Below, piece by piece: positions 1 through 64,000 of a stretch of DNA of 64,000 bases; position 1 is the stretch's first letter, and each line of letters opens with the position of its first letter. A program made the translations under genes and the position numbers. This stretch comes from Natrarchaeobaculum sulfurireducens. GTDB lineage: Archaea > Halobacteriota > Halobacteria > Halobacteriales > Natrialbaceae. The notes beneath the pieces are model-generated. The model worked only from the letters and a program-made list of their open reading frames with translations, searched no databases and was not told the DNA's origin. The stretch is taken from contig NZ_CP024047.1 of NCBI RefSeq assembly GCF_003430825.1, forward strand, positions 3,038,001 to 3,102,000, read 5' to 3'.

Positions 1-2
1 AG

Positions 3-761
3 TTAGCGGATAACGCCGCGCGGGTCGATCTCCTCGCGAAGCAGTCGAAGCTGTTCGTCGGTCGGTTCGGGGCTGTGCTCGTAGTCACTCACGTCGATCT
101 CGAAGCCGCTTTCTGCGTTGATCGTCGCCTCCTCGACGCCCGGGTGTAAGAACTCGAGTGTCAGCTTGCAGTCGTCGTCGAAGCCGTAGACGCCGTACTG
201 GGTGATGACGTGGCTCGGCCCGGTGTCGGCGGGCAGGCCTGCCGCCTCACGTGCACCTGGGCCCTCGAGATAGCCCGGTGTGGTCAGGAAGTCGAGTTCC
301 TCGACGAAGCTCGTCTCGTCCTGGCGCATCGCGACGATCGTCTCGTTGGCGAGCGAGCCGATGTCGTTCGCGCCACCGCTGCCGGGGAACCGAACGGTCG
401 GGCGCTCCCAGTCGCCGATGACCGTCGAGTTCAGATTGCCGTGGCGGTCGATCTGTGCCGCACCGAGGAAGCCGTAGTCGACGAAACCGGCGCTCATGTA
501 GGACATGACGTCGTGCATCCCGGCGGCTTTCACGCCGCGGTGGAAGGTTCGCTCGTCGCCGACCGAGATCGGCAGTTCGGGCGCATCGGGGCCGATGCCG
601 CCGGCCTCATAGATCATCGTCGCGTCGGGCGCGTGGGTCTTCTGGGCCAACATCGCCGCGAGCATCGGCATCCCCGTCCCGACGATGATCGTGCTCTCGT
701 CTTCGATGAGTGTCGAGGCAACGGTCGTCAGCAGTTCCGTCGACGTGTATTCCTCGCTCAT
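3..761 (-). CDS. CoA transferase, subunit B (glutaconate/3-oxoacid type, IpdB-like)
   Basis: 252 residues, complete, with the stop at the window edge. The sequence resembles the beta subunit of family I CoA transferases (glutaconate CoA-transferase, and IpdB of steroid ring degradation). Visible features are an N-terminal VGTGMPMLAAMLAQ segment and the glycine-rich motif RFPGSGGANDIGSLA around residues 124-138, typical of the substrate and CoA pocket. It is the last gene of a four-gene minus-strand operon and its ATG overlaps the stop of subunit A by 4 nt, so the two subunits are translationally coupled. The family moves CoA between carboxylic acids or, in IpdAB, hydrolyses a ring C-C bond. 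The substrate cannot be read from the sequence. Confidence 0.82.
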   Translation of the reverse strand: MSEEYTSTELLTTVASTLIEDESTIIVGTGMPMLAAMLAQKTHAPDATMIYEAGGIGPDAPELPISVGDERTFHRGVKAAGMHDVMSYMSAGFVDYGFLGAAQIDRHGNLNSTVIGDWERPTVRFPGSGGANDIGSLANETIVAMRQDETSFVEELDFLTTPGYLEGPGAREAAGLPADTGPSHVITQYGVYGFDDDCKLTLEFLHPGVEEATINAESGFEIDVSDYEHSPEPTDEQLRLLREEIDPRGVIR

Positions 762-1780
762 GTGCGCTCACCTCCTTCGGGACCGCCCGTCTCCGGGCGC
801 TCGTAGTTCTCGATCGCCTCGAGATCGGCCAGACGCTCCTCGCCGCCGACGACCTCCAGGTACTCCTCGAAGTCCTCGGTCCCGGTGACGTACCGTTCGA
901 GGTACTCCTCGAGGCCCTCCTCGGTCTCCGTTAGCTCCATCCACTCCTCGAGGTGGGCTTCGTCGAAGTAGTACTGATAGGGCATCTCACCGGGATGGCT
1001 CCCATAGGGGGCCTCGACGACGGCGTCGACGAGGAAGTAGGGGATTTCGACCTCCTTCGGTCGCGCGCGGAGTTCGTCGCTGTCGACGATCTCCTCGGCG
1101 GTAATGATCAGTCGTTTAGCCGCAGCCGCCAGCTCGGGGTCCTCGACGCTGATGCCGTCGATGACGGCGTTGCCGTACTTATCCGCTTTCGAGACGTGGA
1201 TGCAGACGGCGTCGGGGTAACAGGCGGGAACGAGCGTGATCGGCTCGCCAGTCCAGGGGTCCTCGACGATATTCGCCGAACTCTTCTCGAAAGTCTCCGT
1301 CCCGGCGAGAATCCGGCTGGGGATGAACGGGACGCCCATCTTCGCGGCGAGGAATCGCCACTGGAGCGTCGCGTTACTCGCTTCGGCGACGACCTCGACG
1401 TCACCCTCCTCGACCCGGCGACGACCTGCAGGGGCGAGCCCGCGGGTCTCGTGGGCGAAACAGTAGGCCGCCTCGACTTTCGAGACCGCACCCGCCGCGA
1501 TCAGCAGGTCGGCGTCGAAGACGGTGGTCTTCCCGGAGAGCGTCAGGTCCTCGATGCCCTGTCTGACGATCTCGTGGAGGATCGGTGTCGAGATGCGGAC
1601 GTGGCCGAAGCCGCCACTCGCCAGTAAGTCGCCGTCGTCGACGAAGCGCTCGACGGCCTCCCTCGCAGTCATCCGCTTGTCCTCGAACGCTCGCGAACGG
1701 TGCTCACGGTTCCAGGCTCTCACGTCGTCGGGGTGTTCCCAACCGACGAGTTCGCCCTCCCCTTCGTCGATGACGTTCAT
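758..1780 (-). CDS. CoA transferase, subunit A (glutaconate/3-oxoacid type, IpdA-like)
   Basis: 340 residues. It resembles the alpha subunit of family I CoA transferases: an early VDDGDLLASGGFGHVRISTP segment (about residues 48-67) corresponds to the first glycine-rich CoA-binding region, followed by SGKTTVFDADLLIAAGAV. It is longer than a typical 3-oxoacid transferase alpha subunit and in the size range of glutaconate CoA-transferase A and IpdA. It overlaps the DUF35 gene upstream and the beta subunit downstream by 4 nt each, so it should form a heteromer with the latter. An acidic C-terminal tail of about 80 residues is unlike the bacterial enzymes. The acyl substrate is unknown. Confidence 0.82.
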   Translation of the reverse strand: MNVIDEGEGELVGWEHPDDVRAWNREHRSRAFEDKRMTAREAVERFVDDGDLLASGGFGHVRISTPILHEIVRQGIEDLTLSGKTTVFDADLLIAAGAVSKVEAAYCFAHETRGLAPAGRRRVEEGDVEVVAEASNATLQWRFLAAKMGVPFIPSRILAGTETFEKSSANIVEDPWTGEPITLVPACYPDAVCIHVSKADKYGNAVIDGISVEDPELAAAAKRLIITAEEIVDSDELRARPKEVEIPYFLVDAVVEAPYGSHPGEMPYQYYFDEAHLEEWMELTETEEGLEEYLERYVTGTEDFEEYLEVVGGEERLADLEAIENYERPETGGPEGGERT

Positions 1781-2175
1781 TCGTCGGTCACCTCCTGTCC
1801 GTCGACCGGCGTAAATCCGACGAATCGCTCGGCATCCGTCCCGGACTCGAGCACCGTCGGCTCGACCTCGAGTCCGGTCTCGACTGCCTCGGGGTCGATG
1901 CCGGTGACCTGGCCGGTCAACGTCACGGGACCGAACGACGCGAGCGCGACGACGTACGGGGCGTCTTCCCCGAAGTCGGGGTGAGGCACACGGATGACCG
2001 TCTTCGAATCGACCGTTCCCGTCCGAGCGAGTGGCACGCGCTCGAGGTCGGCATCTCCCGTCACGAGCGGCGGGATGGTTGCCTCGCCGTCGGTTCGGAG
2101 GTAGTAGCCGTCACCTTCCTCGAGTGCATCGAGCCAGCTGTCGTAGTCCGCCTGCAGAACGCGTTCGACGCTCAT
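1777..2175 (-). CDS. DUF35-type OB-fold protein without its zinc ribbon
   Basis: 132 residues. The C-terminal half (PYVVALASFGPVTLTGQVTG, then VGLEVEPTV-like strands) has the look of the DUF35 OB-fold subunits that pair with SCP-x/acetoacetyl-CoA-type thiolases. Family members normally start with a four-cysteine rubredoxin-like zinc ribbon; this protein has no cysteine at all, so the metal site is missing while the OB-fold is kept. The gene lies between the thiolase and the CoA transferase with 4-nt overlaps on both sides, which supports a complex with the thiolase. Such subunits bridge or stabilise thiolase-like enzymes (archaeal acetoacetyl-CoA thiolase/HMG-CoA synthase; Ltp2-ChsH2 aldolase). 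Placement in DUF35 is by pattern and context. Confidence 0.65.
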   Translation of the reverse strand: MSVERVLQADYDSWLDALEEGDGYYLRTDGEATIPPLVTGDADLERVPLARTGTVDSKTVIRVPHPDFGEDAPYVVALASFGPVTLTGQVTGIDPEAVETGLEVEPTVLESGTDAERFVGFTPVDGQEVTDE

Positions 2176-3338
2176 GAGTCGACCTCCAGCACGTGAACAG
2201 CAGCCGTCGCGACCGTGCCACCGGCGTTGTGGGTGACGCCCACCTCCGCATCGGCGACTGCATCGGCGTTGGGATGCGTACCCGCGAGCAGTTTCGTTAG
2301 CTCGACGAGCTGGCCAACGCCCGTCGCAACGGGGTGGCCCTTCGCTTTCAGTCCGCCCGAGAGGTTGACCGGACGCTCGCCGTCGGCGGTCGTCTCGCCG
2401 TCAGCGGCCGCCGTGATCGCCTCGCCGGGCTCGTAGAATCCAAGCGCCTCGAGAGCGAGGACTTCGGCGATGGTAAAGCAGTCGTGGACCTCGGCGACGT
2501 CGACGTCTTCGGGAGCGATGCCAGCCTGGTCGTAGGCCGCATCGGCCGCCGACTCGGCCGCCCGCATTCGGGTGACGTCCTCGCGCGCTTGCAAGGCCAG
2601 GGTGTCGGTCCCGCGTCCGGAACCCGCGATCGAGACCGCAGCCTCGAGGTCGTTTCGCTCGGCGTACGCACGGGAAACCAAGACGGCGGCAGCGGCCCCG
2701 TCGGTGATCGGACAGGCATCGAGCAGTCCCAGCGGGTCAGCAACGGTCGGAGCCTCGAGGACGTCCGCGACGTCGATTTCGCTCTGGAACTGCGCCTTCG
2801 GGTTCGTCGCCGCGTTCGCGTGATTTTTCACGGCGATGTGAGCGAGCGCGTCACGTGAGCCGCCGAAGCGATCCATGTAGGCGTCAGCGAGCAACGCATA
2901 CGCACCGGGGAACGTCAGGCCGGGACGCCCCTCGTGGAGTTCATCCGCCGCACGGGCGAGCGCCGCGGTCGTCTCTCCGGTCTCGAGATTCGTCATCCGC
3001 TCTGCGCCGCCAACGAGGACGACGTCCGCTGCGCCGCTTTCGATCGCACGAACGCCGTCGGCGATCGCGTAGCCACCGGAGGCACACGCGTTCTCGATCC
3101 GCGTGGCCTCGAGGTTGGTCGTGCCGATCCCGGCGGCCATCAGCGGGGCCTGGTGACTCTGTTCTTCGGCCGTCTCGCCCATGTAGTTGCCATAGTAGAG
3201 GGCGTCGACGTCCGAACCCGAGACGCCGCTCGCCTCGAGCGCGCTCGAGCGCGCCTCGGCGAACAGCTCTCGGCCGGTCCGACCGGCGTGTTCGCCGAAG
3301 TCGGTCGCGCCAACACCGGCTATCAGTGTCTCTGCCAT
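2172..3338 (-). CDS. Thiolase family protein (archaeal/SCP-x type)
   Basis: 388 residues, usual length for the family. Nucleophilic cysteine in ENACASGGYA (about residue 85), an HDCF motif (about residue 287), KAKGHPVATGVGQ with the catalytic histidine, and the C-terminal THNAGGT loop in place of the second catalytic cysteine of classical thiolases; this combination marks archaeal and SCP-x thiolases. The reaction is Claisen condensation or thiolysis of beta-ketoacyl-CoA, or retro-aldol cleavage in the Ltp branch. It is the first gene of a four-gene operon whose members all overlap by 4 nt, so its product probably acts with the DUF35 protein and the CoA transferase. Confidence 0.85.
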   Translation of the reverse strand: MAETLIAGVGATDFGEHAGRTGRELFAEARSSALEASGVSGSDVDALYYGNYMGETAEEQSHQAPLMAAGIGTTNLEATRIENACASGGYAIADGVRAIESGAADVVLVGGAERMTNLETGETTAALARAADELHEGRPGLTFPGAYALLADAYMDRFGGSRDALAHIAVKNHANAATNPKAQFQSEIDVADVLEAPTVADPLGLLDACPITDGAAAAVLVSRAYAERNDLEAAVSIAGSGRGTDTLALQAREDVTRMRAAESAADAAYDQAGIAPEDVDVAEVHDCFTIAEVLALEALGFYEPGEAITAAADGETTADGERPVNLSGGLKAKGHPVATGVGQLVELTKLLAGTHPNADAVADAEVGVTHNAGGTVATAAVHVLEVDS

Positions 3339-3462
3339 TGCTAGTACGGACGGCTGCTATCGCCCAAAAGCGCCGGGTTGATATGTATACCTCTTCGCCG
3401 GGCGAACCCGCCGTCGGACACCGAAACGGAGCAACCGCCGTCAGTCGTCGCGGGCCGCGGCT

Positions 3463-4794
3463 CTATCGCTCGGAGAGCGACCCCGGCGTCCACGAGCTAT
3501 CGAACGTATCGTGGACGAACGGTTTCCCATCGGCACCGGCGTACGTCCCGACGACCTGCCCGTCGCCCTCGAGATAGTACTGGTACGTGGTGAGCCCCTC
3601 GAGGCCAACGGGCCCGCGGGCGTGGATCTTTCCGGTGCTGATGCCGACCTCGGCACCGAGTCCGTAGCGGTAGCCGTCGGCGAACCGAGTCGAGGCGTTA
3701 TGAAAGACACTGGCCGAGTCGAGACTCCGCATGAACCGCCCGGCTCGGTCGGCGTCGTCGGTCACGATGGCGTCCGTGTGTTTCGAGCCGTACGTCGTTA
3801 TGTGGCGAGTCGCTTCCGCGAGCGAGTCGACGATCTTGATGGCGAGCACGAGGTCGCCGTACTCGGTCTCCCAGTCGGCTTCGTCCGCCGTCTCCATCGG
3901 GACGATCGCTCTCGAGGCGTCGTCGCCTCGCAGTTCGACGCCGGCGTCCTCGTACTGGGTCGCGATTTCGGGCAGGAACTCCTCAGCGACAGCCTCGTGG
4001 ACGAGCAGCGTCTCGACGGCGTTACACACCGCGGGATACTGCACCTTCGCATCGTAAGCGATGTCGGTCGCCATCGAGAGATCGGCGTCGCTGTCGACGT
4101 AGACGTGACAGACGCCCTCCGTGTGGCCGAGCACGGGGATGCTCGTGTTGTCCTGGATGTAGCTCACGAACGCCGAACTGCCCCGCGGCATGACGAGGTC
4201 GATCTCGTCGTCCATCTCGAGGACGGTGTCGACGTCGGCTCGCGCCTCGATGAGCTGGGCCCATCCGTCGGGGACGTCGGCCGTCGCCTCACGGATCAAC
4301 TCGAAGAGGACGCGATTCGAGTGACTCGCCTCGCTGCCACCTTTGAGGATCACCGCGTTCCCCGATCGGAGACAGAGCGACGCGATCTGGACGAGCGCGT
4401 CGGGTCTGGACTCGAAGATCGTCCCGACGACGCCGATGGGGACGGTACACTTGTACAGTTCTAACCCATCGTCGAGTTCCCGAGCCGTCTGCGTTTTTCC
4501 GAGCGGATCCTCCTGGGCGGCGACGCTCCGAACCATCGCCGCGATACTCTCGAGTTTCGACGGCGAGAGCCGAAGCCGGTCGACGAGTGCCTGGCTGTAC
4601 TCCCCCGCCTCGAGGAGCTGTTCGGCCTCGCGAACGTCTTTCTCGTTGGCCGAGAGGATCGCGTCGTGGTTCGCGTCGATCGCCTCGGCGATCGACTCCA
4701 GTGCGTCCGATCGCGTCTCGTCGGACGTCCCTGCGATCTCGAGTGCAGCCGTCTGTGCCTCCTCTACTTTCGTTTCGGTCGTTTTCTCAGTCAT
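3463..4794 (-). CDS. proA: Glutamate-5-semialdehyde dehydrogenase (gamma-glutamyl phosphate reductase)
   Basis: 443 residues from the ATG at 4794 ([12 protein letters not shown]); an ATG two codons upstream at 4800 is an alternative. The open frame extends to 4923, but that part lies inside proB and reads as low-complexity shadow. NADPH-dependent reduction of gamma-glutamyl phosphate, second step of proline synthesis. Catalytic cysteine in [15 protein letters not shown] (about residue 245), [21 protein letters not shown], and the C-terminal [16 protein letters not shown] block, all hallmark ProA segments. It overlaps the proB stop by 8 nt and is the last gene of proC-proB-proA. Length matches the family. 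Confidence 0.95.
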
Positions 4795-5638
4795 CGTCAT
4801 CTCCGTTGATGGGGACGAATAGGGTCCCGACCGCTTCTTTGGCGGTGATCTTGGCCAGGACGTCGTCTTCGGTCGACTCGGCGATAATGGCCGGGATGCC
4901 GTGTTCACTTGCCGAGCGGGCACCAGCCACCTTCGTCTGGATGCCGCCGAAGGCGTCCCTCGAGCTCTCGGTAACTACCTCCTGAACCGTCGTATAGTTA
5001 CTCCCGACGGCCTCGATGCGCTCGGCCGATGGGTCGCGCTTTGGGTTCCCGGTGTAGACGCCGCCGACGTCGGTGAGCGTAACCAACAGATCGGCATCGA
5101 TACCGATCGCGACCGACGACGACAGCATGTCGTTGTCACCGATGCGAAGCTCTTCGGTCGCAACGGCGTCGTTCTCGTTGATGATCGGGACGATGTCCCA
5201 CTCGAGGAGCGTCTCGACCGTGTTCGTAAAGTTGGTAAACCGGTCCGGGTTCTCGAGGTCGTGTCCCGTGAGCAGGATCTGGGCGACGGTCTGGTCGAAC
5301 CGCTCGAATCCCTCGGTGTACCGTCGCATGAGCTGTGATTGCCCGACCGTCGACAGCGCCTGTGATTCCTCGACCGTCTCGTCCGTCAACCCAATTAGCC
5401 CCTTTCCGGCTCCGACGGCCCCGGACGAGACGAGGAGGACCTGCTTTCCCGCCTGGCGAAGGTCCATCACGTCCTCGACGAGTTTATTCACCTTCTCGTC
5501 GTCGAGCCTCGAGCGGTCGTCGGTCAACGAATTCGTGCCCGCCTTGACGACGACCAGTTCGGCGTCCACTGCGAGCTGTCGGGCATCGTCGATAACCGCT
5601 GGCTCGACGGCATCGGTGAGATCGGCCGCCTCACTCAT
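4787..5638 (-). CDS. proB: Glutamate 5-kinase, short form without PUA domain
   Basis: 283 residues. ATP-dependent phosphorylation of glutamate, first step of proline synthesis. Seen: [12 protein letters not shown] near residue 30, [13 protein letters not shown] for the phosphate loop, INENDAV, and the acidic-cluster aspartates in [16 protein letters not shown]; amino acid kinase fold. E. coli ProB is about 367 residues and has a C-terminal PUA domain, which is absent here, so only the kinase domain is present. Start chosen at 5638, overlapping the end of proC by 8 nt. Proline feedback control may differ from the bacterial enzyme (inference). Confidence 0.93.
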
Positions 5639-6407
5639 GCTCGACTCCCCGTGCCAGCTCTTCTGAGCGGCGTTCTGCGGCGGCGACCGCGGCCATCAGC
5701 GCCTCGTCGGCCGTACTCTCTCGAAGGACACCCATTCCCTCGATGGTCGTTCCCTTCGGAGAGCAGACGTCGTCGATGAGGTCGTCGATGGACGCATCCG
5801 ACTGAAGGACGGTCTCGGCGGCACCCTTGAACGTCTGTGCGGCGAGAACTGTCGCATCGTCGCGGCTCAATCCGCCGTCGACGCCCGCCTGAATCATCGC
5901 ACCGATGAAATAGTAGACGAATGCGGGGCCGCTCCCGTTGACTGCGGTGGAAACGTGCATCTCCGTCTCGTCGATTTCGACGAACACGCCGACGTCCTCG
6001 AGCAGGTCGGCGACCTCGTCGGTGAGCGTCTCGGCGCTTACAGCCGCTGCCATATCCCCCGTCGCGGCCGCGAGGTTCGGCATGAGCCGAACGACGTCCG
6101 CGTCCGTCCGCGCTTCGAGCACCGTCGTCGGAACGCCCGCAGCGATAGAGATCAGCGTCTGATCCGACGACAGGTCGAGATCCTCGACGATGGCGGCGGT
6201 GAGGTCCGGCTTGACGACGACGAAGACGATCGGCGACTCGGCGGCAGTCGCGAGGTCAGTCGTGGTCGTTTCACAGTGGACTTCGATCTCGTCGAGTACC
6301 TGTTGATCAACGTCGCAGGCCGTGATCGTGTGGGTTCCAGTTCTCGAGAGTCCTCGCACGAGGGCACTCCCCATGTTTCCACATCCGATAACGCTGACGT
6401 GTCCCAT
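5631..6407 (-). CDS. proC: Pyrroline-5-carboxylate reductase
   Basis: 258 residues from the ATG at 6407 ([20 protein letters not shown]). The frame is open to 6491 but the extra 28 residues are arginine- and alanine-rich shadow. NAD(P)H-dependent last step of proline synthesis. Rossmann motif GCGNMGSA at the N-terminus; [52 protein letters not shown] and the C-terminal [16 protein letters not shown] signature are all present. First gene of the proC-proB-proA operon. It starts 176 nt downstream of the 23-residue membrane peptide gene on the same strand, so it probably has its own promoter. Confidence 0.95.
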
Positions 6408-6583
6408 TCTGTCCACCGATGGGCGCGTGAGACACAAAGCGGCTCTGGTTTCGAGGGCAGCCGCTCTCCTCGAGCGTCGGGCCGGGACCATGTACGTGAG
6501 GAACCGGCGATCGAGCGACAGAGACTGTCTGTGGCTATCCGATACGGGAGTGAGTGGCCAGAGAGAAGGTGGCTAACAGGGGG

Positions 6584-6655
6584 TCAGATCTTCAGGAAGA
6601 GGACGATCAGGTTGATCACCACCATCGCGACGAAGCCGACGAGCCAGAGTTCCAT
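6584..6655 (-). CDS. 23-residue single-span membrane peptide downstream of symporter
   Basis: A 23-codon ORF begins with MELWLVGFVAMVV and ends in FLKI. Apart from one Glu near the start, one Asn and a Lys near the end, it is entirely hydrophobic, so one membrane helix spans the whole peptide. A full GGAGGTGAT Shine-Dalgarno, complementary to the 16S 3' end, lies 4-5 nt before the ATG. It starts 13 nt after the symporter stop codon, so it belongs to that transcript. Full-strength ribosome binding sites are uncommon in haloarchaea, which argues for real translation. It could be a small accessory subunit of the symporter. I recognise no family. Confidence 0.68.
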   Translation of the reverse strand: MELWLVGFVAMVVINLIVLFLKI

Positions 6656-6668
6656 ATCATCACCTCCG

Positions 6669-8183
6669 TTAGAGTTTGAAGATGGGTTCGACGTGGTCTG
6701 GAACGTTCTCGCCGCTGGCACCGTCTGTCACGTATGAGACGAAGATCGTCACGGAGATCGAGACGGCGATCGCGATGAAGTAGAAGTCCATCCCGATCGG
6801 GAACGCATACCCCAGTTGCGTCGCGGCCAACAGTGTGACGTTGAGCAAGAGGGCAGAGGCGAGACCGGCGGTGACGCCCTCGCGGCTCGCACCCTTCCAG
6901 AGCAAGCCGACGACGACCGCCGGAATCGTCCCGCTGACGAACGTCCCCCAGCCGAAGGTTCCGAGAATGGCGACGAGGTGTCCACCGTAGAGGCCGAAAA
7001 GCACCGAGCCGACACCGACGACGAGCACCGCAGCCCGGCCGAGCCAGGTCTCGCGTTTCTCGGAGAACTCCCAGCCCATCGCCCGCACGAAGTCACGGGC
7101 GATCGCACCGGAGGCCACCGACAGGAAGAACGCGGCGGTGGACATGATCGCGGCGACCAGGCTCGCGTAGATGAGCATCTGGAGACCGATGTGGAGCCGT
7201 TCGACGAACTCGAAGGCCGCCATGTCGGGATCCGTAAGCGGCTCGATGGTCCCTGCCGCAACCATGTAGAGTGCAACGAAACCGATGAGCAACCAGAGGA
7301 GGCTCCCGACGGCGTAGGTGACGCCACTGACGAGACCGACGGTTCGCAGGCCCTTCGGATCGTCGATCGAGAACATCCGCTGGAGGACCTGTGGCTGGCC
7401 CATAACACCGATACTGAAGACGATGGGCCAGATCAAGAGCAGGCCGGGTGCCGAGCTTTCTGCGAGCCCCCAGCCGTCGAGCATTTCGGGAGTGAACGCT
7501 TTCGTCACGTCCTCACCGGTGAGTTCGCCAGCCTCGACGACCGTCATGGTCGTGTTCTCCATTCCACCAGCGATCTGGAAGAAGCCGACGATGACACCGA
7601 CGACGCCGACCAGCATCACCGCGCCAGTGTACGCTCCCGCGAGCTGGGCGGAAGCCATGCCGCCGACGGCGACGTAGACGATGATCAGGCCGAAGACGGT
7701 CCAGACGGCGGCTTCCATCGAGATGCCGAGGATCACCGAGAGGACGTAGCCACCGCCTGCGACCTGCGACGCGAGATACGCCCAGCAGGCGATAAAGAGG
7801 ATCAACGCGAGCATCCCGCGGATCGCACCGCTGTTAAAGCGCTCGTCGGCGATGTCACCGAGCGTCCCGATGTCGGCGACGTCGGCCATCCCGCGGACGC
7901 GCTTGCCGATGATCCAGTAGGCCATCGCGAAGCCCAGCCCGCTGGCGAAAGTCATCCACAACGAGGAAGTCCCCATCTCGTAGACGAGTCCGGGGCCGCC
8001 GATAAATCCGAACGCGCTCATGATTCCTGACATACTCGCCAGGGTAATCACCGCCGCACCGAACATCTTCGTCGCACCGTAGAACTCGTCCGAGGAGTCG
8101 ATCAACCGCTTGCTGTAGAGACCGACGCCGAACACCGAGAGAATAAACAGGGCAACGAAGCCCGGAACGAGCAGATCGATCAT
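6669..8183 (-). CDS. Sodium:solute symporter (SSS family)
   Basis: 504 residues, about 13 hydrophobic segments, and the usual family length. Early LYSKRLIDSSDEFYGATKMFGA followed by LASMSGIMSAFGFIGGPG corresponds to the unwound first core helix and sodium site of LeuT-fold SSS transporters; GQPQVLQRMFSIDD matches the conserved cytoplasmic loop of this family. Its start overlaps the stop of the four-helix protein gene (TGATG), so the two are co-translated. An SDR resembling 3-hydroxybutyrate dehydrogenase is upstream and a 23-residue peptide gene is downstream. A short organic acid such as 3-hydroxybutyrate is a reasonable substrate guess from context. Proline is an alternative because of the neighbouring pro genes. 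Confidence 0.88.
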   Translation of the reverse strand: MIDLLVPGFVALFILSVFGVGLYSKRLIDSSDEFYGATKMFGAAVITLASMSGIMSAFGFIGGPGLVYEMGTSSLWMTFASGLGFAMAYWIIGKRVRGMADVADIGTLGDIADERFNSGAIRGMLALILFIACWAYLASQVAGGGYVLSVILGISMEAAVWTVFGLIIVYVAVGGMASAQLAGAYTGAVMLVGVVGVIVGFFQIAGGMENTTMTVVEAGELTGEDVTKAFTPEMLDGWGLAESSAPGLLLIWPIVFSIGVMGQPQVLQRMFSIDDPKGLRTVGLVSGVTYAVGSLLWLLIGFVALYMVAAGTIEPLTDPDMAAFEFVERLHIGLQMLIYASLVAAIMSTAAFFLSVASGAIARDFVRAMGWEFSEKRETWLGRAAVLVVGVGSVLFGLYGGHLVAILGTFGWGTFVSGTIPAVVVGLLWKGASREGVTAGLASALLLNVTLLAATQLGYAFPIGMDFYFIAIAVSISVTIFVSYVTDGASGENVPDHVEPIFKL

Positions 8184-8680
8184 CAGTTACGCACCTCCGC
8201 TGATTCGGCCGTTTCCTGGGCGTCAGCTTCGGCGTTAACTCGTTCGACCTCCTCGAGGAACCGGTCCCACTCGCCTTCCGGCAAGAAGTGCTTGCGGAAG
8301 TAGATGCCGTAGGCCAGCGTGACCGTCATGAATCCGCCGACCCAGTACAGCCAGTAGGCGGCAGCGAACGACGGGTGCATCCCGGTAATCAGGAACTCCG
8401 GCGAGCCGCTGAAGGCGTTCGCGTAGTACTCGATCAGGACGTACGCTGACAGCTGGAAGACCGTCCAGATCCCCAGCGGATAGACGAGCAGTTTCGTCGA
8501 GATCGTTCCGTTCGAACTCGCGCCGATGACGAACCACGGGTGAAAGAGAAACACCGATAGCAACAACGCCGGGAACCACTGCCCCACCAGGGCAAGCCCG
8601 AGAACGACAGCCCAGAGGACCCCGCTCGCGAGCATCAGCTCCGAGGTCCTGCTCTCGACGTCGATCTCACCGTTCAACAT
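8183..8680 (-). CDS. Four-helix membrane protein, candidate symporter partner
   Basis: 165 residues from the ATG at 8680, which has GGAGG about 9 nt upstream. The frame is open further upstream but that portion looks non-coding. Four hydrophobic segments: LASGVLWAVVLGLALVG, FPALLLSVFLFHPWFVIG, LLVYPLGIWTVFQLSAYVLI and FAAAYWLYWVGGFMTVTLAY. A charged cytoplasmic tail of about 40 residues follows (FRKHFLPEGEWDRFLEEVE). Bacterial SSS transporters often have a small membrane subunit encoded just upstream (DUF485/DUF4212 types); this one is larger and I cannot assign it to those families. The TGATG overlap with the symporter supports a shared function. Confidence 0.72.
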   Translation of the reverse strand: MLNGEIDVESRTSELMLASGVLWAVVLGLALVGQWFPALLLSVFLFHPWFVIGASSNGTISTKLLVYPLGIWTVFQLSAYVLIEYYANAFSGSPEFLITGMHPSFAAAYWLYWVGGFMTVTLAYGIYFRKHFLPEGEWDRFLEEVERVNAEADAQETAESAEVRN

Positions 8681-8753
8681 CGCCCCGCCCTCCGGGGAAC
8701 CGATTCGCCCCGCTCGAGTCGCCGCCGTGTTTCGGTTGTTCGGGTCATGTCTA

Positions 8754-9626
8754 TCACTCGTAGGTGTTGACGAAGCCGCCGTCCCACAGCAGGTCATCGC
8801 CGTTGAGATGTTTGCCGTGCCGGGAAAGACCGAACGCGAACAGGTTTCCGGCTTCGACGGGCTCCATCATCTCCGAAGCCCGTGCCTGCCCGAGCATCAC
8901 GTCCTCGACGACCGCTCGCTCGGAGATTTCTCGTTCCCTGGCCGTATCAGCGATCTGGTCCAACACGAGCGGCGTCTTGACGTAGCCCGTACTGACCGAG
9001 AACGCCCGAATGTCGCCCTTTCCTTCCGCTGCGGTCGATTTGGTGAGCCCGCGAAGGCCGAATTTCATCGTGTTGTACGCGACCTTATCGCGGGTCACGT
9101 AGTGGCCGTGGACCGAGGCCATGTTGGCGATCGCACCGACGCCGTCGTCCGACTCCCGAATGTGCGGGAGCGCCAGTCGTGTCAGATACATCGGCGCACG
9201 GAGCATCACCCGGTAGATCAGGTCGAACGTCTCCATCGGGAACGACTCGATCGGCGAGATGTACTGCATCCCAGCGATATTCGCGACGTATCGGAGCTGT
9301 CCGGCGTCGGCAGCCGTCTCGACTAACGCCTCGATCTCGGCGTCGTCGGTCAGGTCACAGCCGACCGGCTCGAGACGACCTTCGATCTCGAGTTCCTCGC
9401 CTTTCTCGACGGTCTCGGAGAGGCCGTCCTCGTCGACGTCGGTCGCGACCGTCGTCAGGCCGTTAGCCGCCAGGACGAGCGCCGTCGCTCGACCGATACC
9501 CGAGGCCGCGCCGGTTACGATCGCGACGTTCTCCGGAGAGAACCGTGGATCGTCGAGTTGGTGGATCGCCTCAGCGGTGATCTCGGGCGGTTCGATACTA
9601 CTGTGAGTGTCGGATTCTTCGCTCAT
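8754..9626 (-). CDS. Short-chain dehydrogenase, 3-hydroxybutyrate dehydrogenase-like
   Basis: 290 residues. NAD(P)-binding TGAASGIGRAT at about residues 39-49, catalytic Ser in NMASVHGHY and YxxxK in YNTMK. The segment STGYVKTPLVLDQIADTARERE with the following VVEDVMLGQ closely resembles the substrate lid of bacterial D-3-hydroxybutyrate dehydrogenases, which oxidise 3-hydroxybutyrate to acetoacetate. A 35-residue N-terminal extension precedes the Rossmann fold. Likely first gene of the minus-strand unit with the four-helix protein (73-nt gap) and the symporter, consistent with import and oxidation of a hydroxy acid. Function is by motif resemblance. Confidence 0.8.
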   Translation of the reverse strand: MSEESDTHSSIEPPEITAEAIHQLDDPRFSPENVAIVTGAASGIGRATALVLAANGLTTVATDVDEDGLSETVEKGEELEIEGRLEPVGCDLTDDAEIEALVETAADAGQLRYVANIAGMQYISPIESFPMETFDLIYRVMLRAPMYLTRLALPHIRESDDGVGAIANMASVHGHYVTRDKVAYNTMKFGLRGLTKSTAAEGKGDIRAFSVSTGYVKTPLVLDQIADTAREREISERAVVEDVMLGQARASEMMEPVEAGNLFAFGLSRHGKHLNGDDLLWDGGFVNTYE

Positions 9627-9830
9627 CTAAATAGAGAGAGGGACGGGACGCCGGTCAAACGGGAGGTTGATATGTAACCACCGCCGCCGGTGACAATGGC
9701 TCACTGACCGCGTGGTCCCTCGAGGTCGGCACCGGAGACGACGCTCGCAGGTCCCACCGCGAGCGGACTGCGGCCGGCGTTCAACGTATGCACCAGTAGT
9801 CTTATTCGGACGATTTCGTATTACCTCAAC

Positions 9831-10316
9831 ATGGGTCGGCCACAAAACGCTCCACTATCGGGTCGACGAAGGGTTCTCCAGGCCAGTGGTGCCACCTTGG
9901 CTACTGCATTGGCTGGCTGTGTCGCTCGAGGAGACGACGACGACGCGGACGGAGAGAGACTCGATGGCGAGCCTGGTGACGGTCCACCGCCGGACCACGT
10001 CGAGATCACCGACCACGATCTCAGCCGGGCGCACATACGAGCCACGTGCACCTTCGAAGCCGGGCCAGGCGACAGGGAGAACAAGGTCCAGCGCAACATC
10101 GTCACTGGCACCGTCGCGAACGCCTCGGCAACACCGCTCGAGCGCGTCGTCGTCGACGCGACAGTCTACGACGAGTCAGAGACGAAACTGGGCACGTACT
10201 CAGATCAGACCGACACCCTCGATTCGATGGCCATCTGGGAGTTCGAGATTCTGGTTTTCGAGGAGGCCGACGATATCGAGACCTACGACGTCGAACTCGA
10301 GACGCTCGACTGGTAG
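9831..10316 (+). CDS. Tat-dependent lipoprotein with FxLyD-like domain
   Basis: 161 residues. Twin-arginine signal (SGRRRVLQASGATLATALAGC), with the lipobox cysteine in LAGC at about residue 31. An acidic linker follows (RGDDDDADGERLDGEPGD), typical for haloarchaeal surface lipoproteins. The rest has beta-rich segments such as RNIVTGTVANASATPLERVVVDATVYDE and the ending YDVELETLDW, a pattern matching the FxLyD domain of archaeal exported proteins. Role unknown; it should be anchored outside the membrane. Transcribed toward the asparaginase gene and divergent from the SDR at 9626. Confidence 0.82.
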   Translation: MGRPQNAPLSGRRRVLQASGATLATALAGCVARGDDDDADGERLDGEPGDGPPPDHVEITDHDLSRAHIRATCTFEAGPGDRENKVQRNIVTGTVANASATPLERVVVDATVYDESETKLGTYSDQTDTLDSMAIWEFEILVFEEADDIETYDVELETLDW

Positions 10317-10469
10317 GCGACGGACACCGGTAGGACGTGAACGTTCGCGACCGACACTACTCGCCGATATGGGGTGCTGAACGGCGTGTCTGGCACAACT
10401 GCGATACGGACCTCTAGGTACCGTTTCCGGCACAACCGTCACTCAGACAGTCCTACCGCGCGACGGAAT

Positions 10470-11459
10470 CTAGTCGGTCGTCACGACCCCTCGTTGGCGT
10501 TCGAACGCCTGTCGTACGTCCTCGAGAGTTTCGTACGCCGACAGCGCCAGCCCGAGCTTGATCCGTGCCTTCCACGGCGGTAGATCACCAGCTGGGATCG
10601 TCCCGTGGTCCCGGAGCGTCCGGCTACCGCCAGGGCCGCCGTAGCGCGCCGAGACGGCACCGTCGTAACAGCGCGTGGCGACGACGACCGGGATACCTGC
10701 GTCGATGGCATCGGCGACGGCGTCGCCGAGTTCGGGCGTCGTGTTCCCGATACCGCTGGCCGCAAGGACGAGTCCGTCGACACCGTCCGCGACGGCGCGC
10801 TCGAGTTGTCGGTCGTCGACGGCCAGCCCACTGGGGAGTATTTCGACCCGAGCCGTCGTCTCGACGGCCGGGAGCGAGACCGACTCACTGTGTGGCTCAC
10901 GCCGAAGCGCTACTCCGTCGGCCGTGACCTCGGCGACGGGGCCCGCGTCGGGTGAGGCGTAGCCCTCCGGTCGCCCCGCCCGAGCTTTCGTCACCCACCG
11001 AGCCGCATGAACGAGATCGCCGAAGGCAACGTAGGCACCGTCCGTGAATCGGTCGTCGGCCGCCACGCGAACCGCCTGCAAGAGGTTCGCTGGCCCGTCC
11101 GCGCTCGGCGCGTCGGCGGGTCGCTGCGCACCGGTGAACACGATCGGCACCGGCGCGTCGACCACCAGATCGAGGTAGTACGCCGATTCCTCCATCGTGT
11201 CGGTACCGTGGGTGACGACGACGCCGTCGACGCCGTCGTCAGCTGCCCGGTCGACGGCGGCTGCGAGCGACGCGATATCTGAAAACGAGAGGTGAAAACT
11301 CAGTTGATCACAGACAGACTCGACGTCGACGGTCGCAACGGCCTCGAGTTCGGGAACGGCAGCGACGAGGTCGTCACCGGCTTTCGAGGGCGTCGCCCCC
11401 TGTGGTCCAGCCGTCGACGCGATCGTTCCACCGGTGCTGAGCACGCGAACGTGTGGCAT
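10470..11459 (-). CDS. ansA: L-asparaginase (type I/II fold)
   Basis: 329 residues. Hydrolyses asparagine to aspartate and ammonia. First catalytic threonine in STGGTIAST at residues 8-16, second in THGTDTMEES at about residue 85, then FTGAQRPADAPSADGPANLLQA, a conserved family block. No signal peptide, so cytoplasmic. It lacks the N-terminal Tudor-like domain of GatD, also present in this window, so it is a free asparaginase rather than an amidotransferase subunit. Convergent with the lipoprotein gene to the left; 94 nt from the GNAT gene on the same strand. Confidence 0.92.
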   Translation of the reverse strand: MPHVRVLSTGGTIASTAGPQGATPSKAGDDLVAAVPELEAVATVDVESVCDQLSFHLSFSDIASLAAAVDRAADDGVDGVVVTHGTDTMEESAYYLDLVVDAPVPIVFTGAQRPADAPSADGPANLLQAVRVAADDRFTDGAYVAFGDLVHAARWVTKARAGRPEGYASPDAGPVAEVTADGVALRREPHSESVSLPAVETTARVEILPSGLAVDDRQLERAVADGVDGLVLAASGIGNTTPELGDAVADAIDAGIPVVVATRCYDGAVSARYGGPGGSRTLRDHGTIPAGDLPPWKARIKLGLALSAYETLEDVRQAFERQRGVVTTD

Positions 11460-11553
11460 ATACTGGAGATACGACTCGAACTACTTCGTTCGTCCGTCTC
11501 GGCCGGAACCCCGAACGTCCGCTTCGACACCAACACAGGGACCGGAGCGGGGC

Positions 11554-12060
11554 CTAGAGCGCGCGTTCCATCTCGTACTCGCCTCGGTCACGCAAGGTGA
11601 TCTCGAATCCGGCCGACCGGTAGAGGTTCATCGCGATCCGGTTCGATCGTGAGACGGAAAGCCAGACGTGGGACAACCCGTTCGCCTGACCGAGACCGAG
11701 CAGGCACCGAATAAGCTGGGTTCCGATACCGGCTGCCTGGTACGCCGGACGGACGAAAATGGCGAGCTCAGACGTTTCGTCGTACGGAATCAACACGGCG
11801 TGGCCGACCACCGTCTCTCCGTGTCGGGCGACGACGTTCAGGCCGTCTTGGAGGAGGTCGTCAACCCAGGTTCGGACGCGGTGTTCCTGTCTGGGCGGGA
11901 CCCCCTGTGAGCGTGAGTCGGTGTCGAAGTGACCGTACATCTCTACCAGTGGCGCAGCACCACCGGTATACTCGCGTACGGTTACGTGACGCTCCTCACG
12001 ATCGACGAACGATTTCGATGGACGTGGAAGCTGTGGCCGCGAATCGGTGCCAGAGGCCAT
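11554..12060 (-). CDS. GNAT family N-acetyltransferase
   Basis: 168 residues. The acetyl-CoA binding motif A is seen as LAIFVRPAYQAAGIGTQLIRCLL (about residues 103-125; family pattern Q/RxxGxG/A), followed by the hydrophobic SHVWLSVSRSNRIAMNLYRSAGF block that ends GNAT domains. About 40 residues precede the domain, with arginine-rich composition; no in-frame ATG or GTG lies closer, so I keep the upstream start. Substrate unknown. Confidence 0.85.
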   Translation of the reverse strand: MASGTDSRPQLPRPSKSFVDREERHVTVREYTGGAAPLVEMYGHFDTDSRSQGVPPRQEHRVRTWVDDLLQDGLNVVARHGETVVGHAVLIPYDETSELAIFVRPAYQAAGIGTQLIRCLLGLGQANGLSHVWLSVSRSNRIAMNLYRSAGFEITLRDRGEYEMERAL

Positions 12061-12416
12061 ATCCCTAGTTGGACCACAGTGGGCCTAAGGATACCTCGCG
12101 TTCCCGGTTGCTGGGACTGATCCGCTACGGCAACAGACTGGTAGCTGCCGGGGAGCGAGTTCCGGACAGCAGCTGCGACGAAAGGTAGTGGCCTCGGCGC
12201 CTTCGGGTAGATCGTCACCGGATGCGAGGAACGGGAACATCCCGTCCGGCCCCTACACCCTCGGCACCGCAGTTCTTCGTCATCGGCCAGCCTGTACGTT
12301 AGTCACGACTCCTCAAGAACGTTGCCGTCGTGCAGGCCGTGTCGGTCTACACTGCCGACCTCGAGCGAAAGCCCGATCTCGGGTCGAGGGATCAGTGCCG
12401 AGGACAGTCGGCCGAT
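12061..12416. other. Intergenic stretch, nothing recognisable
   Basis: 356 nt between the start of the GNAT gene and the end of the pentapeptide-repeat gene. Open frames here are short, arginine-rich and without motifs. I see no RNA gene or clear hairpin; the right-hand part presumably carries the 3' end signal of the lipoprotein gene and the left-hand part the GNAT promoter. Confidence 0.5.
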
Positions 12417-13298
12417 TCAGCGGCCCTCGCCGGGAGGTGTGCCGCCGTCGTGCCAGGTCGCATCGGTCAGATCGACGTCAGAGAGCGTCGTACTCTGGAG
12501 GGATGCCCCCTCGAGATTCGCCGCCGAGAGGTCGGCTCCCGTGAGATTAGCTGCCGTAAGGTCCGCGTCCGAAAGATCCGCCCCAGAGAGATCGGCGTCC
12601 GACAGATCCGAACGCGAGAGGTCGGCTCCGGCGAGGTCCGTCCCGGAGAGGTCGATCCCCGAAAGGTCCTCCTCTGCGAGGTCGACACTCCCGACGGTCG
12701 CGCCCGTGATCGTCGCGTCCGCGAAGGTCGTCTCCTCGAGAGTCGCCCCCGAGAGGTCGGCACCCGTGAGATCCGTGTCGTCGAAGAGAGCTGCCGAGAG
12801 GTCGGCATCCGTCAGATCGGCTTCCGAGAGGTCGGCTCCCGAAAAGTCAGTCTCGGAGAGCTCGGCGCCGACGAACGTGACATTCGAGAGGTCGACGTCC
12901 GAGAAGTCGACATCGGTGAACGACACACCGGTAAAGTCGGCCCCGCGGACGTCCGCAACGGTGAGCACGCTCGGCAGGACGGCGGCGTCAGTGAGTTCAG
13001 CGCCGGTGAGATCAGCGTCCTCGAGGTCCGCGAGAAAGAGATCGGCAGCCGACAGATCGGCGTCCGAGAGAGTCGCACCGGCGAGGTCGGCTCGAGCGAG
13101 ATCACAACCCGACAGGTCGGCGCCGGCGAGGTCGGCACCAGGTTCGATCGAGTGACCGTTACACTCGGTTGGTCGATCATCACCTCGCACCCCGAGACAC
13201 CCCGACAGTACCCCAAAACTGGCTACAGTGGCCGCAAGCGAAGTTCGCCTCAACAGGCGTCGTCTGGTCGTCACATCGTCGGGTCCGTTTGCACACAT
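12417..13298 (-). CDS. Exported pentapeptide-repeat lipoprotein
   Basis: 293 residues. TTRRRLLRRTSLAATVASF is a twin-arginine signal and LSGC at about residues 31-34 is the lipobox. From residue 50 to 285 the protein is an almost unbroken run of A(D/N)LSX-type pentapeptides, roughly 45 of them, predicted to form a right-handed beta-helix outside the cell. The core position is Leu in most repeats, with Phe, Thr or Val repeats (DFT, DVDFSD, VTFVG) grouped near the middle. Function not evident; cytoplasmic members such as DNA gyrase mimics are different in location. Codon repetition makes the opposite strand appear open as well, but the signal peptide and repeats identify this strand. Confidence 0.88.
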   Translation of the reverse strand: MCANGPDDVTTRRRLLRRTSLAATVASFGVLSGCLGVRGDDRPTECNGHSIEPGADLAGADLSGCDLARADLAGATLSDADLSAADLFLADLEDADLTGAELTDAAVLPSVLTVADVRGADFTGVSFTDVDFSDVDLSNVTFVGAELSETDFSGADLSEADLTDADLSAALFDDTDLTGADLSGATLEETTFADATITGATVGSVDLAEEDLSGIDLSGTDLAGADLSRSDLSDADLSGADLSDADLTAANLTGADLSAANLEGASLQSTTLSDVDLTDATWHDGGTPPGEGR

Positions 13299-13932
13299 GG
13301 TGAGTGGAGGGCTCGTCCGTCATCGAAAGACGACGCGCGTCTATCAAGTCTTTTGTGATCGAACCGCGGCCGGTCAGTTCGACGACGCTCGCCGAAACGG
13401 CGCGCTCGAGCCGCTACGTTCGGTAGAACAGTTCCGAACCGAACTCGCCACGCTCGAGGGCATGACGGGGTCCAGGGGTCGATGGTGATCGAGTCGACCG
13501 TGGCACGGTGGCCCACGTGCGCCCCCGAACTCCGACCGTCCACGGTATGTAGACGGCATCGGACATACCAGTGGATAGTCAACAAAATCCTCCCCTACTC
13601 ACGTAGGTTCAGTCGTGTTCGACCGCTGGGGATCGATACCGCCCAGATAACTATCTGATGAGATAGCAGTAAATAAAACATATATGACGATATTATGCTA
13701 CATGACATGAGACATATAACTTTCGAGACTGAGCGATCGGAATAGGCCGCATTCGTCTCGAGGGAGTAGATTTCAGACGATCGTATCATCCAGATCGGTT
13801 GATCGAACGAAGGTGCGAAAGACGAAAGGAACGGCCGCAAAGCCGAGCGAGTAACCAATCGTGTGCTCGAGAAGTGAGCGTTCAGGTAGACAGAGATAGT
13901 AACATATTCTGATGCTTACCGACTCATGGCAA
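13299..13932. other. Long intergenic stretch, partly AT-rich
   Basis: 634 nt without a convincing gene. Positions about 13640-13740 are strongly AT-rich (runs such as TAAATAAAACATATATG) against a GC-rich background. Short frames at 13300-13585 show no motif. The region joins the pentapeptide gene to two decayed acyl-CoA dehydrogenase fragments, so it may itself be relict DNA. Confidence 0.5.
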
Positions 13933-14116
13933 CTACGATATACGATCTGCGATGATGTTCTTCTGAATCTCGCTCGTACCCTCGTAGACCTTCGTGATGC
14001 GGGCATCTCGGTAGTTACGCTTGGCGGGGTAGTCGGTCACGTAGCCCGAGCCACCGTAGACTGGATACCCTCGTCGACGACCTCGACCGAAATTTCAGAG
14101 GCGAACAGCTTCGCCA
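13933..14116 (-). pseudogene. Acyl-CoA dehydrogenase C-terminal fragment, frameshifted
   Basis: Read on the minus strand from 14116, the DNA encodes [19 protein letters not shown], then after a one-base loss near 14060 continues as [39 protein letters not shown] and a stop at 13933. These are the last 60 or so residues of a short-chain acyl-CoA dehydrogenase, including the catalytic-region YEGTSEIQ motif. Restoring one C between 14060 and 14061 would rejoin the frames. The N-terminal 300 residues are absent. Not expected to make an enzyme. Confidence 0.85.
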
Positions 14117-14126
14117 TACTCGACTA

Positions 14127-14432
14127 CTTCGCGGCGACGTCCTCACCGAGAAGTTCTCGCTGCGAGCCTCTGTCACGGACGAGATCGACTTCGATGACGC
14201 CGACGCTCCCGAGGAGAACGTGCTCCCGGAGTCGGGGATGAAGGGGCCGCCGTCCTGTCTCACACAGGCCCGCATCGCTCGCGGGATGATCGGCAGTCGC
14301 AGCATGATGACTGACTACTCGCCGATGTGCCACACGGCGAACCTCGAGCCGGGCCACACCGACGAGGGAGCCCACGACAGCAATACGCTCGTGCTCGACG
14401 AAGATCTGACCGGGATCACAGCCTACGAGTGA
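14127..14432 (+). pseudogene. Glutaryl-CoA dehydrogenase remnant with internal deletion
   Basis: An open frame ending at 14432 reads TEKFSLRASVTDEIDFDDA, PEENVLPESGMKGPPSCLTQ, AR, then IARGMIGSRSMMTDYSPMCH, and ends EGAHDSNTLVLDEDLTGITAYE. This matches glutaryl-CoA dehydrogenases from the KFSLRAS strand to the C-terminus (family: CLNNARYGI, then [48 protein letters not shown]). About 50 residues between SCLTQAR and IAR are missing, many conserved residues have changed, and the first 60% of the gene is absent. It abuts, head to head, the acyl-CoA dehydrogenase fragment on the other strand. Confidence 0.8.
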
Positions 14433-14529
14433 CGCTGGTCGTCAAAACCGGATTTCGGCCTCGGAAACGTTCGCGTGTGACAGGCCGTCACCGAAACAGT
14501 CTTCGGCGCCTCGCGGGAACGATCAGGCG

Positions 14530-15159
14530 ATGGACGAGGGGAACGCCAGTCCCGGCCCGAAACCGAAAGTCGTCCGGCTCATCGACCAGTACGACCTCGA
14601 GGGAGTCGGCGACGAACTCGAACGCCGCTGGAGCCATCCGGACGACCGCGAGAGCCTTCGATCGCTGGCCGACTGGTTCAACGAGCAACTCCTTCGAGCG
14701 GCGCTTTCCGAAGCCAGTGTGGATGTACTCTCCGAAGACGTTTCACGGCTGTACGCGATACTCACCGGCGACACGGGCAGTCGTGGCGAACGAACACAGA
14801 TCGGCCGCCGGCTCGAGCGCGAAGGCCTCGACGTGGACGCGATCACCGATACGTTCGTTTCCTACGGCGCGATCAGGTCGTATCTCGTCGGTCATCGGGG
14901 CGTCTCCCCACCGTCTGCGTCCGACGGAATCAACCGGGAGTCGACCGCACAGACCATCGAAGGACTCCGGCGGCGTACGGGGACGGTCACAGAGAACAAA
15001 CTCCAGCGGCTGCGAAAGACCGACGAACTACACCTCGGGCCACACCGCGTTCTGGTCGACGTTCAGGTCCTCTGTGAGGAGTGTGGAAAGCAGTACGAGA
15101 TCACCGGACTACTCGAGTCCGGAACCTGTGATTGTTTCGAGTCCGGCGAAACGTCGTAG
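14530..15159 (+). CDS. rdfA: Rod-determining factor RdfA
   Basis: 209 residues. The start PKPKVVRLIDQYDLEGVGDE, the internal RRLEREGLDVDAITDTFVSYGAIRSYL segment and the C-terminal zinc-ribbon-like LCEECGKQYEITGLLESGTCDCFESG are characteristic of haloarchaeal RdfA, a protein required for rod-shaped cells in Haloferax volcanii. The four cysteines (CxxC and CxC) near residues 177-203 suggest metal binding. Convergent with an SMC-like gene, the arrangement known for rdfA and sph3, and separated from it by a hairpin. Identification rests on resemblance plus the partner gene. Confidence 0.85.
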   Translation: MDEGNASPGPKPKVVRLIDQYDLEGVGDELERRWSHPDDRESLRSLADWFNEQLLRAALSEASVDVLSEDVSRLYAILTGDTGSRGERTQIGRRLEREGLDVDAITDTFVSYGAIRSYLVGHRGVSPPSASDGINRESTAQTIEGLRRRTGTVTENKLQRLRKTDELHLGPHRVLVDVQVLCEECGKQYEITGLLESGTCDCFESGETS

Positions 15160-15174
15160 ACTGGAATCGTTCAG

Positions 15175-15206
15175 AACCCATAACACCAGTACCAATGTTA
15201 TGGGTT
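15175..15206. terminator. Perfect inverted repeat between convergent rdfA and SMC-like gene
   Basis: Arms of 11 nt (AACCCATAACA at 15175-15185 and its exact complement at 15196-15206) enclose a 10-nt loop. It lies 16 nt after the rdfA stop codon and 19 nt from the stop of the SMC-like gene on the other strand. The stem is fairly AT-rich for this genome and has no T-run, so it may act as a bidirectional transcript end or 3' stabiliser rather than a bacterial-type terminator. Confidence 0.65.
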
Positions 15207-15224
15207 GGCCACCGTCGAGCGGCC

Positions 15225-17198
15225 TCAGATTTCTGAAATCCGGTCGTGAACGTCGTCGATCGCCGCCGCGTCCTCCGGGAGCAACGCGACGACGAGAAAG
15301 TCCGTGTACGATTCGAAGTACTCCACGAGGGCGGCGATCCGATTCGAATCGAGTGCCTCGAGCGAGTCCAGCAGCATGAACGGGACGACGTCGTACACCT
15401 CGTGGACGAGGTAGCCCGCAAGCGCGAAGATCAGACCCGTTACCTCGCGTTCGCTCTCGCTCAGATGCTCGATCGTGTCCTCGTAGGTCCGCCCATCCTC
15501 AGTGCTCCGAACGATATGGAGATCGAACGTAGTTCGTTCGACCGTCCGGCGTCCTTCACGGACGGTCTCACCGACCCGTTCGATCCAGATGCGCTCGATG
15601 TTCTCGTACTCGAGCACCTCGAGAACCGCGTCCATGTGTTTGTTGAACGAATCAACGGCCTCGCGTTCGATACGATCGATCCGAGTCCGCAGTTCTTCGA
15701 GTTCCTCGCGGATCTCGTCTCGTCGGTCACGAAGGCGGTCCTCATCGTCGAGTGTCGACTCGATCGTCTCGATCCGGCCGATCGTCGTCTCGAGGTCGCG
15801 TTCGAGACGGCCGAGCGAGAACTCGAGTTCGTTGGCCCGTCGGTTGAGGTCGAGGAGACTCTCCTCGTCTCTCTCGTCGTCGTCACCTTCCGCCTCGAGT
15901 TCGGATGCCTCCGCTTCGAGTCGCTCGATGTCGCCTTCTAACTCCTCACGGCGGTCCGAAAGATCCTCGAGACGGCGTTCGCGTCGTTCGATCTCGTCGG
16001 TGACGTCCGCGAGGCGACGTTCGATGTGTTCGCGTTGGTCGCGCGCCTGGTCGATCTCACGACGTTCCGACCGAAGCTCTTGAATGCGCTCTTCGAGGTC
16101 GTCGCGCTCGCTGAGCTTCGTCTCCTGAAGCGACCGGAGCCGGTCGATCGTCGATTCGATCTCGGATCGGTTCACTTCGCTCCCACAGGTCCAACACTGG
16201 ACGGACGCTTCGTCCTCGAGCAGCCGGTCGGTGACCTGACCATCACTCGAGTCGTCGGCATCGTCTGCCAGCAGCTCCCGAATTTCGGGATGTGCACCCT
16301 CGAGCATCTCCTCGTTGAACTGGACGATGCTCTGCAGTTGACTCACGACGCCGTCGATCGACTGCGATCGTCGCTGGAGCCGGTCGATCTCTTCGTCGAT
16401 GTCGGTTCGGTCGAGCGAGCCGGGCTCGGGGAGTTCCCCGAGATCGTCCTCGAGATCGTCGCGTTCCTGTCTGAGGGCGTCGAGACTCTCACGTTCGGTC
16501 TCGAGGTCGAACCGGACGTCGTCGAGGTCGGAGCGTCGTTCTCGTAGCGTGGTCAGTTTCTCGTCGAGTTCGGCGCGCTCCTCGCGCTCGTCGTCGGGCG
16601 TCTCGGCCGCCTCGATCTCCGCGGTGATCTCCTCGAGTTCGGCTCGTTTGTCCTCGATCTTGTTCTCGAGGTCAGTCCGCTCGCGCTCGAGCGCTGGCAG
16701 TTCGCCCTTCAATGACTCTAGTCGGTCAAGTTCGTCCGCCACGTCCTCTTTCTCAGCCGTGAGCAGCGTGATTTCGGCCTCGATCTCGTCGGTGTCGATC
16801 GGCCGAAGAATAATTTCGCGCAGGTCGTCGCCCGTGGTCACCGCCCGCCTGGCCGGATTCGACTCGAGCAAGAACGCAAAGAGTTCGGCCAGTTCCGGAT
16901 CCTCGAGGTAGGGCTCGCCACCCATCACGACGGTGCCGCCGTTTCGCTCCAGCGTGCGCCGGTACGTTTCCTCGCCCAGTTCGAGTTCGGCGCTGCCTGC
17001 TTCAGCGTCGGCTTTCAGCGAGGCAGATTCACCGCCGAGTCCGGCCATAAACGCTTGCAAAAGGGACGTCCGGTTGGTCGCATTTCGCCCCGCAAGAACG
17101 GTGACACCGGGCTCGAGTTCGACCGATGTCTCGTCGATACCGCCGATGTTTTGGGCCTGCAATCGCGCCTCTCGGGCGACTGGGTGCTGCGTAGCCAT
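15225..17198 (-). CDS. sph3: Archaeal SMC-like protein (Sph3-like, RdfA partner)
   Basis: 657 residues. ATPase head split across the termini: Walker A-like GRNATNRTS near residues 37-45 (Asn-Arg in place of the usual Gly-Lys), ABC signature HLSESEREVTGLIFALAG and Walker B VPFMLLDSLEALDS near residue 610. In between are two long coiled-coil stretches (about residues 145-290 and 345-540) around a single CWTCG motif near residue 337, which looks like a Rad50-type zinc hook, so two molecules could join through zinc. Neighbour of rdfA, with which the homologous sph gene is linked in other haloarchaea and implicated in cell shape. A TATA-like TTTATC lies about 30 nt before the ATG. Confidence 0.85.
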   Translation of the reverse strand: MATQHPVAREARLQAQNIGGIDETSVELEPGVTVLAGRNATNRTSLLQAFMAGLGGESASLKADAEAGSAELELGEETYRRTLERNGGTVVMGGEPYLEDPELAELFAFLLESNPARRAVTTGDDLREIILRPIDTDEIEAEITLLTAEKEDVADELDRLESLKGELPALERERTDLENKIEDKRAELEEITAEIEAAETPDDEREERAELDEKLTTLRERRSDLDDVRFDLETERESLDALRQERDDLEDDLGELPEPGSLDRTDIDEEIDRLQRRSQSIDGVVSQLQSIVQFNEEMLEGAHPEIRELLADDADDSSDGQVTDRLLEDEASVQCWTCGSEVNRSEIESTIDRLRSLQETKLSERDDLEERIQELRSERREIDQARDQREHIERRLADVTDEIERRERRLEDLSDRREELEGDIERLEAEASELEAEGDDDERDEESLLDLNRRANELEFSLGRLERDLETTIGRIETIESTLDDEDRLRDRRDEIREELEELRTRIDRIEREAVDSFNKHMDAVLEVLEYENIERIWIERVGETVREGRRTVERTTFDLHIVRSTEDGRTYEDTIEHLSESEREVTGLIFALAGYLVHEVYDVVPFMLLDSLEALDSNRIAALVEYFESYTDFLVVALLPEDAAAIDDVHDRISEI

Positions 17199-17608
17199 TG
17201 GTCGAACTACTTCCTAGTGAAGTGATAAACCTTTGGAGGGAGTGACGTCTCCTGCCACGTCGCCGACCGAACGGAAACCGAAACGACACGGGCTGGACGA
17301 TAGACAGTACAGATACAGAAACAATATGTTGAATAGATAGCTTCGAGCACATTCGACAGGACGAGCATCCAAACGTTGGCCAGCCACGATAGAAGAACGA
17401 GTAAAGGACCGTAGAGCCTCTAATACTGCGGGGTGAGCTAATCTCGCAGAGTCGAGAGGCGAATCCAAATAATGGTTGTTTATTTATAATCCCGAAGTGT
17501 CTTTACATTCCAACATATTCAAGTGGAGGAGGCGCAGACGCACCCCCCGCTGACACACAGCATACGGCTGCTCGAGAGTTTAAATACGAAGAGGGGGCCA
17601 ACGGGGGT
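17199..17608. other. Divergent intergenic region, AT-rich
   Basis: 410 nt between two divergent genes. It holds the promoter of the SMC-like gene on the left (TTTATC on the minus strand near 17226-17231) and that of the DUF3006 gene on the right. Positions 17460-17515 are AT-rich. Short frames on both strands look spurious. Confidence 0.5.
17578..17586 (+). promoter_or_regulatory. TATA element of the DUF3006 gene
   Basis: GTTTAAATA centred about 27 nt before the ATG at 17609, the distance expected if transcription begins at or next to the start codon (leaderless mRNA). Confidence 0.6.
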
Positions 17609-18034
17609 ATGTCGGACCGAACCGCTCCGTCTCGTCGGACCGTCTGTACGATGATTGGGACGCTCGTCGCAACGATACCGGCAGCAGCAGCTGTCAGTGC
17701 CCAGTCGTCTGGAGAGGGCTCGACCAGAGACCGAACGACCGTCGAACAGCGCGACACGGGCCGAAGAATCGGTGTCGTAGACGACGTACCGGACGGTGCA
17801 GAACGGTACGTCGCCGCAGTCGATCGAATCGTCGATGGCGAGCACGTCGTGTTACTGCTCGAGGACGATGATCGAGTGGTCGACCAGGTGGTCGTATCTG
17901 TCGACGAGTTCGACGAGATCGACGAGGGCGACCTGCTGATCGTGGTGGTCAAAGACGGCGAGCTACTGGCGTACCGGCACATCGACGAACGCCCCGATAC
18001 CGTTCGCTCGAGCGACTATCAGAAATGCGGATGA
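17609..18034 (+). CDS. Tat-exported protein with DUF3006-like domain
   Basis: 141 residues. SRRTVCTMIGTLVATIPAAA is a twin-arginine signal, likely cleaved after VSAQ, with no lipobox. The mature part contains AAVDRIVDGEHVVLLLEDDD followed by VVVSVDEFDEIDEGDLLIVV, the short beta-barrel pattern of DUF3006 proteins, so secretion to the cell surface is likely. Highly acidic. It has its own leaderless-type promoter and is divergent from the SMC-like gene. No function is known to me. Confidence 0.75.
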   Translation: MSDRTAPSRRTVCTMIGTLVATIPAAAAVSAQSSGEGSTRDRTTVEQRDTGRRIGVVDDVPDGAERYVAAVDRIVDGEHVVLLLEDDDRVVDQVVVSVDEFDEIDEGDLLIVVVKDGELLAYRHIDERPDTVRSSDYQKCG

Positions 18035-18193
18035 GCCGACGATCCTGACCGACCGGCTAGACCGGGTCGGCTCGCACGAGGGGGTCCCCTGGACGGCGAC
18101 TCCCGCCGCTGAACGGCTGTGAGGTTACCAGCGTTCGCTCAAGACAGCCATATACAAAACGTCGGTCAGTGCAGCAGTCGAATGGTGAACGAA

Positions 18194-18199
18194 TTTATA
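18194..18199 (+). promoter_or_regulatory. TATA element of the SDR gene
   Basis: TTTATA centred 27 nt before the ATG at 18224. It supports that ATG as the true start against an in-frame upstream start at 18119, which would lie before the promoter. Confidence 0.65.
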
Positions 18200-18223
18200 C
18201 GTGTGTCGCGTGATGACGAACGT

Positions 18224-18985
18224 ATGCGACTCGAAGACGAGACAGTGCTTATCACGGGAGCGGCGTCCGGGATCGGACGAGAGACGGCCGAACGGTGTGC
18301 GAGCGAAGGGGCCCACGTCGTCGTGACGGACGTCGACGACGACGGCGGTGAAACGACCGTCGACGCGATCGACGCCGCAGGTGGGGATGCAGAGTATCGA
18401 CGCCTCGACGTGACCGATAGCGATCGCGTCCACGAGGTTATCGACGACGTCGCTGCAACCCATGGCCTCGACGTGCTGATCAACAACGCCGGAACTGGCC
18501 ACCCGAGTAGCAGTCTCGAAGAGATCGACGACGGCATCCGTGATTTCGTCGTCGACGTCAACATCAACGGCGTCTGGAACGGTTGTCACGCCGCATTACC
18601 GCACATGAAAGATCAGGGCCACGGTTCGATCGTCAACGTGGGTTCGCTGGCGAGTATCCTCGGACTACCCAAACAGGCGGTGTATTCGACGACGAAAGCA
18701 GCCGTGTTGAACCTGACCCGGACGATCGCCGCCGAAGCCGGTCCCTACGGCGTCCGAGCGAACGCCGTCTGTCCAGGGTTCACCGAGACGCAGATGCTAG
18801 AGCAGTACCTCGCGATCCAAGAGGACCCGGAGGCTGCCCGTGAGGCGATGGCCGAGCAGTATCCGCTCAAACGACTGGGAAAACCCGAGGAGATCGCCAG
18901 CGCAATCGTGTTTCTGTCGAGCGAAGAGGCCTCGTTCGTCAGCGGCCACGGACTGGTCGTCGACGGCGGTTTTTCGACCTGTTGA
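18224..18985 (+). CDS. Short-chain dehydrogenase/reductase (glucose 1-dehydrogenase type)
   Basis: 253 residues from the ATG at 18224. Classical SDR: TGAASGIGRETAERC cofactor motif, DVDDD at the end of strand 2 (aspartate there suggests NAD preference), NNAGTG, catalytic Ser in NVGSLAS and YSTTK, and PGFTETQM before the lid. The ending FLSSEEASFVSGHGLVVDGGF is the standard SDR C-terminus. Substrate not determined; family names range over glucose dehydrogenase and 3-oxoacyl-ACP reductase. Transcribed alone, convergent with the desuccinylase-family gene. Confidence 0.88.
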   Translation: MRLEDETVLITGAASGIGRETAERCASEGAHVVVTDVDDDGGETTVDAIDAAGGDAEYRRLDVTDSDRVHEVIDDVAATHGLDVLINNAGTGHPSSSLEEIDDGIRDFVVDVNINGVWNGCHAALPHMKDQGHGSIVNVGSLASILGLPKQAVYSTTKAAVLNLTRTIAAEAGPYGVRANAVCPGFTETQMLEQYLAIQEDPEAAREAMAEQYPLKRLGKPEEIASAIVFLSSEEASFVSGHGLVVDGGFSTC

Positions 18986-19010
18986 GACGTCACGAGGCCG
19001 CCGTAGCCGG

Positions 19011-19982
19011 CTACTCCTCGAGGACGACCGCGACACTCGCGAGCTGGTCGCCTGCGGTCACGGTCGCTTCCTGAGTGAGTGCATAGAGGACGCCCGCACG
19101 GTCGGCGACAGCCTCCTGCAGCGGGTCGTACTGCTGAGGATTGTACACCGTCCCGAGCGACGTGCCCTCGGAGACGACGTCGCCGACCTCGAGTGTCGGC
19201 TTCGGTCGGAAGAGCCCCGATTCAGTGGCGATACCCTGTCCGAGATGGTTTCGAGCGAGCGTCTGGGTTCGCTCGGGGGGCGAGCCAGGGAGCATCTCGA
19301 GGTGGCGACAGACGTCGAGCAGTCCCTCGACGCCAATTTCGACGGCTGACTCGACGATCTGTTTGTTGTGGGCCAGTTCGGGCGTGATCGACGGGATCCC
19401 CTCCTCGGCGGCGACGACACGGAGCTTCCCGGCGAATCCGCGTCGGTGCCACTCCTCGGACGCGTTCTCGTCGGCCCCCTCCGCGAGGAGGAGCTCGGTG
19501 CCAAAGGCTGAGGCGAGGGCTCGAGCGCGGGTGTCGGTTTCACGATAGAGGACGTGAGGGAGCATGTTCGGGCTGCCGGTATGGAGGTCGACGACGGCGT
19601 CGGCACGTTTGACGTACTCCCAGAGACGGGCGGCCATGCGCTGGTGGAGCGTTCCCTCGCCGTCGCCGGGCCAGACCCGATTCATGTTGGGGTTGACGCT
19701 GTCGATGGCTTCGGGCGTGGTATAGGAGACGCGGTCGAAGGTGAGCGGGTTCGCGACGGGAACCGCGATGACGGTCCCAGCGAGCGACTCGAGCGGCAGT
19801 CGATCGTGAAAGCGGCGTAACGCCTCGGTCCCGTTGATCTCGCGGCCGTGCTGGGCAGCCTGAACGTAGAGCGTCGGTCCGTCTGCAGCTCCACGGTACG
19901 TGTGAACCGTCGTCGACAACGTGATCCCCGAAGGGAGGACTTCGAGGGCCACCTTCTCTGTCGAATGTGTCCCGTCGCTCAT
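19011..19982 (-). CDS. Succinylglutamate desuccinylase/aspartoacylase family protein
   Basis: 323 residues from the ATG at 19982 ([19 protein letters not shown]); upstream codons to 20048 look non-coding. Zinc carboxypeptidase-like fold: [15 protein letters not shown] gives the HxxE zinc ligands (His about residue 45, Glu about 48), and [14 protein letters not shown] gives the third ligand. The C-terminal third ([20 protein letters not shown], then [10 protein letters not shown]) is a biotinyl/lipoyl-like beta domain, as in many prokaryotic members that act on N-acyl amino acids. Exact amide substrate unknown. Divergent from the first cyclophilin gene. Confidence 0.85.
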
Positions 19983-20125
19983 GGCCAGTGATTCACCGTC
20001 CGGTCGTATGTACCTGCGGGCAACGAATGCCGACCCACCGACTGGCATACCGCCGAAGGGAACCAGTGTCAGCCCGGCGGGACGAGACCACTACCGTTTT
20101 CACTCGCCCCGCCGTCGCTGCGGGT

Positions 20126-20644
20126 ATGGGAGACCTCACTGCAACCCTGCACACGACCGAGGGTGACATCGACGTCGAACTCTACGACGACCGCGCACCC
20201 CGAACCGTCGGCAACTTCGTCGGACTCGCGACCGGCGAGCGCGAGTGGACCGACCCTGAGACGGGCGAACGCATCACCGACGAACCGCTGTACGACGACG
20301 TGCTTTTCCACCGTGTCATCGACGACTTCATGATCCAGGGCGGGGACCCGACCGGCACCGGCCGCGGCGGCCCCGGCTATCAGTTCGACGATGAGTTCCA
20401 CGACGAACTCCGCCACGACGGCGCAGGAGTCCTGAGCATGGCCAACTCCGGGCCAAACACCAACGGCTCGCAGTTTTTCATTACGCTCGACGCCACGCCT
20501 CACCTCGACGACCGCCACTCGGTCTTCGGGAAGGTCACCGACGGCATGGACGTCGTCCGTGAAATCGGGAGCACCGACACTGACGCCAACGACCGCCCGA
20601 AACAGGACATCCTGCTCGAGTCGGTCACCGTCCACGACGAGTAA
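20126..20644 (+). CDS. Cyclophilin-type peptidyl-prolyl isomerase, cytoplasmic
   Basis: 172 residues from the ATG at 20126; the open frame upstream overlaps a divergent gene and has no sense. Catalytic and substrate residues in [20 protein letters not shown] (Arg about 57), [17 protein letters not shown] and [11 protein letters not shown] are intact. No signal peptide. It catalyses cis-trans isomerisation of proline peptide bonds. The next gene encodes a very close paralogue with an export signal, so the pair is a tandem duplication giving an internal and an external version. Confidence 0.92.
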
Positions 20645-20685
20645 GTACCGGACGGATCCGCATCGGTTCGATCGACACCGTTATT

Positions 20686-21393
20686 CTGCCGTCGTGCGCA
20701 CAGACCGGTATTATTCCATCCAGACGAACCCTCCTGGTCGCGACCGCCTCGAGTCTCGGCGTCGGCCTCGCCGGCTGTCTCGGAAGCGGGAACGATGACC
20801 AGCGATCCGACGCGGACGACGACCAGCCAGCCTCCGAAGACGACCAACCCAGCGGGACAGAGACGACGGACGACCCGGAGCACCGACACGCGACGTTGCA
20901 TACGAGCGAAGGCGACATCGACATCGAACTCGAGGCCGAACGAGCACCCCGGACCGTCGAGAACTTCGTCGGACTTGCCACGGGCGATCGAACCTGGACT
21001 GACCCCGAAACCGGCGACGAACGCGAGGGCGAGCCGCTGTACGACGACGTTCCCTTCCATCGCGTCATCGACGACTTCATGATCCAGACCGGCGACCCGC
21101 TCGGCACCGGTCACGGCGGCCCCGGCTACCAGTTCGACGACGAGTTCCATCCCGACCTGCGACACGACGACGCGGGAATACTCTCGATGGCGAACTCGGG
21201 GGCGGATACGAACGGCTCACAGTTTTTCATCACGCTCGAGGCCACGCCCCACCTCGACGACCGCCACTCGGTCTTCGGACGGGTCACCGACGGCATGGAC
21301 GTCGTCCACGAGATCGGGGGCGTCGAGACGGACGACGCCGATCGGCCCACCGAAGACATCCTGCTCGAATCGGTTTCCGTCCACGACGCCTGA
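20686..21393 (+). CDS. Cyclophilin lipoprotein (tandem paralogue), no canonical start codon
   Basis: The isomerase domain (from [10 protein letters not shown], about 20887 on) is intact with [15 protein letters not shown] and [20 protein letters not shown]. The same frame extends upstream through an acidic linker into [20 protein letters not shown] followed by the lipobox Cys, a clear twin-arginine lipoprotein signal at about 20719-20778. No ATG, GTG or TTG precedes it in frame after the stop at 20581; CTG at 20686 is one option and is used here. A GTG at 20694 opens a neighbouring frame that leads into the signal if one base is gained or lost near 20705-20720. A TTG at 20896 would give an unexported protein without the signal. 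Start uncertain; may be frameshifted. Confidence 0.7.
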
Positions 21394-21537
21394 GACCGCC
21401 TGCCACGGCATCCGTCGTCTCGACCGCCCGACACACGGTCGGCTTGGTCGGAGCGGTGGCGATCCAGATCGGCTCGAGTCACGATCACGCGCGAGCGTTG
21501 GCTACAGGTTTAGGACGTTCGCCGTTGTGCCGTAGAT

Positions 21538-22494
21538 ATGGGCTTTACCGCCGCCGACGTCCCGAACCAGCGCGGTCAGACGATCATCGTGACAGGTGCT
21601 AACAGCGGCATTGGCCTCGAGACGACCCGCGAACTCGCACGCAACGGCGCAAGCGTGGTCATGGCTTGCCGAGACCGTGGCCGTGGCGAACGGGCAGCTC
21701 GAGACATCCGTGCGGACGTGCCCGCAGCCGACCTTCGCGTCGAAACGTGTGATCTGAGTAGCCTCGAGTCGATCCGCGAGTTCTCCGGCCACCTCACCGA
21801 ACCGATCGACGTCCTCGTCAACAACGCCGGGACGATGGCGATTCCGCGCCGGGAGACCGACGACGGGTTCGAGACACAATTCGGCGTGAATCATCTCGGG
21901 CACTTCGCGCTTACGGGACTCCTGCTCGAGTCCCTCCTCGAGCGCGCCGACGACGAACCTCCCGCTCGGATCGTCACGGTTTCGAGCGGGATGCACGAAC
22001 GCGGCGAGATCGAGTTCGACGACCTCCAGGGCAAGCGATCGTACGATCGGTGGGGTGCCTACGCCCAGTCGAAACTCGCGAACGTCCTGTTCGCCTACGA
22101 ACTCGAGCGTCGACTTCGAACCGCCGACGTGAACGCCATGAGTCTCGCAGTTCATCCGGGCTATGCCGATACCCAGTTACAGTTCCGCGGGATCGGTGAT
22201 CGTGGACGCTGGTTCCAGACGATCGTCCGCCGAGTGGCGAACACGGTGTTCGCTCAGTCGGCGGCTCGAGGCGCATTACCGACGCTGTACGCGGCCACCG
22301 CGGCGGACGTCGAGGGCGGTGCCTACTACGGCCCAAGCGGCTTCGGGAGTATGCGTGGGACGCCGGAGCGACAGGCGTCGTCGGACGCGTCGTACGACAG
22401 AGAAAGCGCCAAGCGGTTGTGGGCGGTCTCGGGGGAGTTTACGGGCGTTCGCTATGGCCTTCCCGAGCCAAAGCCCGCGACGGACGCGACGTGA
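21538..22494 (+). CDS. Short-chain dehydrogenase, retinol-dehydrogenase-like
   Basis: 318 residues. GANSGIGLETTREL cofactor motif, MACRDRGRGERA at the end of strand 2 (arginines favour NADP), LVNNAGTM, the FGVNHLGHFALTGLLL segment typical of retinol/protochlorophyllide-type SDRs, TVSSGMH with the catalytic Ser and YAQSKL with Tyr and Lys. The C-terminal region AVHPGYADTQLQFRG to YGPSGFGSMRGTP is also usual for this group. Substrate unknown. The start ATG at 21538 fits the N-terminus (MGFTAADVPNQRGQT). Confidence 0.88.
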   Translation: MGFTAADVPNQRGQTIIVTGANSGIGLETTRELARNGASVVMACRDRGRGERAARDIRADVPAADLRVETCDLSSLESIREFSGHLTEPIDVLVNNAGTMAIPRRETDDGFETQFGVNHLGHFALTGLLLESLLERADDEPPARIVTVSSGMHERGEIEFDDLQGKRSYDRWGAYAQSKLANVLFAYELERRLRTADVNAMSLAVHPGYADTQLQFRGIGDRGRWFQTIVRRVANTVFAQSAARGALPTLYAATAADVEGGAYYGPSGFGSMRGTPERQASSDASYDRESAKRLWAVSGEFTGVRYGLPEPKPATDAT

Positions 22495-22566
22495 GGGCGA
22501 CGACGAACCGACGCGAACATCGAAACGCACATTCCTACCGAGAGCAAACCATCGCTTGCATTCCGT

Positions 22567-22651
22567 GCGAGGGTAGCCAAGCCAGGCCAACGGCGGTGGG
22601 CTTAAGACCCGCTCCTGTAGAGGTCCCTGGGTTCGAATCCCAGCCCTCGCA
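22567..22651 (+). tRNA. tRNA-Leu (anticodon TAA)
   Basis: 85 nt. Acceptor stem GCGAGGG (22567-22573) pairs with CCCTCGC (22644-22650), with A as discriminator. The anticodon loop CTTAAGA carries TAA, flanked by GTGGG/CCCGC. A long variable arm and the T arm CTGGGTTCGAATCCCAG follow. Length and long variable arm fit leucine. CCA is not encoded. The last 22 nt plus 24 nt downstream are repeated 180 bp further on. Confidence 0.93.
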
Positions 22652-22675
22652 TACCAACTCGAGCGCCAGTGAGAG
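22630..22675 (+). repeat. 46-bp direct repeat, left copy (tRNA-Leu 3' end plus flank)
   Basis: Spans the T arm and 3' acceptor strand of tRNA-Leu and 24 nt beyond it. Every base is identical to the copy at 22810-22855, exactly 180 bp away. This is the arrangement left by site-specific integration into a tRNA 3' end. Confidence 0.9.
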
Positions 22676-22809
22676 CTGTGTATACGAACGCAGGATTCGA
22701 ATCAGGGAGGCCGCATGCTCGCGAACGCAGTGAGCGAGACCGTCCGACCGTGGTCTCGAGGGTGAGCGTAGCGAACGATCGAGAGTTGGGAGAGCTTTGC
22801 TCTCCCTCT
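22676..22809. other. Short insert between tRNA-end repeats
   Basis: 134 nt between the two 46-bp repeats. It contains a degenerate T-loop-like GGATTCGAATCAGG at 22693-22706, a GCTCGC/GAGCGAG imperfect palindrome near 22718-22739, and a perfect 8-bp stem with a 3-nt loop at 22788-22806 (GGGAGAGC, TTT, GCTCTCCC). No ORF of substance and no integrase, so at most the core of a lost element. Confidence 0.7.
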
Positions 22810-22855
22810 GGTTCGAATCCCAGCCCTCGCATACCAACTCGAGCGCCAGTGAGAG
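22810..22855 (+). repeat. 46-bp direct repeat, right copy
   Basis: Exact copy of 22630-22675, so the T arm, acceptor 3' strand and flank of tRNA-Leu occur again without any 5' half of a tRNA. Candidate attachment site. Confidence 0.9.
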
Positions 22856-22939
22856 TCGTGTCTGCGAACGGCGTGAGCGACCAATCGACGCCTCGAGCGC
22901 CGGTATCGTGGCGAGTCCCGATGTGTACGCGAGACGGTT

Positions 22940-23467
22940 ATGCGCCTCGAGCGCCTGTGTCCAGTCGTGAGCCTCGATCTGCAGATCCGTCGTGCGGTCG
23001 CCGACGATGCGACCGACATCGCCCGCTGTTACCGGCGGGCGTACGCGACGGCCACCGAGCGTGGCTACCGAACCCGGCTAACCGACGTCGACGCCGAGAC
23101 CGTCGCAGACTGGCTCGAAGCCGATGGAGCAACGCTCGTGGCCGTCGAAGCCGGTGTAGGCCCGGAAGCCGAATCGGTCGTCGGGACGATTCGCTTACTC
23201 GAGGACGCGACGCCGACGGTCGAACGACTCGCCGTCGTCCCCGAGCGGCGACAGGAAGGGATCGCCGCGCAGTTACTCGAGCGGGCGGAACGACTCGCCA
23301 GCGACCGCGGCGAGCACCGCCTGCGACTCGCGACGTTCGACGAACACCCGTTCTTGCTCGAGTGGTACGCTCGACGGGGCTATCGAACGGTCGACTGCCC
23401 GGACAAACCCGCAGTGGCATACGGCATCGTACTGCTCGAGAAGTGCCTGGGACCGGCCCAGGCGTAA
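22940..23467 (+). CDS. GNAT family N-acetyltransferase
   Basis: 175 residues. Motif A is ERLAVVPERRQEGIAAQLLERAERLA (Q/RxxGxA type, about residues 94-119) and motif B is FLLEWYARRGYRTVD. The N-terminus LQIRRAVADDATDIARCYRRAYA is the standard first helix of GNAT proteins; the first 12 residues before it may not be translated if a start closer to the domain is used. Convergent with nadC, with their ends adjacent. Substrate unknown. Confidence 0.82.
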   Translation: MRLERLCPVVSLDLQIRRAVADDATDIARCYRRAYATATERGYRTRLTDVDAETVADWLEADGATLVAVEAGVGPEAESVVGTIRLLEDATPTVERLAVVPERRQEGIAAQLLERAERLASDRGEHRLRLATFDEHPFLLEWYARRGYRTVDCPDKPAVAYGIVLLEKCLGPAQA

Positions 23468-24283
23468 TCAGTCGCCGGTTCGGAACGACAGATCAAGCGA
23501 TGGTGCGGAGTGGGTGAGCGACCCCATCGAGATGACGTCGACGCCCGTTGTGGCGTACTCCGGGACGTCCTCGAGCGTGATTCCCCCGCTGGCTTCTGAG
23601 AGAACGCTTTCGTACTCGGCGAGTGCGGAGACCGCGTCCCGAGTTTCAGCGGGCGTCATGTTGTCGAGCAAGACGATGTCGGCACCGGCGGCGGCCGCCT
23701 TCGGGGCGTCGGCGACGGTCTCGACTTCGACTTCGACCTTCGTCGCGAACGAGGTTCGCTCCTGAAAGTGCGAAATCGCTTCCTCGAGACCCAGTTCCGT
23801 GATGTGGTTGTCCTTTACCATCACCATATGGGAGAGGTCGAGCCGATGGGTGTCTCCGCCGCCCGCGACGACGGCCCGCTTCTCTACGCCGCGGAGTCCC
23901 GGCGTCGTCTTACGGGTTGCGGCGATCCGAACGTCGTCGGCGACCGTGCTGGCGGCGTCGACCGCCGCTCGAGTCCGGGTCGCCACACCCGAGGCGTGAC
24001 CGACGAGGTTTACTGCGACGCGTTCGCCCCGAAGCACCTCGCGGGCCGGTCCCTCGACGCGGAGGACTTCCTCGCCCGACTCGAGCGTCGTCCCCGGCTC
24101 GAGCGTTTCGAGGACGTCAACGCCGAGGTATTCGAAGACGGCGGTGGCGGCCTCGAGGCCGGCGGCGACGCCCGGTTCTTTCGCGACGAGACGGCCGGTC
24201 GTTTTGCCGGGGACCTGGTTGGTGACGTCGTGGTGGCCGATGTCCTCGCGCAGCCAGCGTTCGACCTGTGTGGTTTCGATCAT
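23468..24283 (-). CDS. nadC: Nicotinate-nucleotide (quinolinate) pyrophosphorylase
   Basis: 271 residues from the ATG at 24283 (MIETTQVERWLREDIGHHD); codons up to 24343 belong to the end of nadB. Converts quinolinate and PRPP to nicotinate mononucleotide, the third step of de novo NAD synthesis. LREDIGHHDVT at the start, ATRKTTPGLRGVEKRAVVAGGG and HRLDLSHMVMVKDNHI are family hallmarks and include PRPP- and quinolinate-binding Arg, Lys and His residues. Last gene of nadA-nadB-nadC, 2 nt after nadB. Confidence 0.95.
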   Translation of the reverse strand: MIETTQVERWLREDIGHHDVTNQVPGKTTGRLVAKEPGVAAGLEAATAVFEYLGVDVLETLEPGTTLESGEEVLRVEGPAREVLRGERVAVNLVGHASGVATRTRAAVDAASTVADDVRIAATRKTTPGLRGVEKRAVVAGGGDTHRLDLSHMVMVKDNHITELGLEEAISHFQERTSFATKVEVEVETVADAPKAAAAGADIVLLDNMTPAETRDAVSALAEYESVLSEASGGITLEDVPEYATTGVDVISMGSLTHSAPSLDLSFRTGD

Positions 24284-24285
24284 CG

Positions 24286-25851
24286 TCAGTCGTCCGCTGG
24301 CCGTTCGGCCACCGATTCGGGCTCGCTTTTGATGTAGTGACAACCAATCGAGTCGGGATTCTCACTCGCCGCTCGAGCGATCAGCAACGCGGTGACGCTC
24401 GCATTTCGGAGTTCGTAGAGGTCTCGAGCCGTCCGCGTACGAATGTAGGCGTCGACTTCCCCCTTGAGTCGCCGGAGGACGGCGCTCGCGCGGGCGATGT
24501 CGTCGGGGTCACGCTCGAGGCCCAGATAGTCGTCCATCGTCCGCTGGAGCCGGGTGAACTTCTCGGCGGCAAACCGCGGCGGGAGGGCTGGGTCGCTGTT
24601 CCGGAGGGCAGGGGCCTCGGCGAGTTCGAGGTCGGCCCCGCGCGTCGCCGCGTCTTTACCGGCGCGCAAGCCCCAGACGAGCCCCTCGAGGAGGCTGGTG
24701 CTCGCCAATCGGTTGGCCCCGTGGACGCCCGTGCGGGCACACTCGCCGACGGCGTAGAGGCGATCGAGGGTGCTTCGTCCCCTCGAATCGACGTCGATCC
24801 CGCCACAGAGGAAGTGTTGGCAGGGGGCGACGGGAATCTCGTCGCCGTCGCTCCCGCGCTCGCGGACGGTCTCGGCGATCGTCGGGAAGTCGGCCTCGAA
24901 GTCGCCCTCGAGGGTGGAGACGTCGAGGACGACCTCGCCGGTAGCCTCGCGCTCGGTCCCGACGGCGCGGGCGACGACGTCCCGTGGTGCGAGTTCGCCG
25001 TTGGGGTGGTAGTCGTCCATGAACCGGTCGCCGTCGCCGTTTTTGAGGAGGGCCCCCTCGCCGCGCAGCGCTTCGGAGAGCAGGAAGGAGTCCTGTTCTG
25101 CAGCGCCGCCGCCTCGCGCTTCGCCCCCGGCGTACGCCGTCGGATGGAACTGGACGTACTCCATATCGGCGACGTCGGCACCCGCCAGTGCGGCCATCGC
25201 GATGCCGTCACCGGTCGCACCGTCGGGATTAGTCGACCGGGTATAACACGCGCCGATGCCGCCGGTGGCGAGGATCGTCGTCGCCGCGTAGATCGGCCGG
25301 CCCCCCGGTTCCTCGTCGCTGAGGACCCCGTGGACCCGACCCTCGTGGGTGAGCAACTCGAGTGCGGCCGTGTCCTGGTGGACGTCGATTCGGTCGTGGT
25401 CGCCGACGAAGGTGAGAAACGGCCGCAGGATGTGGGTGCCCGTCGCGGCGTCGACGTGGAGGATGCGCCGGTCGGAGTGGGCCGCCTCGCGCGTGTAGTC
25501 GAGTTCCCCGTCGTCGGTTTCGTCGAACGCGATTCCGAGGGTATCGACGAGAACGTCGAATACGGCGTCGTCGGCGTCCTCGAGAAGGACGTCGATGGCG
25601 TCCGGATCTGCCGTCCCGTCGCTGGCCTCGAGGATGTCAGTTTTGAGGCTCTCGGGGTTTCCGCGGGTGGTGGAGATGCCGCCCTGGGCCCAGTCAGTGC
25701 TGGAATCAGCAGGGCGCGTGGCTTTCGTGAGCAACCGAACCTCGGCATCCTCGCGGGCGGCGGCTAACGCGGCTGCACAGCCTGCAATGCCGCTGCCGAC
25801 GACGAGGACGTCCGCCGTGTCGTACGCCGATGGGGCTGGTGTCTCCGTCAT
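24286..25851 (-). CDS. nadB: L-aspartate oxidase
   Basis: 521 residues. FAD enzyme that oxidises aspartate to iminoaspartate for quinolinate synthase. VVGSGIAGCAAALAA is the dinucleotide-binding motif at residues 16-30; STDWAQGGIS, PTAYAGGEARGGGAAEQDSF, APCQHFLCGGIDVDSRGRST and the GANRLASTSLLEGLVWG block are standard for NadB and the related succinate dehydrogenase flavoprotein. One nucleotide separates it from nadA and two from nadC. Length is typical. Confidence 0.95.
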   Translation of the reverse strand: MTETPAPSAYDTADVLVVGSGIAGCAAALAAAREDAEVRLLTKATRPADSSTDWAQGGISTTRGNPESLKTDILEASDGTADPDAIDVLLEDADDAVFDVLVDTLGIAFDETDDGELDYTREAAHSDRRILHVDAATGTHILRPFLTFVGDHDRIDVHQDTAALELLTHEGRVHGVLSDEEPGGRPIYAATTILATGGIGACYTRSTNPDGATGDGIAMAALAGADVADMEYVQFHPTAYAGGEARGGGAAEQDSFLLSEALRGEGALLKNGDGDRFMDDYHPNGELAPRDVVARAVGTEREATGEVVLDVSTLEGDFEADFPTIAETVRERGSDGDEIPVAPCQHFLCGGIDVDSRGRSTLDRLYAVGECARTGVHGANRLASTSLLEGLVWGLRAGKDAATRGADLELAEAPALRNSDPALPPRFAAEKFTRLQRTMDDYLGLERDPDDIARASAVLRRLKGEVDAYIRTRTARDLYELRNASVTALLIARAASENPDSIGCHYIKSEPESVAERPADD

Positions 25852-25852
25852 C

Positions 25853-26986
25853 TTAGATCTCGAGCATGCGGTCGAGTGCGACCTTCGCGAGTGTTTTCTC
25901 CTGTGGTGCGACCTCGATTACGTTGCGTTCTCGTCCCTCGACGAGTTCCTCGAGCACCCAGGTGAGGTAGTTCGGATCGATCTGGCGCATGGCGTTGCAG
26001 TCCATACAGGCGTCGCCACACAGCGGGAGGACCTCGACCTCGGGGTGCCAGCGCTGGAGGTGCTCGGTGAGGTGGATCTCGGTGCCGATCGCCCACGTCT
26101 CGCCGGGATCGGCCTCGGCGACGGTCTCACAGATGGTTGCGGTGGAGCCGACGACGTCGGCGGCCTCGACGACCTCGCGGCGACACTCGGGGTGGACGAC
26201 GACCTGGGCTTCGGGGTGGTCGGTTCGAGTCGTCTCGATGTGCTCGACGCGGAACCGCTCGTGGACCTGGCAGTAGCCATCCCAGAGGATGACGTCGGCG
26301 TCGGCGACTGACTCGCCGTCTTTGCCCTCGGGATCCCAGGGGTCCCAGGTGGCGAGTTCGTCTTCCAGCCCCAGCTCGTAGGCGGTGTTCTCCCCGAGGT
26401 GCTTGTCGGGCAGAAACAACACCGTATCACCGCGCTCGAAGGCCCACTCGAACGCGTCGGCCGCGTTCGAGGAGGTACAAACGAGACCGCCCTGGCTCGC
26501 ACAGAACGCTTTCAGGTCGGCATACGAGTTCATGTACGTGATCGGGATGATCTCGGCGTCGGGGGCGGCATCAGTGAGTTCGGCCCACGCGGCGTCGACC
26601 TGGAGCGCTTCGGCCATCCCGGCCATCGGACACGACGCTTCCATCGACGGGAGGATCACCGTCTGGTCGTCGTCGGTGATGATGTCCGCGCTCTCGGCCA
26701 TGAACGTCACCCCGCCGAAGACCACGTACTCGGCGTCCGCCTCGGCGGCCTGTTGCGATAGTTGATATGAGTCCCCGACGAAATCGGCGTGCTCGACGAT
26801 CTCCCGGCGCTGGTAGTTGTGGCCCAAGATGACGACGTCGTCACCCAGTTCGGCAAGTGCCGCCTCGATGCGTTCGGTCCGTTCGGCCTCCTCGAGTCCC
26901 CGGTAGGACCTCGGGAGCTGCTCGAGGGTGTCGTATTTGAACAGACTCAGATCGGTTTCCAACTCCGCGGTTTCCATTTTGACCAT
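25853..26986 (-). CDS. nadA: Quinolinate synthase
   Basis: 377 residues. Iron-sulfur enzyme joining iminoaspartate and dihydroxyacetone phosphate to quinolinate. ILGHNYQRREIVEHADFVGDS, the ASCPMAG cysteine, VCTSSNA and GDACMDCNAMRQI supply the cluster ligands and active site. The first residues MVKMETAELETDL allow starts at 26986 or 26977. First gene of the NAD operon. The 219 nt upstream should hold its promoter; I could not identify a repressor site there. Confidence 0.94.
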   Translation of the reverse strand: MVKMETAELETDLSLFKYDTLEQLPRSYRGLEEAERTERIEAALAELGDDVVILGHNYQRREIVEHADFVGDSYQLSQQAAEADAEYVVFGGVTFMAESADIITDDDQTVILPSMEASCPMAGMAEALQVDAAWAELTDAAPDAEIIPITYMNSYADLKAFCASQGGLVCTSSNAADAFEWAFERGDTVLFLPDKHLGENTAYELGLEDELATWDPWDPEGKDGESVADADVILWDGYCQVHERFRVEHIETTRTDHPEAQVVVHPECRREVVEAADVVGSTATICETVAEADPGETWAIGTEIHLTEHLQRWHPEVEVLPLCGDACMDCNAMRQIDPNYLTWVLEELVEGRERNVIEVAPQEKTLAKVALDRMLEI

Positions 26987-27205
26987 ATCACGGAACCTGT
27001 GGTTACCATCACGTCACGGACCGCTATCGAATAACTTTTTCTTTCGATACTCGATTTCGGCAGCGTACCATCGAGTGATGGCCCCATCGAAAACAGAACA
27101 TCGGTTGCTCGGCGGCGGCGAAACGACACCTGTCTCGAGCGAGAGCTATCGATCGAAGCGCAGGAAAAAACACCGCGGGAAAACACCGCGGGTGGCGAGG
27201 GACGA

Positions 27206-28762
27206 TTACTCCTCGAGTCGGTCGTACACCGGCTGGCCGTCGACGATGGTCGCCATCACGTCGATCTCGTCGATCCGGTCGACCTCCCACGGGGACGTTT
27301 CGAGGACGACCAGATCCGCGCGCTTGCCGACCTCGACGGTTCCAAGCCGATGTTCGTCGAAACCAGCGTAGGCCGCCCCGTGAGTGTACGCCCGCAGGGC
27401 CTCGGTGACCGACAGCCGCTGGTCGTCGGTCGGCGCGGTGACGGCGTGGTGGATCCCGAGTAGGGGATCGAGCGGCATACAGTCGGAGCCGAACGCGAGG
27501 GGAATGTCCGCATCGAGGACGCGTCGGAATCGGTTCGTTCGCCGCCGTCGGTCGTCGCCGAGTCGATTGTCGTAGAGGCCGCCCTCGTCGGCCCAGCGGT
27601 GGAAGTTCGGCTGCATCGAGGCGACGATCCCTGCCGCGGCCATCCGCTCGAGGTGGTCGTCGGTTGCGAGTTCGACGTGCTCGATCCGATGGCGCGATCC
27701 GGCGGGGTCGCTGGTTCGCTCGAGTGCCGTAATCGTCTCCTCGATAGCTTCGTCACCGATGGCGTGGGCAGTCACCTGGAACGCGTCGGCGTCGGCCCGG
27801 TCAACGATGGCTCGAAGTTCGTCGGGATCGACGACCCACTCACCGGTGTTCGCGTCGTCGACTCCCTCGCCGTCGCGTTCGTATGGCTCGAGTAGCTTCG
27901 CCGTCCGAGCGCCGATACTCCCGTCGGTGTAGGTCTTGATCGCGCCCGTCCGAACCAGCTCACCGCCAGCGTTCGTCGTCAATCCGACCTCCGCGACGGC
28001 CTCGAGGTGGTCGGCCCAGTAGTTGATCCGCACCCGTGTCGGCAGCTCGCCCGCAGCGTCGAGATCCCGGTAGACCCGCGGCGCTTTGGAGTTGCGAACC
28101 ATGTCGTGAACGCCGGTCACGCCGCGTGCAACGGCGTACTCGAGACCGGCGGTGACTAGCGCTCGGGTTTCCTCGTATCCCGGCGCGATTCCCTTTCGAA
28201 CGGTTTCGGCGGCGTCTTCGACGACCACCCCGGTCGGCTCGCCGCCGGGACCACGACGCACGTCCGCCTCGGGGAGGTCGTCGGCGAAACGCTCGAGTGC
28301 GACCGAGTTCAGCGACGCGGCGTGCATGTCGACTCGAAGCGCAACGACGGGACGCTCCTCGCTGACCAGATCGAGGTCCTCGCGGGTGAGATACGCCGCG
28401 TCGTCCCACTCGCTCTCGTCGTACCCAAAGCCCTGGATCCACTCGTCGTCGATCTCGTCGGCTCGAGCGGCCAACCGATCGAGGCACTCATCGGCGCTGG
28501 TCGCCCCTGAGAGGTCCGCGTGGACCAGGTATCGGCCGAGGTTCTCGACGTGCGTGTGTGCGTCGATGAATCCTGGCAGGACGACCTGGCCATCACAGTC
28601 GATCACGTCGGTTTCGACGCCCTCGAGGAACTGGATCTCATAGGTCCGCCCGACCCGGACGATCTCGCCGTCGCGGATCGCGACCGCGTCGTGGACGGTA
28701 TCGGGCTCCGTGAGGGTATGAACTTCCGCGTTCGTCAACAGCAGGTCGGCAGCCTGAGTCAT
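27206..28762 (-). CDS. Amidohydrolase family 3 protein (YtcJ-like)
   Basis: 518 residues from the ATG at 28762 (MTQAADLLLTNAEVHTL). Metal-dependent hydrolase of the TIM-barrel amidohydrolase superfamily: GFIDAHTHVENLG gives the HxH metal motif near residue 65, with later VTAHAIGDEAIEETI and RIEHVE histidines and the catalytic aspartate in FGSDCMPLDP. The C-terminal KRADLVVLETSPW is the usual end of the composite beta domain. Family members act on N-acyl, formamide or cyclic substrates; none can be named here. Divergent from a small membrane protein. Confidence 0.86.
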   Translation of the reverse strand: MTQAADLLLTNAEVHTLTEPDTVHDAVAIRDGEIVRVGRTYEIQFLEGVETDVIDCDGQVVLPGFIDAHTHVENLGRYLVHADLSGATSADECLDRLAARADEIDDEWIQGFGYDESEWDDAAYLTREDLDLVSEERPVVALRVDMHAASLNSVALERFADDLPEADVRRGPGGEPTGVVVEDAAETVRKGIAPGYEETRALVTAGLEYAVARGVTGVHDMVRNSKAPRVYRDLDAAGELPTRVRINYWADHLEAVAEVGLTTNAGGELVRTGAIKTYTDGSIGARTAKLLEPYERDGEGVDDANTGEWVVDPDELRAIVDRADADAFQVTAHAIGDEAIEETITALERTSDPAGSRHRIEHVELATDDHLERMAAAGIVASMQPNFHRWADEGGLYDNRLGDDRRRRTNRFRRVLDADIPLAFGSDCMPLDPLLGIHHAVTAPTDDQRLSVTEALRAYTHGAAYAGFDEHRLGTVEVGKRADLVVLETSPWEVDRIDEIDVMATIVDGQPVYDRLEE

Positions 28763-28845
28763 ACTCGAGGTGGCTCGCGCGAGCAGCAAAGTCGTTCGGT
28801 TCGCTCGAGCGAAATGCCGATGTACCTGTAGGCCGATCGAACGGT

Positions 28846-29262
28846 ATGCTCTCCCGCGAAAATCGTGTCATCGGCGCCTCGATCGCCCTCCTGGTCGCGA
28901 TAGCGTTGGTCGTCCTGCCGGTAGCCGAGGACACACTCGGACTGGCGCTGTCTGACCAACCGCTGGCCGCGTTCGTCCTCTTCGCCGGGCTGGCCGTCCT
29001 CGGTCCGCAACTGTACCTCGCGCGTACCGACGAGGAAATCTCGCCGCGAACGCGGGTCCGGTTCGCCGTCGTCGTGAGCGCCGTTTTCGCGCTGACGTTC
29101 GCAGAACCGGGCGCAGTCGACTGGAGCGAGGGGACGGCGCTGCTCGCCGACCTCGAGACCCTCCAACACGCCGTACTCGTCGTCGTCGCCGTCGGCTCGC
29201 TCGTCGGCCTCGTCTGCTATGAGTTCGTCGCCGGCTACCGCGGCAGGGTCGTGAGCACCTGA
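28846..29262 (+). CDS. Small membrane protein, unknown
   Basis: 138 residues with four hydrophobic segments: IGASIALLVAIALVVLP, PLAAFVLFAGLAVLGPQLYL, RFAVVVSAVFALTFA and HAVLVVVAVGSLVGLVCYEF. No motif or charged residues within the helices that suggest transport. It lies 52 nt before hmgA on the same strand and may be co-transcribed with it, but no functional link to isoprenoid synthesis is apparent. Confidence 0.7.
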   Translation: MLSRENRVIGASIALLVAIALVVLPVAEDTLGLALSDQPLAAFVLFAGLAVLGPQLYLARTDEEISPRTRVRFAVVVSAVFALTFAEPGAVDWSEGTALLADLETLQHAVLVVVAVGSLVGLVCYEFVAGYRGRVVST

Positions 29263-29314
29263 CGGTCGCCCAGAATCAGCAATCCTTAGGACGGGGCGCT
29301 GTCTCTGCTGATCC

Positions 29315-30541
29315 ATGACGACCGCCGACGACCTCGCCGACCGCGTCCGCGACGGCGAGCTTCGCATCCACGAACTCGAGGCACACGCCGACCACGACAC
29401 TGCTGCCGAAGCCCGGCGGCTGGTCGTCGAACGCGAGACCGGTGTCGACCTCGAGACGATCGCCGATTACGGCTTCCCGGCCGAGACCGCCGAGCCCAAC
29501 ATCGAGAACATGATCGGCGCAGCCCAGGTGCCGATGGGCGTCGTCGGTCCCGCGACCGTCGACGGCGGTGCAGCCGACGGCGAGTACTACCTGCCGCTTG
29601 CGACCACCGAGGGCGCGCTGTTGGCGTCGGTCAACCGCGGGCTGTCGGTGATAGACGCGGCGGGTGGCGCAACCGCCCGCGTGACGAAAAACGGAATGAC
29701 GCGCGCGCCGGTGTTCCGCGTCGACGGCGTCGCCGAGGCCGCCGAGACGGTCGAGTGGGTCGAGAAGAACCTCGAGACGCTTCGGGAGGCCGCCGAAGCG
29801 ACCACCAGCCACGGCGAACTGCTGGGCGTCGAACCCTACGTGGTCGGCGACTCGGTCTACCTGCGCTTTGCCTACGATACCAAAGACGCGATGGGGATGA
29901 ACATGGCCACCATCGCCACCGGCGAGGCCTGCGAGGTCGTCGAACGGGAGACCCCCGCCTCGCTCGTCGCGCTCTCTGGCAACCTCTGTTCGGACAAGAA
30001 ACCCGCCGCGATCAACGCCGTCGAAGGTCGTGGCCGCTCCGTGACGGCCGACGTCGTTATTCCCGGCGACCTCGTCGAGGATCGACTCCACACCACGGCC
30101 GAGGCCATCGTCGAGGCCAATACCCGCAAGAACCTCACCGGCAGCGCCAAAGCCGGCGCGCTCGGCTTCAACGCCCACGCCGCGAACGTCGTCGCCGCGG
30201 CCTTCCTCGCGACCGGCCAGGACGAAGCCCAGGTCGTCGAGGCCGCAAACACGATCACGACGATGGACGCCCGGCCAAACGACGACGGCGGACACGACCT
30301 GTATGCCGCCGTTTCCCTCGCCTCCCTCGAGGTCGGGACCGTCGGCGGCGGCACGAAACTGCCGACTCAGGCCGAAGCGCTCGAGATCCTCGGCCTGCAA
30401 GGAGGTGGCGATCCGGCCGGCTCGAACGCCGACGCCCTCGCGGAGGTCATCGCCGTCGGTACACTCGCCGGCGAACTCTCCTTGCTCGGTGCCCTCTCCT
30501 CGCGTCACCTCGCCAGCGCCCACGAAGAACTCGGCCGCTAA
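29315..30541 (+). CDS. hmgA: 3-hydroxy-3-methylglutaryl-CoA reductase, class I
   Basis: 408 residues. Reduces HMG-CoA to mevalonate with NADPH, the committed step to archaeal isoprenoid lipids. Catalytic Glu in TTEGALLASVNRG, KDAMGMNM with the nucleotide-site Asp, Lys in CSDKKPAAINAVEGRG, and the C-terminal His in SSRHLASAHEELGR; GGGTKLPTQ also present. This is the enzyme whose overexpressed or mutant gene gives mevinolin resistance in halophile genetics (established). Length and all catalytic residues are typical. Confidence 0.96.
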   Translation: MTTADDLADRVRDGELRIHELEAHADHDTAAEARRLVVERETGVDLETIADYGFPAETAEPNIENMIGAAQVPMGVVGPATVDGGAADGEYYLPLATTEGALLASVNRGLSVIDAAGGATARVTKNGMTRAPVFRVDGVAEAAETVEWVEKNLETLREAAEATTSHGELLGVEPYVVGDSVYLRFAYDTKDAMGMNMATIATGEACEVVERETPASLVALSGNLCSDKKPAAINAVEGRGRSVTADVVIPGDLVEDRLHTTAEAIVEANTRKNLTGSAKAGALGFNAHAANVVAAAFLATGQDEAQVVEAANTITTMDARPNDDGGHDLYAAVSLASLEVGTVGGGTKLPTQAEALEILGLQGGGDPAGSNADALAEVIAVGTLAGELSLLGALSSRHLASAHEELGR

Positions 30542-30650
30542 TTGGTTGGACCTGTTCGACGGCGGCTGCTCGGCCCTCGATACAGTGTTCCGCTGAGTGT
30601 TCGTATCGCTGGTACTCGGTTAGCCGGAGGCGAGAGAACCGATTCGACGC

Positions 30651-31754
30651 CTACTCGTCTCGCGAGAGGAGCCAGAACACGATAGCGCCGAGAACGAACG
30701 CAAGACCGACGTTGACGGCAAGTCCGAGGACACCGACGCCGACGACGAGCGCGAACGAGCGCCCGTCGTCGACGCGGGCGAACGCGGCCCGACCGAGCTC
30801 GAGGGCGACGACCACGAGCAACACGCCGAGCAGGGCCATCGGGAACGCCGCGAGCAGTGCGCCAGCGGCGACCAGCGCGAGTGCGAGGTAGCCAACGCCA
30901 AGCAGGACGTTCGCTCCGGCGGTTCGCGCGCCGAAGGCGTACTTGCCCGCGAGCCCGCCGCTGCCGTGACACATCGGGACGCCGCCGATCGGAACCGCCG
31001 CGAGGCAGGTGACGCCCATGCTCCGTGAGAGCGAGTCAGCCGAGACGTCCCGATCGTAGAGGTCGCCACACAACAGGGCGGTCGCGATGGCCGCGTTCCC
31101 GACGGTCATCCCAAGCTGGGCGGCGGTCCCCTCGAGTGCGGCGGTCGACAGCGTTGGCGTACCGGCGGGGAACAGCGCGACTTCGGGCACGCGAGGCGTG
31201 GGGACGCCGGCCGTCGCGACGGCGGCGACGCCGCCGAGGGCGAGTACGACGAGCACGCTGGTCTGCTGGCGTCCCACGAGCGCGAAGCCGGCGACGACGG
31301 CGAAGCCGGCGACGGCGACGGAGACGTTCTCGAGCGAGAGGCCGACGGCGGACTCGAGCAACAGCAGGGCAACGGCGAACTGGACACCTCTGACGACGGG
31401 TTCGCCGACGACACGTTGAAGCCGACCGACGAGGCCGAGTCGGCCAACGACGAGCAAGACGCCGCCGGCAAGCAGCCCGGCCGCCGCGAGTTCGGCATAC
31501 GAGAGGGCCCCAACCATAGCGAGCCCAACCAGGGCTTTCATCGGCTCGACTGACAACGGCATCCCGTAGTACAGCCCCCAGACGATCTGGAAGAGTCCGA
31601 AGCCGATCAGAACGTGGGGCAGCGAAACGCTCGTCGTCATCGCAAGAGCCACGATCAGCGGCAGGACTGTAACCGAATCACCTAGCGCACCCGTAAGTTC
31701 TCGAGTGGAGAACTCGAGGCCTGTTTCGGCCGTAGAACCGAACGAGTACGCCAT
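30651..31754 (-). CDS. Putative sulfate/molybdate transporter (MOT1-like)
   Basis: 367 residues with about ten membrane helices. FSTRELTGALGDSVTVLPLIVAL and GFGLFQIVWGLYYGMPLSVEPMKA (including the conserved PxxPxK-like PLSVEPMK) and a late PIGGVPMCHGSGGLAGKYAFGA are hallmark segments of MOT1/SulP-related putative molybdate transporters. No STAS domain, consistent with MOT1 rather than SulP. Not linked here to molybdenum genes. The start ATG at 31754 is preceded by an AT-rich stretch likely to be the promoter. Confidence 0.82.
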   Translation of the reverse strand: MAYSFGSTAETGLEFSTRELTGALGDSVTVLPLIVALAMTTSVSLPHVLIGFGLFQIVWGLYYGMPLSVEPMKALVGLAMVGALSYAELAAAGLLAGGVLLVVGRLGLVGRLQRVVGEPVVRGVQFAVALLLLESAVGLSLENVSVAVAGFAVVAGFALVGRQQTSVLVVLALGGVAAVATAGVPTPRVPEVALFPAGTPTLSTAALEGTAAQLGMTVGNAAIATALLCGDLYDRDVSADSLSRSMGVTCLAAVPIGGVPMCHGSGGLAGKYAFGARTAGANVLLGVGYLALALVAAGALLAAFPMALLGVLLVVVALELGRAAFARVDDGRSFALVVGVGVLGLAVNVGLAFVLGAIVFWLLSRDE

Positions 31755-31938
31755 CTGGTGAGATTATTTGCTCGAGACTAATTACTGTTTGCAGAAACCG
31801 AAGGTGGTTTCTGGTAGAGTCGCGTGGGAACGGTCGCGATTACAGGCAGCTACTCACAGCGCATCGAGGGGTGGTGGACCGGCTCGACGAGAAGCCGTGA
31901 TCAGCACGCCTAAGACGGCTCGGAAACCGTCGTGCACC

Positions 31939-32958
31939 ATGACCGACCTCGGAAAGATCGACCGGACGGTTTTCGAACGGACGATCGCCCCACGACTCGG
32001 TGCCGACCGGGACGACGTCACGCTCGAGCCAACCCACGGCGTCGACTTCGGTGTCGTCGACGTCGACGGCCGCGCCCTCGTGACGGCGACCGACCCCATC
32101 TCGATCCTCCCGCCGCTGGGCCTCGAGCGCGCCGCCCGATTTGCCCTCGATCTCGTGCTCGCGGACGTCGCCGTCAGCGGAATCGCGCCGTCGCACCTCT
32201 CGATCTGTTTTACGCTCCCCGAGGAGCTGACCGACGAGCAGTTCGCCACCGTCTGGGAGACGATTCACACCGAGTGTGTGGACCTCGGCGTCGCCGTCGT
32301 CACCGGCCACACGGCCCGGTACACCGACCCGTCGTACCCATGGGTCGGCGGCGCGACCGCGATGGGCGTCGGCGACCACGACGAGATCGTCCGCCCCGAC
32401 GGCGCACGCGAGGGGGATCGACTCCTCCTGACGACCGGCCCGGCGGTCGAATCCGTCGGACTCCTGAGTACGCTCTTTCCCGAGCAGCTCGAGGTTCCCG
32501 ACGACGTCGTCGCCGACGCCCAGGACCGGCTGGAGGAGGTGTACTGCGTCCGGGACGCGCTGACGGCGGCCGCTGCGGGTCCCGTGACGGCGATGCACGA
32601 CGTCACCGAGGGCGGCCTCGCCGGCGCGCTGTGTGAGATGGCCGACGGCGCGGGCGTCGGTTTTACCATCGACCGCGAGGCCGTTCCGATGCGCCCCGGC
32701 GTCGCCGAGGTCTGTGCGTCCCTCGAGATCGACCCCTGGGCAGCGACGAGCTGTGGCTCGCTCGTGATCGCAGTCGATCCCGACGGGGCCGACGACGTCG
32801 TCGCCGCGCTCGAGGACCGGGGGACGGTCGTCGCCGAGGTCGGCCGCGTCGAGTCCGCGTCGGGATCGACACCGGGAGTCTCCGTCGACGGCGAGCCACT
32901 CGAGCATCCGGGTGTGGATCCGTCGTGGGATGCGTACGCAGAGTTGGCAACCGAATGA
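31939..32958 (+). CDS. AIR synthase-related (PurM/HypE/ThiL-superfamily) protein
   Basis: 339 residues from the ATG at 31939; the frame is open to 31768, but the extra 57 residues have no conserved pattern. ATP-binding fold seen in VVDVDGRALVTATDPISILPP, VLADVAVSGIAPSHLSICFTLP, the PWVGGATAMGVG segment and MHDVTEGGLAGALCEMADGAG, the motif shared by HypE, SelD, ThiL and PurM. Overall closest to HypE-like archaeal proteins of unknown role. It lies two genes upstream of thiD; a part in thiamine metabolism is possible but not shown. Confidence 0.8.
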   Translation: MTDLGKIDRTVFERTIAPRLGADRDDVTLEPTHGVDFGVVDVDGRALVTATDPISILPPLGLERAARFALDLVLADVAVSGIAPSHLSICFTLPEELTDEQFATVWETIHTECVDLGVAVVTGHTARYTDPSYPWVGGATAMGVGDHDEIVRPDGAREGDRLLLTTGPAVESVGLLSTLFPEQLEVPDDVVADAQDRLEEVYCVRDALTAAAAGPVTAMHDVTEGGLAGALCEMADGAGVGFTIDREAVPMRPGVAEVCASLEIDPWAATSCGSLVIAVDPDGADDVVAALEDRGTVVAEVGRVESASGSTPGVSVDGEPLEHPGVDPSWDAYAELATE

Positions 32959-33049
32959 TTCTTCGCGACGGCTCGGCTAGGCACAGTGTCTGCGACCGAG
33001 CGAGCGCGGTCCGCCTCGCGTTCAGGCACAGCGACTACGGAGCGTACGA

Positions 33050-33553
33050 ATGACGACGACACAGCTATTCATCGAGGTCGGCACGCAACTCGAGGAGACG
33101 TCGGGATTACTTCAATACGGGCTGGTGGCGCTGTTCGCCGCGATTCCGATCGTCGAGATTTTCGTCGTCATCCCGATCGCGATCGGGCTCGGGCTCGATC
33201 CACTCGTGACCGGCGTCGCCGCGTTCGCCGGCAACACCGCCTCGGTCGTGTTACTCGTCGCCTTCCAGCAACGACTCGCAACGTGGTGGCACCGACGACG
33301 TGGGACGGCGGCCGACGGTGACGGCGTGGGTGGACGCGCTCGAGCCCGGCGAATCTGGGATCGGTACGGACTGCCCGGACTCGCCCTCGCGGGACCGGTC
33401 GTTACGGGCATCCATATCGCCGCACTCGTCGGACTCGCCGCCGGGAGCAAGGCTCGAGCCGTCGCCTGGTGGACCACTGTCAGCATCGGCGTCTGGACCG
33501 TCGTCTTCGTCGTCGCCTCGGTGTACGGGCTCTCGCTGCTCGGAATCGCATAA
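33050..33553 (+). CDS. Small multi-drug export family membrane protein
   Basis: 167 residues. The start [29 protein letters not shown] with a central charged loop ([20 protein letters not shown]) and the second half [32 protein letters not shown] fit the family named small multi-drug export protein (PF06695 pattern), about 4-5 helices with two similar halves. Real transport activity is not established for archaeal members. It ends 85 nt before thiD, which has its own promoter. Confidence 0.75.
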
Positions 33554-33610
33554 GACCGAACGGGTCGGCGATCGACCGTCGCTCCCGACGCGATGTTCGA
33601 CCATCACCGC

Positions 33611-33620
33611 TTTGTATAAT
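33611..33620 (+). promoter_or_regulatory. TATA element of thiD
   Basis: TTTGTATAAT ends 18 nt before the ATG at 33639, with the AT core about 22-24 nt upstream, placing transcription start at or just before the ATG. It supports the 33639 start over earlier in-frame codons. Confidence 0.6.
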
Positions 33621-33638
33621 CGCGTAATATTCGAGCAT

Positions 33639-34439
33639 ATGAAAGCTCCAGCCCCCGAGCACCGACCCATCGCGCTGACGATCGCGGGCAGCGATTCCGG
33701 TGGCGGTGCGGGTATCCAGGCCGACCTCGCGACGTTCGCCGCCCACGACGTCTTCGGCACCACGACGATCACCGCCGTGACCGCCCAGCACACCCGCGGC
33801 GTCGAATCCTCGTTCGTCCTGCCGTCCGAGGAGGTCGCCACCCAGCTCGAGGCCGTCCTCGGGGATTTCGACGTCGGCGCAGCGAAGACGGGAATGCTCG
33901 CAACCACCGAGATCGTCGACCTCGTCACGGAGCGCGCCAGCAACGTTGCGTTCCCGCTGGTCGTCGACCCCGTGATGGTCGCGACCACCGGTGATCGACT
34001 GCTCGACGAAGCCGCCGAAACGGCCTACGAGGCCCTGATCGCCGAGGCGGCGCTCGTCACCCCGAACGCCGACGAGGCCGAGGTGCTGACCGGCATCGCC
34101 GTCGAAGACGATGCGAGCGCACGGGACGCTGGTGAGGCCCTGCTCGAGCTGGGGGCCGACGCCGCGCTCGTCAAAGGCGGCCACGTGCCCGGCGAGACCG
34201 TCCGCGACCACCTCGTGACCCCAGAGGGCACGACGACGTTCGAACACGAGCGCGTCGACACCGAGGCGACCCACGGCTCCGGCTGTACGCTCGCCGCCGC
34301 TATCACTGCACGACTGGCCCGCGGCGAGGATCTCGAGGGGGCCGTCGGCGGGGCCACGGACTTCCTCGCCCGGGCGGTCGAGCACCACTACGACGTCGGG
34401 CACGGGCCGGGTGCGGTCAACCACGGCGTCGATCGGTAG
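33639..34439 (+). CDS. thiD: Hydroxymethylpyrimidine/phosphomethylpyrimidine kinase
   Basis: 266 residues from the ATG at 33639. Phosphorylates the pyrimidine part of thiamine. [30 protein letters not shown] is the diagnostic N-terminus, [16 protein letters not shown] follows, [14 protein letters not shown] and the C-terminal [11 protein letters not shown] anion hole are intact. Many archaeal ThiD proteins are fused to a ThiN domain; this one is the kinase alone. The larger open frame from 33300 overlaps the upstream gene and is not used. Confidence 0.94.
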
Positions 34440-34514
34440 TCGAACGGAGGCTGCGCGGACGACGATTCGGTCCGGGCTCGAGTCTCGTCGCTGCCATCGC
34501 GTCTTTTACCCCGC

Positions 34515-35291
34515 TTACGGCTCTTCTTCGACTGCGTCGTGACCGCCCTCGGCTGCTGTGCCGTCCTGCTCGAGGTACTCACCGCGGATCACGAGCACCG
34601 GATCGACGGTTCCCTTCGCGAGCGTCTTCGCCCGATCACGGAGGATAAACCGGCGTATCGAGGGTCGACTTTCACCGACGACGAGCAAGTCGTGGTCGGC
34701 TGCGGCCTCGAGAATCCGTCGCGTCGGCGAACCATCGGCGACGAGGGCAGTGTCGATTCGGTCGCGGTCGACGCCGGTGACCGCGAGTTCGTCGACTGCC
34801 GTCTCGAGGAGTGTCCGTCCGTGTTCGCGGTTGCTCTCGTCGACGACGTGGAAGAACGTCACGTCGAGGTCGGTCCCCTCTAAGAGCGTCCCGACGAGCG
34901 TGGCGATGTACTCGAGAGCGACGTCGCCGCGGAGGGCCACGAGCACCGACTCGAGGACGGGCGCGGGATTGAGCACGAGTACGGCGTCACAGCGCTCTTC
35001 GACCGCGACGCGTTCGAACGTTTTGAGCCGATCGTGAGTGAATACGAGTCGGGTCGTCACGTCGAGGCAGCCAGCGGCCTCGAAGACGTCGTGGAGCGTC
35101 TCGAGGTCGGTGTGGGCGCGCTCGCCGTACTGGTCGCGAGCCTGGTCGGTGCCGACCTGGTCGGGAAGCTCTCGGTAGCCGAGCAAGACGATGGGAACCG
35201 ACGCGAAGGCCTCGACGACGGTTTCGGGTACTGCCTCGCCGCCGAGGACGTCAATCGGGAGCAGAACGCGATGATCTCGAGGCCCAGCCAT
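34515..35291 (-). CDS. UspA-like universal stress protein
   Basis: 258 residues from the ATG at 35291 (MAGPRDHRVLLPIDVLGGE). Two Usp-like halves: an N-terminal one (VLLPIDVLGG, then ETVVEAFASVPIVLLGY) and a C-terminal one (VTFFHVVDESNREHGRTLLE, ILEAAADHDLLVVGESR, KGTVDPVLVIRG). The GxxGx9GS/T nucleotide loop of ATP-binding Usp proteins is not preserved (GESRPSIRRFILRDRAKTL), so ATP binding is doubtful. Divergent from mutS. Exact role unknown. Confidence 0.78.
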   Translation of the reverse strand: MAGPRDHRVLLPIDVLGGEAVPETVVEAFASVPIVLLGYRELPDQVGTDQARDQYGERAHTDLETLHDVFEAAGCLDVTTRLVFTHDRLKTFERVAVEERCDAVLVLNPAPVLESVLVALRGDVALEYIATLVGTLLEGTDLDVTFFHVVDESNREHGRTLLETAVDELAVTGVDRDRIDTALVADGSPTRRILEAAADHDLLVVGESRPSIRRFILRDRAKTLAKGTVDPVLVIRGEYLEQDGTAAEGGHDAVEEEP

Positions 35292-35380
35292 GGTGGAGGT
35301 GTGACCTACCACGGCTGGCCTAATAGTACCCCGACGGCCCCGAGCAGTCGCCCGATCACGACCGCTGTCGAACCCGCAGG

Positions 35381-35386
35381 ATTTTA
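35381..35386 (+). promoter_or_regulatory. TATA element of mutS
   Basis: ATTTTA about 27 nt before the ATG at 35411, in keeping with leaderless transcription and with starting MutS at MTEATGIVGE rather than at the in-frame ATG at 35390. Confidence 0.55.
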
Positions 35387-35410
35387 GCGGTGGAAGGACA
35401 GTCACCGGGT

Positions 35411-38110
35411 ATGACCGAGGCGACGGGGATCGTCGGTGAGTTTCTCTCGCTCAAAGCGGGCACCGACGCTGACGTGCTGGCGATGCAGTGTGGGGATTTC
35501 TACGAGTTCTTCGGCGACGACGCGGAACTGGTCGGCGACGAACTGGACCTCAAGGTGACCTCGAAGTCTTCACAAGGCCAGTCGTATCCGATGGCTGGGG
35601 TTCCACTCGACGACCTGACGCCGTATCTCAAGGCGCTGGTCGAACGCGGCTACCGGGTCGCCGTCGCCGACCAGTACGAAACCGACTCCGGCCACGCCCG
35701 CGAGGTCGTCCGCGTCGTTACGCCGGGGACGTTGCTCGAGACCACCGACGCCGACGCCCAGTACCTCACAGCAGTCGTCGGCGACGCCGCCGACAGTTCG
35801 GACGGACGGTCCGCTCGAGGGTCGTCCACCGACGCCGCTTACGGCCTCGCGTTCGCCGACGTGACGACCGGCCGGTTTCTCGTCGCCGAAGCCGACGACG
35901 TCGACGGCGCGCTGACCGAACTCTACCGCTTCGACCCGGTCGAAGTCCTCCCCGGCCCCGATGCCCGAACCGACGACCGCCTGCTCGAGACCGTCCGTGA
36001 GCGCTTCGACGCAACGCTGTCACTCCACGAGACGGAAGCGTTCGCCCCGAAACGCGCCGCCCACGCGGTTCGCGATCAGTTCGGCGCCGAGACCGTCGAT
36101 CGACTCCCCGTCGGCGAGCGAGCGGTCGCGGCCGCCGGAGCCGTTCTCTCGTACGTCGAGGAGACCGGCGCGGGCGTGCTCGCCTCGATGACGCGAGTTC
36201 AGGCCCACCACGGCGACGACCACGTCACGCTCGATGCGACCACCCAGCGCAACCTCGAGCTAACCGAGACCATGCAGGGCGAGCGCGACGGAACGCTGTT
36301 CGCCACCATCGATCACACCGAGACCAGCGCGGGCCGCCGGTTGCTCAAGGAGTGGCTCTGTCGGCCCCGCCGCTCGCTCGAGGTGCTCGAGCGCCGTCAG
36401 GAGTCTGTCGCCGCGCTCGCGTCGGCCGCGCTTGCACGCGACGAACTGTGCGACGCCCTCGGTGCGGCCTACGATCTGGCGCGGCTGGCGTCGAAGGCCA
36501 GTCACGGGAGCGCAGACGCGCGCGATCTGATCGCGGTCCGCGAGACGCTGGCCGTTCTGCCCGCCGTGGCCGAGACGATCGCCGCGACGCCCGACCTCGC
36601 CGATTCGCCGCTGTCAGAGATCGTCGAGCGGCCGGATCGGGCGGCCGCCCGCGAGCTACGCGAGACGCTCGAAACGGCTATTGCCGCGGAGCCGCCGTCG
36701 ACGGTGACCCAGGGCGAACTCTTCCAGCGTGGCTACGACGACGAACTCGACGACCTCATCGACCGCCACGAGGCGGTTCGTGAGTGGCTCGACTCCCTCG
36801 CCGACCGTGAAAAGCGCCAGTACGGCCTCTCACACGTCACCGTCGACCGCAACCGGACCGACGGCTACTACATCCAGGTCGGTAAATCCGCCGCCGACGG
36901 CGTCCCCGACCACTACGAGGAGATCAAGACGCTGAAAAACTCCAAACGGTTTACCACCGACGAACTCGAGGCCAAAGAACGCGAGATCCTCCGACTCGAA
37001 GAACAACGTGGCGATCTCGAGTACGACCTCTTCGAGGAACTGCGCGAGGACGTCGCCGCGGGTGCCGAACTGTTACAGGACGTCGGTCGGGCGCTCGCGA
37101 CCGTCGACGCCCTGGCGAGTCTGGCGACCCACGCCGCGGCGAACCGCTGGGTGAAACCCGAGTTGCACCGAGGGGATCGACTCGAGATCGACCAGGGTCG
37201 TCACCCCGTCGTCGAACAGACCACCGAGTTCGTCCCGAACGACGTCGGGTTGGATGGCGAACGGAGCTTTCTGGTCGTGACTGGACCCAACATGTCCGGT
37301 AAATCGACGTACATGCGCCAGGTCGCGTGTATCGTTCTGCTGGCACAGATCGGCAGTTTCGTCCCCGCACGTGAGGCGAACCTCGGCCTCGTCGACGGCA
37401 TCTTCACCCGCGTGGGCGCGCTCGACGAGCTCGCCCAGGGACGATCGACGTTCATGGTCGAGATGAGCGAACTCTCGAACATCCTGCACGCGGCGACCGA
37501 GGAGTCGCTGGTCATTCTGGACGAAGTCGGCCGCGGGACGGCGACGTACGACGGCATCTCGATCGCCTGGGCCGCGACCGAGTATCTACACAACGAGATC
37601 GCGGCGAAGACGCTATTTGCTACCCACTACCACGAGCTAACTGGCCTCGCTGAAACCCTCCCCCGCGTCGCCAACGTCCACGTCGCTGCGGACGAACGCG
37701 ACGGCGACGTCACCTTCCTTCGGACCGTCCGCGAAGGGCCGACCGATCGCAGCTACGGCGTTCACGTCGCCGAGCTCGCGGGCGTCCCCGACCCCGTCGT
37801 CGACCGCGCCGAGGTCGTCCTCGAGCGCCTGCGCGAGGAGAAAGCCATCGAAGCCAAAGGCAGTTCCTCGAACGAGCCCGTCCAGACCGTCTTCGACCTC
37901 TCGAGCGGCCAATTCCGCGGTTCGGTCGACGCCGATGGCGGCAAGCGAGCCGACGGATCGGCAGCAGACGACACCCCGATCGATCCCGAGACGGAGGCAG
38001 TGCTCGCGGACCTCGAGTCCGTCGACGTAACCCGGACGCCACCCGTCGAACTCGTCGCGAAGGTCCAGGAGTGGCAAGACCGACTCGAGGGCGACACGGG
38101 AAGCCACTGA
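35411..38110 (+). CDS. mutS: DNA mismatch repair protein MutS
   Basis: 899 residues from the ATG at 35411. Recognises mispairs and small loops. The mismatch-reading Phe-x-Glu motif is seen in QCGDFYEFFGDDA near residue 33. Later come the connector and lever domains, the clamp region ETAIAAEPPSTVTQGELFQRG, and the ATPase: Walker A VTGPNMSGKSTYMRQ near residue 626, Walker B LVILDEVGRGTATYDG, and LFATHYHELT. The C-terminal 80 residues carry an acidic low-complexity linker and an ending like the MutL/tetramer helix of bacterial MutS. Haloarchaea often have several mutS copies; no mutL lies next to it here. Confidence 0.95.
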   Translation: MTEATGIVGEFLSLKAGTDADVLAMQCGDFYEFFGDDAELVGDELDLKVTSKSSQGQSYPMAGVPLDDLTPYLKALVERGYRVAVADQYETDSGHAREVVRVVTPGTLLETTDADAQYLTAVVGDAADSSDGRSARGSSTDAAYGLAFADVTTGRFLVAEADDVDGALTELYRFDPVEVLPGPDARTDDRLLETVRERFDATLSLHETEAFAPKRAAHAVRDQFGAETVDRLPVGERAVAAAGAVLSYVEETGAGVLASMTRVQAHHGDDHVTLDATTQRNLELTETMQGERDGTLFATIDHTETSAGRRLLKEWLCRPRRSLEVLERRQESVAALASAALARDELCDALGAAYDLARLASKASHGSADARDLIAVRETLAVLPAVAETIAATPDLADSPLSEIVERPDRAAARELRETLETAIAAEPPSTVTQGELFQRGYDDELDDLIDRHEAVREWLDSLADREKRQYGLSHVTVDRNRTDGYYIQVGKSAADGVPDHYEEIKTLKNSKRFTTDELEAKEREILRLEEQRGDLEYDLFEELREDVAAGAELLQDVGRALATVDALASLATHAAANRWVKPELHRGDRLEIDQGRHPVVEQTTEFVPNDVGLDGERSFLVVTGPNMSGKSTYMRQVACIVLLAQIGSFVPAREANLGLVDGIFTRVGALDELAQGRSTFMVEMSELSNILHAATEESLVILDEVGRGTATYDGISIAWAATEYLHNEIAAKTLFATHYHELTGLAETLPRVANVHVAADERDGDVTFLRTVREGPTDRSYGVHVAELAGVPDPVVDRAEVVLERLREEKAIEAKGSSSNEPVQTVFDLSSGQFRGSVDADGGKRADGSAADDTPIDPETEAVLADLESVDVTRTPPVELVAKVQEWQDRLEGDTGSH

Positions 38111-38183
38111 CGATAGTACCGTCGACGCCGTTCCCACATTCGACGAGGCGGCCAGCGCCAGCCGAAGGCCGATCAGAGAGTCG

Positions 38184-38540
38184 TCAACTGGCGAGGTCGC
38201 GCTGGGCACGTCGAACCCGCAGGGTCACGACGGCGATGTAGACTCCGCCAGCGAGCAACAGGAGGTAGCCGGCGAGCATCCGCGGCCCGCTGGAGGCCGG
38301 CGCGAGCGAGAAGAGGCCGACGCCAGCGACACCGTAGGCGAGCGCGAAGTCCCGGCGGCCGTAGGCCCCGTGGAGGACGGCGAGGGCGGCGAACGTCGCG
38401 CCGAAGGCGGTGATCGCCACGACCGTCGGATCGAAACCGAAAATCGAGTCACCGACGAACCGACCGTAAACGTACGCGCCGAGTGCGACGACCGTTCCGA
38501 TGCCGATGACCGTCCCCTGTACGTCCTCCGACTCGTCCAT
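38184..38540 (-). CDS. Small four-helix membrane protein, unknown
   Basis: 118 residues. Hydrophobic segments VIGIGTVVALGAYVYG, PTVVAITAFGATFAALAVLHGA, FALAYGVAGVGLFSLAP and MLAGYLLLLAGGVYIAVVTLRV, with a short arginine-rich C-terminal tail. No recognisable motif. Encoded between mutS (convergent) and the zinc-ribbon gene upstream on the same strand, 63 nt apart. Confidence 0.7.
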   Translation of the reverse strand: MDESEDVQGTVIGIGTVVALGAYVYGRFVGDSIFGFDPTVVAITAFGATFAALAVLHGAYGRRDFALAYGVAGVGLFSLAPASSGPRMLAGYLLLLAGGVYIAVVTLRVRRAQRDLAS

Positions 38541-38603
38541 TGGCGTTTCGTTGGGTCGCCCCGCCCAAAGCCCTGCCGTTCGAGTGTCGGCCGGGTCGAG
38601 TCC

Positions 38604-39128
38604 TCAGAGGAGCCGATAGCGCCCGCGACTCTCGCTCGCCGCCCCCCGTCGAACCAGTTTCTCGAGCGCGCGCTCGGTGTAGCCCGCCGAGACGCCACGT
38701 TCGCCCGCGTAGGCGATCACGTCCGCCTCGGTCGGCTCCTCGAGATCCGCGAGGGCGGCCTCGACGATTTCTTTCTTGCTCCCGGTCGCCGTCGAACCCC
38801 GCGGGTCACGGTCGCCCGCCGCCTCGAGTTCGTCGACGTCCAATCCGGAGGCCTCGAGGTACTCGTCGTCGTCGACGACACCGTCGGCGACGTCGGTCGC
38901 TAAGTCCCCGAACGAGGGCAGTTCGGCGAACGCCTCGCCCTCACCCTGGCGGTTCGCGAGCATCGACGCGCGCACCTCGCGGGCGTGGTCTGCGTCGTCG
39001 GTCTCGACGAACTTCTTGCGCTTCTCGTAGGCCCGACGGGAGCCACAGCGGGGACACTGCGTCGTCTTCGATCGACCCTCGATCATCCACAGGTGCGAAC
39101 ACTCACTACAGCCGACGACCGCGTACAT
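38604..39128 (-). CDS. Zinc-ribbon plus winged-helix protein (DUF5817-like)
   Basis: 174 residues from the ATG at 39128 (MYAVVGCSECSHLW). The N-terminus is a zinc ribbon with CSEC and CPRCGSRRAYEKRKKF (four cysteines, residues 7-34). The C-terminal half, KKEIVEAALADLEEPTEADVIAYAGERGVS followed by ALEKLVRRGAASESRGRYRLL, is a helix-turn-helix of the winged type. The combination suggests a nucleic-acid-binding protein; I recall haloarchaeal members annotated DUF5817 or replication protein H, but no role is established. About 80 acidic linker residues join the two parts. Confidence 0.78.
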   Translation of the reverse strand: MYAVVGCSECSHLWMIEGRSKTTQCPRCGSRRAYEKRKKFVETDDADHAREVRASMLANRQGEGEAFAELPSFGDLATDVADGVVDDDEYLEASGLDVDELEAAGDRDPRGSTATGSKKEIVEAALADLEEPTEADVIAYAGERGVSAGYTERALEKLVRRGAASESRGRYRLL

Positions 39129-39260
39129 GTCTCGTCTCGAGGTGCGGGCTGCCGGTAATTCAACCTTTGGCGACCGCGGTGAACGGAGTCGCCGACGAAG
39201 GGCTGCTCGAGCGATGGGCAACCGTAGAATAATAGGTGATTGGACCCTCGCTCGAGGTGT

Positions 39261-39602
39261 ATGGAACGCATTTCACTGTCCGACTGTGAGCCGTCGGAGG
39301 CCGCCGACGGCGTCCACCTCGCGCTCATGGCTGGCGCTGAGGAGATGAACGTCCAGCACTTCGAGATCGAACCCGGCGCGACAGTCGACGAACACAGCCA
39401 CCCGCACGAACAGACCGGTTTCATCTACGAGGGGGAAGTGGTTTTCGAAAGCAACGGTGAGGAAGTCGTCTGCGGACCGGGGGATGCCTACGCGATTCCA
39501 GGTGGACAGCCCCACGCGGCCGAAAACCGCGGCGAAGAGCCCGTCCGTGGAATCGATGTCTTCAGTCCACCGCGGGACGACCCGAGCTGGCAGGACGACT
39601 GA
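39261..39602 (+). CDS. Cupin domain protein
   Basis: 113 residues from the ATG at 39261. Single cupin barrel: metal-binding motif 1 is EHSHPHEQTGFIYEGEVVF (His, His, Glu), motif 2 is GDAYAIPGGQPHAAEN (His). The short C-terminal tail ends FSPPRDDPSWQDD. Many such proteins bind iron, zinc or manganese and act as dioxygenase, isomerase or binding proteins; the substrate is open. Divergent from the zinc-ribbon gene. Confidence 0.88.
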   Translation: MERISLSDCEPSEAADGVHLALMAGAEEMNVQHFEIEPGATVDEHSHPHEQTGFIYEGEVVFESNGEEVVCGPGDAYAIPGGQPHAAENRGEEPVRGIDVFSPPRDDPSWQDD

Positions 39603-39953
39603 ATCGGGTCGCTGCACCGACGTCCGGTCGGGGACAGCGAGTAGCCACTGAGGCCCGTCGGGTGCGGTGTCCCCCACCGATGATCATCGGAGAGTGGCTG
39701 TGTTCGTTCCGTTGGACCATCGGTTCGCGATCATAGTGTGGCCTGGACGATCTGGGCCACAGTTGATCGGCCGACACCAGAACAACTATACTTTAGTTAG
39801 CTAAACCTGACTTTATAGCGATGTAACCTGCCACCGTTCGGGCGTCCTGTGTGCTTTGACAGCTTCACTTCAGCGATAGCCCCGATAGTCGAATCGTTAT
39901 ATTAATAAATTTGATATTCAAGATAATAATAGTAGTTAAAATAGAATTCAAAT
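39603..39953. other. AT-rich regulatory region upstream of the DoxX/NRAMP locus
   Basis: 351 nt with no gene. It contains a DtxR/IdeR-like palindrome at 39792-39805 followed by a TTTATA at 39812-39817. Positions 39890-39955 are among the most AT-rich in the window and lead straight into the DoxX gene start at 39954. Confidence 0.6.
39792..39805. promoter_or_regulatory. DtxR/IdeR-like palindromic operator
   Basis: TTTAGTTAGCTAAA contains the perfect palindrome TTAGCTAA and continues as CCTGA. It resembles the bacterial IdeR/DtxR box (TTAGGTTAGCCTAACCTAA), the target of iron- or manganese-dependent repressors. A TATA-like TTTATA begins 7 nt downstream, so a bound repressor would block transcription. 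The first gene downstream is a DoxX protein and the second an NRAMP-like transporter, which fits metal control. Inference from pattern only; haloarchaeal Idr/SirR boxes may differ. Confidence 0.5.
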
Positions 39954-41357
39954 ATGCTAGGAAATGTAGACGAAACTGAGACGTCGTCGATCGACCAACG
40001 AGCAGGTCCGTGGATCGCCTTCGCCAGAGTCTTCGTCGGACTCTTGCTCCTCTATGAGATCACGTTCGGGGGGTGGTGGAAACTCGGCTGGCCGACCACC
40101 GGAGCGAACCCCGACTGGATCGACCTCAGCGGGGGAGACCTCGGTCCGTTCGTCGGGGCCGAGGTGCAATCGGTCGCCGAACAGGCCATCGACCAGGGAA
40201 CGTACGGCTGGTTCGAAACGCTCCTCGAGGCAGTGGTCCTACCGGCACCCGAACTCTGGGCGGCGCTCGCGTTGCTCGCACAGCTCGGTGCAGCCATCGC
40301 GTTGATCGTCGGTTTCTGGACCCGGCCCGCCGCGCTCGTGACGATCCTGTACTTCCTGCCGGTGTTTCACTTCGGGATGATCCGAACATCGCCGCTATTG
40401 ACCGTTCCTGTCGCGTTCGCGTTCGTCGCGAACGCCGGGCGCTACTACGGCCTCGACGGGCTCCTCTGGAAGCGAGACTGTACACTCGGACGAGCGACGC
40501 GAGCGGTCAACGCACCGCTACCGATTCGACGTGAGTGGTATCCAGGCCTCGCCGCCATCGCCGCCGTCGTCGGCGTCTACTACCTGCTGACGATTCCCGA
40601 GATGGTCGACACCCGCGTCCATCTCACGGCACTCGAGATGACCGTCCTCGCCGGACTCGTCGCCGGCGGACTCTCGTTCGTCTATCGCGGCCGAGAACCG
40701 GTGACGGTCGCCGCTGACGCCCTCCGGGTGTTCGTCGGCTACCGATTCCTCCAAGAGATCGTCGTCCGGTCCGAACCCGGTGCGAACGCCCTACCGGGTT
40801 GGGCGAGCGTCGAGGCACAGACGGAGGTGTTCGCAGGAATCGCCGAGGCCCACGTCGCGCCGGTGGGAGCGTTCATCGAACTCGCCGTGTTACCGGCGAT
40901 GAGCGCCTGGGTGCTCGCGTTCGCCGCCGTCCAGACCACCGTCGGCGTCGCATTGCTGGTCGGTTACCGAACTCGAGTCGCCGGCACCGTCGCGGTGGTC
41001 TACCTCACGGCGTTGACGGCGCTCGGACTCGTTCGACTCGCCCCGCTCGTGTTCGCGAGCGCCATCGTTGCGGCGACGCTCGCTGGCCGACACGCCAGTC
41101 TCGACGCCGTCGCCGGGCGGACCGCTCGTCCCCCGGCAGTGCCGACCGCCGCGTCGCTGCCGGCTGTCGCGGTCGGCGTCGTGTTCCTCGCAGGCGCAGC
41201 AGTCATCGGGATCGACCCGACCGCTGGCTACGGCGCTATGGCCGGCCCGGTCGCTCTCGTGATGCTTGCGTTCGGCTGTCTCACGCTCGCGGCCGTCTCG
41301 AGTCCGCAGTCGCGTCGGTTGGCAAGAGCCGAATCGACGGCCGCGGCTGACGACTGA
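39954..41357 (+). CDS. Tandem DoxX-like membrane protein
   Basis: 467 residues with about ten membrane helices. Two DoxX-like repeats: the first starts ARVFVGLLLLYEITFGGWWK and contains LGAAIALIVGFWTRPAALVTI (residues 20-165); the second starts ALRVFVGYRFLQEIVVRSEP and contains TVGVALLVGYRTRVAGTVAV (about residues 260-390). Extra helices lie between and after. DoxX proteins are related to the small subunit of thiosulfate:quinone oxidoreductase, but most have no known substrate. Upstream is a possible metal-regulator box; an NRAMP-like transporter gene follows 79 nt later. Confidence 0.75.
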   Translation: MLGNVDETETSSIDQRAGPWIAFARVFVGLLLLYEITFGGWWKLGWPTTGANPDWIDLSGGDLGPFVGAEVQSVAEQAIDQGTYGWFETLLEAVVLPAPELWAALALLAQLGAAIALIVGFWTRPAALVTILYFLPVFHFGMIRTSPLLTVPVAFAFVANAGRYYGLDGLLWKRDCTLGRATRAVNAPLPIRREWYPGLAAIAAVVGVYYLLTIPEMVDTRVHLTALEMTVLAGLVAGGLSFVYRGREPVTVAADALRVFVGYRFLQEIVVRSEPGANALPGWASVEAQTEVFAGIAEAHVAPVGAFIELAVLPAMSAWVLAFAAVQTTVGVALLVGYRTRVAGTVAVVYLTALTALGLVRLAPLVFASAIVAATLAGRHASLDAVAGRTARPPAVPTAASLPAVAVGVVFLAGAAVIGIDPTAGYGAMAGPVALVMLAFGCLTLAAVSSPQSRRLARAESTAAADD

Positions 41358-41407
41358 CCGGTTCGAGGACACGGCCATCGTAGCAAACACTCACGAATAC
41401 CACGGAG

Positions 41408-41414
41408 TTTTATA
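41408..41414 (+). promoter_or_regulatory. TATA element of the NRAMP-like gene
   Basis: TTTTATA about 25 nt before the ATG at 41437, so the transporter can be transcribed separately from the DoxX gene as a leaderless mRNA and starts at MATEQRSVTF. Confidence 0.62.
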
Positions 41415-41436
41415 CGCCCCGTTACAAGGACTGACG

Positions 41437-42801
41437 ATGGCAACCGAGCAGCGATCGGTGACGTTCGGACGCGTCGGCGAGTACGTGAGACGACTGGGGC
41501 CGACCTGGCTTGCAGGTGCAATCGCCGCCGGACCGGCGACGATGGTCAGTCTGCTGGTCGCTGGGGCGAGTTTCGGCTACACGCTGTTGTGGGTGGTCGT
41601 CCTCTCGGCGGTGCTCGGGACGTTCGGGCAGTATCTCGCGATGCGGCTCGGGTTGCTTACCGAGGCGGGAATCGTCTCGGTCGTCGAGGAGCATCTGGGC
41701 TCGTTCTGGGCGTGGGTGCTCGTGATCGACGTCGTCCTCGCGGCAGGACTGGCACAGCTCGCGATCATGCTGACGCTCGCTGAAGTCAGCGCGACGATGG
41801 TCGGGAGCGCAGGCGTCGGAATCGCGCTCCTGGCCGATGCTCGGTTCTGGGGCGTGACGTGGGCGCTCGTGCTCGCACTCGGGCTGGCCGGTGGCGGCTA
41901 CCGGATCGCCGAACTCGGCGCGAAGGTGCTCGTCTCGCTGGTCGTCCTCGCGTTCGTCGCGTCGGTCGCCGTCGTTCCGATCGAACCGGCAGAGGTCGCT
42001 ACGGGCGTCGTCCCCGAGATCCCCGGCGTCGGCGGTGCGGTCGTCGCGGCAGGCATTCTCGGCGGTGCTGTCCACATCACGTTGTTGACCATGCAGAGTT
42101 ACACGATGCGGGCTCGAGGCTGGACCGCCGACGATCAGGACATCGCGACGTTCGACGTCGTGAGTTCGATGCTCGTCGCCTTTGGCGTCTTCAGCCTCGC
42201 CGTCTTTCTCGTCGCGGCGAGCGTCCTCCCCGCGGCCGGGGTCGATCCAGCGACGATCGACGAAATCGCGGCCGCCGAAGCACTCGGGCCGATCGCTGGC
42301 GATCACGCGATGTGGTTGTTCTTACTCGGTCTCCTGGGTGCGGCCGTCTCGACACTTGGTGGAAACACGATCGTTCCGCCGTACCTGCTCGCCGATAAAC
42401 TCGGCTGGGAACAGTCCATCGACGATCCGCGATATCGCGGGGCGATCGTCGTCGTTGCACTCGCTTCCGCAGTCGGGGCGTTCCTCGGTGGTGCGTTCTT
42501 TCAGGTGCTCGTTCTCGTCCTCGCGTTCGGGCTCGTCGGCACCCCCTTTGCGCTCGCCGTGATACTCTATCTGCTGAACGACCCCGACGTGGTTCCGGAG
42601 ACGAACTCGCCCGTGGCGAACGTCGGCGGGCTCGTCCTCTTCGCCGTCGCAACGATTCTCGCCGGTGAGTTCGTTCTCGAGGAACTCGAGACCGTCACCG
42701 AGCCCGTCTCGGCGTTCGTCGTCGCCTTCGCGATCGCGATGGGGCTTGCGATCTGCGGTCTCGTCGTGAAGTACGCTCGAGAACGCGTAGACCGGACGTG
42801 A
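41437..42801 (+). CDS. NRAMP-family-like divalent metal transporter, altered metal motif
   Basis: 454 residues from the ATG at 41437; the open frame further upstream lies within the DoxX gene. About 11 helices. GPTWLAGAIAAGPATMVSLLVAGASFGYTLLW is the first helix of the NRAMP fold. The hallmark DPGN (metal-binding Asp and Asn) is GPAT here, and the helix 6 MPH is AVHI (GGAVHITLLTMQSYTMRARGW). So the fold is that of NRAMP, but the classical Mn/Fe site is absent and the ion transported may be different. Preceded by a DoxX gene and a possible DtxR-type box. Confidence 0.78.
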   Translation: MATEQRSVTFGRVGEYVRRLGPTWLAGAIAAGPATMVSLLVAGASFGYTLLWVVVLSAVLGTFGQYLAMRLGLLTEAGIVSVVEEHLGSFWAWVLVIDVVLAAGLAQLAIMLTLAEVSATMVGSAGVGIALLADARFWGVTWALVLALGLAGGGYRIAELGAKVLVSLVVLAFVASVAVVPIEPAEVATGVVPEIPGVGGAVVAAGILGGAVHITLLTMQSYTMRARGWTADDQDIATFDVVSSMLVAFGVFSLAVFLVAASVLPAAGVDPATIDEIAAAEALGPIAGDHAMWLFLLGLLGAAVSTLGGNTIVPPYLLADKLGWEQSIDDPRYRGAIVVVALASAVGAFLGGAFFQVLVLVLAFGLVGTPFALAVILYLLNDPDVVPETNSPVANVGGLVLFAVATILAGEFVLEELETVTEPVSAFVVAFAIAMGLAICGLVVKYARERVDRT

Positions 42802-42840
42802 AACGCGCGGGCTCTCGAGGAGTGCGTACGCATCTGCCGG

Positions 42841-43254
42841 TCAGAGTCCGACGTTGAGCGCGTACGGCCATGGGACGGTAGCGGCGACGACGAACGCGAG
42901 CGCAGCCCCCGCACCGTAGACGTTCTTCAGAAAATGGGTCAGTTCGTCCTGTGTGTCTTCCTCGGGGACCGCCCAGAAGTCGTGCATCAACACTGCAGAT
43001 GCGACTAAGAACACGGCGAGCAGGCCTGCACCAATCGCGGGCACGACGCCGAGCACGATCGAGAGCCCACCGAAGATCAAGAGCCCGCCACTTCCCAGAA
43101 CCGACAGCCGAGGGGCAGGAAGGCCCTTGTACTCGGCGTACTGGGCCATCGAGTCCGTGTCGAGGAAGTGGTTCACGCCCGTAAACGCGAGCACGCCGCC
43201 GAAAGCGACGCGCGCGAGCAAGAAGAGGACATCCATACCGGTCGTCTCGAACAT
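42841..43254 (-). CDS. DoxX family membrane protein
   Basis: 137 residues, four helices. MDVLFLLARVAFGGVLAFTG and YAEYKGLPAPRLSVLGSGGLLIFGG are the standard DoxX opening, and MHDFWAVPEEDTQDELTHFLKN is the conserved loop before the last helix. A start six codons further on (43236) is possible. It is encoded convergently with the NRAMP-like gene, making it the second DoxX gene, and third DoxX-like domain, in 3.4 kb. Function unknown; quinone-linked redox or membrane-stress roles have been proposed for the family. Confidence 0.85.
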   Translation of the reverse strand: MFETTGMDVLFLLARVAFGGVLAFTGVNHFLDTDSMAQYAEYKGLPAPRLSVLGSGGLLIFGGLSIVLGVVPAIGAGLLAVFLVASAVLMHDFWAVPEEDTQDELTHFLKNVYGAGAALAFVVAATVPWPYALNVGL

Positions 43255-43502
43255 CAGCGGCCACCCGCTACTGGTTCGCAGTCGTCGTCGATTCTCGAGT
43301 TGCTGTCTCGTCTTCTCATGGTACCAGATCGTTCGACTCGGGCCGAATTATAGTTTCTTGGACATGTATGTCACCACGTAACGTCGATGTCCGTAAACCG
43401 GTCGCGACGAGCGTTCTCACTCGAGTCCGAATCCCGGTAAAATCAGACCATACTATCGTGTCGACACTGGCACACCCGGACAGCCCTGAGACGAAACGGT
43501 CG

Positions 43503-43946
43503 TCACGGCCTCGAGTTCACGAGCGCTTTGTGCATCTCGACGTGTGGAATGCCCGCCTCCTCGAACACGTCGCTCGAGCGGTCGTACCCCAACGCCTCGT
43601 AGAAGTCGGCGGCGTGCGTCTGAGAGTGGAGCACCAGCGTCTCGAGGTCGAGTGCGACGGCTTCGTCCTCGACGGCGGCCATGAGCGCGCGACCGATCCC
43701 TTCCTCGCGCCGTGAGTTCAGGACGGCAACGCGTTCGACTTTTCCGGTTTTAGGCTCGTACTCGCGGAGCCGGGCCGCACCGACCGCCTCGTCGCCATCG
43801 TAGGCGACGAAATGGACTGCATCGGCGTCGTATGCGTCGTACTCGAGTGTCTCATCGACGCCCTGTTCGGCGACGAACACCGCGTGTCGAACCGCGAACG
43901 CGTCTGCCCGTTCGTCCTCGTCGGCGACTACCCGTACGTCGACCAT
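43503..43946 (-). CDS. GNAT acetyltransferase, ElaA/YjcF-like
   Basis: 147 residues. RADAFAVRHAVFVAEQGVDETLEYD is the typical first helix of ElaA/YjcF-type GNATs; VERVAVLNSRREEGIGRALMAAVEDEA is acetyl-CoA motif A (RxxGIG), followed by LHSQTHAADFYEALGYDRSSDVFEEAGIPHVEM. Substrate not known for the group. Complete and of typical length. Confidence 0.88.
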   Translation of the reverse strand: MVDVRVVADEDERADAFAVRHAVFVAEQGVDETLEYDAYDADAVHFVAYDGDEAVGAARLREYEPKTGKVERVAVLNSRREEGIGRALMAAVEDEAVALDLETLVLHSQTHAADFYEALGYDRSSDVFEEAGIPHVEMHKALVNSRP

Positions 43947-44042
43947 CGACGGGTCGTAGGCGACCGGAACCCGAGAGCATTACGGACCTGAAACATCGAG
44001 CGCGGTACCGAGCCGGAACGGTCGGAGCCGACGCGCTCTCCG

Positions 44043-45098
44043 TCAGTATCGTTGCTGGAACCGGAACACCTCCTCGAAGAACGGCTCCCGGCGACGCTCG
44101 AGGAAGACGAAGTGTGTCCCGCCCTCGAGTTCGACGTAGCGCTTGCGATCTGCGGCCGCGCCGACGGCGTCGTAGAGGTTCAACGCTCCTTCGCGATCGA
44201 TCGTCCCGTCGCCGGAGGCCCGGATGACGAGCGTCGGATCGTCGACATGTTCGGGGTGATAGGTCGCTTGCTGGAGCACGAGCGGGTTGGCAACCGTGTC
44301 CGGTTCGGCGAGTCGCTGGTTCGACTCGACGATCGGCTTCCAGACACCATCTAAGACCTCCTGGGCCGTGTATTCCTCGCCGCCGAGCCAGTCGTCGACG
44401 GCCGCCTCCTCCGGGAGCTCACCGGTCAGCGCCGCGTCGAACTCGTCGCGGGTGTGCGGAAGGTAAAACGGCCCGTCAGGGTCGACACCAACCTCGAGCG
44501 TCTCGAACGAACCCCCGGCGAGCGTGACGGTCGCGTACTCTGGATCGCCGAGCGTGTAGACGGCCCGACCACGCCAGACGCCGCCCGAGAGCCCGACGTA
44601 GTGAATGCGGTCGAATCCCTGTGTCTCGCGCAGCCAGTGCGTCATGGCGAGGAGGTCTCGAGCCTCGCGTTCGAAAGAGAGTCCAGGGATGTTCGCCTCG
44701 GGCGGTTCGTCGTACTCGGGTGGCCGGTCTGACTCGCCGTAGCCGCGCATGTCGGGAGCGAAGGTGGCCTGGCCGCGTTCGGCAGCGTACGGCAGCCAGC
44801 CGAACTCCGGCGCGACGGGCGGGTCGAACATCGGGACCGCGCCGTAGGTCATCCCGTGGACGAAGATAACCGCCTCTTCGGGATCGGCGGCGGCCGTCCG
44901 CTCCCACACCCGGAGCCGATAGCCGTCGTCCATCGTGAGGTCGTGTTCCGTCAGGTCACCGTCGTTGACCGTTTTGGGCGTTTCACGGTCGTATTCGTTA
45001 CTCGCGCCGCCCGTCGCAGCCGTGCCGAGTGCAGCAGTCCCGGCAGCACCGGCCAGGAACGTCCGTCTCGAGGGCGATGGTGTGTTGTCATTTCGCAT
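44043..45098 (-). CDS. Tat-exported alpha/beta hydrolase
   Basis: 351 residues. SRRTFLAGAAGTAALGTAAT is a twin-arginine signal without lipobox, so the enzyme is released or surface-bound. FVHGMTYG carries the oxyanion hole, YVGLSGGVWRG the nucleophile elbow (GLSGG, Ser about residue 177), and a C-terminal LEGGTHFVFLERR supplies the catalytic His. Between them TFAPDMRGYGESDRP is the usual alpha/beta hydrolase strand. An esterase or lipase acting outside the cell is likely; the substrate is open. Confidence 0.87.
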   Translation of the reverse strand: MRNDNTPSPSRRTFLAGAAGTAALGTAATGGASNEYDRETPKTVNDGDLTEHDLTMDDGYRLRVWERTAAADPEEAVIFVHGMTYGAVPMFDPPVAPEFGWLPYAAERGQATFAPDMRGYGESDRPPEYDEPPEANIPGLSFEREARDLLAMTHWLRETQGFDRIHYVGLSGGVWRGRAVYTLGDPEYATVTLAGGSFETLEVGVDPDGPFYLPHTRDEFDAALTGELPEEAAVDDWLGGEEYTAQEVLDGVWKPIVESNQRLAEPDTVANPLVLQQATYHPEHVDDPTLVIRASGDGTIDREGALNLYDAVGAAADRKRYVELEGGTHFVFLERRREPFFEEVFRFQQRY

Positions 45099-45376
45099 GG
45101 TAAGTACAACGATCCAACGAGTCCGAAGATAACGCTACTCGATCGTTTCGAGAACGTACGTCGTGGGTCCTACGACTCTCACGGCCAGCGAAACACGTTC
45201 GACGAGAGCCGATCGGTGTCGCTGGAGCCGCCGGACGTCCCAGGTAGTGTATGCGTGAGTTTCAGCGGACGGGCGCTCGAGCTACGAGCGCGTTGGGCCG
45301 CCCGTTTCCGGTCGACGTGGCTAGTACGTCGTGATTTTGAAACGGACGACCGTCCCGCTGCAGGACCGATGCCGAC

Positions 45377-45697
45377 TCACTCCATGTTCAGTGCGTCCCA
45401 GCGACCGATCCGAGGACCACCGTGGTCGCCGGAGACGTCTTTCTCATCGTCGGGGTCGTCCGTCTCCTCGCGCGTCTCGAGGTACGTCGCGAGCTGGTCT
45501 GCGTACTCGGCGATCGCCGTCCGCGCCGCGTCGTCTTGCAGTGCGACAGCTTGTACGACGTAATCGGGCACCTCGAGCGCCGGCTCTCGCGTCTCGGCGT
45601 AGGTCGCAATCGTCTGCAGTTCCGCTGGTGAGTGCTCGGCGAACCGCTCGACGAGAAACGACGGCATCTCGTCTGCTGGCTCGGGTGAAGATGACAT
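45377..45697 (-). CDS. Small acidic haloarchaeal protein, unknown
   Basis: 106 residues from the ATG at 45697 (MSSSPEPADEMP); a GTG two codons earlier is an alternative. Helical segments FLVERFAEHSPAELQTIATYAETRE and QDDAARTAIAEYADQLATYLETREE, then an acidic tail (DPDDEKDVSGDHGG). Composition and reading frame look coding. I cannot name a family. It lies between the hydrolase and icd on the same strand, apparently monocistronic. Confidence 0.68.
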   Translation of the reverse strand: MSSSPEPADEMPSFLVERFAEHSPAELQTIATYAETREPALEVPDYVVQAVALQDDAARTAIAEYADQLATYLETREETDDPDDEKDVSGDHGGPRIGRWDALNME

Positions 45698-45893
45698 ACA
45701 CACGAATACGAACTATGACCCATAAGCTTTGGTTACTGTTCACAGTCGGAGCCGACCGACACGAGTCGCTACACTCGACAGCACAACGAAAAAACGAGAA
45801 GAGAGATCACGGCCGTGCCGTACGGGTGCGAAAAGTTGGCTTACGCCAGTGTTTCGATGAGTCCGTCGAAAGCCGAACACCCGAGAAGCGAGG

Positions 45894-47156
45894 TTATGCG
45901 AGCTTCTCGATATTCGCGACGACTTCGTCTGCGAACTCGCTGGTGGCGAGTTTCTCGGCGTCCTCGAGTTGTCGTTCGAGGTCGTAGGTGACCTTCCCGG
46001 AGGAGATGGTCTCCTCGACGGCGTCCCGGACGAGGTCGGCAGCGTCGTGCCAGCCCATGTACTCGAGCATCATGCGCCCCGAGAGGATCATCGCGGTTGG
46101 GTTGACCTTGTCCTGGCCTTCGTACTTGGGTGCCGAACCGTGGACGGGTTCGGCGAGCATGCGGCCCTCGCCGAAGTTGCCACCGGGGGCGATGCCGAGG
46201 CCACCGATCTGGGCACCACAGGCGTCGGACATGTAGTCACCGTTTAAGTTCATCGTCGCGACGACGTCGTACTCGTCGGTGCGGGTCAGAATCTGCTGGA
46301 GCATGTTGTCCGCGATGCGGTCGTTGACGACGACGGCGTCTTCTGGCGCTTCGCCGTCTCGCTCTTCCCAGAGAGTGTCCTCGGTGATGACCTCGTCGCC
46401 GTACTCCTCTTCGGCGACCTCGTAGCCCCAGTCGCGGAACTGGCCTTCGGTGAACTTCATGATGTTCCCCTTGTGGACCAGCGTCACGGAGTCACGGTCG
46501 TTCTCGAGGGCGTAGTCGATGGCCTCGCGGACGAGTCGCTTCGTTCCGAACTCGGTGATCGGCTTGACGCCGATGCCGACGGGGCCGTCGTGGATGACGC
46601 CCGTTGCGCCCATCTCGTCTTCGACGAACGCCTTGACTTGCTCGACTTCGTCGGTGCCGGCTTCCCACTCGATGCCGGCGTAGACGTCCTCCGTGTTCTC
46701 ACGGAAGGTGACCATGTCCATCTTCTCGGGCTCTTTGACGGGGGACGGAACGCCGTCTAAGTGGTAGGTCGGGCGGACGTTCGCGTAGAGGTCGAGCAGC
46801 TTGCGCAGCCCGACGTTCAGCGAGCGGAAGCCAGCGCCGACGGGCGTCGTCAGCGGACCCTTGATGGCGACGCGGTGGTCTTTGATCGCCTCGACGGTCT
46901 CCTCTGGCAGGTTCTCGTCGTACATCTCGCGGGCGGACTCGCCAGCGTAGACGCGCATCCAGTTGATCTCGCGGCCGGTAGCTTCTGCGGCAGCGCCGAG
47001 GACCTTCTGGGCGGCCGGACCGACGTCGCTTCCGACACCGTCACCGTAGATAATCGGGATGATCGGGTTGTCGGGGACCTCGAGTTCGGTCTCGGAATCC
47101 GCTTTCAGCGTGATCTTTTCTCCCTCTTCGGGGACTTCGATCTTGTCGTAGCTCAT
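45894..47156 (-). CDS. icd: Isocitrate dehydrogenase (NADP-type)
   Basis: 420 residues. Oxidative decarboxylation of isocitrate to 2-oxoglutarate in the citric acid cycle. TFRENTEDVYAGIEW holds the substrate loop; the position of E. coli Ser113, which is phosphorylated there, is Thr here. LVHKGNIMKFTEG, MNLNGDYMSDACGAQIGGLGIAPG with the metal-binding Asp, and EPVHGSAPKYEGQDKVNPTA are all present. KYEGQDK and the neighbouring Tyr/Arg pattern favour NADP. A TTTTAC element lies roughly 30 nt before the ATG. Confidence 0.95.
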   Translation of the reverse strand: MSYDKIEVPEEGEKITLKADSETELEVPDNPIIPIIYGDGVGSDVGPAAQKVLGAAAEATGREINWMRVYAGESAREMYDENLPEETVEAIKDHRVAIKGPLTTPVGAGFRSLNVGLRKLLDLYANVRPTYHLDGVPSPVKEPEKMDMVTFRENTEDVYAGIEWEAGTDEVEQVKAFVEDEMGATGVIHDGPVGIGVKPITEFGTKRLVREAIDYALENDRDSVTLVHKGNIMKFTEGQFRDWGYEVAEEEYGDEVITEDTLWEERDGEAPEDAVVVNDRIADNMLQQILTRTDEYDVVATMNLNGDYMSDACGAQIGGLGIAPGGNFGEGRMLAEPVHGSAPKYEGQDKVNPTAMILSGRMMLEYMGWHDAADLVRDAVEETISSGKVTYDLERQLEDAEKLATSEFADEVVANIEKLA

Positions 47157-47523
47157 TTCGTCTGTACGGTGCTCGGACGGTGGGTAAAAGACCTACCATT
47201 TCCGTCCGTGAGGGGGTCCGGTATCCCGCCTCCAACCAGTACGGGGTCACCAATCGTCCGGAAACCGAGTCGTCACCGGCGTCAGACGGGTAAAAAAGAC
47301 GAACGATCGTGAACGTCGGGAGGCCGGGTGACGGTGTGCGTCTCGGCGATTGTCGCGAGGCCAAACGTCGTCTGACGGAGGACAATCCGGGAACGTCGGA
47401 GACCATGGGTTGTAAACGCAATGAGGGTTGGATGTCAGTACACGCTGAACAGTGGTCGCCGTCCAGTACGACGTGAGACTGCCGAGTACGAGACGAACTA
47501 TGCGTATGCTTCGGACAGCAGTA
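47157..47523. other. Intergenic stretch upstream of icd
   Basis: 367 nt between the icd start and the end of the small membrane protein gene, both on the minus strand. Apart from the icd promoter region near 47185-47190 I see no gene or clear structure; the open frames are arginine-rich shadows. Confidence 0.5.
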
Positions 47524-47850
47524 TCACTCGCGGCTCGTCTCGACGTCGTCCGGGATATCGTCGTGAAGCCCCTCGCCGGGGTCCCGCCGTGGGTGTCGCC
47601 AGTAGCGGGCGATGACCACTACGCCAGTAACGATGAGGATGATCCCGAGGCCACCCAGCAGTGCCAGCTGGCCCGCAGCCAGCCATCCCTCCTCGAGCGC
47701 CACCCACAGCATTGCAAGGGCGGAGATTCCCCAGACAACGAGCGTCGTCCCGACGTCTACACGGTCCCGGTCAGCATCGAACGCCAGCCGTCCCAGTGCG
47801 ATCACGCCCAGCACTACACAGAAGACAACGAGCAAGGCGACCGGCGTCAT
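47524..47850 (-). CDS. Small three-helix membrane protein, unknown
   Basis: 108 residues. Hydrophobic segments TPVALLVVFCVVLGVIALG, VGTTLVVWGISALAMLWVAL and LALLGGLGIILIVTGVVVIARY, ending in a hydrophilic tail RHPRRDPGEGLHDDIPDD. No family recognised. Divergent from the asparaginase-like gene whose ATG is at 47980. Confidence 0.7.
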   Translation of the reverse strand: MTPVALLVVFCVVLGVIALGRLAFDADRDRVDVGTTLVVWGISALAMLWVALEEGWLAAGQLALLGGLGIILIVTGVVVIARYWRHPRRDPGEGLHDDIPDDVETSRE

Positions 47851-47979
47851 CGTCGCCGTGGTTCACAACCGTCCGTCGTAAGTGTGGGGGTTTTACCCCG
47901 ACTGTTCTCGAGTGGCTCGGGACGGACGACCGCGGCCGTTTCGAACGTCGTATACGTCAGGTTCGAGAACCACTGTCAC

Positions 47980-48900
47980 ATGCAGGTGCTCGTACACGGT
48001 GGCGCCGGAACCGAACCAGACGACCCCGAAACCAGACGAGCCGTTCTCGAGCAGGCGGCCGCCGACGGCGCGGCGGAATCGACCACGGTCGACGCGGTCG
48101 AGGCCGCCGTCAGGGTTCTCGAATCGTCGCCGCGGTTCAACGCTGGCGTGGGCGGCGCGGTCCAGAGCGACGGCGAGATCCGAACCGACGCGGGGATCAT
48201 GACCGACGATCGCGCGGTCGGTGCAGCCTGTTCGATGCCCGGCGTCGAACACGCCATCAACGTCGCCCGTGTCGTCATGGAGGAGACCCCCCATGGCTTC
48301 GTCTCCGGCGAGCACGCCATCAGGCTAGCCGAAACGTACGGGATCGAGACCGGCGTCGACCTCTGGTCCGAGCGCACCCGCAAGCGGTGGGCTGAGCTTG
48401 ATCCAGCGACGGGCGTCGACGCCGAACTCGAGTGGATCCGCGAGCAGTACGGACGGTCGGACCCGGACGGCCGCGAGGACGGTGACACGAGCACCGAAGA
48501 GCCCCCTGCAGACCTCGATCACGACACGGTCGGCGCGGTCGCTTTCGACGGAGAGTCGCTGGCTGCGGCGACCTCGACCGGTGGCCGATGGCTCGCGCTC
48601 GCGGGTCGCGTCGGCGACGTCCCGCAGGTCGGCTCCGGCTTTTATTGCTGTCCTGCGGCGGCGGTCAGCGCGACGGGAGCCGGCGAAGATATCGCCCGAG
48701 TCACCCTGTCACGCCGGGTCGCACGCCACGTCGAGCGTGGTCTCGAGGCCAGCGTGGCCGCCGAACTCGCCATCGAGGAGTTCGCCGAACTGACCGGCTC
48801 GACGGCTGGCGTTATCTGTATCGACGCACGTGGAACGCTGGGTTCGGCGTACAATAGCACCGCCATGCAGACCGCTCGAGCCTCGAGCGGCGACGACTGA
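47980..48900 (+). CDS. Isoaspartyl peptidase/L-asparaginase (Ntn-hydrolase type)
   Basis: 306 residues from the ATG at 47980 (MQVLVHGGAGTEPDD); a longer open frame upstream overlaps other DNA. The HGGAG start and RFNAGVGGAVQSDGEIRTDAGIM with the EXXXM-like block are family signatures. The autoprocessing site is before Thr in HDTVGAVAFD (about residue 184), which becomes the N-terminal nucleophile; STGGRWLALAGRVGDVPQVGSGFYC then lines the pocket. Cleaves beta-aspartyl (isoaspartyl) peptides and asparagine. Unrelated in fold to the asparaginase at 10470 and to GatD at 53063. Confidence 0.9.
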   Translation: MQVLVHGGAGTEPDDPETRRAVLEQAAADGAAESTTVDAVEAAVRVLESSPRFNAGVGGAVQSDGEIRTDAGIMTDDRAVGAACSMPGVEHAINVARVVMEETPHGFVSGEHAIRLAETYGIETGVDLWSERTRKRWAELDPATGVDAELEWIREQYGRSDPDGREDGDTSTEEPPADLDHDTVGAVAFDGESLAAATSTGGRWLALAGRVGDVPQVGSGFYCCPAAAVSATGAGEDIARVTLSRRVARHVERGLEASVAAELAIEEFAELTGSTAGVICIDARGTLGSAYNSTAMQTARASSGDD

Positions 48901-49017
48901 ACCGTCACCGCCGGATCGTCGACCGAGGGCAAACCAGGACTGACCGATCGTTCGGCCTCAGAAGTTCGACGATCATCGTATGGGGGATTTATTATCGTCG
49001 AAAACAGCTCATCGAGT

Positions 49018-49140
49018 ATGTCCAACTCGTCGAACCGTGCGACTGGGACCTGTCCAAGCTGTGGAGCAAGGCTATCGAACGTGCAAGGGCTTTCGGCCTG
49101 TCCCGAATGTGCGTGGATCGAACGACGAGCACAGATCTGA
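49018..49140 (+). CDS. 40-residue CPxCG zinc-finger protein
   Basis: ATG at 49018, stop at 49138-49140. Four cysteines in two motifs, CPSCGARLS (residues 12-20) and CPECAWIE (28-35), give one zinc site. The first ten residues are serine-, asparagine- and threonine-rich, the end is basic (ERRAQI). Small CPxCG proteins of this kind are numerous in haloarchaea and several have phenotypes in swarming, biofilm or nucleic-acid binding (known for relatives). Too short for ordinary gene callers. AT-rich GATTTATTATCG lies about 25-35 nt upstream as promoter. Confidence 0.8.
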
Positions 49141-49338
49141 GACACGGGGCCACCACGAGAGTCATACTGGCAGACGGAACTCGTGTGAGGATTCGTCGCT
49201 CCCGTCCGCCGAATGCGCTTCAGTAACTGCCATCTGACAGTATCACTGCCGGTCGGCGCAGCCGACTGGAGCCGCGAAATCGGGCCGGGAACGTTCGAGA
49301 GCGGAACCTCTTTTTGTCGACCAGTCCAACCCCGGTGC

Positions 49339-50238
49339 ATGACTGAATCCGAGGTGGACCTCGAGGCAACGCAGTACGAGAAACACCGCGAGGCGGGTGA
49401 GATCTTGGCCCAGGTACGCGAAGAGACCGCAGACCGTGTCGAGGTCGGGGCGAGCCACCTCGAAATCGCCGAGTATGCCGAAGATCGCATCCGCGAACTC
49501 GGCGGGAAGCCGGCGTTCCCGGTCAACATCTCGATCGACGAGGAGGCTGCCCACGCGACCCCGTCGATCGACGACGAGACGACCTTCGGCGAGGAGATGG
49601 TCAACCTCGATATCGGCGTCCACGTCGACGGCTGGCTCGCCGACACGGCGATCACGGTCGACCTCTCGGGAACCCCCGAACTCGCCGAAGCATCCGAACA
49701 GGCGCTCGAGGCTGCTATCGAGGTCGTCGAACCGGGCGTCGACACCGGCGACATCGGTGCCGAAATCGAGGACGTCATCGACGGCTACGGCTACAACCCC
49801 GTCGTCAACCTCACCGGTCACGGACTGGGCCACTGGGAACAACACACCAGCCCCAACATCCCGAATCGGGCGGTCTCCCAGGGGACGACCCTCGAGGTCG
49901 GCGACGTCGTCGCCATCGAGCCGTTCGCCACCGACGGCGGCGGGAAGGTCACCGAGGGTGCCAAAGAAGAGATCTACGCGCTCGAGCGTGAAGGCACCGT
50001 TCGGAACCGGCAGGCCCGCCAGGCGCTCGAGCAGATCACCGAGGAGTTCCGCACGCTGCCGTTCGCGACGCGCTGGCTCGAAACCGACCGCGCCGAGATG
50101 GCAGTGCGCCGGCTCAAGCGAAACAACGTCCTCCACGGCTACCCCGTCCTCAAAGAGGACGACGGCTGTCTCGTCAGCCAGAAAGAACACACGGTCATCG
50201 TCACCGAAGACGGCTGTGAAGTGACGACGAAGCGATAG
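49339..50238 (+). CDS. map: Methionine aminopeptidase, type II
   Basis: 299 residues from the ATG at 49339 (MTESEVDLEATQYEKHREAG); the open frame to 49213 is not needed. Removes N-terminal methionine. Metal ligands: Asp in NLDIGVHVDG and WLADTA, His in LTGHGLGHWEQHTSP, Glu in VAIEPFATDG and the C-terminal KEHTVIVTE. The roughly 60-residue insertion after the GLGH region (RQARQALEQITEEFRTLPFATR) marks type II enzymes of archaea. Cytoplasmic. Confidence 0.95.
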   Translation: MTESEVDLEATQYEKHREAGEILAQVREETADRVEVGASHLEIAEYAEDRIRELGGKPAFPVNISIDEEAAHATPSIDDETTFGEEMVNLDIGVHVDGWLADTAITVDLSGTPELAEASEQALEAAIEVVEPGVDTGDIGAEIEDVIDGYGYNPVVNLTGHGLGHWEQHTSPNIPNRAVSQGTTLEVGDVVAIEPFATDGGGKVTEGAKEEIYALEREGTVRNRQARQALEQITEEFRTLPFATRWLETDRAEMAVRRLKRNNVLHGYPVLKEDDGCLVSQKEHTVIVTEDGCEVTTKR

Positions 50239-50441
50239 AGGGGCGTCAGAAACGACGGTTCGACCTCGAGTCGCCCCTCGAGCGGCGTATCGATACGAGT
50301 AACGCGGTGAGCGGGCGCTTACTGTCGCTCCAGTCAAAAATCGTCGGCCCACTAGCCGGTTGTGTCGGTGAATCGTCCTGGATGAATCGGGCGAATCGTC
50401 CAGTATCGAAGACGGTCGATCGGGGACGGACTGTACTTGCG

Positions 50442-51047
50442 CTACTCGATGTCGCGGAACAGCCCGTTTCGGAGGTCACGGCCGAAGTAGTAGCCCGCGA
50501 GCGACGCGACGAGCCCGACCGCCGCGCCGATGAGCAGCGGCATCTCGAGTGAGACCGCGAGGGCCACCATCAGGTCGGTCGTCAGTAACGACGTGAGACC
50601 GCCAGCAGCAGCGCCCGCGGTCGCCAACTCGAGGTAGCGCCGTTTCGAGGTGACGAGCCCGGCGAGAAACGCGATCCCGAACGCGCCGATCAGGCTACCG
50701 ATGCCAGCGAGCGGGATCACGGTATTCCCGAGAAGTAATCCGGCACCGAGGACGAGCACGAACGCGAGAAACGCTTTCGGCGAGAACAGCTCTCCAGTCG
50801 AGACCGACGGGGTGAGCCGTCCAAGTCGGGACCCGGTTCGGGTCGCCGTCGCGTCGGTTTCGGCGTCACTGGCCGGCTGGACCGAACCCGTCCGTGAGTC
50901 GGACGACTCGAGCGGTTCGCTGGCGGCGTGGTCGTCGACCTGGTCGGCACCGCCGGAGTCGGAGAGCAGCCGCTCGGTCTCCTCGAGGAGGTCGTCGGTC
51001 GAGGCCGGCTCCCGACTCTCGGTGAGTTCCTCCGAGCGATCAGTCAT
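50442..51047 (-). CDS. Membrane protein with acidic cytoplasmic N-terminus, unknown
   Basis: 201 residues from the ATG at 51047 (MTDRSEELTESREP). The first 85 residues are acidic and low in hydrophobics; then four or five helices (AFLAFVLVLGAGLLLGNTVI, SLIGAFGIAFLAGLVTS, LATAGAAAGGLTSLLTTDLMVALAV, LLIGAAVGLVASLAGYYFG). No recognised family; resembles DUF456-like or glycine-zipper membrane proteins only in composition. Divergent from the second NRAMP-like gene. Confidence 0.7.
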   Translation of the reverse strand: MTDRSEELTESREPASTDDLLEETERLLSDSGGADQVDDHAASEPLESSDSRTGSVQPASDAETDATATRTGSRLGRLTPSVSTGELFSPKAFLAFVLVLGAGLLLGNTVIPLAGIGSLIGAFGIAFLAGLVTSKRRYLELATAGAAAGGLTSLLTTDLMVALAVSLEMPLLIGAAVGLVASLAGYYFGRDLRNGLFRDIE

Positions 51048-51216
51048 ATTCGAGTGGATGCTCGCCGGAACCATGGACCTTTCCCCCACGGTCGCTCTCG
51101 TTCGAGGCAGGTCGCTTCGGGGCTCGTGCTGGTTCGACCCCCCAGTAACGTGAAACTGAGCAGATCGTGGTTTTTCACCATCACGTTCGCCGAGATTGCA
51201 AAATATTCTGGAAGAG

Positions 51217-51224
51217 TATATATA
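51217..51224 (+). promoter_or_regulatory. TATA element of the leader ORF/NRAMP-like transcript
   Basis: TATATATA, the strongest TATA box in this part of the window. Its centre is 30 nt before the ATG of the short leader ORF (51250) and about 124 nt before the transporter start, so the mRNA probably begins at or near the leader ORF. Confidence 0.7.
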
Positions 51225-51249
51225 GTGGGTGACCAGTTTGTCAGGACAT

Positions 51250-51354
51250 ATGCACGCTGCTGACATGGGGGACGGACAGGGGTCGAACCGATCGTCGGCA
51301 CCTCGAGTGACACTCGGGCGACGACGAACGTGGAGGGACGAAAATGGCGAGTAA
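51250..51354 (+). CDS. 34-residue leader ORF overlapping the transporter start
   Basis: Starts MHAADMGDGQGSNRSS, becomes arginine-rich (LGRRRTWRDE) and ends with a TAA inside the first codons of the NRAMP-like gene, overlapping it by 11 nt in another frame. The TATA box at 51217-51224 places the transcript start at this ATG. GGAGGG at 51332-51337, inside the leader ORF, is a good ribosome site for the transporter ATG 7 nt later. A translated leader of this kind could couple or attenuate expression of the transporter. Translation not proven. Confidence 0.5.
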   Translation: MHAADMGDGQGSNRSSAPRVTLGRRRTWRDENGE

Positions 51355-52693
51355 GTCCGCCGAGGAGGTGACCGAGGCGGCCGACCTCACCTATCCCGCG
51401 ACCGACTGGCGGGGCTTCTTTGCGAACCACTTCGGGCCGTCGATGCTATGGGCGCTGATCAGCATCGGTGCCAGTCACATCGTGCTCGCACCGACGCTCG
51501 GCGGTCACTTCGGGCTGTGGGCGATCTGGGTGTTCGCGATCATCTACCTCGCAAAGTACGGCGCGTGGGAACTCGGCATCCGGTACAACTACGGCGTCGG
51601 GCGTAACCCCGTCGAGGCCTACGGCGACTTGCCGGGGCCGGGCAACTGGATGCAGTGGTTTACCGTCGCCGTGTTCACGATCGCCTACTCGGGGATTACG
51701 GCTGCCGTCGGCATGAGCACCGCGGCCTTCGTCGCGGCGTTGACGCCGCTGTCGTTCACCTGGTCGTTCGTCGTCTTCGTCGGCCTGGCGGGCGTACTCG
51801 TCTTTTTCACCCGCTACTCGCTGCTCGAGAAGATCCTGATCGGCTTCACCATCGCGCTCGGGGTATTCATCCTCGTCGCCGTGCTCGTCGGCCCGCCGTC
51901 GGCCGACGTAATCGCAGCGACGGCGTTTACCTCGCCGGACCTGACCGGGCCGCTGTTCGTCGGGCTGTTCGCGGCCGCGGCCGGGTTCGCCCCGACGGGG
52001 TTCAGCACGAGCGTCCTGATCGGAAGCTGGAGTATGGCGAAAGGCGACGGGGCCGTCGAACTCCGAGAGAACGGCCTCGATCCGACCGACGAACGGTACC
52101 ACGACTACATCGCCCAGTGGATCGAGACTGGCCGCCGTGATTTCAACATCGGCTACGCGTTCAGCTTCCTGCTGATCGTCGCGATGGTCGTGCTGGCGTC
52201 GAACGTCCTGTATCCGGAGCCGCCGGCCGACGACAACCTTGCGCTGACGATCGGCACCATCGTCAGCGGCTCGTTCGGCGAGTGGTCGTACTACGCGATG
52301 GTGATCGGCGCGTTCGCAGCGCTGTACTCGACGGTCATCACGCTGCTCGATGGTGCCTCGCGGGCGACTGCCGACACGCTGCCGCTGGCGCTCGAGCGCC
52401 CCGAACTGGACAGCGAGCGGATCAGAAAAGCCGTCGTCGTCGGGATCGTCGCCGTCAGTTGTTCAGTCGTCGTGGCGCTGGGAACGGTTCCCGTCACCTT
52501 CCTGATCTGGATCTCGGCGATCCTGGCGATCACCGAGATTCTGTTCTATCCGGCGAACTGGTACATCGTCCGTGAACATCTCCCCGAGGCGTTCCAGCCA
52601 TCGACTGGGTGGGTCGTCTACTACGTCGTGAGCCTGGTGCTCGTGTTGCTTTTCGGGGTCATGGGGGCCGCCTCGGAGTTCGGCTACGTCTAG
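51344..52693 (+). CDS. NRAMP-like transporter (second copy), no DPGN motif
   Basis: 449 residues, 11-12 helices. HFGPSMLWALISIGASHIVLAPTLGGHFGLWAI is the first core helix; the DPGN site is absent (GASH followed by IVLAP). Loop GPGNWMQWFTVAVF and helix 6 AAAAGFAPTGFSTSVLIGSWSMAKG again lack MPH. A central acidic insertion (WIETGRRDFNIGYAF) is normal for NRAMP relatives. So the transporter is a divergent NRAMP-superfamily member, ion unknown. It has a Shine-Dalgarno sequence (GGAGGG) and follows a short overlapping leader ORF. Confidence 0.77.
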   Translation: MASKSAEEVTEAADLTYPATDWRGFFANHFGPSMLWALISIGASHIVLAPTLGGHFGLWAIWVFAIIYLAKYGAWELGIRYNYGVGRNPVEAYGDLPGPGNWMQWFTVAVFTIAYSGITAAVGMSTAAFVAALTPLSFTWSFVVFVGLAGVLVFFTRYSLLEKILIGFTIALGVFILVAVLVGPPSADVIAATAFTSPDLTGPLFVGLFAAAAGFAPTGFSTSVLIGSWSMAKGDGAVELRENGLDPTDERYHDYIAQWIETGRRDFNIGYAFSFLLIVAMVVLASNVLYPEPPADDNLALTIGTIVSGSFGEWSYYAMVIGAFAALYSTVITLLDGASRATADTLPLALERPELDSERIRKAVVVGIVAVSCSVVVALGTVPVTFLIWISAILAITEILFYPANWYIVREHLPEAFQPSTGWVVYYVVSLVLVLLFGVMGAASEFGYV

Positions 52694-52784
52694 GCAGGTA
52701 CCGACGCGAATCAGTCGGGACCCGTTCGATCCGCGACTCGAAACGTAACTGCGTTTTATCACGATTGGGCTGGTACCGTCGCGG

Positions 52785-52982
52785 GTGAACGTCGAACTGG
52801 TGGTCTTCGGGCTCATCGCGATCGCGATCGGTATCGCGCTCCTGTACGCCGCTCGCCACCTTTATCCGCGACTCGAGCTCGTCGACGAAGCGCTCGCGTC
52901 GGTCCGGCTGTTGACGGCGATCATCGTCGCGCTCTTGTTGTTGGGTGGGCTCGGTCTCGTACTCGTCGGCGCGCTGATGTAG
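52785..52982 (+). CDS. 65-residue two-helix membrane protein
   Basis: GTG start at 52785, preceded by GTTTTATC about 28 nt upstream, so leaderless. ELVVFGLIAIAIGIALLYAA and LLTAIIVALLLLGGLGLVLV are two membrane helices joined by a short polar loop (RHLYPRLELVDEALASVR). Transcribed toward gatD. No family recognised. Confidence 0.68.
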   Translation: MNVELVVFGLIAIAIGIALLYAARHLYPRLELVDEALASVRLLTAIIVALLLLGGLGLVLVGALM

Positions 52983-53062
52983 CCGGCTCCGCCTCGTTGG
53001 CGACGGCACGTGTGTCGAATCGAAAGCGTGCCTTCAAGTCCGACGCCGTGTAACGGCCACGC

Positions 53063-54310
53063 ATGAATCCAGGCGATCGCGTTCGCGTCGACCGCGACGA
53101 CCGCACGTACGAGGGCGTCTTGCTCCCCTCGAGTTCTGACGAGCACCTCGTGGTGAAACTCGAGGGTGGCTACAACGTCGGCGTCGATCGTGCCGAAGCG
53201 GACGTCGACGTACTCGCGGAAGACGTCTACGAGATCGACGGGAAAGACTCGGTCGGCGACGAGGCATCGGAGATCGCGTTCGACGACGACCTCCCGACGA
53301 TCTCGCTCATCTCGACCGGCGGGACGATCGCGTCGACGGTCGATTACCGAACCGGTGCGGTGACGGCGCAGTTCGACGCCGAAGACGTCCTGCGTGCGGT
53401 CCCCGATCTCGCGGGCCGGGCGAACTATCGCGGCCGCGTCGTCGCGAACATCCTCTCTGAGAACATGGAACCGCCGATCTGGCAGGACCTCGCCGAGGCG
53501 GTCCGCGAGGAGATCGAAGCGGGTGTCGACGGCGTCGTCGTCATGCACGGCACCGATACGATGCAGTATTCCGCCAGCGCGCTCGCATTCATGCTCGAGA
53601 CGCCCGTGCCGGTCGTCTTTACCGGGAGTCAGCGCTCGGCTGACCGGCCTTCCTCGGACAACGTAATGAACGCCGTCTGCGCCGTCGAAGCCGCCAAAAG
53701 CGACTGTGCAGAGGTACTCGTCTGCATGCACGGCTCCGAGTCCGACGACGTCTGTGCACTCCACCGCGGCACCCGCGTCCAGAAGAACCACACCTCCCGC
53801 CGGGACGCCTTCGAGACCGTCGGCGCGGAGCCACTGGGCCTGATCGACTACGAAACGGAAGCACTCACCTGGAACCGAGACTATCAGGAACGCGGTGCCG
53901 TAGACCTCGACCTCGTCTCCGGTCTCGAGTCCGACGTCGAACTGCTGAAGTTCACGCCCGGCATGGACCCCGCGTTCCTCGACGTCGTCGAGGGAAGCGA
54001 GGGGCTGATCATCGAAGGGACGGGACTGGGCCACGTCCACACCGACCTGATCCCTCGCATCGAGGAACTGATCGACGGCGGGACGACAGTCGTCATGACG
54101 AGTCAATGTCTCGAGGGTCGGGTCTGCGACCGGGTCTACGATACCGGCCGAGACCTACTCGACGCCGGCGTGATCGAAGCCGGCGACACCCTCCCCGGCA
54201 CCGCGAAGGTGAAGCTGATGTGGGCGCTCGAGAACGCCGACGACGTCGAAGCGGCAATGGGGACCTCGCTCGCCGGCGAACTGCAGGAACGGTCCGTTCC
54301 CTGGGAGTAA
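53063..54310 (+). CDS. gatD: Glu-tRNA(Gln) amidotransferase subunit D
   Basis: 415 residues. Asparaginase subunit of the archaeal GatDE complex that converts Glu-tRNA(Gln) to Gln-tRNA(Gln). The first 80 residues are the GatD-specific Tudor-like domain (MNPGDRVRVDRDDRTYEGVLL). The asparaginase part has the two catalytic threonines in STGGTIAST (about residue 93) and MHGTDTMQYSA, and TGSQRSADRPSSDNVMNA. Only archaea have this enzyme. gatE is not in the window. The ATG at 53063 fits the family start. Confidence 0.95.
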   Translation: MNPGDRVRVDRDDRTYEGVLLPSSSDEHLVVKLEGGYNVGVDRAEADVDVLAEDVYEIDGKDSVGDEASEIAFDDDLPTISLISTGGTIASTVDYRTGAVTAQFDAEDVLRAVPDLAGRANYRGRVVANILSENMEPPIWQDLAEAVREEIEAGVDGVVVMHGTDTMQYSASALAFMLETPVPVVFTGSQRSADRPSSDNVMNAVCAVEAAKSDCAEVLVCMHGSESDDVCALHRGTRVQKNHTSRRDAFETVGAEPLGLIDYETEALTWNRDYQERGAVDLDLVSGLESDVELLKFTPGMDPAFLDVVEGSEGLIIEGTGLGHVHTDLIPRIEELIDGGTTVVMTSQCLEGRVCDRVYDTGRDLLDAGVIEAGDTLPGTAKVKLMWALENADDVEAAMGTSLAGELQERSVPWE

Positions 54311-54383
54311 GATCGTCGTTCTCCGGATGTTCTTAGGACTGTGGCCCAGGGTTTCTGATCACAGCTCGGACTGAACCGACTGC

Positions 54384-54502
54384 GAACACCTCGAAAGCCC
54401 CTTTCAGTCCCACCCGTGTCGGCTGATGGGGCTGGCCACCGCTGGGTGGGACTTCCGAGGTGTTCAGAGTCGTCGAGCGTGCCAGGGGCTTTCGGGGTGT
54501 TC
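54384..54502. repeat. Imperfect palindromic element with two competing hairpins
   Basis: The left arm at 54384-54415 (GAACACCTCGAAAGCCCCTT followed by TCAGTCCCACCC) can pair with 54444-54465 (GGGTGGGACT then TCCGAGGTGTTC, about 10 nt shorter in the middle) or, with one mismatch over 19 nt, with 54484-54502 (AGGGGCTTTCGGGGTGTTC). The first pairing has a 28-nt loop. Similar GTGGGACTGAAAGGGG-type elements occur between genes in haloarchaea as I recall; here the right arm appears broken and copied. It lies after gatD and before a GNAT gene. Confidence 0.7.
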
Positions 54503-54580
54503 CCGGGTACCCAGACGAACGAAATCGCGGCCGATCGTGGACCGATAGTCCCGTAACGATTGCCCCCGAACCACGATTCT

Positions 54581-55492
54581 GTGAACATCCGGAGAGCAAC
54601 GGAGGACGATTACGAGGCGGTTGTGGAGCTGACGAGCGACATCTGGACCGACCGCGGAGGCGACTACCTCCCCGACGTCTACCACGAGTGGCTCGAAGAC
54701 GGGCCCGGAGAGGGTAAAAAGACGTTCCTCGCGGAGGTCGACGGCGACGTCGCGGGGATCGTCCAGGCGGTCATGCTCTCTGCGGACGAAGCCTGGTTCC
54801 AGAGCATGCGCGTCTCGAGCGACCACCGTCGCCAGGGTGTGAGCCAGCGGCTGAACGAGGCGCTGTTCGAGTGGGCACGCGAGCAGGGGGCGACGGTCGG
54901 CCGCGTGATGATCTTCTCGTGGAACACGGCGTCGTTCGCGGCTGCCCGGACCGCGGGCTTCGAGCCGCGCACCGAGTTCCGGTTCGCTCACGTCGAGCCC
55001 GATTCCGACGCGACGGCCCCCGCGGGCTACTCGGTCTCGAGCGATCCGACGGCCGCGTGGCGTTACTGGACGCACAGTGACGCACGCGAGCACCTGGCTG
55101 GCCTCGGACTCGCCCCGGAGGAGTCGTGGGCGATGCGAGAACTGACTCGAGAGGACGTCGAGACGTTCGCCAACGAGACGGCCGTTTTCGCGGTCGAGGG
55201 CGAATCGGGACGAGCTGGCACGGCGTATCGGACGCGGATCTACGACCGACAGACGGACGACGGCGAAACCGAGACCTGGGCCGAGTACGGCGTCGGCGCC
55301 TGGGACGACGTCGACGCAGCCCGCGCGCTGTTCGCGGCGATCGCTCGAGATGGGGCCACGGTGGGTGCCGATCGGACACGGGTGATGATCCCGGAGACGG
55401 CCACGTTCGTCACCGACGCTGCCTACGCGGGCGCTGGACTGGCCGACGAGCCGGATTTCGTCCTCGAGATCGGGCTCTCCACGACCACGTGA
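54581..55492 (+). CDS. GNAT acetyltransferase, possible two-domain form
   Basis: 303 residues from the GTG at 54581 (read as MNIRRATEDDYEAVVEL, the usual GNAT opening); a TTG seven codons upstream is less likely. The first domain has MRVSSDHRRQGVSQRLNEALFEWA (acetyl-CoA motif A, about residues 74-97) and TASFAAARTAGFEPRTEFRFAHVE. The second half (residues 155-300) has the size and secondary-structure pattern of another GNAT domain, YWTHSDAREHLAGLG to FVTDAAYAGAGLADEPDFVLE, but no clear motif A, so it may be a degenerate copy. Substrate unknown. Confidence 0.8.
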   Translation: MNIRRATEDDYEAVVELTSDIWTDRGGDYLPDVYHEWLEDGPGEGKKTFLAEVDGDVAGIVQAVMLSADEAWFQSMRVSSDHRRQGVSQRLNEALFEWAREQGATVGRVMIFSWNTASFAAARTAGFEPRTEFRFAHVEPDSDATAPAGYSVSSDPTAAWRYWTHSDAREHLAGLGLAPEESWAMRELTREDVETFANETAVFAVEGESGRAGTAYRTRIYDRQTDDGETETWAEYGVGAWDDVDAARALFAAIARDGATVGADRTRVMIPETATFVTDAAYAGAGLADEPDFVLEIGLSTTT

Positions 55493-55609
55493 ACCGCCGG
55501 TCGAACGAGTGAGCCTCTCGACGGCAGTAGGCTGCGTCTTCGTGTCATTGGGTCCCACGAGTCCTGCGGGAGGGAAAGTGGAAGGAGCGTCGAGCACGTG
55601 GGGGCGAGT

Positions 55610-55936
55610 ATGGAGCAGCCAGAACCAGCCGAGGGGTGGCCCGACGAGCCACTCTCGGAAGCAGCCGCCAGTGACCTACTCGAAGGCGACGTCGTCGCCG
55701 TCTGGGTCATGGACCACGACGACGGCGTTCGGTCGGTCGCCCTCCCGCCGGGTGCGCCGGACGACGCAGTCGTCGACGTCGTTCTCGAGACGACCGAGGC
55801 CTTCGAGATGTACAGCTACAGCCGTGGCCAGTGGATGGATTACGGCACACAGCGCAAAGACGACGACGAGGCACCGTCGATGGCGGGGACGCTACAGAGC
55901 TATCGCGTCCTCGCCGGCGATTCAGACGCCCTCTGA
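55610..55936 (+). CDS. Small acidic haloarchaeal protein, unknown
   Basis: 108 residues from the ATG at 55610 (MEQPEPAEGWPDEP); a GTG at 55598 is possible. Segments VVAVWVMDHDDGVRSVALPPGA and VVDVVLETTEAFEMYSYSRGQWMDYG look like beta strands and a helix of a small folded domain, with a polar C-terminus. Reading frame and composition look coding. I recognise no family. Convergent with the ubiquitin-like modifier gene. Confidence 0.65.
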   Translation: MEQPEPAEGWPDEPLSEAAASDLLEGDVVAVWVMDHDDGVRSVALPPGAPDDAVVDVVLETTEAFEMYSYSRGQWMDYGTQRKDDDEAPSMAGTLQSYRVLAGDSDAL

Positions 55937-56064
55937 GGAGGAACGGCGGGCAGTGCAGCACTCCGCTGGATGCTCGAGCGAAGCGTCGAACCGAACGCGA
56001 CGACGATCGGCGTCGTGGGTCGCTCGAGCGAGTGCAGAGCACCCGGCTGGACACCGACTCCCGA

Positions 56065-56349
56065 TCAGCCGCCGCTGACCGGCGGGAACAGCGCCAGTTC
56101 GTCGTCGCCCTCGAGTTCCGTCTCGAGGCCGTCTTCCTCCACGACGACGTTCGAGCCGTTTCGAAGGACGTTGATCTGTGAGCGCAGGTCGCCGTCGTCG
56201 GTGAGAACGCGACCGGCGAGATCGGACCGGTCGTCGACGAGTTGCTCGAGCGCGTCTCCGACAGTGTCGCCGGCCGACGCCTCGACGGTGACGCGTTTGT
56301 CCCCCGCACGTTCGGCGAGATCGGCGAACAGTTTCCACTCCGTAGACAT
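56065..56349 (-). CDS. samp1: Ubiquitin-like small archaeal modifier protein (SAMP1-like)
   Basis: 94 residues from the ATG at 56349 (MSTEWKLFADLAERAGDKR). Beta-grasp MoaD/ThiS fold; DDGDLRSQINVLRNG in the middle and the ending DDELALFPPVSGG with terminal Gly-Gly, the attachment site for E1-type adenylation by UbaA/ElsA. The start and end closely resemble Haloferax SAMP1. Functions known for that protein are sampylation of target lysines and sulfur transfer to molybdopterin. Divergent from the potassium channel gene. Confidence 0.87.
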   Translation of the reverse strand: MSTEWKLFADLAERAGDKRVTVEASAGDTVGDALEQLVDDRSDLAGRVLTDDGDLRSQINVLRNGSNVVVEEDGLETELEGDDELALFPPVSGG

Positions 56350-56420
56350 ACGTGTCGGTATCGGAGCCGGGGGCAAGTAGCTACCGCTCGCGGCGGCCGG
56401 GATCGGTAGACAAGGCGACG

Positions 56421-56430
56421 TTTATGATTG
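56421..56430 (+). promoter_or_regulatory. TATA-like element of the potassium channel gene
   Basis: TTTATGATTG centred about 26 nt before the ATG at 56451, so the message is likely leaderless from 56451 and the internal ATG of this element is not the start. Confidence 0.5.
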
Positions 56431-56450
56431 CGGGACCCACACCGCAGTAC

Positions 56451-57641
56451 ATGGCCGCGGACCGGACAGCTCGATCCCGCTTGCCCGACAACTGGCACCG
56501 GATACTCACGACCCGTGTTGCCGTCGCGCTCGCGCTAGCGGTCGCGTTGTTATCGGTTGCGACGGCGATCATCAACATCGGCACCGACGTCGTCTACGGA
56601 CCGCTCGCGCCCTATATTCCGGAGGCCGTTCGCGACGCCGCGGGCTTCACCGGCGCGCTAACCGGCTTTTTGATGGTCGGGAGCGCACTCGCATTGCGGC
56701 GCGGACTCCGCGTCGGCTGGTGGGCGACGCTGCTTCTGTTGCCCCTGACCGCAGCCCAGGGCTTTCTCCAGTTAAGTCAGTACTCGCTGCCGCTGGTCGT
56801 CCTCTCGCTCGTCACGATCCCCGTATTACTGCTCACCCGCAAGCGGTTCGATAACTCGCTGTCGCTGTCAGCGACCCAGATTGCCGCCGGCTCGGCGCTC
56901 GTCGGCGTCCAACTGTACGGAACCATCGGCGGCTACGCGCTCCGCGAACACTTCGAAGGGATCGACAGCATCCTCGATGCGTTCTACTTCACGCTGATCA
57001 CCTCGAGCACGGTCGGCTACGGTGACATCACGCCCGATCCGGAGTCGACGGAGGCGCTGTTGTTCACGATGTCCGTGCTCGTCCTCGGCGTGGCCAGCTT
57101 CGGTATCGCCATCGGGGCACTCGTCGGCCCGGCGATCCAGGCGCGTATCACCAAGACACTCGGAAAGATGACCGACTCACAACTCGAGCTGCTCGAGGAC
57201 CACCTGCTGGTGCTCGGCTACGGCGAACTGACTGCACCGATCGTCGACGAACTGGCGGCAAACGCCGAGCCGTTCGTCGTCGTCACGAAAGACCAGGACG
57301 CGGCGAACGAACTCGCGGACCGCGACCTCGCCGTCGTCTCGGGCGATCCGAGCGACGAGGAGCCACTTCAACGGGCGAAAATCGACCGAACGAGCGGGAT
57401 CGTCGTCGCGACCAACCACGACGCCCACGACGCCCTCACCATCCTGACGGCCCGCCAACTCGCCCCCGACGCCCGTATCGTCGCCGCAGCGACCGACCGT
57501 GAAAACACGAAGAAACTCGAGCGGGCGGGCGCGGACACGGTCATCAGTCCATCGGTGCTCGGGGGTCACCTGCTTATCCGGTCGGCACTCGGCGGCGACG
57601 ACACGGAACTGATCGAACGGATCCTCGGCGACGCCGAGTGA
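56451..57641 (+). CDS. Potassium channel with TrkA-N (RCK) domain
   Basis: 396 residues from the ATG at 56451. Four helices (VALALAVALLSVATAIINI, ALTGFLMVGSALAL, WWATLLLLPLTAAQGFLQL, LPLVVLSLVTIPVLLLT) precede the ion-channel pore module: inner helix, selectivity filter TSSTVGYGDITPD near residue 190, and outer helix VLVLGVASFGIAIGALVG. A cytoplasmic Rossmann-type RCK domain follows (DHLLVLGYGELTAPIVDEL). The four N-terminal helices lack the regularly spaced arginines of a voltage sensor. Gates K+ in response to ligand on the RCK domain, as in MthK. Convergent with deoC. Confidence 0.88.
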   Translation: MAADRTARSRLPDNWHRILTTRVAVALALAVALLSVATAIINIGTDVVYGPLAPYIPEAVRDAAGFTGALTGFLMVGSALALRRGLRVGWWATLLLLPLTAAQGFLQLSQYSLPLVVLSLVTIPVLLLTRKRFDNSLSLSATQIAAGSALVGVQLYGTIGGYALREHFEGIDSILDAFYFTLITSSTVGYGDITPDPESTEALLFTMSVLVLGVASFGIAIGALVGPAIQARITKTLGKMTDSQLELLEDHLLVLGYGELTAPIVDELAANAEPFVVVTKDQDAANELADRDLAVVSGDPSDEEPLQRAKIDRTSGIVVATNHDAHDALTILTARQLAPDARIVAAATDRENTKKLERAGADTVISPSVLGGHLLIRSALGGDDTELIERILGDAE

Positions 57642-57657
57642 GACCGGCGTCGACAGC

Positions 57658-58341
57658 TTACTCCGAGTCGGGCGCGCCTTCGAGGATTTCGACGCCGCTC
57701 GAGGCCCCGATGCGCTCGGCACCGGCCTCGAGCATGGCCATCGCCTCCTCGTAGCTGCCGATGCCGCCGCTGGCTTTGACGGGGAGGTACTCGCGCATGA
57801 GTTCGACGTCCGCGACGGTCGCACCACTGGTCACGGCGTCGCCGTTCGTCCGTTGTTCTGCCGGGTCGACGCTTGCAAACCCGGTCGAGGTCTTGACCAT
57901 CGCTGCGTCGGCCGCGACGGCAGCCTCACAGGCGCGGCGTTTCTCGTCGTCGGTCAGCAGCGCCGTCTCGAGGATCACCTTCACGGGGGTCGGAACGGCG
58001 GCGACGAGTTCCGCCAGTTCAGCCCGAACGGCGTCGTCTTCACCGGCTTTCAGGCGGCCGACGTTGAGCACGACGTCGAGTTCGTCCGCCCCGGCTTTCC
58101 AGGCGAGGACCCCCTCGCGGCGTTTCACGTCGTGGTCGTTCTGGCCGTGTGGGAAGCCGATCACCGTCGCGAGAGTCACGTCGGGGGCGTAGTCGGCAGC
58201 CATCTCGAGGGCGTACGGCGGGATACAGGCGTTCATGCCGTACTCGGCGGCCTCGTCGAGGACGGTTCGGACGTCCTGGGGCGTCGTCTCGGGCCCGAGG
58301 ACGGTATGGTCGATGAGCGACGCGAGTTCACTGCGGTCCAT
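57658..58341 (-). CDS. deoC: Deoxyribose-phosphate aldolase
   Basis: 227 residues. Class I aldolase cleaving 2-deoxyribose 5-phosphate to glyceraldehyde 3-phosphate and acetaldehyde. [21 protein letters not shown] opens the protein; the Schiff-base lysine is in [10 protein letters not shown] and the second catalytic lysine in [22 protein letters not shown]-type aspartate in [17 protein letters not shown] is the proton relay. Divergent, 71 nt from the ribose-1,5-bisphosphate isomerase gene, so both face the same regulatory gap. Fits nucleoside sugar breakdown. Confidence 0.93.
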
Positions 58342-58412
58342 GGCGGAGCGACTCGTCGAACCATCAAAAACCCGCCCGATTCCTTTTGTTCCGGGAGGTG
58401 TAACGAGGTGTC

Positions 58413-59387
58413 ATGACAGACGACCGGGTCGGAGTGCTCCCTGCCGTCGAATCTACGGCGACCGACATCGCCGAGATGCGGATTCGCGGCGCCGCGACGA
58501 TCGCCGACGCCGCTGCCGAGGCGCTCGCAACGCAGGCCCACCAGACCCAGGCCGAAGGCCCTGAGGCGTTTCGTGAGGACCTCCGTGCGGCCGCCCAGAC
58601 CCTCTACGAGACTCGCCCGACCGCGGTGAGTCTGCCGAACGCGTTACGCTACGTCCTGCGTGGGATGACGGGTGAAACCCTCGCCGAACTGCAGGCCTCG
58701 ACGATCGCCCGTGCAGAGGAGTTCCAGCGCGATCTCGCACAGGCACAGACCAAACTGGGCGAGATCGGAGCGAACCGGCTGCGTGACGGCGACGTCGTGA
58801 TGACTCACTGTCACTCGACCGACGCACTGGCGTGTGTCGAGGCCGCCCTCGAGGACGGCAAAGAGATCGAGGCAATCGTCAAGGAAACCCGCCCACGCAA
58901 ACAGGGACACATCGCGGCCCGCCAACTGCGCGAGTGGGGCGTTCCGGTGACGCTGATCGTCGACAACGCCGCCCGGCGCTATCTCGATCGGACGGACCAC
59001 GTTCTGGTCGGCGCTGACAGCATCGCCGCCGACGGCAGCGTCGTCAACAAGATCGGGACCAGCGGACTGGCAGTCACCGCCCGCGAGCGTGGCGTGGCGG
59101 TGATGGTCGCCGCCCAGACGATCAAACTGCACCCGGATACGATGACCGGCCACACCGTCGAGATCGAGATGCGCGACGAAACGGAGGTCGTCTCGAAGGC
59201 CGAGCGAGCCGAGATTGCGGGCGACATCGACGAGGAACTGCGAGTCGAGAACCCGGCGTTCGACGTCACGCCACCTCGCCACGTCGATGCGATCGTAACC
59301 GAACGCGGCCAGTTTCCACCCGAGAGCATCGTCGTCCTCATGCGAGAGCTGTTCGGCGGCTCCACCGGCGAGCCCTGGGAGCCCTGA
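58413..59387 (+). CDS. Ribose 1,5-bisphosphate isomerase (eIF2B-like)
   Basis: 324 residues. Converts ribose 1,5-bisphosphate to ribulose 1,5-bisphosphate. MRIRGAATIADAAAEALATQA is the diagnostic start of the R15P isomerase/methylthioribose-1-phosphate isomerase family; MTHCHSTDALACVEAALEDG holds the catalytic Cys/His region and VLVGADSIAADGSVVNKIGTSGLA the catalytic Asp with GTSGLA. Its usual partners in archaea are AMP phosphorylase and type III RuBisCO, or, in halophiles, a ribose 1-phosphate kinase. Here a PfkB kinase is encoded 961 nt downstream and a uridine phosphorylase after that. Confidence 0.93.
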   Translation: MTDDRVGVLPAVESTATDIAEMRIRGAATIADAAAEALATQAHQTQAEGPEAFREDLRAAAQTLYETRPTAVSLPNALRYVLRGMTGETLAELQASTIARAEEFQRDLAQAQTKLGEIGANRLRDGDVVMTHCHSTDALACVEAALEDGKEIEAIVKETRPRKQGHIAARQLREWGVPVTLIVDNAARRYLDRTDHVLVGADSIAADGSVVNKIGTSGLAVTARERGVAVMVAAQTIKLHPDTMTGHTVEIEMRDETEVVSKAERAEIAGDIDEELRVENPAFDVTPPRHVDAIVTERGQFPPESIVVLMRELFGGSTGEPWEP

Positions 59388-59491
59388 GCCGAGTCGCACT
59401 CGAGTCCCGTCGGCAGATTCGGGATCCATTCCATCCGAGGTTCTGAGTGATAATCGGAAACGGTTAGTCGCTGGTGTGAGCCAATGGGGAT

Positions 59492-60313
59492 ATGGTGTTA
59501 CCAGAGGGGTTCGTGCTCCCGCCGTGGTACCTCCTGGGGCCGACGCTGGTGATCCTGGGTGGGGTCGTGGCGTTTCTGTGGTCGCTCGATCCGCCGGTGA
59601 CCGACCGCACGGTGCTCGCGTTCGTGCCGTGGATGCTGTTTGGCTCTACGCTTCACGTCCTCCACCGGCTCGAGGCGTATCCCACCGAGATCGCAGTCAT
59701 GTTCGCCTCGCCGGGCGTCTATCTCGTGACCGCGACCGCCGCCGGAATCGCCTGGGCGCTGGGGATCGTTCTCCACGCTGCCGGCCTCCAGGCGACGAGC
59801 GAACGGCTCCCGGGGATCGTCGGCACCGGCTTTTTCGTCGTGTTCACGATGTTCGCCATCTTTACGAGCTGGGACGCTGGCACCTTCGAGCCGTTCTGGC
59901 CGGTTATCTCCGTCGTCATCGCCGGAATCATCACCGCACTCGCCTGGCTCGGGCTCGGGCTCTGGTTTACCGACGTCGCCGCGACCACGAGCCTCACCGG
60001 CGTCATCGTCGTCTTCGGCCACGCGTTAGACGGCGTCTCGACCGGGATCGGCTACGATCTCCTCGGCGCCCACGAGGAAGTCCCCGTCTCGCGGTTCGTC
60101 CTCGAGACGGCCGAGGGACTCCCGACCGCCGAAGTGATCGGCGCCGGCTGGCTGTTCGTCCTCCTCAAAGTCGCCCTCGCAGTGGTCGTCCTCGGGCTCT
60201 TTCGGGAGTTCGTCGAAGAAGCGCCGCGACAGGCCCGATTGTTGCTCGCGTTCATCGCGGCGGTCGGCCTCGGTCCCGGCGTCCACAACGTGTTGCTGTT
60301 CATGATCGCCTAG
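59492..60313 (+). CDS. DUF63 family membrane protein
   Basis: 273 residues, seven or eight helices. VLPPWYLLGPTLVILGGVVAFLW and LLFGSTLHVLHRLEAYP-like WMLFGSTLHVLHRLEAYPTE, VVFGHALDGVSTGIGYDLLG and FIAAVGLGPGVHNVLLFMIA match the archaeal DUF63 family (conserved His and Asp in helices). No function known. It sits between the isomerase and the kinase on the same strand; 35 nt separate it from the kinase, so the two may share a transcript. The open frame from 59476 in another phase is the shadow. Confidence 0.85.
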   Translation: MVLPEGFVLPPWYLLGPTLVILGGVVAFLWSLDPPVTDRTVLAFVPWMLFGSTLHVLHRLEAYPTEIAVMFASPGVYLVTATAAGIAWALGIVLHAAGLQATSERLPGIVGTGFFVVFTMFAIFTSWDAGTFEPFWPVISVVIAGIITALAWLGLGLWFTDVAATTSLTGVIVVFGHALDGVSTGIGYDLLGAHEEVPVSRFVLETAEGLPTAEVIGAGWLFVLLKVALAVVVLGLFREFVEEAPRQARLLLAFIAAVGLGPGVHNVLLFMIA

Positions 60314-60348
60314 ACTTTTGCCCGCTGCCCCCGTCCGTTCGAGTCTGT

Positions 60349-61230
60349 ATGCTCTCGGTGCTCTCTGCCGGTCACGTCAACTGGGACGTGACGCTTCGCG
60401 TCGACAGGTTGCCCGCTCCCGACGGCGAATCCTCGATTAGCTCTCAGTGTCAGTCTGGCGGTGGCAGTGCGGCCAACGTCGCCGCTGCACTCGCCGGTCT
60501 CGAGGTCGATGCCAGCCTGATCGGCAGCGTCGGCGACGACGACAACGGCCTGCTCGCCCGTCGCGAACTCGAGGCCGCGGGCGTCTCACTCGACGGCCTT
60601 CGCGTAGTCGAGGGTGCCGAAACGGCCGTCAAATACCTGCTCGTCGACGACAGCGGGGAGGTCGCGGTGCTCGGCAACGACGGCGTCAACGAAGCCGTCG
60701 GGCCCGAAGACGTCGACCCGGAGCGGGTCCGCTCGGTCGAGCACCTCCACCTCACGAGTCAGCGCCCCGACACCGCCGCAGTGCTCGCCCACTACGCACA
60801 GGAGACAGGAGTTACTGTCAGCCTCGACCCTGGCCGTCGGCTCGCGAGTCGCGACTACAGCGACGCGCTCGCGGCGAGCGATGTCGTCTTCGCGAACGAC
60901 CGGGAGGTCGCCACCCTGCTCGCGGACGAGTACGCTGGCTCGGATTTCAGCGACCGCGTCGTCGTCATCAAACACGGCAGCGACGGCGCGAGAGTCCACA
61001 CCCCGGCGGGCTCGTACGCCCATCCGGGTTTCGACGTCGACCCAGTCGACACGGCCGGAGCGGGCGACGCCTTCGCCGCTGGCTTCATCGCAACCACGCT
61101 CGCCGGCGGCGACGTCGAACGCGCACTCGAGTACGCTAACGCCTGTGGTGCGCTAACCGCGAGCCGCGAGGGGGCCCGGAGTGCACCGACCGCGGAGGAA
61201 GTCGGCCAGTACCTTCGGACACGGTACTGA
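60349..61230 (+). CDS. PfkB-family sugar kinase, candidate ribose-1-phosphate kinase
   Basis: 293 residues from the ATG at 60349 (MLSVLSAGHVNWDVTLRVDR). Ribokinase fold: GGGSAANVAAALAGLEVDASLIGSVGDD near residues 38-65 is the PfkB signature 1, and VDTAGAGDAFAAGFIATTLAGG near residue 227-250 is signature 2 with the catalytic Asp. Function not fixed by sequence: ribokinase-like, 2-keto-3-deoxygluconate kinase-like or ribose-1-phosphate kinase. Position between ribose-1,5-bisphosphate isomerase and uridine phosphorylase favours the last. A large open frame beginning at 59476 in the same phase lies inside the DUF63 gene and is spurious. Confidence 0.85.
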   Translation: MLSVLSAGHVNWDVTLRVDRLPAPDGESSISSQCQSGGGSAANVAAALAGLEVDASLIGSVGDDDNGLLARRELEAAGVSLDGLRVVEGAETAVKYLLVDDSGEVAVLGNDGVNEAVGPEDVDPERVRSVEHLHLTSQRPDTAAVLAHYAQETGVTVSLDPGRRLASRDYSDALAASDVVFANDREVATLLADEYAGSDFSDRVVVIKHGSDGARVHTPAGSYAHPGFDVDPVDTAGAGDAFAAGFIATTLAGGDVERALEYANACGALTASREGARSAPTAEEVGQYLRTRY

Positions 61231-61332
61231 CCGCTTTCCCTGTCGTTCTCAGCAGGTGTCGTCTGACGGTACGTATATGAGTCGGGCCGTTGGCCACTCA
61301 AGTAGAGAGTCACGGAGACGTGACGGAGAGAC

Positions 61333-61635
61333 ATGACGGAAGGAAGGATCTGCGAGTCAAATCGGTGCTCGAGTAATCGACACACCCGGTATGAACCACC
61401 TGCGGGAGAATCGCCGAGCATCGCCGTGGCGACGGCGCTTGCAGAGTACGTCGGCGAAGACGTGACAGCCTCGACCGTTCGGTTGTACGACTACGTCGAT
61501 CCCGAGGCCCTAGACGCCCTGTTCGCCGAGACGCGAACCGGGAGCACGCGGGCGGTCCAGTGCGTCGAGTTCGTCGTCGAAGACGTGACGGTCGTCGTTC
61601 GTCCGGATCGAGTCGAAATCACACCGACGGAGTGA
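61333..61635 (+). CDS. HalOD1 output-domain protein
   Basis: 100 residues. SIAVATALAEYVGEDVTASTVRLYDYVD followed by LDALFAETRTGSTRAVQCVEF and a final strand VTVVVRPDRVEITPTE is the HalOD1 pattern, a small domain found alone or at the end of signalling proteins in haloarchaea. A DNA-binding or output role has been suggested for the family. The first 30 residues are polar and may be a tail or an overextended start. Confidence 0.8.
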   Translation: MTEGRICESNRCSSNRHTRYEPPAGESPSIAVATALAEYVGEDVTASTVRLYDYVDPEALDALFAETRTGSTRAVQCVEFVVEDVTVVVRPDRVEITPTE

Positions 61636-61713
61636 GCAAAACCGGGAACCAGCAACGCGGCCGGCCGCGTAGTTCTCGAACCTTTTTTCTCATCACCCCC
61701 GGAATCCGGGGGT

Positions 61714-62442
61714 ATGGGAACGCAACCGCACCTGCTCGTCGAGGAGGGTGACCTGACGGATCTCGCGCTCGTCCCGGGCGATCCGGGCCGAGTCGACCGC
61801 ATCGCCGACCACTGTGAGACGGCCGAGACCGTCGCCGAAAACCGTGAGTACAAAGTCGTCAACGCGAGCTACGACGGCCGCGACCTGACGATCTGTTCGA
61901 CCGGCATCGGCTGTCCGTCCGCCGCAATCGCCGTCGAGGAACTCTCGAACGTCGGCGTCGAGACGTTCCTCCGGGTGGGGACGACCGGTGCGTTGCAGTC
62001 GGGGATCGAGATCGGTGACATGGTCGTCGCGACCGGTGCCGCGAAAAACGAGGGAACGACGAAACGCTACGAGGACGTCGAGTACCCCGCCGTGCCAGAC
62101 TACGACGTGCTCTCGGCGCTGGTCGAGGCGGCCGAAGCCAACGACGAGGACGTCCACGTCGGGCCGATCGCCTCCGACGACGCCTACTACGCCGAAACTG
62201 ACGAATACGTCGCCGACTGGGAAGCCGCAGGCCTGCTCGCCGTCGAAATGGAAGCCGCAGCACTGTTTACGCTCGCACGTCGCAAGGGCCTGCGCGCTGG
62301 CGCGATCTGCACCGTCGACGGCAACCTCGTGGAAGGGACCCAGAAAGGAACCGACACCGAGGACGACGAACTCCCCGAAAAGGCCAAAAACAACGTCGGC
62401 CGCGCCATCGACCTCACGCTCGAGGCCGCAACGAACCTATAA
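61714..62442 (+). CDS. udp: Uridine phosphorylase (nucleoside phosphorylase)
   Basis: 242 residues. Phosphorolysis of uridine (or other nucleosides) to base and ribose 1-phosphate. LALVPGDPGRVDRIADHCE, the CSTGIGCPSAAIAVEEL phosphate region, LRVGTTGALQSGIEIGDMVVATGAAKNEGTTKRY and LLAVEMEAAALFTLARRKGLRAGAI (ribose-binding Glu-Met-Glu) are diagnostic. It would supply ribose 1-phosphate to the PfkB kinase and ribose-1,5-bisphosphate isomerase encoded upstream. The LVEEGDLTD leader sequence is usual for archaeal members. Confidence 0.93.
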   Translation: MGTQPHLLVEEGDLTDLALVPGDPGRVDRIADHCETAETVAENREYKVVNASYDGRDLTICSTGIGCPSAAIAVEELSNVGVETFLRVGTTGALQSGIEIGDMVVATGAAKNEGTTKRYEDVEYPAVPDYDVLSALVEAAEANDEDVHVGPIASDDAYYAETDEYVADWEAAGLLAVEMEAAALFTLARRKGLRAGAICTVDGNLVEGTQKGTDTEDDELPEKAKNNVGRAIDLTLEAATNL

Positions 62443-62527
62443 ATCGAGCCATACGTCAGCCTGACTCGAGCCCGAACGACGCGTGAAACGCCGACAAACC
62501 GAACGCAATACGGCCGTGTGCGGCCGA

Positions 62528-63340
62528 TCAGGCGTCGTGCAACCGCTCGGCGACGATGGTCGTCCGGTCGGTCAACGCTTCCGTCGTCCCGGAGGCCGTC
62601 TGTAGCGTCTCGTTGATCGCCTCGTACAGCGACTCGAACGCGACAGTGTCGTCGGCTGGACGGCACCAATCGTCGATATCGCGCGTCTCGAGCCCACACG
62701 TCGAACAGCGGTCGCGGTCGCCACCGGGAACTGGCTCGAAACAGCCCTGACAGCGCTCGAGGCCGACGACGATCGACTCGCCGAGGGCGACGATACCCCG
62801 GAGTTCCGATTGGAGTTTCGTCGCCGTTCCGGTGAACCCGGCGAGTGCGTCGCCGACGGTCGGCTCGAGCGCGTCGGCGTCGACGGCGTGGAGTTGCTCG
62901 AGGCCGGCGTCAACGGAGTCGATCGCGAGCAACACCTCGCGGCGGGCCTGGCGGTACTCGGCGGCGGCCTCCGACTCGGCTGGCAGGCCAGACGCGTCGG
63001 CATCGACGGCCTCTGGAAGCCCGGTGGTCAGTGACGCGAAGGCGGCGACCGCAGAGACGGTTACGCCTTCGCGTTCGGTCGTCTTCCGGACGAGATCGAA
63101 CAGTGGGGCTGGCTCGAGAACGGTCCCCGATATCGGCTCGACGTGCAAAGACCCAAAACACGACGTGCAGACGGTCACGAGCCCGCTCTCGTGAACGTCG
63201 CCGTCGATCGGGACACCGCCGACGGGATAGAGGCACAATCCCGCAGGGTCCTCGTCGGCCGTCGTTCCACACCGGCGGCAGGTATCGTCGTCTCGCTCGA
63301 ACACGGCGGCTCGATCGCCGGACCACTCGCCTGAAGTCAC
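62528..63340 (-). CDS. HNH-like zinc-binding protein with C-terminal zinc ribbon
   Basis: 270 residues from the GTG at 63340 (read as MTSGEWSGDRAAVFERDDD); the frame is open to 63592, but those 84 residues are not conserved in style. RAAVFERDDDTCRRCG, VPIDGDVHESGLVTVCTSCF resembles an HNH/ZnF fold (CxxC and CxxC; Val-Pro-Ile-Asp plus His), as in HNH nuclease-like archaeal proteins. A long helical region follows (residues 70-205). The C-terminus has CQGCFEPVPGGDRDRCSTCG, a second zinc ribbon. Catalytic HNH histidines are not obvious, so nuclease activity is doubtful. Confidence 0.72.
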   Translation of the reverse strand: MTSGEWSGDRAAVFERDDDTCRRCGTTADEDPAGLCLYPVGGVPIDGDVHESGLVTVCTSCFGSLHVEPISGTVLEPAPLFDLVRKTTEREGVTVSAVAAFASLTTGLPEAVDADASGLPAESEAAAEYRQARREVLLAIDSVDAGLEQLHAVDADALEPTVGDALAGFTGTATKLQSELRGIVALGESIVVGLERCQGCFEPVPGGDRDRCSTCGLETRDIDDWCRPADDTVAFESLYEAINETLQTASGTTEALTDRTTIVAERLHDA

Positions 63341-63455
63341 GAGCGAGCGAAGACAGCGAATCGACAAAAACGCACCGACCGCGCCGTCGACTGACCGCGC
63401 TGCAGTGAGGGACACTAGCACGAAACCATATTTTCGAGGCCGTCCTGGATCGACT

Positions 63456-64000
63456 ATGGGAGACTCACCGACCGACTTCCGGCTCGAGTGGGGAACCGAC
63501 CGCGAGGCGCTGGCAGGCCTCTTCCGTGACGTCGCCGTTGCGCTCGAACGCGGTGGTCCGATCGCGTTCAGCGACGACGAGACGAGCGTCACGCTCGAGG
63601 TCCCGATGCACGTCGCCGCCGGGTTGCGAGTCGATCACCAGGCAGACAACCCACCCCAGACCGGGCTCACGTTCGATCTCCAGTGGGATGACGACGGCTC
63701 GAGCGTCGACCGGGGCACCGCCGTGGACGAAACCGCGTCGACGGACACCGGCGACGGACCGGTGATCGAACCGCAAGCAGGGACGGGTGGGTCGACAGAC
63801 ACGACGCCGCCGATCGAGGCAGGCTCAGCAGCAGCGCCGGCGGACGCCGTCGTTTCCGCGCGAAAACGGCGGATGCGACAAGCTGAGGACTCCGGAAATC
63901 CAGCGCGGCGAAGTCGATTCGAAGTGTACGAAGACCGCGCTGGCGAGTGGCGCTGGCGGCTGGTCCACTGGAACGGAAACGTCGTCGCCGACGGCGGTGA
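63456..64000 (+). CDS. amphi-Trp plus DUF1508 (HVO_2922-like) protein, truncated by the window
   Basis: Open from the ATG at 63456 to the window edge, 181 codons so far. TATTTT about 27 nt upstream is a plausible promoter. TDFRLEWGTDREALAGLFRD and the following VALERGGPIAFSDDETSVTLE, with VPMHVAAGLRVDHQ, is the amphi-Trp domain of haloarchaea. A linker rich in Thr, Gly, Asp and Ala follows, then SRFEVYEDRAGEWRWRLVHW and NGNVVADGG, the start of a DUF1508/YegP domain (HVO_2922 family). Cellular role unknown; the two domains are seen singly and combined in halophiles. Confidence 0.82.
   Translation, partial: MGDSPTDFRLEWGTDREALAGLFRDVAVALERGGPIAFSDDETSVTLEVPMHVAAGLRVDHQADNPPQTGLTFDLQWDDDGSSVDRGTAVDETASTDTGDGPVIEPQAGTGGSTDTTPPIEAGSAAAPADAVVSARKRRMRQAEDSGNPARRSRFEVYEDRAGEWRWRLVHWNGNVVADGG

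Follow-up and report, generated by a model that had tools for sequence, protein, structure and literature searches.

The question raised by this locus is whether a reading frame of only 23 codons behind a haloarchaeal transporter gene is itself a gene and, if so, what its product does. The window, by which we mean the whole 64,000-nucleotide stretch of DNA that was analysed, carries on its minus strand an SDR oxidoreductase (8754..9626), a four-helix membrane protein of 165 amino acids (8183..8680), an SSS (sodium:solute symporter) family transporter of 504 amino acids (6669..8183) and the micro-ORF MELWLVGFVAMVVINLIVLFLKI (6584..6655), in the order given by the original prediction. The ATG of the micro-ORF (position 6655) lies exactly 13 nt past the TAA of the symporter (6671-6669), and the Shine-Dalgarno site GGAGGTGAT (6659..6667, minus strand) precedes it, both as had been claimed, with 7 nt between GGAGG and the start codon.

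The symporter scores 131.6 bits (E = 4.4e-38) against Pfam family PF00474, for which the gathering score is 22.8, and is therefore a member of the SSS family. In NCBIfam it resembles TIGR00813 and PutP, far below the curated cut-offs. Against the model of PutP itself (TIGR02121) the score is 113 bits, well short of the curated cut-off of 515.5, and lends no support to the label 'sodium:proline symporter'. The predicted model of the symporter has approximately 13 membrane helices and, with a mean pLDDT of 56, is too poor for finer detail. The four-helix protein is a conserved partner of the symporter: its gene is found upstream of the symporter in relatives, and in the window its stop codon shares one nucleotide with the symporter start (TGATG). 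The AlphaFold model (mean pLDDT 70) consists of four long helices followed by a C-terminal one. This protein belongs to no Pfam or NCBIfam family, and neither a structural comparison with the model (best E 3.1) nor a sequence search gave a meaningful relative.

The peptide encoded by MELWLVGFVAMVVINLIVLFLKI is almost wholly one hydrophobic helix, predicted to span the membrane, with a conserved lysine near the C-terminus. Across the orthologous loci the family ranges from 22 to 25 residues. The variant MELPLWLIGFVGMVLINLIVAFMKI contains two extra codons, MIWLIGFVAMIVVTLIVLFSKI is the form found in Halocatena, and one member starts with GTG. The two-codon insertion, found in loci L010, L186 and L187, lies near the N-terminus and keeps the frame. 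The micro-ORF is not annotated in the records checked and escapes gene callers; the annotation of two Halocatena plasmids instead places a hypothetical protein on the reverse strand across it. No Pfam or NCBIfam family takes in the peptide. PsbJ is the only Pfam hit (E 0.76, below the cut-off) and also provides the best matches among solved structures (E 2.5 and worse), and neither comparison gives homology to KdpF or MAP17.

The check for conservation in relatives that the original prediction had proposed was run, and the ORF together with its GGAGGT is kept behind all symporter orthologues examined, which share 73-98% identity in the symporter. These loci come from Natrialbaceae and Haloarculaceae and are found both on chromosomes and on plasmids (Natronomonas pharaonis, Halocatena marina). 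When 391 Halobacteria genomes were searched with a peptide profile and with the symporter protein, both matched the identical nine genomes, at adjacent positions, and the peptide profile has no match outside those nine, which bears out the proposed tie between peptide and symporter. Nucleotide identity to the relatives is 75-96% within the ORF compared with 61-90% over the final 72 nt of the symporter gene, such that the ORF is conserved about as well as the 3' end of the symporter gene or better, and mostly better. Just past the ORF stop codon the identity is 38-52%, and shuffled sequence gives 40-48%. Pairwise substitutions in the aligned codons amount to 256, 68 and 299 at codon positions 1, 2 and 3, respectively, and Trp4, Leu5, Gly7, Phe8, Met11, Leu16, Phe20 and Lys22 are invariant in 11 distinct peptide sequences. 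Pairwise selection tests (P for radical changes 0.002-0.25) are individually weak because most of the orthologues are closely related and the stretch comprises only 63 nt. As a control, about 90 other haloarchaeal SSS loci were inspected; a short hydrophobic ORF just past the stop codon is present in only three of these, and GGAGG is absent from all three. The micro-ORF is a genuine gene; its conservation is that of a protein, and its linkage to the symporter is strict.

How the peptide would be translated is less straightforward. The anti-Shine-Dalgarno sequence of this host is assumed here to be the usual one, as a search of the assembly for the exact 16S 3'-end pattern gave no match. Under a crude gene call covering 464 kb of the genome, GGAGGTG stands upstream of five of 252 leading genes (2%) and seven of 73 operon-internal genes (∼10%). 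The site of the micro-ORF is therefore unusual in this genome, and the premise that strong ribosome sites are rare holds here. The symporter start is also preceded by GGAGGTG, and hence the peptide is not alone in having a strong site. In Haloferax volcanii, Shine-Dalgarno motifs are ineffective for initiation at 5'-UTRs (PMC3986360) and serve the downstream genes of coupled pairs with variable importance (PMC6728339). The strong Shine-Dalgarno sequence favours translation of the peptide but is not proof alone. The earlier claim that the peptide is made for translation is supported, but the argument from the ribosome site is weaker than had been thought, given the failure of such sites at Haloferax 5'-UTRs and the second one at the symporter. 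The gap between symporter stop and peptide start is conserved at 13-16 nt. Reinitiation in Haloferax drops with distance, a 13 nt gap causing a 60% reduction in one pair that was tested (PMC10666635), and the conserved gap combined with a near-full Shine-Dalgarno sequence could therefore reflect either tuned reinitiation or local initiation.

The most probable reading, in which we place fair although not full confidence, is that this single-helix peptide of 22-25 residues is co-translated with the symporter and would bind to it as an accessory subunit of one SSS subfamily devoted to the uptake of 3-hydroxybutyrate or acetoacetate. It shows the features expected of such a subunit, being a hydrophobic single helix that is conserved at the protein level and genetically inseparable from one transporter. 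Its company is informative as well: in loci L179, L186 and L187 the SDR gene comes after the symporter instead of before it, and a search for cluster genes on the same strand shortly behind the peptide detected none in loci L002, L006 and L176. We prefer the accessory subunit because the peptide keeps its place beside the symporter even where the SDR gene has moved or where no cluster gene closely follows. The micro-subunit that the original prediction had in mind is thus plausible and partly supported, its association with the symporter being what we infer from these patterns.

In mechanistic terms, the peptide would be translated off the symporter mRNA, by reinitiation or by local initiation at the Shine-Dalgarno site. 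Its helix would probably be oriented with the N-terminus outside and the C-terminus inside, since the lysine close to the C-terminal end carries the only charge shared throughout the family (positive-inside rule). It may pack on the outer side of the transporter, most plausibly against the C-terminal helices, and could aid folding, stability or activity of the symporter. A symporter of about 13 helices, as modelled, would leave room for a further helix supplied in trans. Trp4, Phe8, Met11, Asn15 and Lys22 are located near one pole of the peptide helix, and no significant stripe of conserved residues was detected along it (permutation P 0.45); the sequence alone therefore marks no binding face. 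Among Haloferax gene pairs, coding for two subunits of one complex is 8.1 times more frequent at spacings of -8 to +10 nt than at spacings above 20 nt (PMC10666635), the spacing of +13 between symporter and peptide falling in the range of +11 to +20 that was omitted from that comparison.

A translated membrane peptide could in principle have another target or task. It might act on the four-helix protein or regulate the symporter/four-helix pair, for example as a brake on uptake, instead of being a structural subunit. The four-helix gene is linked to the symporter equally consistently, with the one-nucleotide overlap seen in the window, and small transporter regulators such as AcrZ are known (PMC7267776). 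Nevertheless, we consider this unlikely: the peptide gene is always directly behind the symporter, and more distant symporters (∼33% identity) have a four-helix partner but lack the peptide. From the latter it also follows that the peptide is no general requirement of SSS transporters.

It is more doubtful still that the ORF is a translated spacer or leader of which only the act of translation matters, be it for protection of the mRNA 3' end or for coupling to a downstream gene. A strong Shine-Dalgarno sequence directly behind a long ORF would suit such a role, and these motifs are used for reinitiation in haloarchaea (PMC6728339), yet specific amino acids are conserved (the invariant Trp, Gly, Phe, Met, Phe and Lys) and the two-codon N-terminal insertion preserves the frame. 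The next gene is moreover variable, or about 200-350 nt away, or on the opposite strand, and the constancy of the peptide beside the symporter despite rearranged neighbours indicates that it is not the leader of a fixed downstream gene. Finally, a chance reading frame within conserved noncoding DNA, to which the mere 23 codons and the missing annotation might point, is hardly credible when conservation goes no further than the stop codon, codon position 3 is the most variable, the frame is open in all loci, the Shine-Dalgarno spacing is kept and GTG replaces ATG once.

The likely cargo of the symporter is suggested by its neighbours. The best family for the SDR oxidoreductase is TIGR01963 (3-hydroxybutyrate dehydrogenase; 207.5 bits, E = 2e-61, below the curated cut-off of 307), besides PF00106; it is thus related to 3-hydroxybutyrate dehydrogenase, which would be its predicted activity. 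Further along the minus strand of the window are a thiolase of the β-ketothiolase type (2181..3338; PF00108 and PF22691, with NF004720 above its cut-off), its OB-fold partner (1810..2145; PF01796) and CoA-transferase subunits A (767..1780; PF01144, 3.5e-32) and B (6..761; PF01144, 2.8e-25), which are 87% and 89% identical, respectively, to their counterparts in the N. pharaonis cluster. The thiolase gene adjoins the symporter in relatives and counts as a member of the conserved cluster, which there continues with the OB-fold partner, both CoA-transferase subunits and an HTH regulator; in Halocatena a PHB depolymerase comes next. Dehydrogenase, CoA-transferase and thiolase would together convert 3-hydroxybutyrate via acetoacetate and acetoacetyl-CoA into acetyl-CoA. 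Since the cluster reads as a pathway for 3-hydroxybutyrate degradation, 3-hydroxybutyrate or acetoacetate is the likely substrate imported by the symporter. The short hydroxy acid that the original prediction had proposed as cargo is probably correct, and is narrowed to these two compounds.

In the window, homologues of proC, proB and proA (3463-6407) are located between the micro-ORF and the thiolase, OB-fold and CoA-transferase genes. Together with the annotation 'sodium:proline symporter' in the records of relatives, they could suggest that the symporter carries proline and that its operon forms a unit with the proCBA genes behind it. This is very improbable. In the related loci that were mapped with the thiolase behind the symporter (L001, L004, L007, L008 and L009), the gap between the two genes is only about 230-390 nt and leaves no space for pro genes, and as the thiolase directly follows the symporter in several relatives, the pro genes of the window look like a local insertion. 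The symporter with its putative accessory peptide offers a specific, testable candidate route for 3-hydroxybutyrate uptake by haloarchaea, for instance from the bioplastic PHB.

The usual view of SSS carriers is that of transporters made of one chain. Small membrane proteins are encoded together with other sodium-coupled secondary transporters, such as MetS of MetPS and YjcH of the actP operon; both are longer and form families of their own, in contrast to the peptide studied here with its lack of Pfam and NCBIfam matches. KdpF is a short hydrophobic single-helix peptide of bacteria that is bound to a membrane complex, a P-type ATPase. AcrZ and CydX are of the same type (PMC7267776, PMC6005532), with an RND pump and an oxidase as their respective partners, whereas the proposed partner of the present peptide is an SSS symporter.

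A close parallel is NF045580, the 'symporter small accessory protein' of NCBIfam (symport_access, 33 positions), likewise a very small single-helix protein encoded beside an SSS gene. Its hosts are methanogens, archaea of the same phylum as the host of our peptide. In the methanogen loci that were read, the NF045580 gene is upstream and the SSS-like ORF directly downstream, whereas in the window the peptide is downstream of the symporter. Its motif, M-x-G-I-x-D-P-x-I-W-x-x-Y...C...Y-G...W-N, is unrelated to the sequence of the peptide. NF045580 scores above its cut-off in 44 of 148 Halobacteriota genomes, with no haloarchaeon in the matches listed and no match in the genome to which the window belongs. 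Membership of this family was considered for the peptide and rejected: neither it nor its eight relatives match at the 35-bit cut-off, and hhalign gives a probability of 0.1%. Our literature search found no paper that names the symporter small accessory family. As this family exists but the peptide is no member, annotators at least are familiar with the kind, and the sequence family is a separate one. In the same genome, an unrelated gene for a two-helix protein of 54 amino acids is found 14-26 nt behind another SSS gene, and is conserved in 13 of 125 genomes of the family.

Among eukaryotes, MAP17 (PDZK1IP1) has the role that we propose for the peptide, that of an accessory subunit with a single transmembrane helix for a transporter of the SSS family (SLC5). 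Human SGLT2 requires MAP17, the single helix of which packs on TM13 and stabilizes the transporter (PMC10803289). For the way in which the peptide may work, this is the nearest model. MAP17 is larger, has parts outside the membrane and has no known homology to the peptide. SGLT2 has 14 helices, compared with apparently 13 in the low-confidence model of the haloarchaeal symporter. The term 'undescribed' in the original prediction hence applies to the sequence, which matches no family, while the idea of an SSS micro-subunit has precedents in NF045580 and MAP17.

The peptide thus founds a sequence family that is new, although its kind is known, and that occurs with a single rare subfamily of symporters. 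The case is clean and testable, but its distribution is narrow and it has predecessors. That so tiny a gene is never separated from its symporter, whatever the genus, the plasmid or the rearrangement of the operon, suggests that accessory helices of SSS transporters are more common than annotation shows. It is conceivable, albeit rather unlikely, that the peptide takes the place of MAP17 or of the 14th helix, and that the 13-helix symporter works only as a complex with the four-helix protein and the peptide. Were this three-part complex to exist, small subunits would be obligatory for this SSS carrier, one of them among the smallest archaeal transporter subunits known, and it would be one of several independent inventions, alongside NF045580 of the methanogens and the 54-amino-acid gene.

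The symporter cluster (window positions 6584-9626 and its relatives) is patchily distributed, occurring in nine of 391 haloarchaeal genomes, and it was not found in the three other genomes of the same genus that were searched, two of which are incomplete. It is plasmid-borne in two genera, and this location together with the patchy occurrence suggests horizontal transfer. In the window, homologues of proC, proB and proA (3463-6407, minus strand) separate the symporter part from the thiolase/CoA-transferase part; the two parts are contiguous in several relatives.

Haloterrigena sp. H1 carries the whole cluster twice. The symporter of the second copy (L011/L182) is broken by a frame change, while the 23-codon micro-ORF and its Shine-Dalgarno sequence remain unchanged despite the split, which suggests that the duplication is recent. 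In the public records of the two Halocatena marina loci, a hypothetical protein is annotated over the micro-ORF on the reverse strand (7457-7651 in L160 and 5457-5651 in L161). This annotation is probably a spurious call.

The symporter has a conserved partner in the four-helix protein (8183-8680, minus strand), for which no family was found in Pfam or NCBIfam. Distant SSS genes (about 33% identity) have a diverged protein of similar size immediately 5' of the symporter.

Outside the window, the same genome encodes a 54-residue two-helix ORF (MKLFGTLLGTALWLLIGIGTAALAV...; G000:C3:634754-634915, loci L131 and L210), located 16 nt 3' of a different SSS symporter and matching no NCBIfam family. 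A strong Shine-Dalgarno sequence is absent from most of the ten loci read. The ORF is kept in 13 of 125 genomes of the family, and in nine of those ten loci it follows the same type of transporter at a spacing of 14-26 nt.
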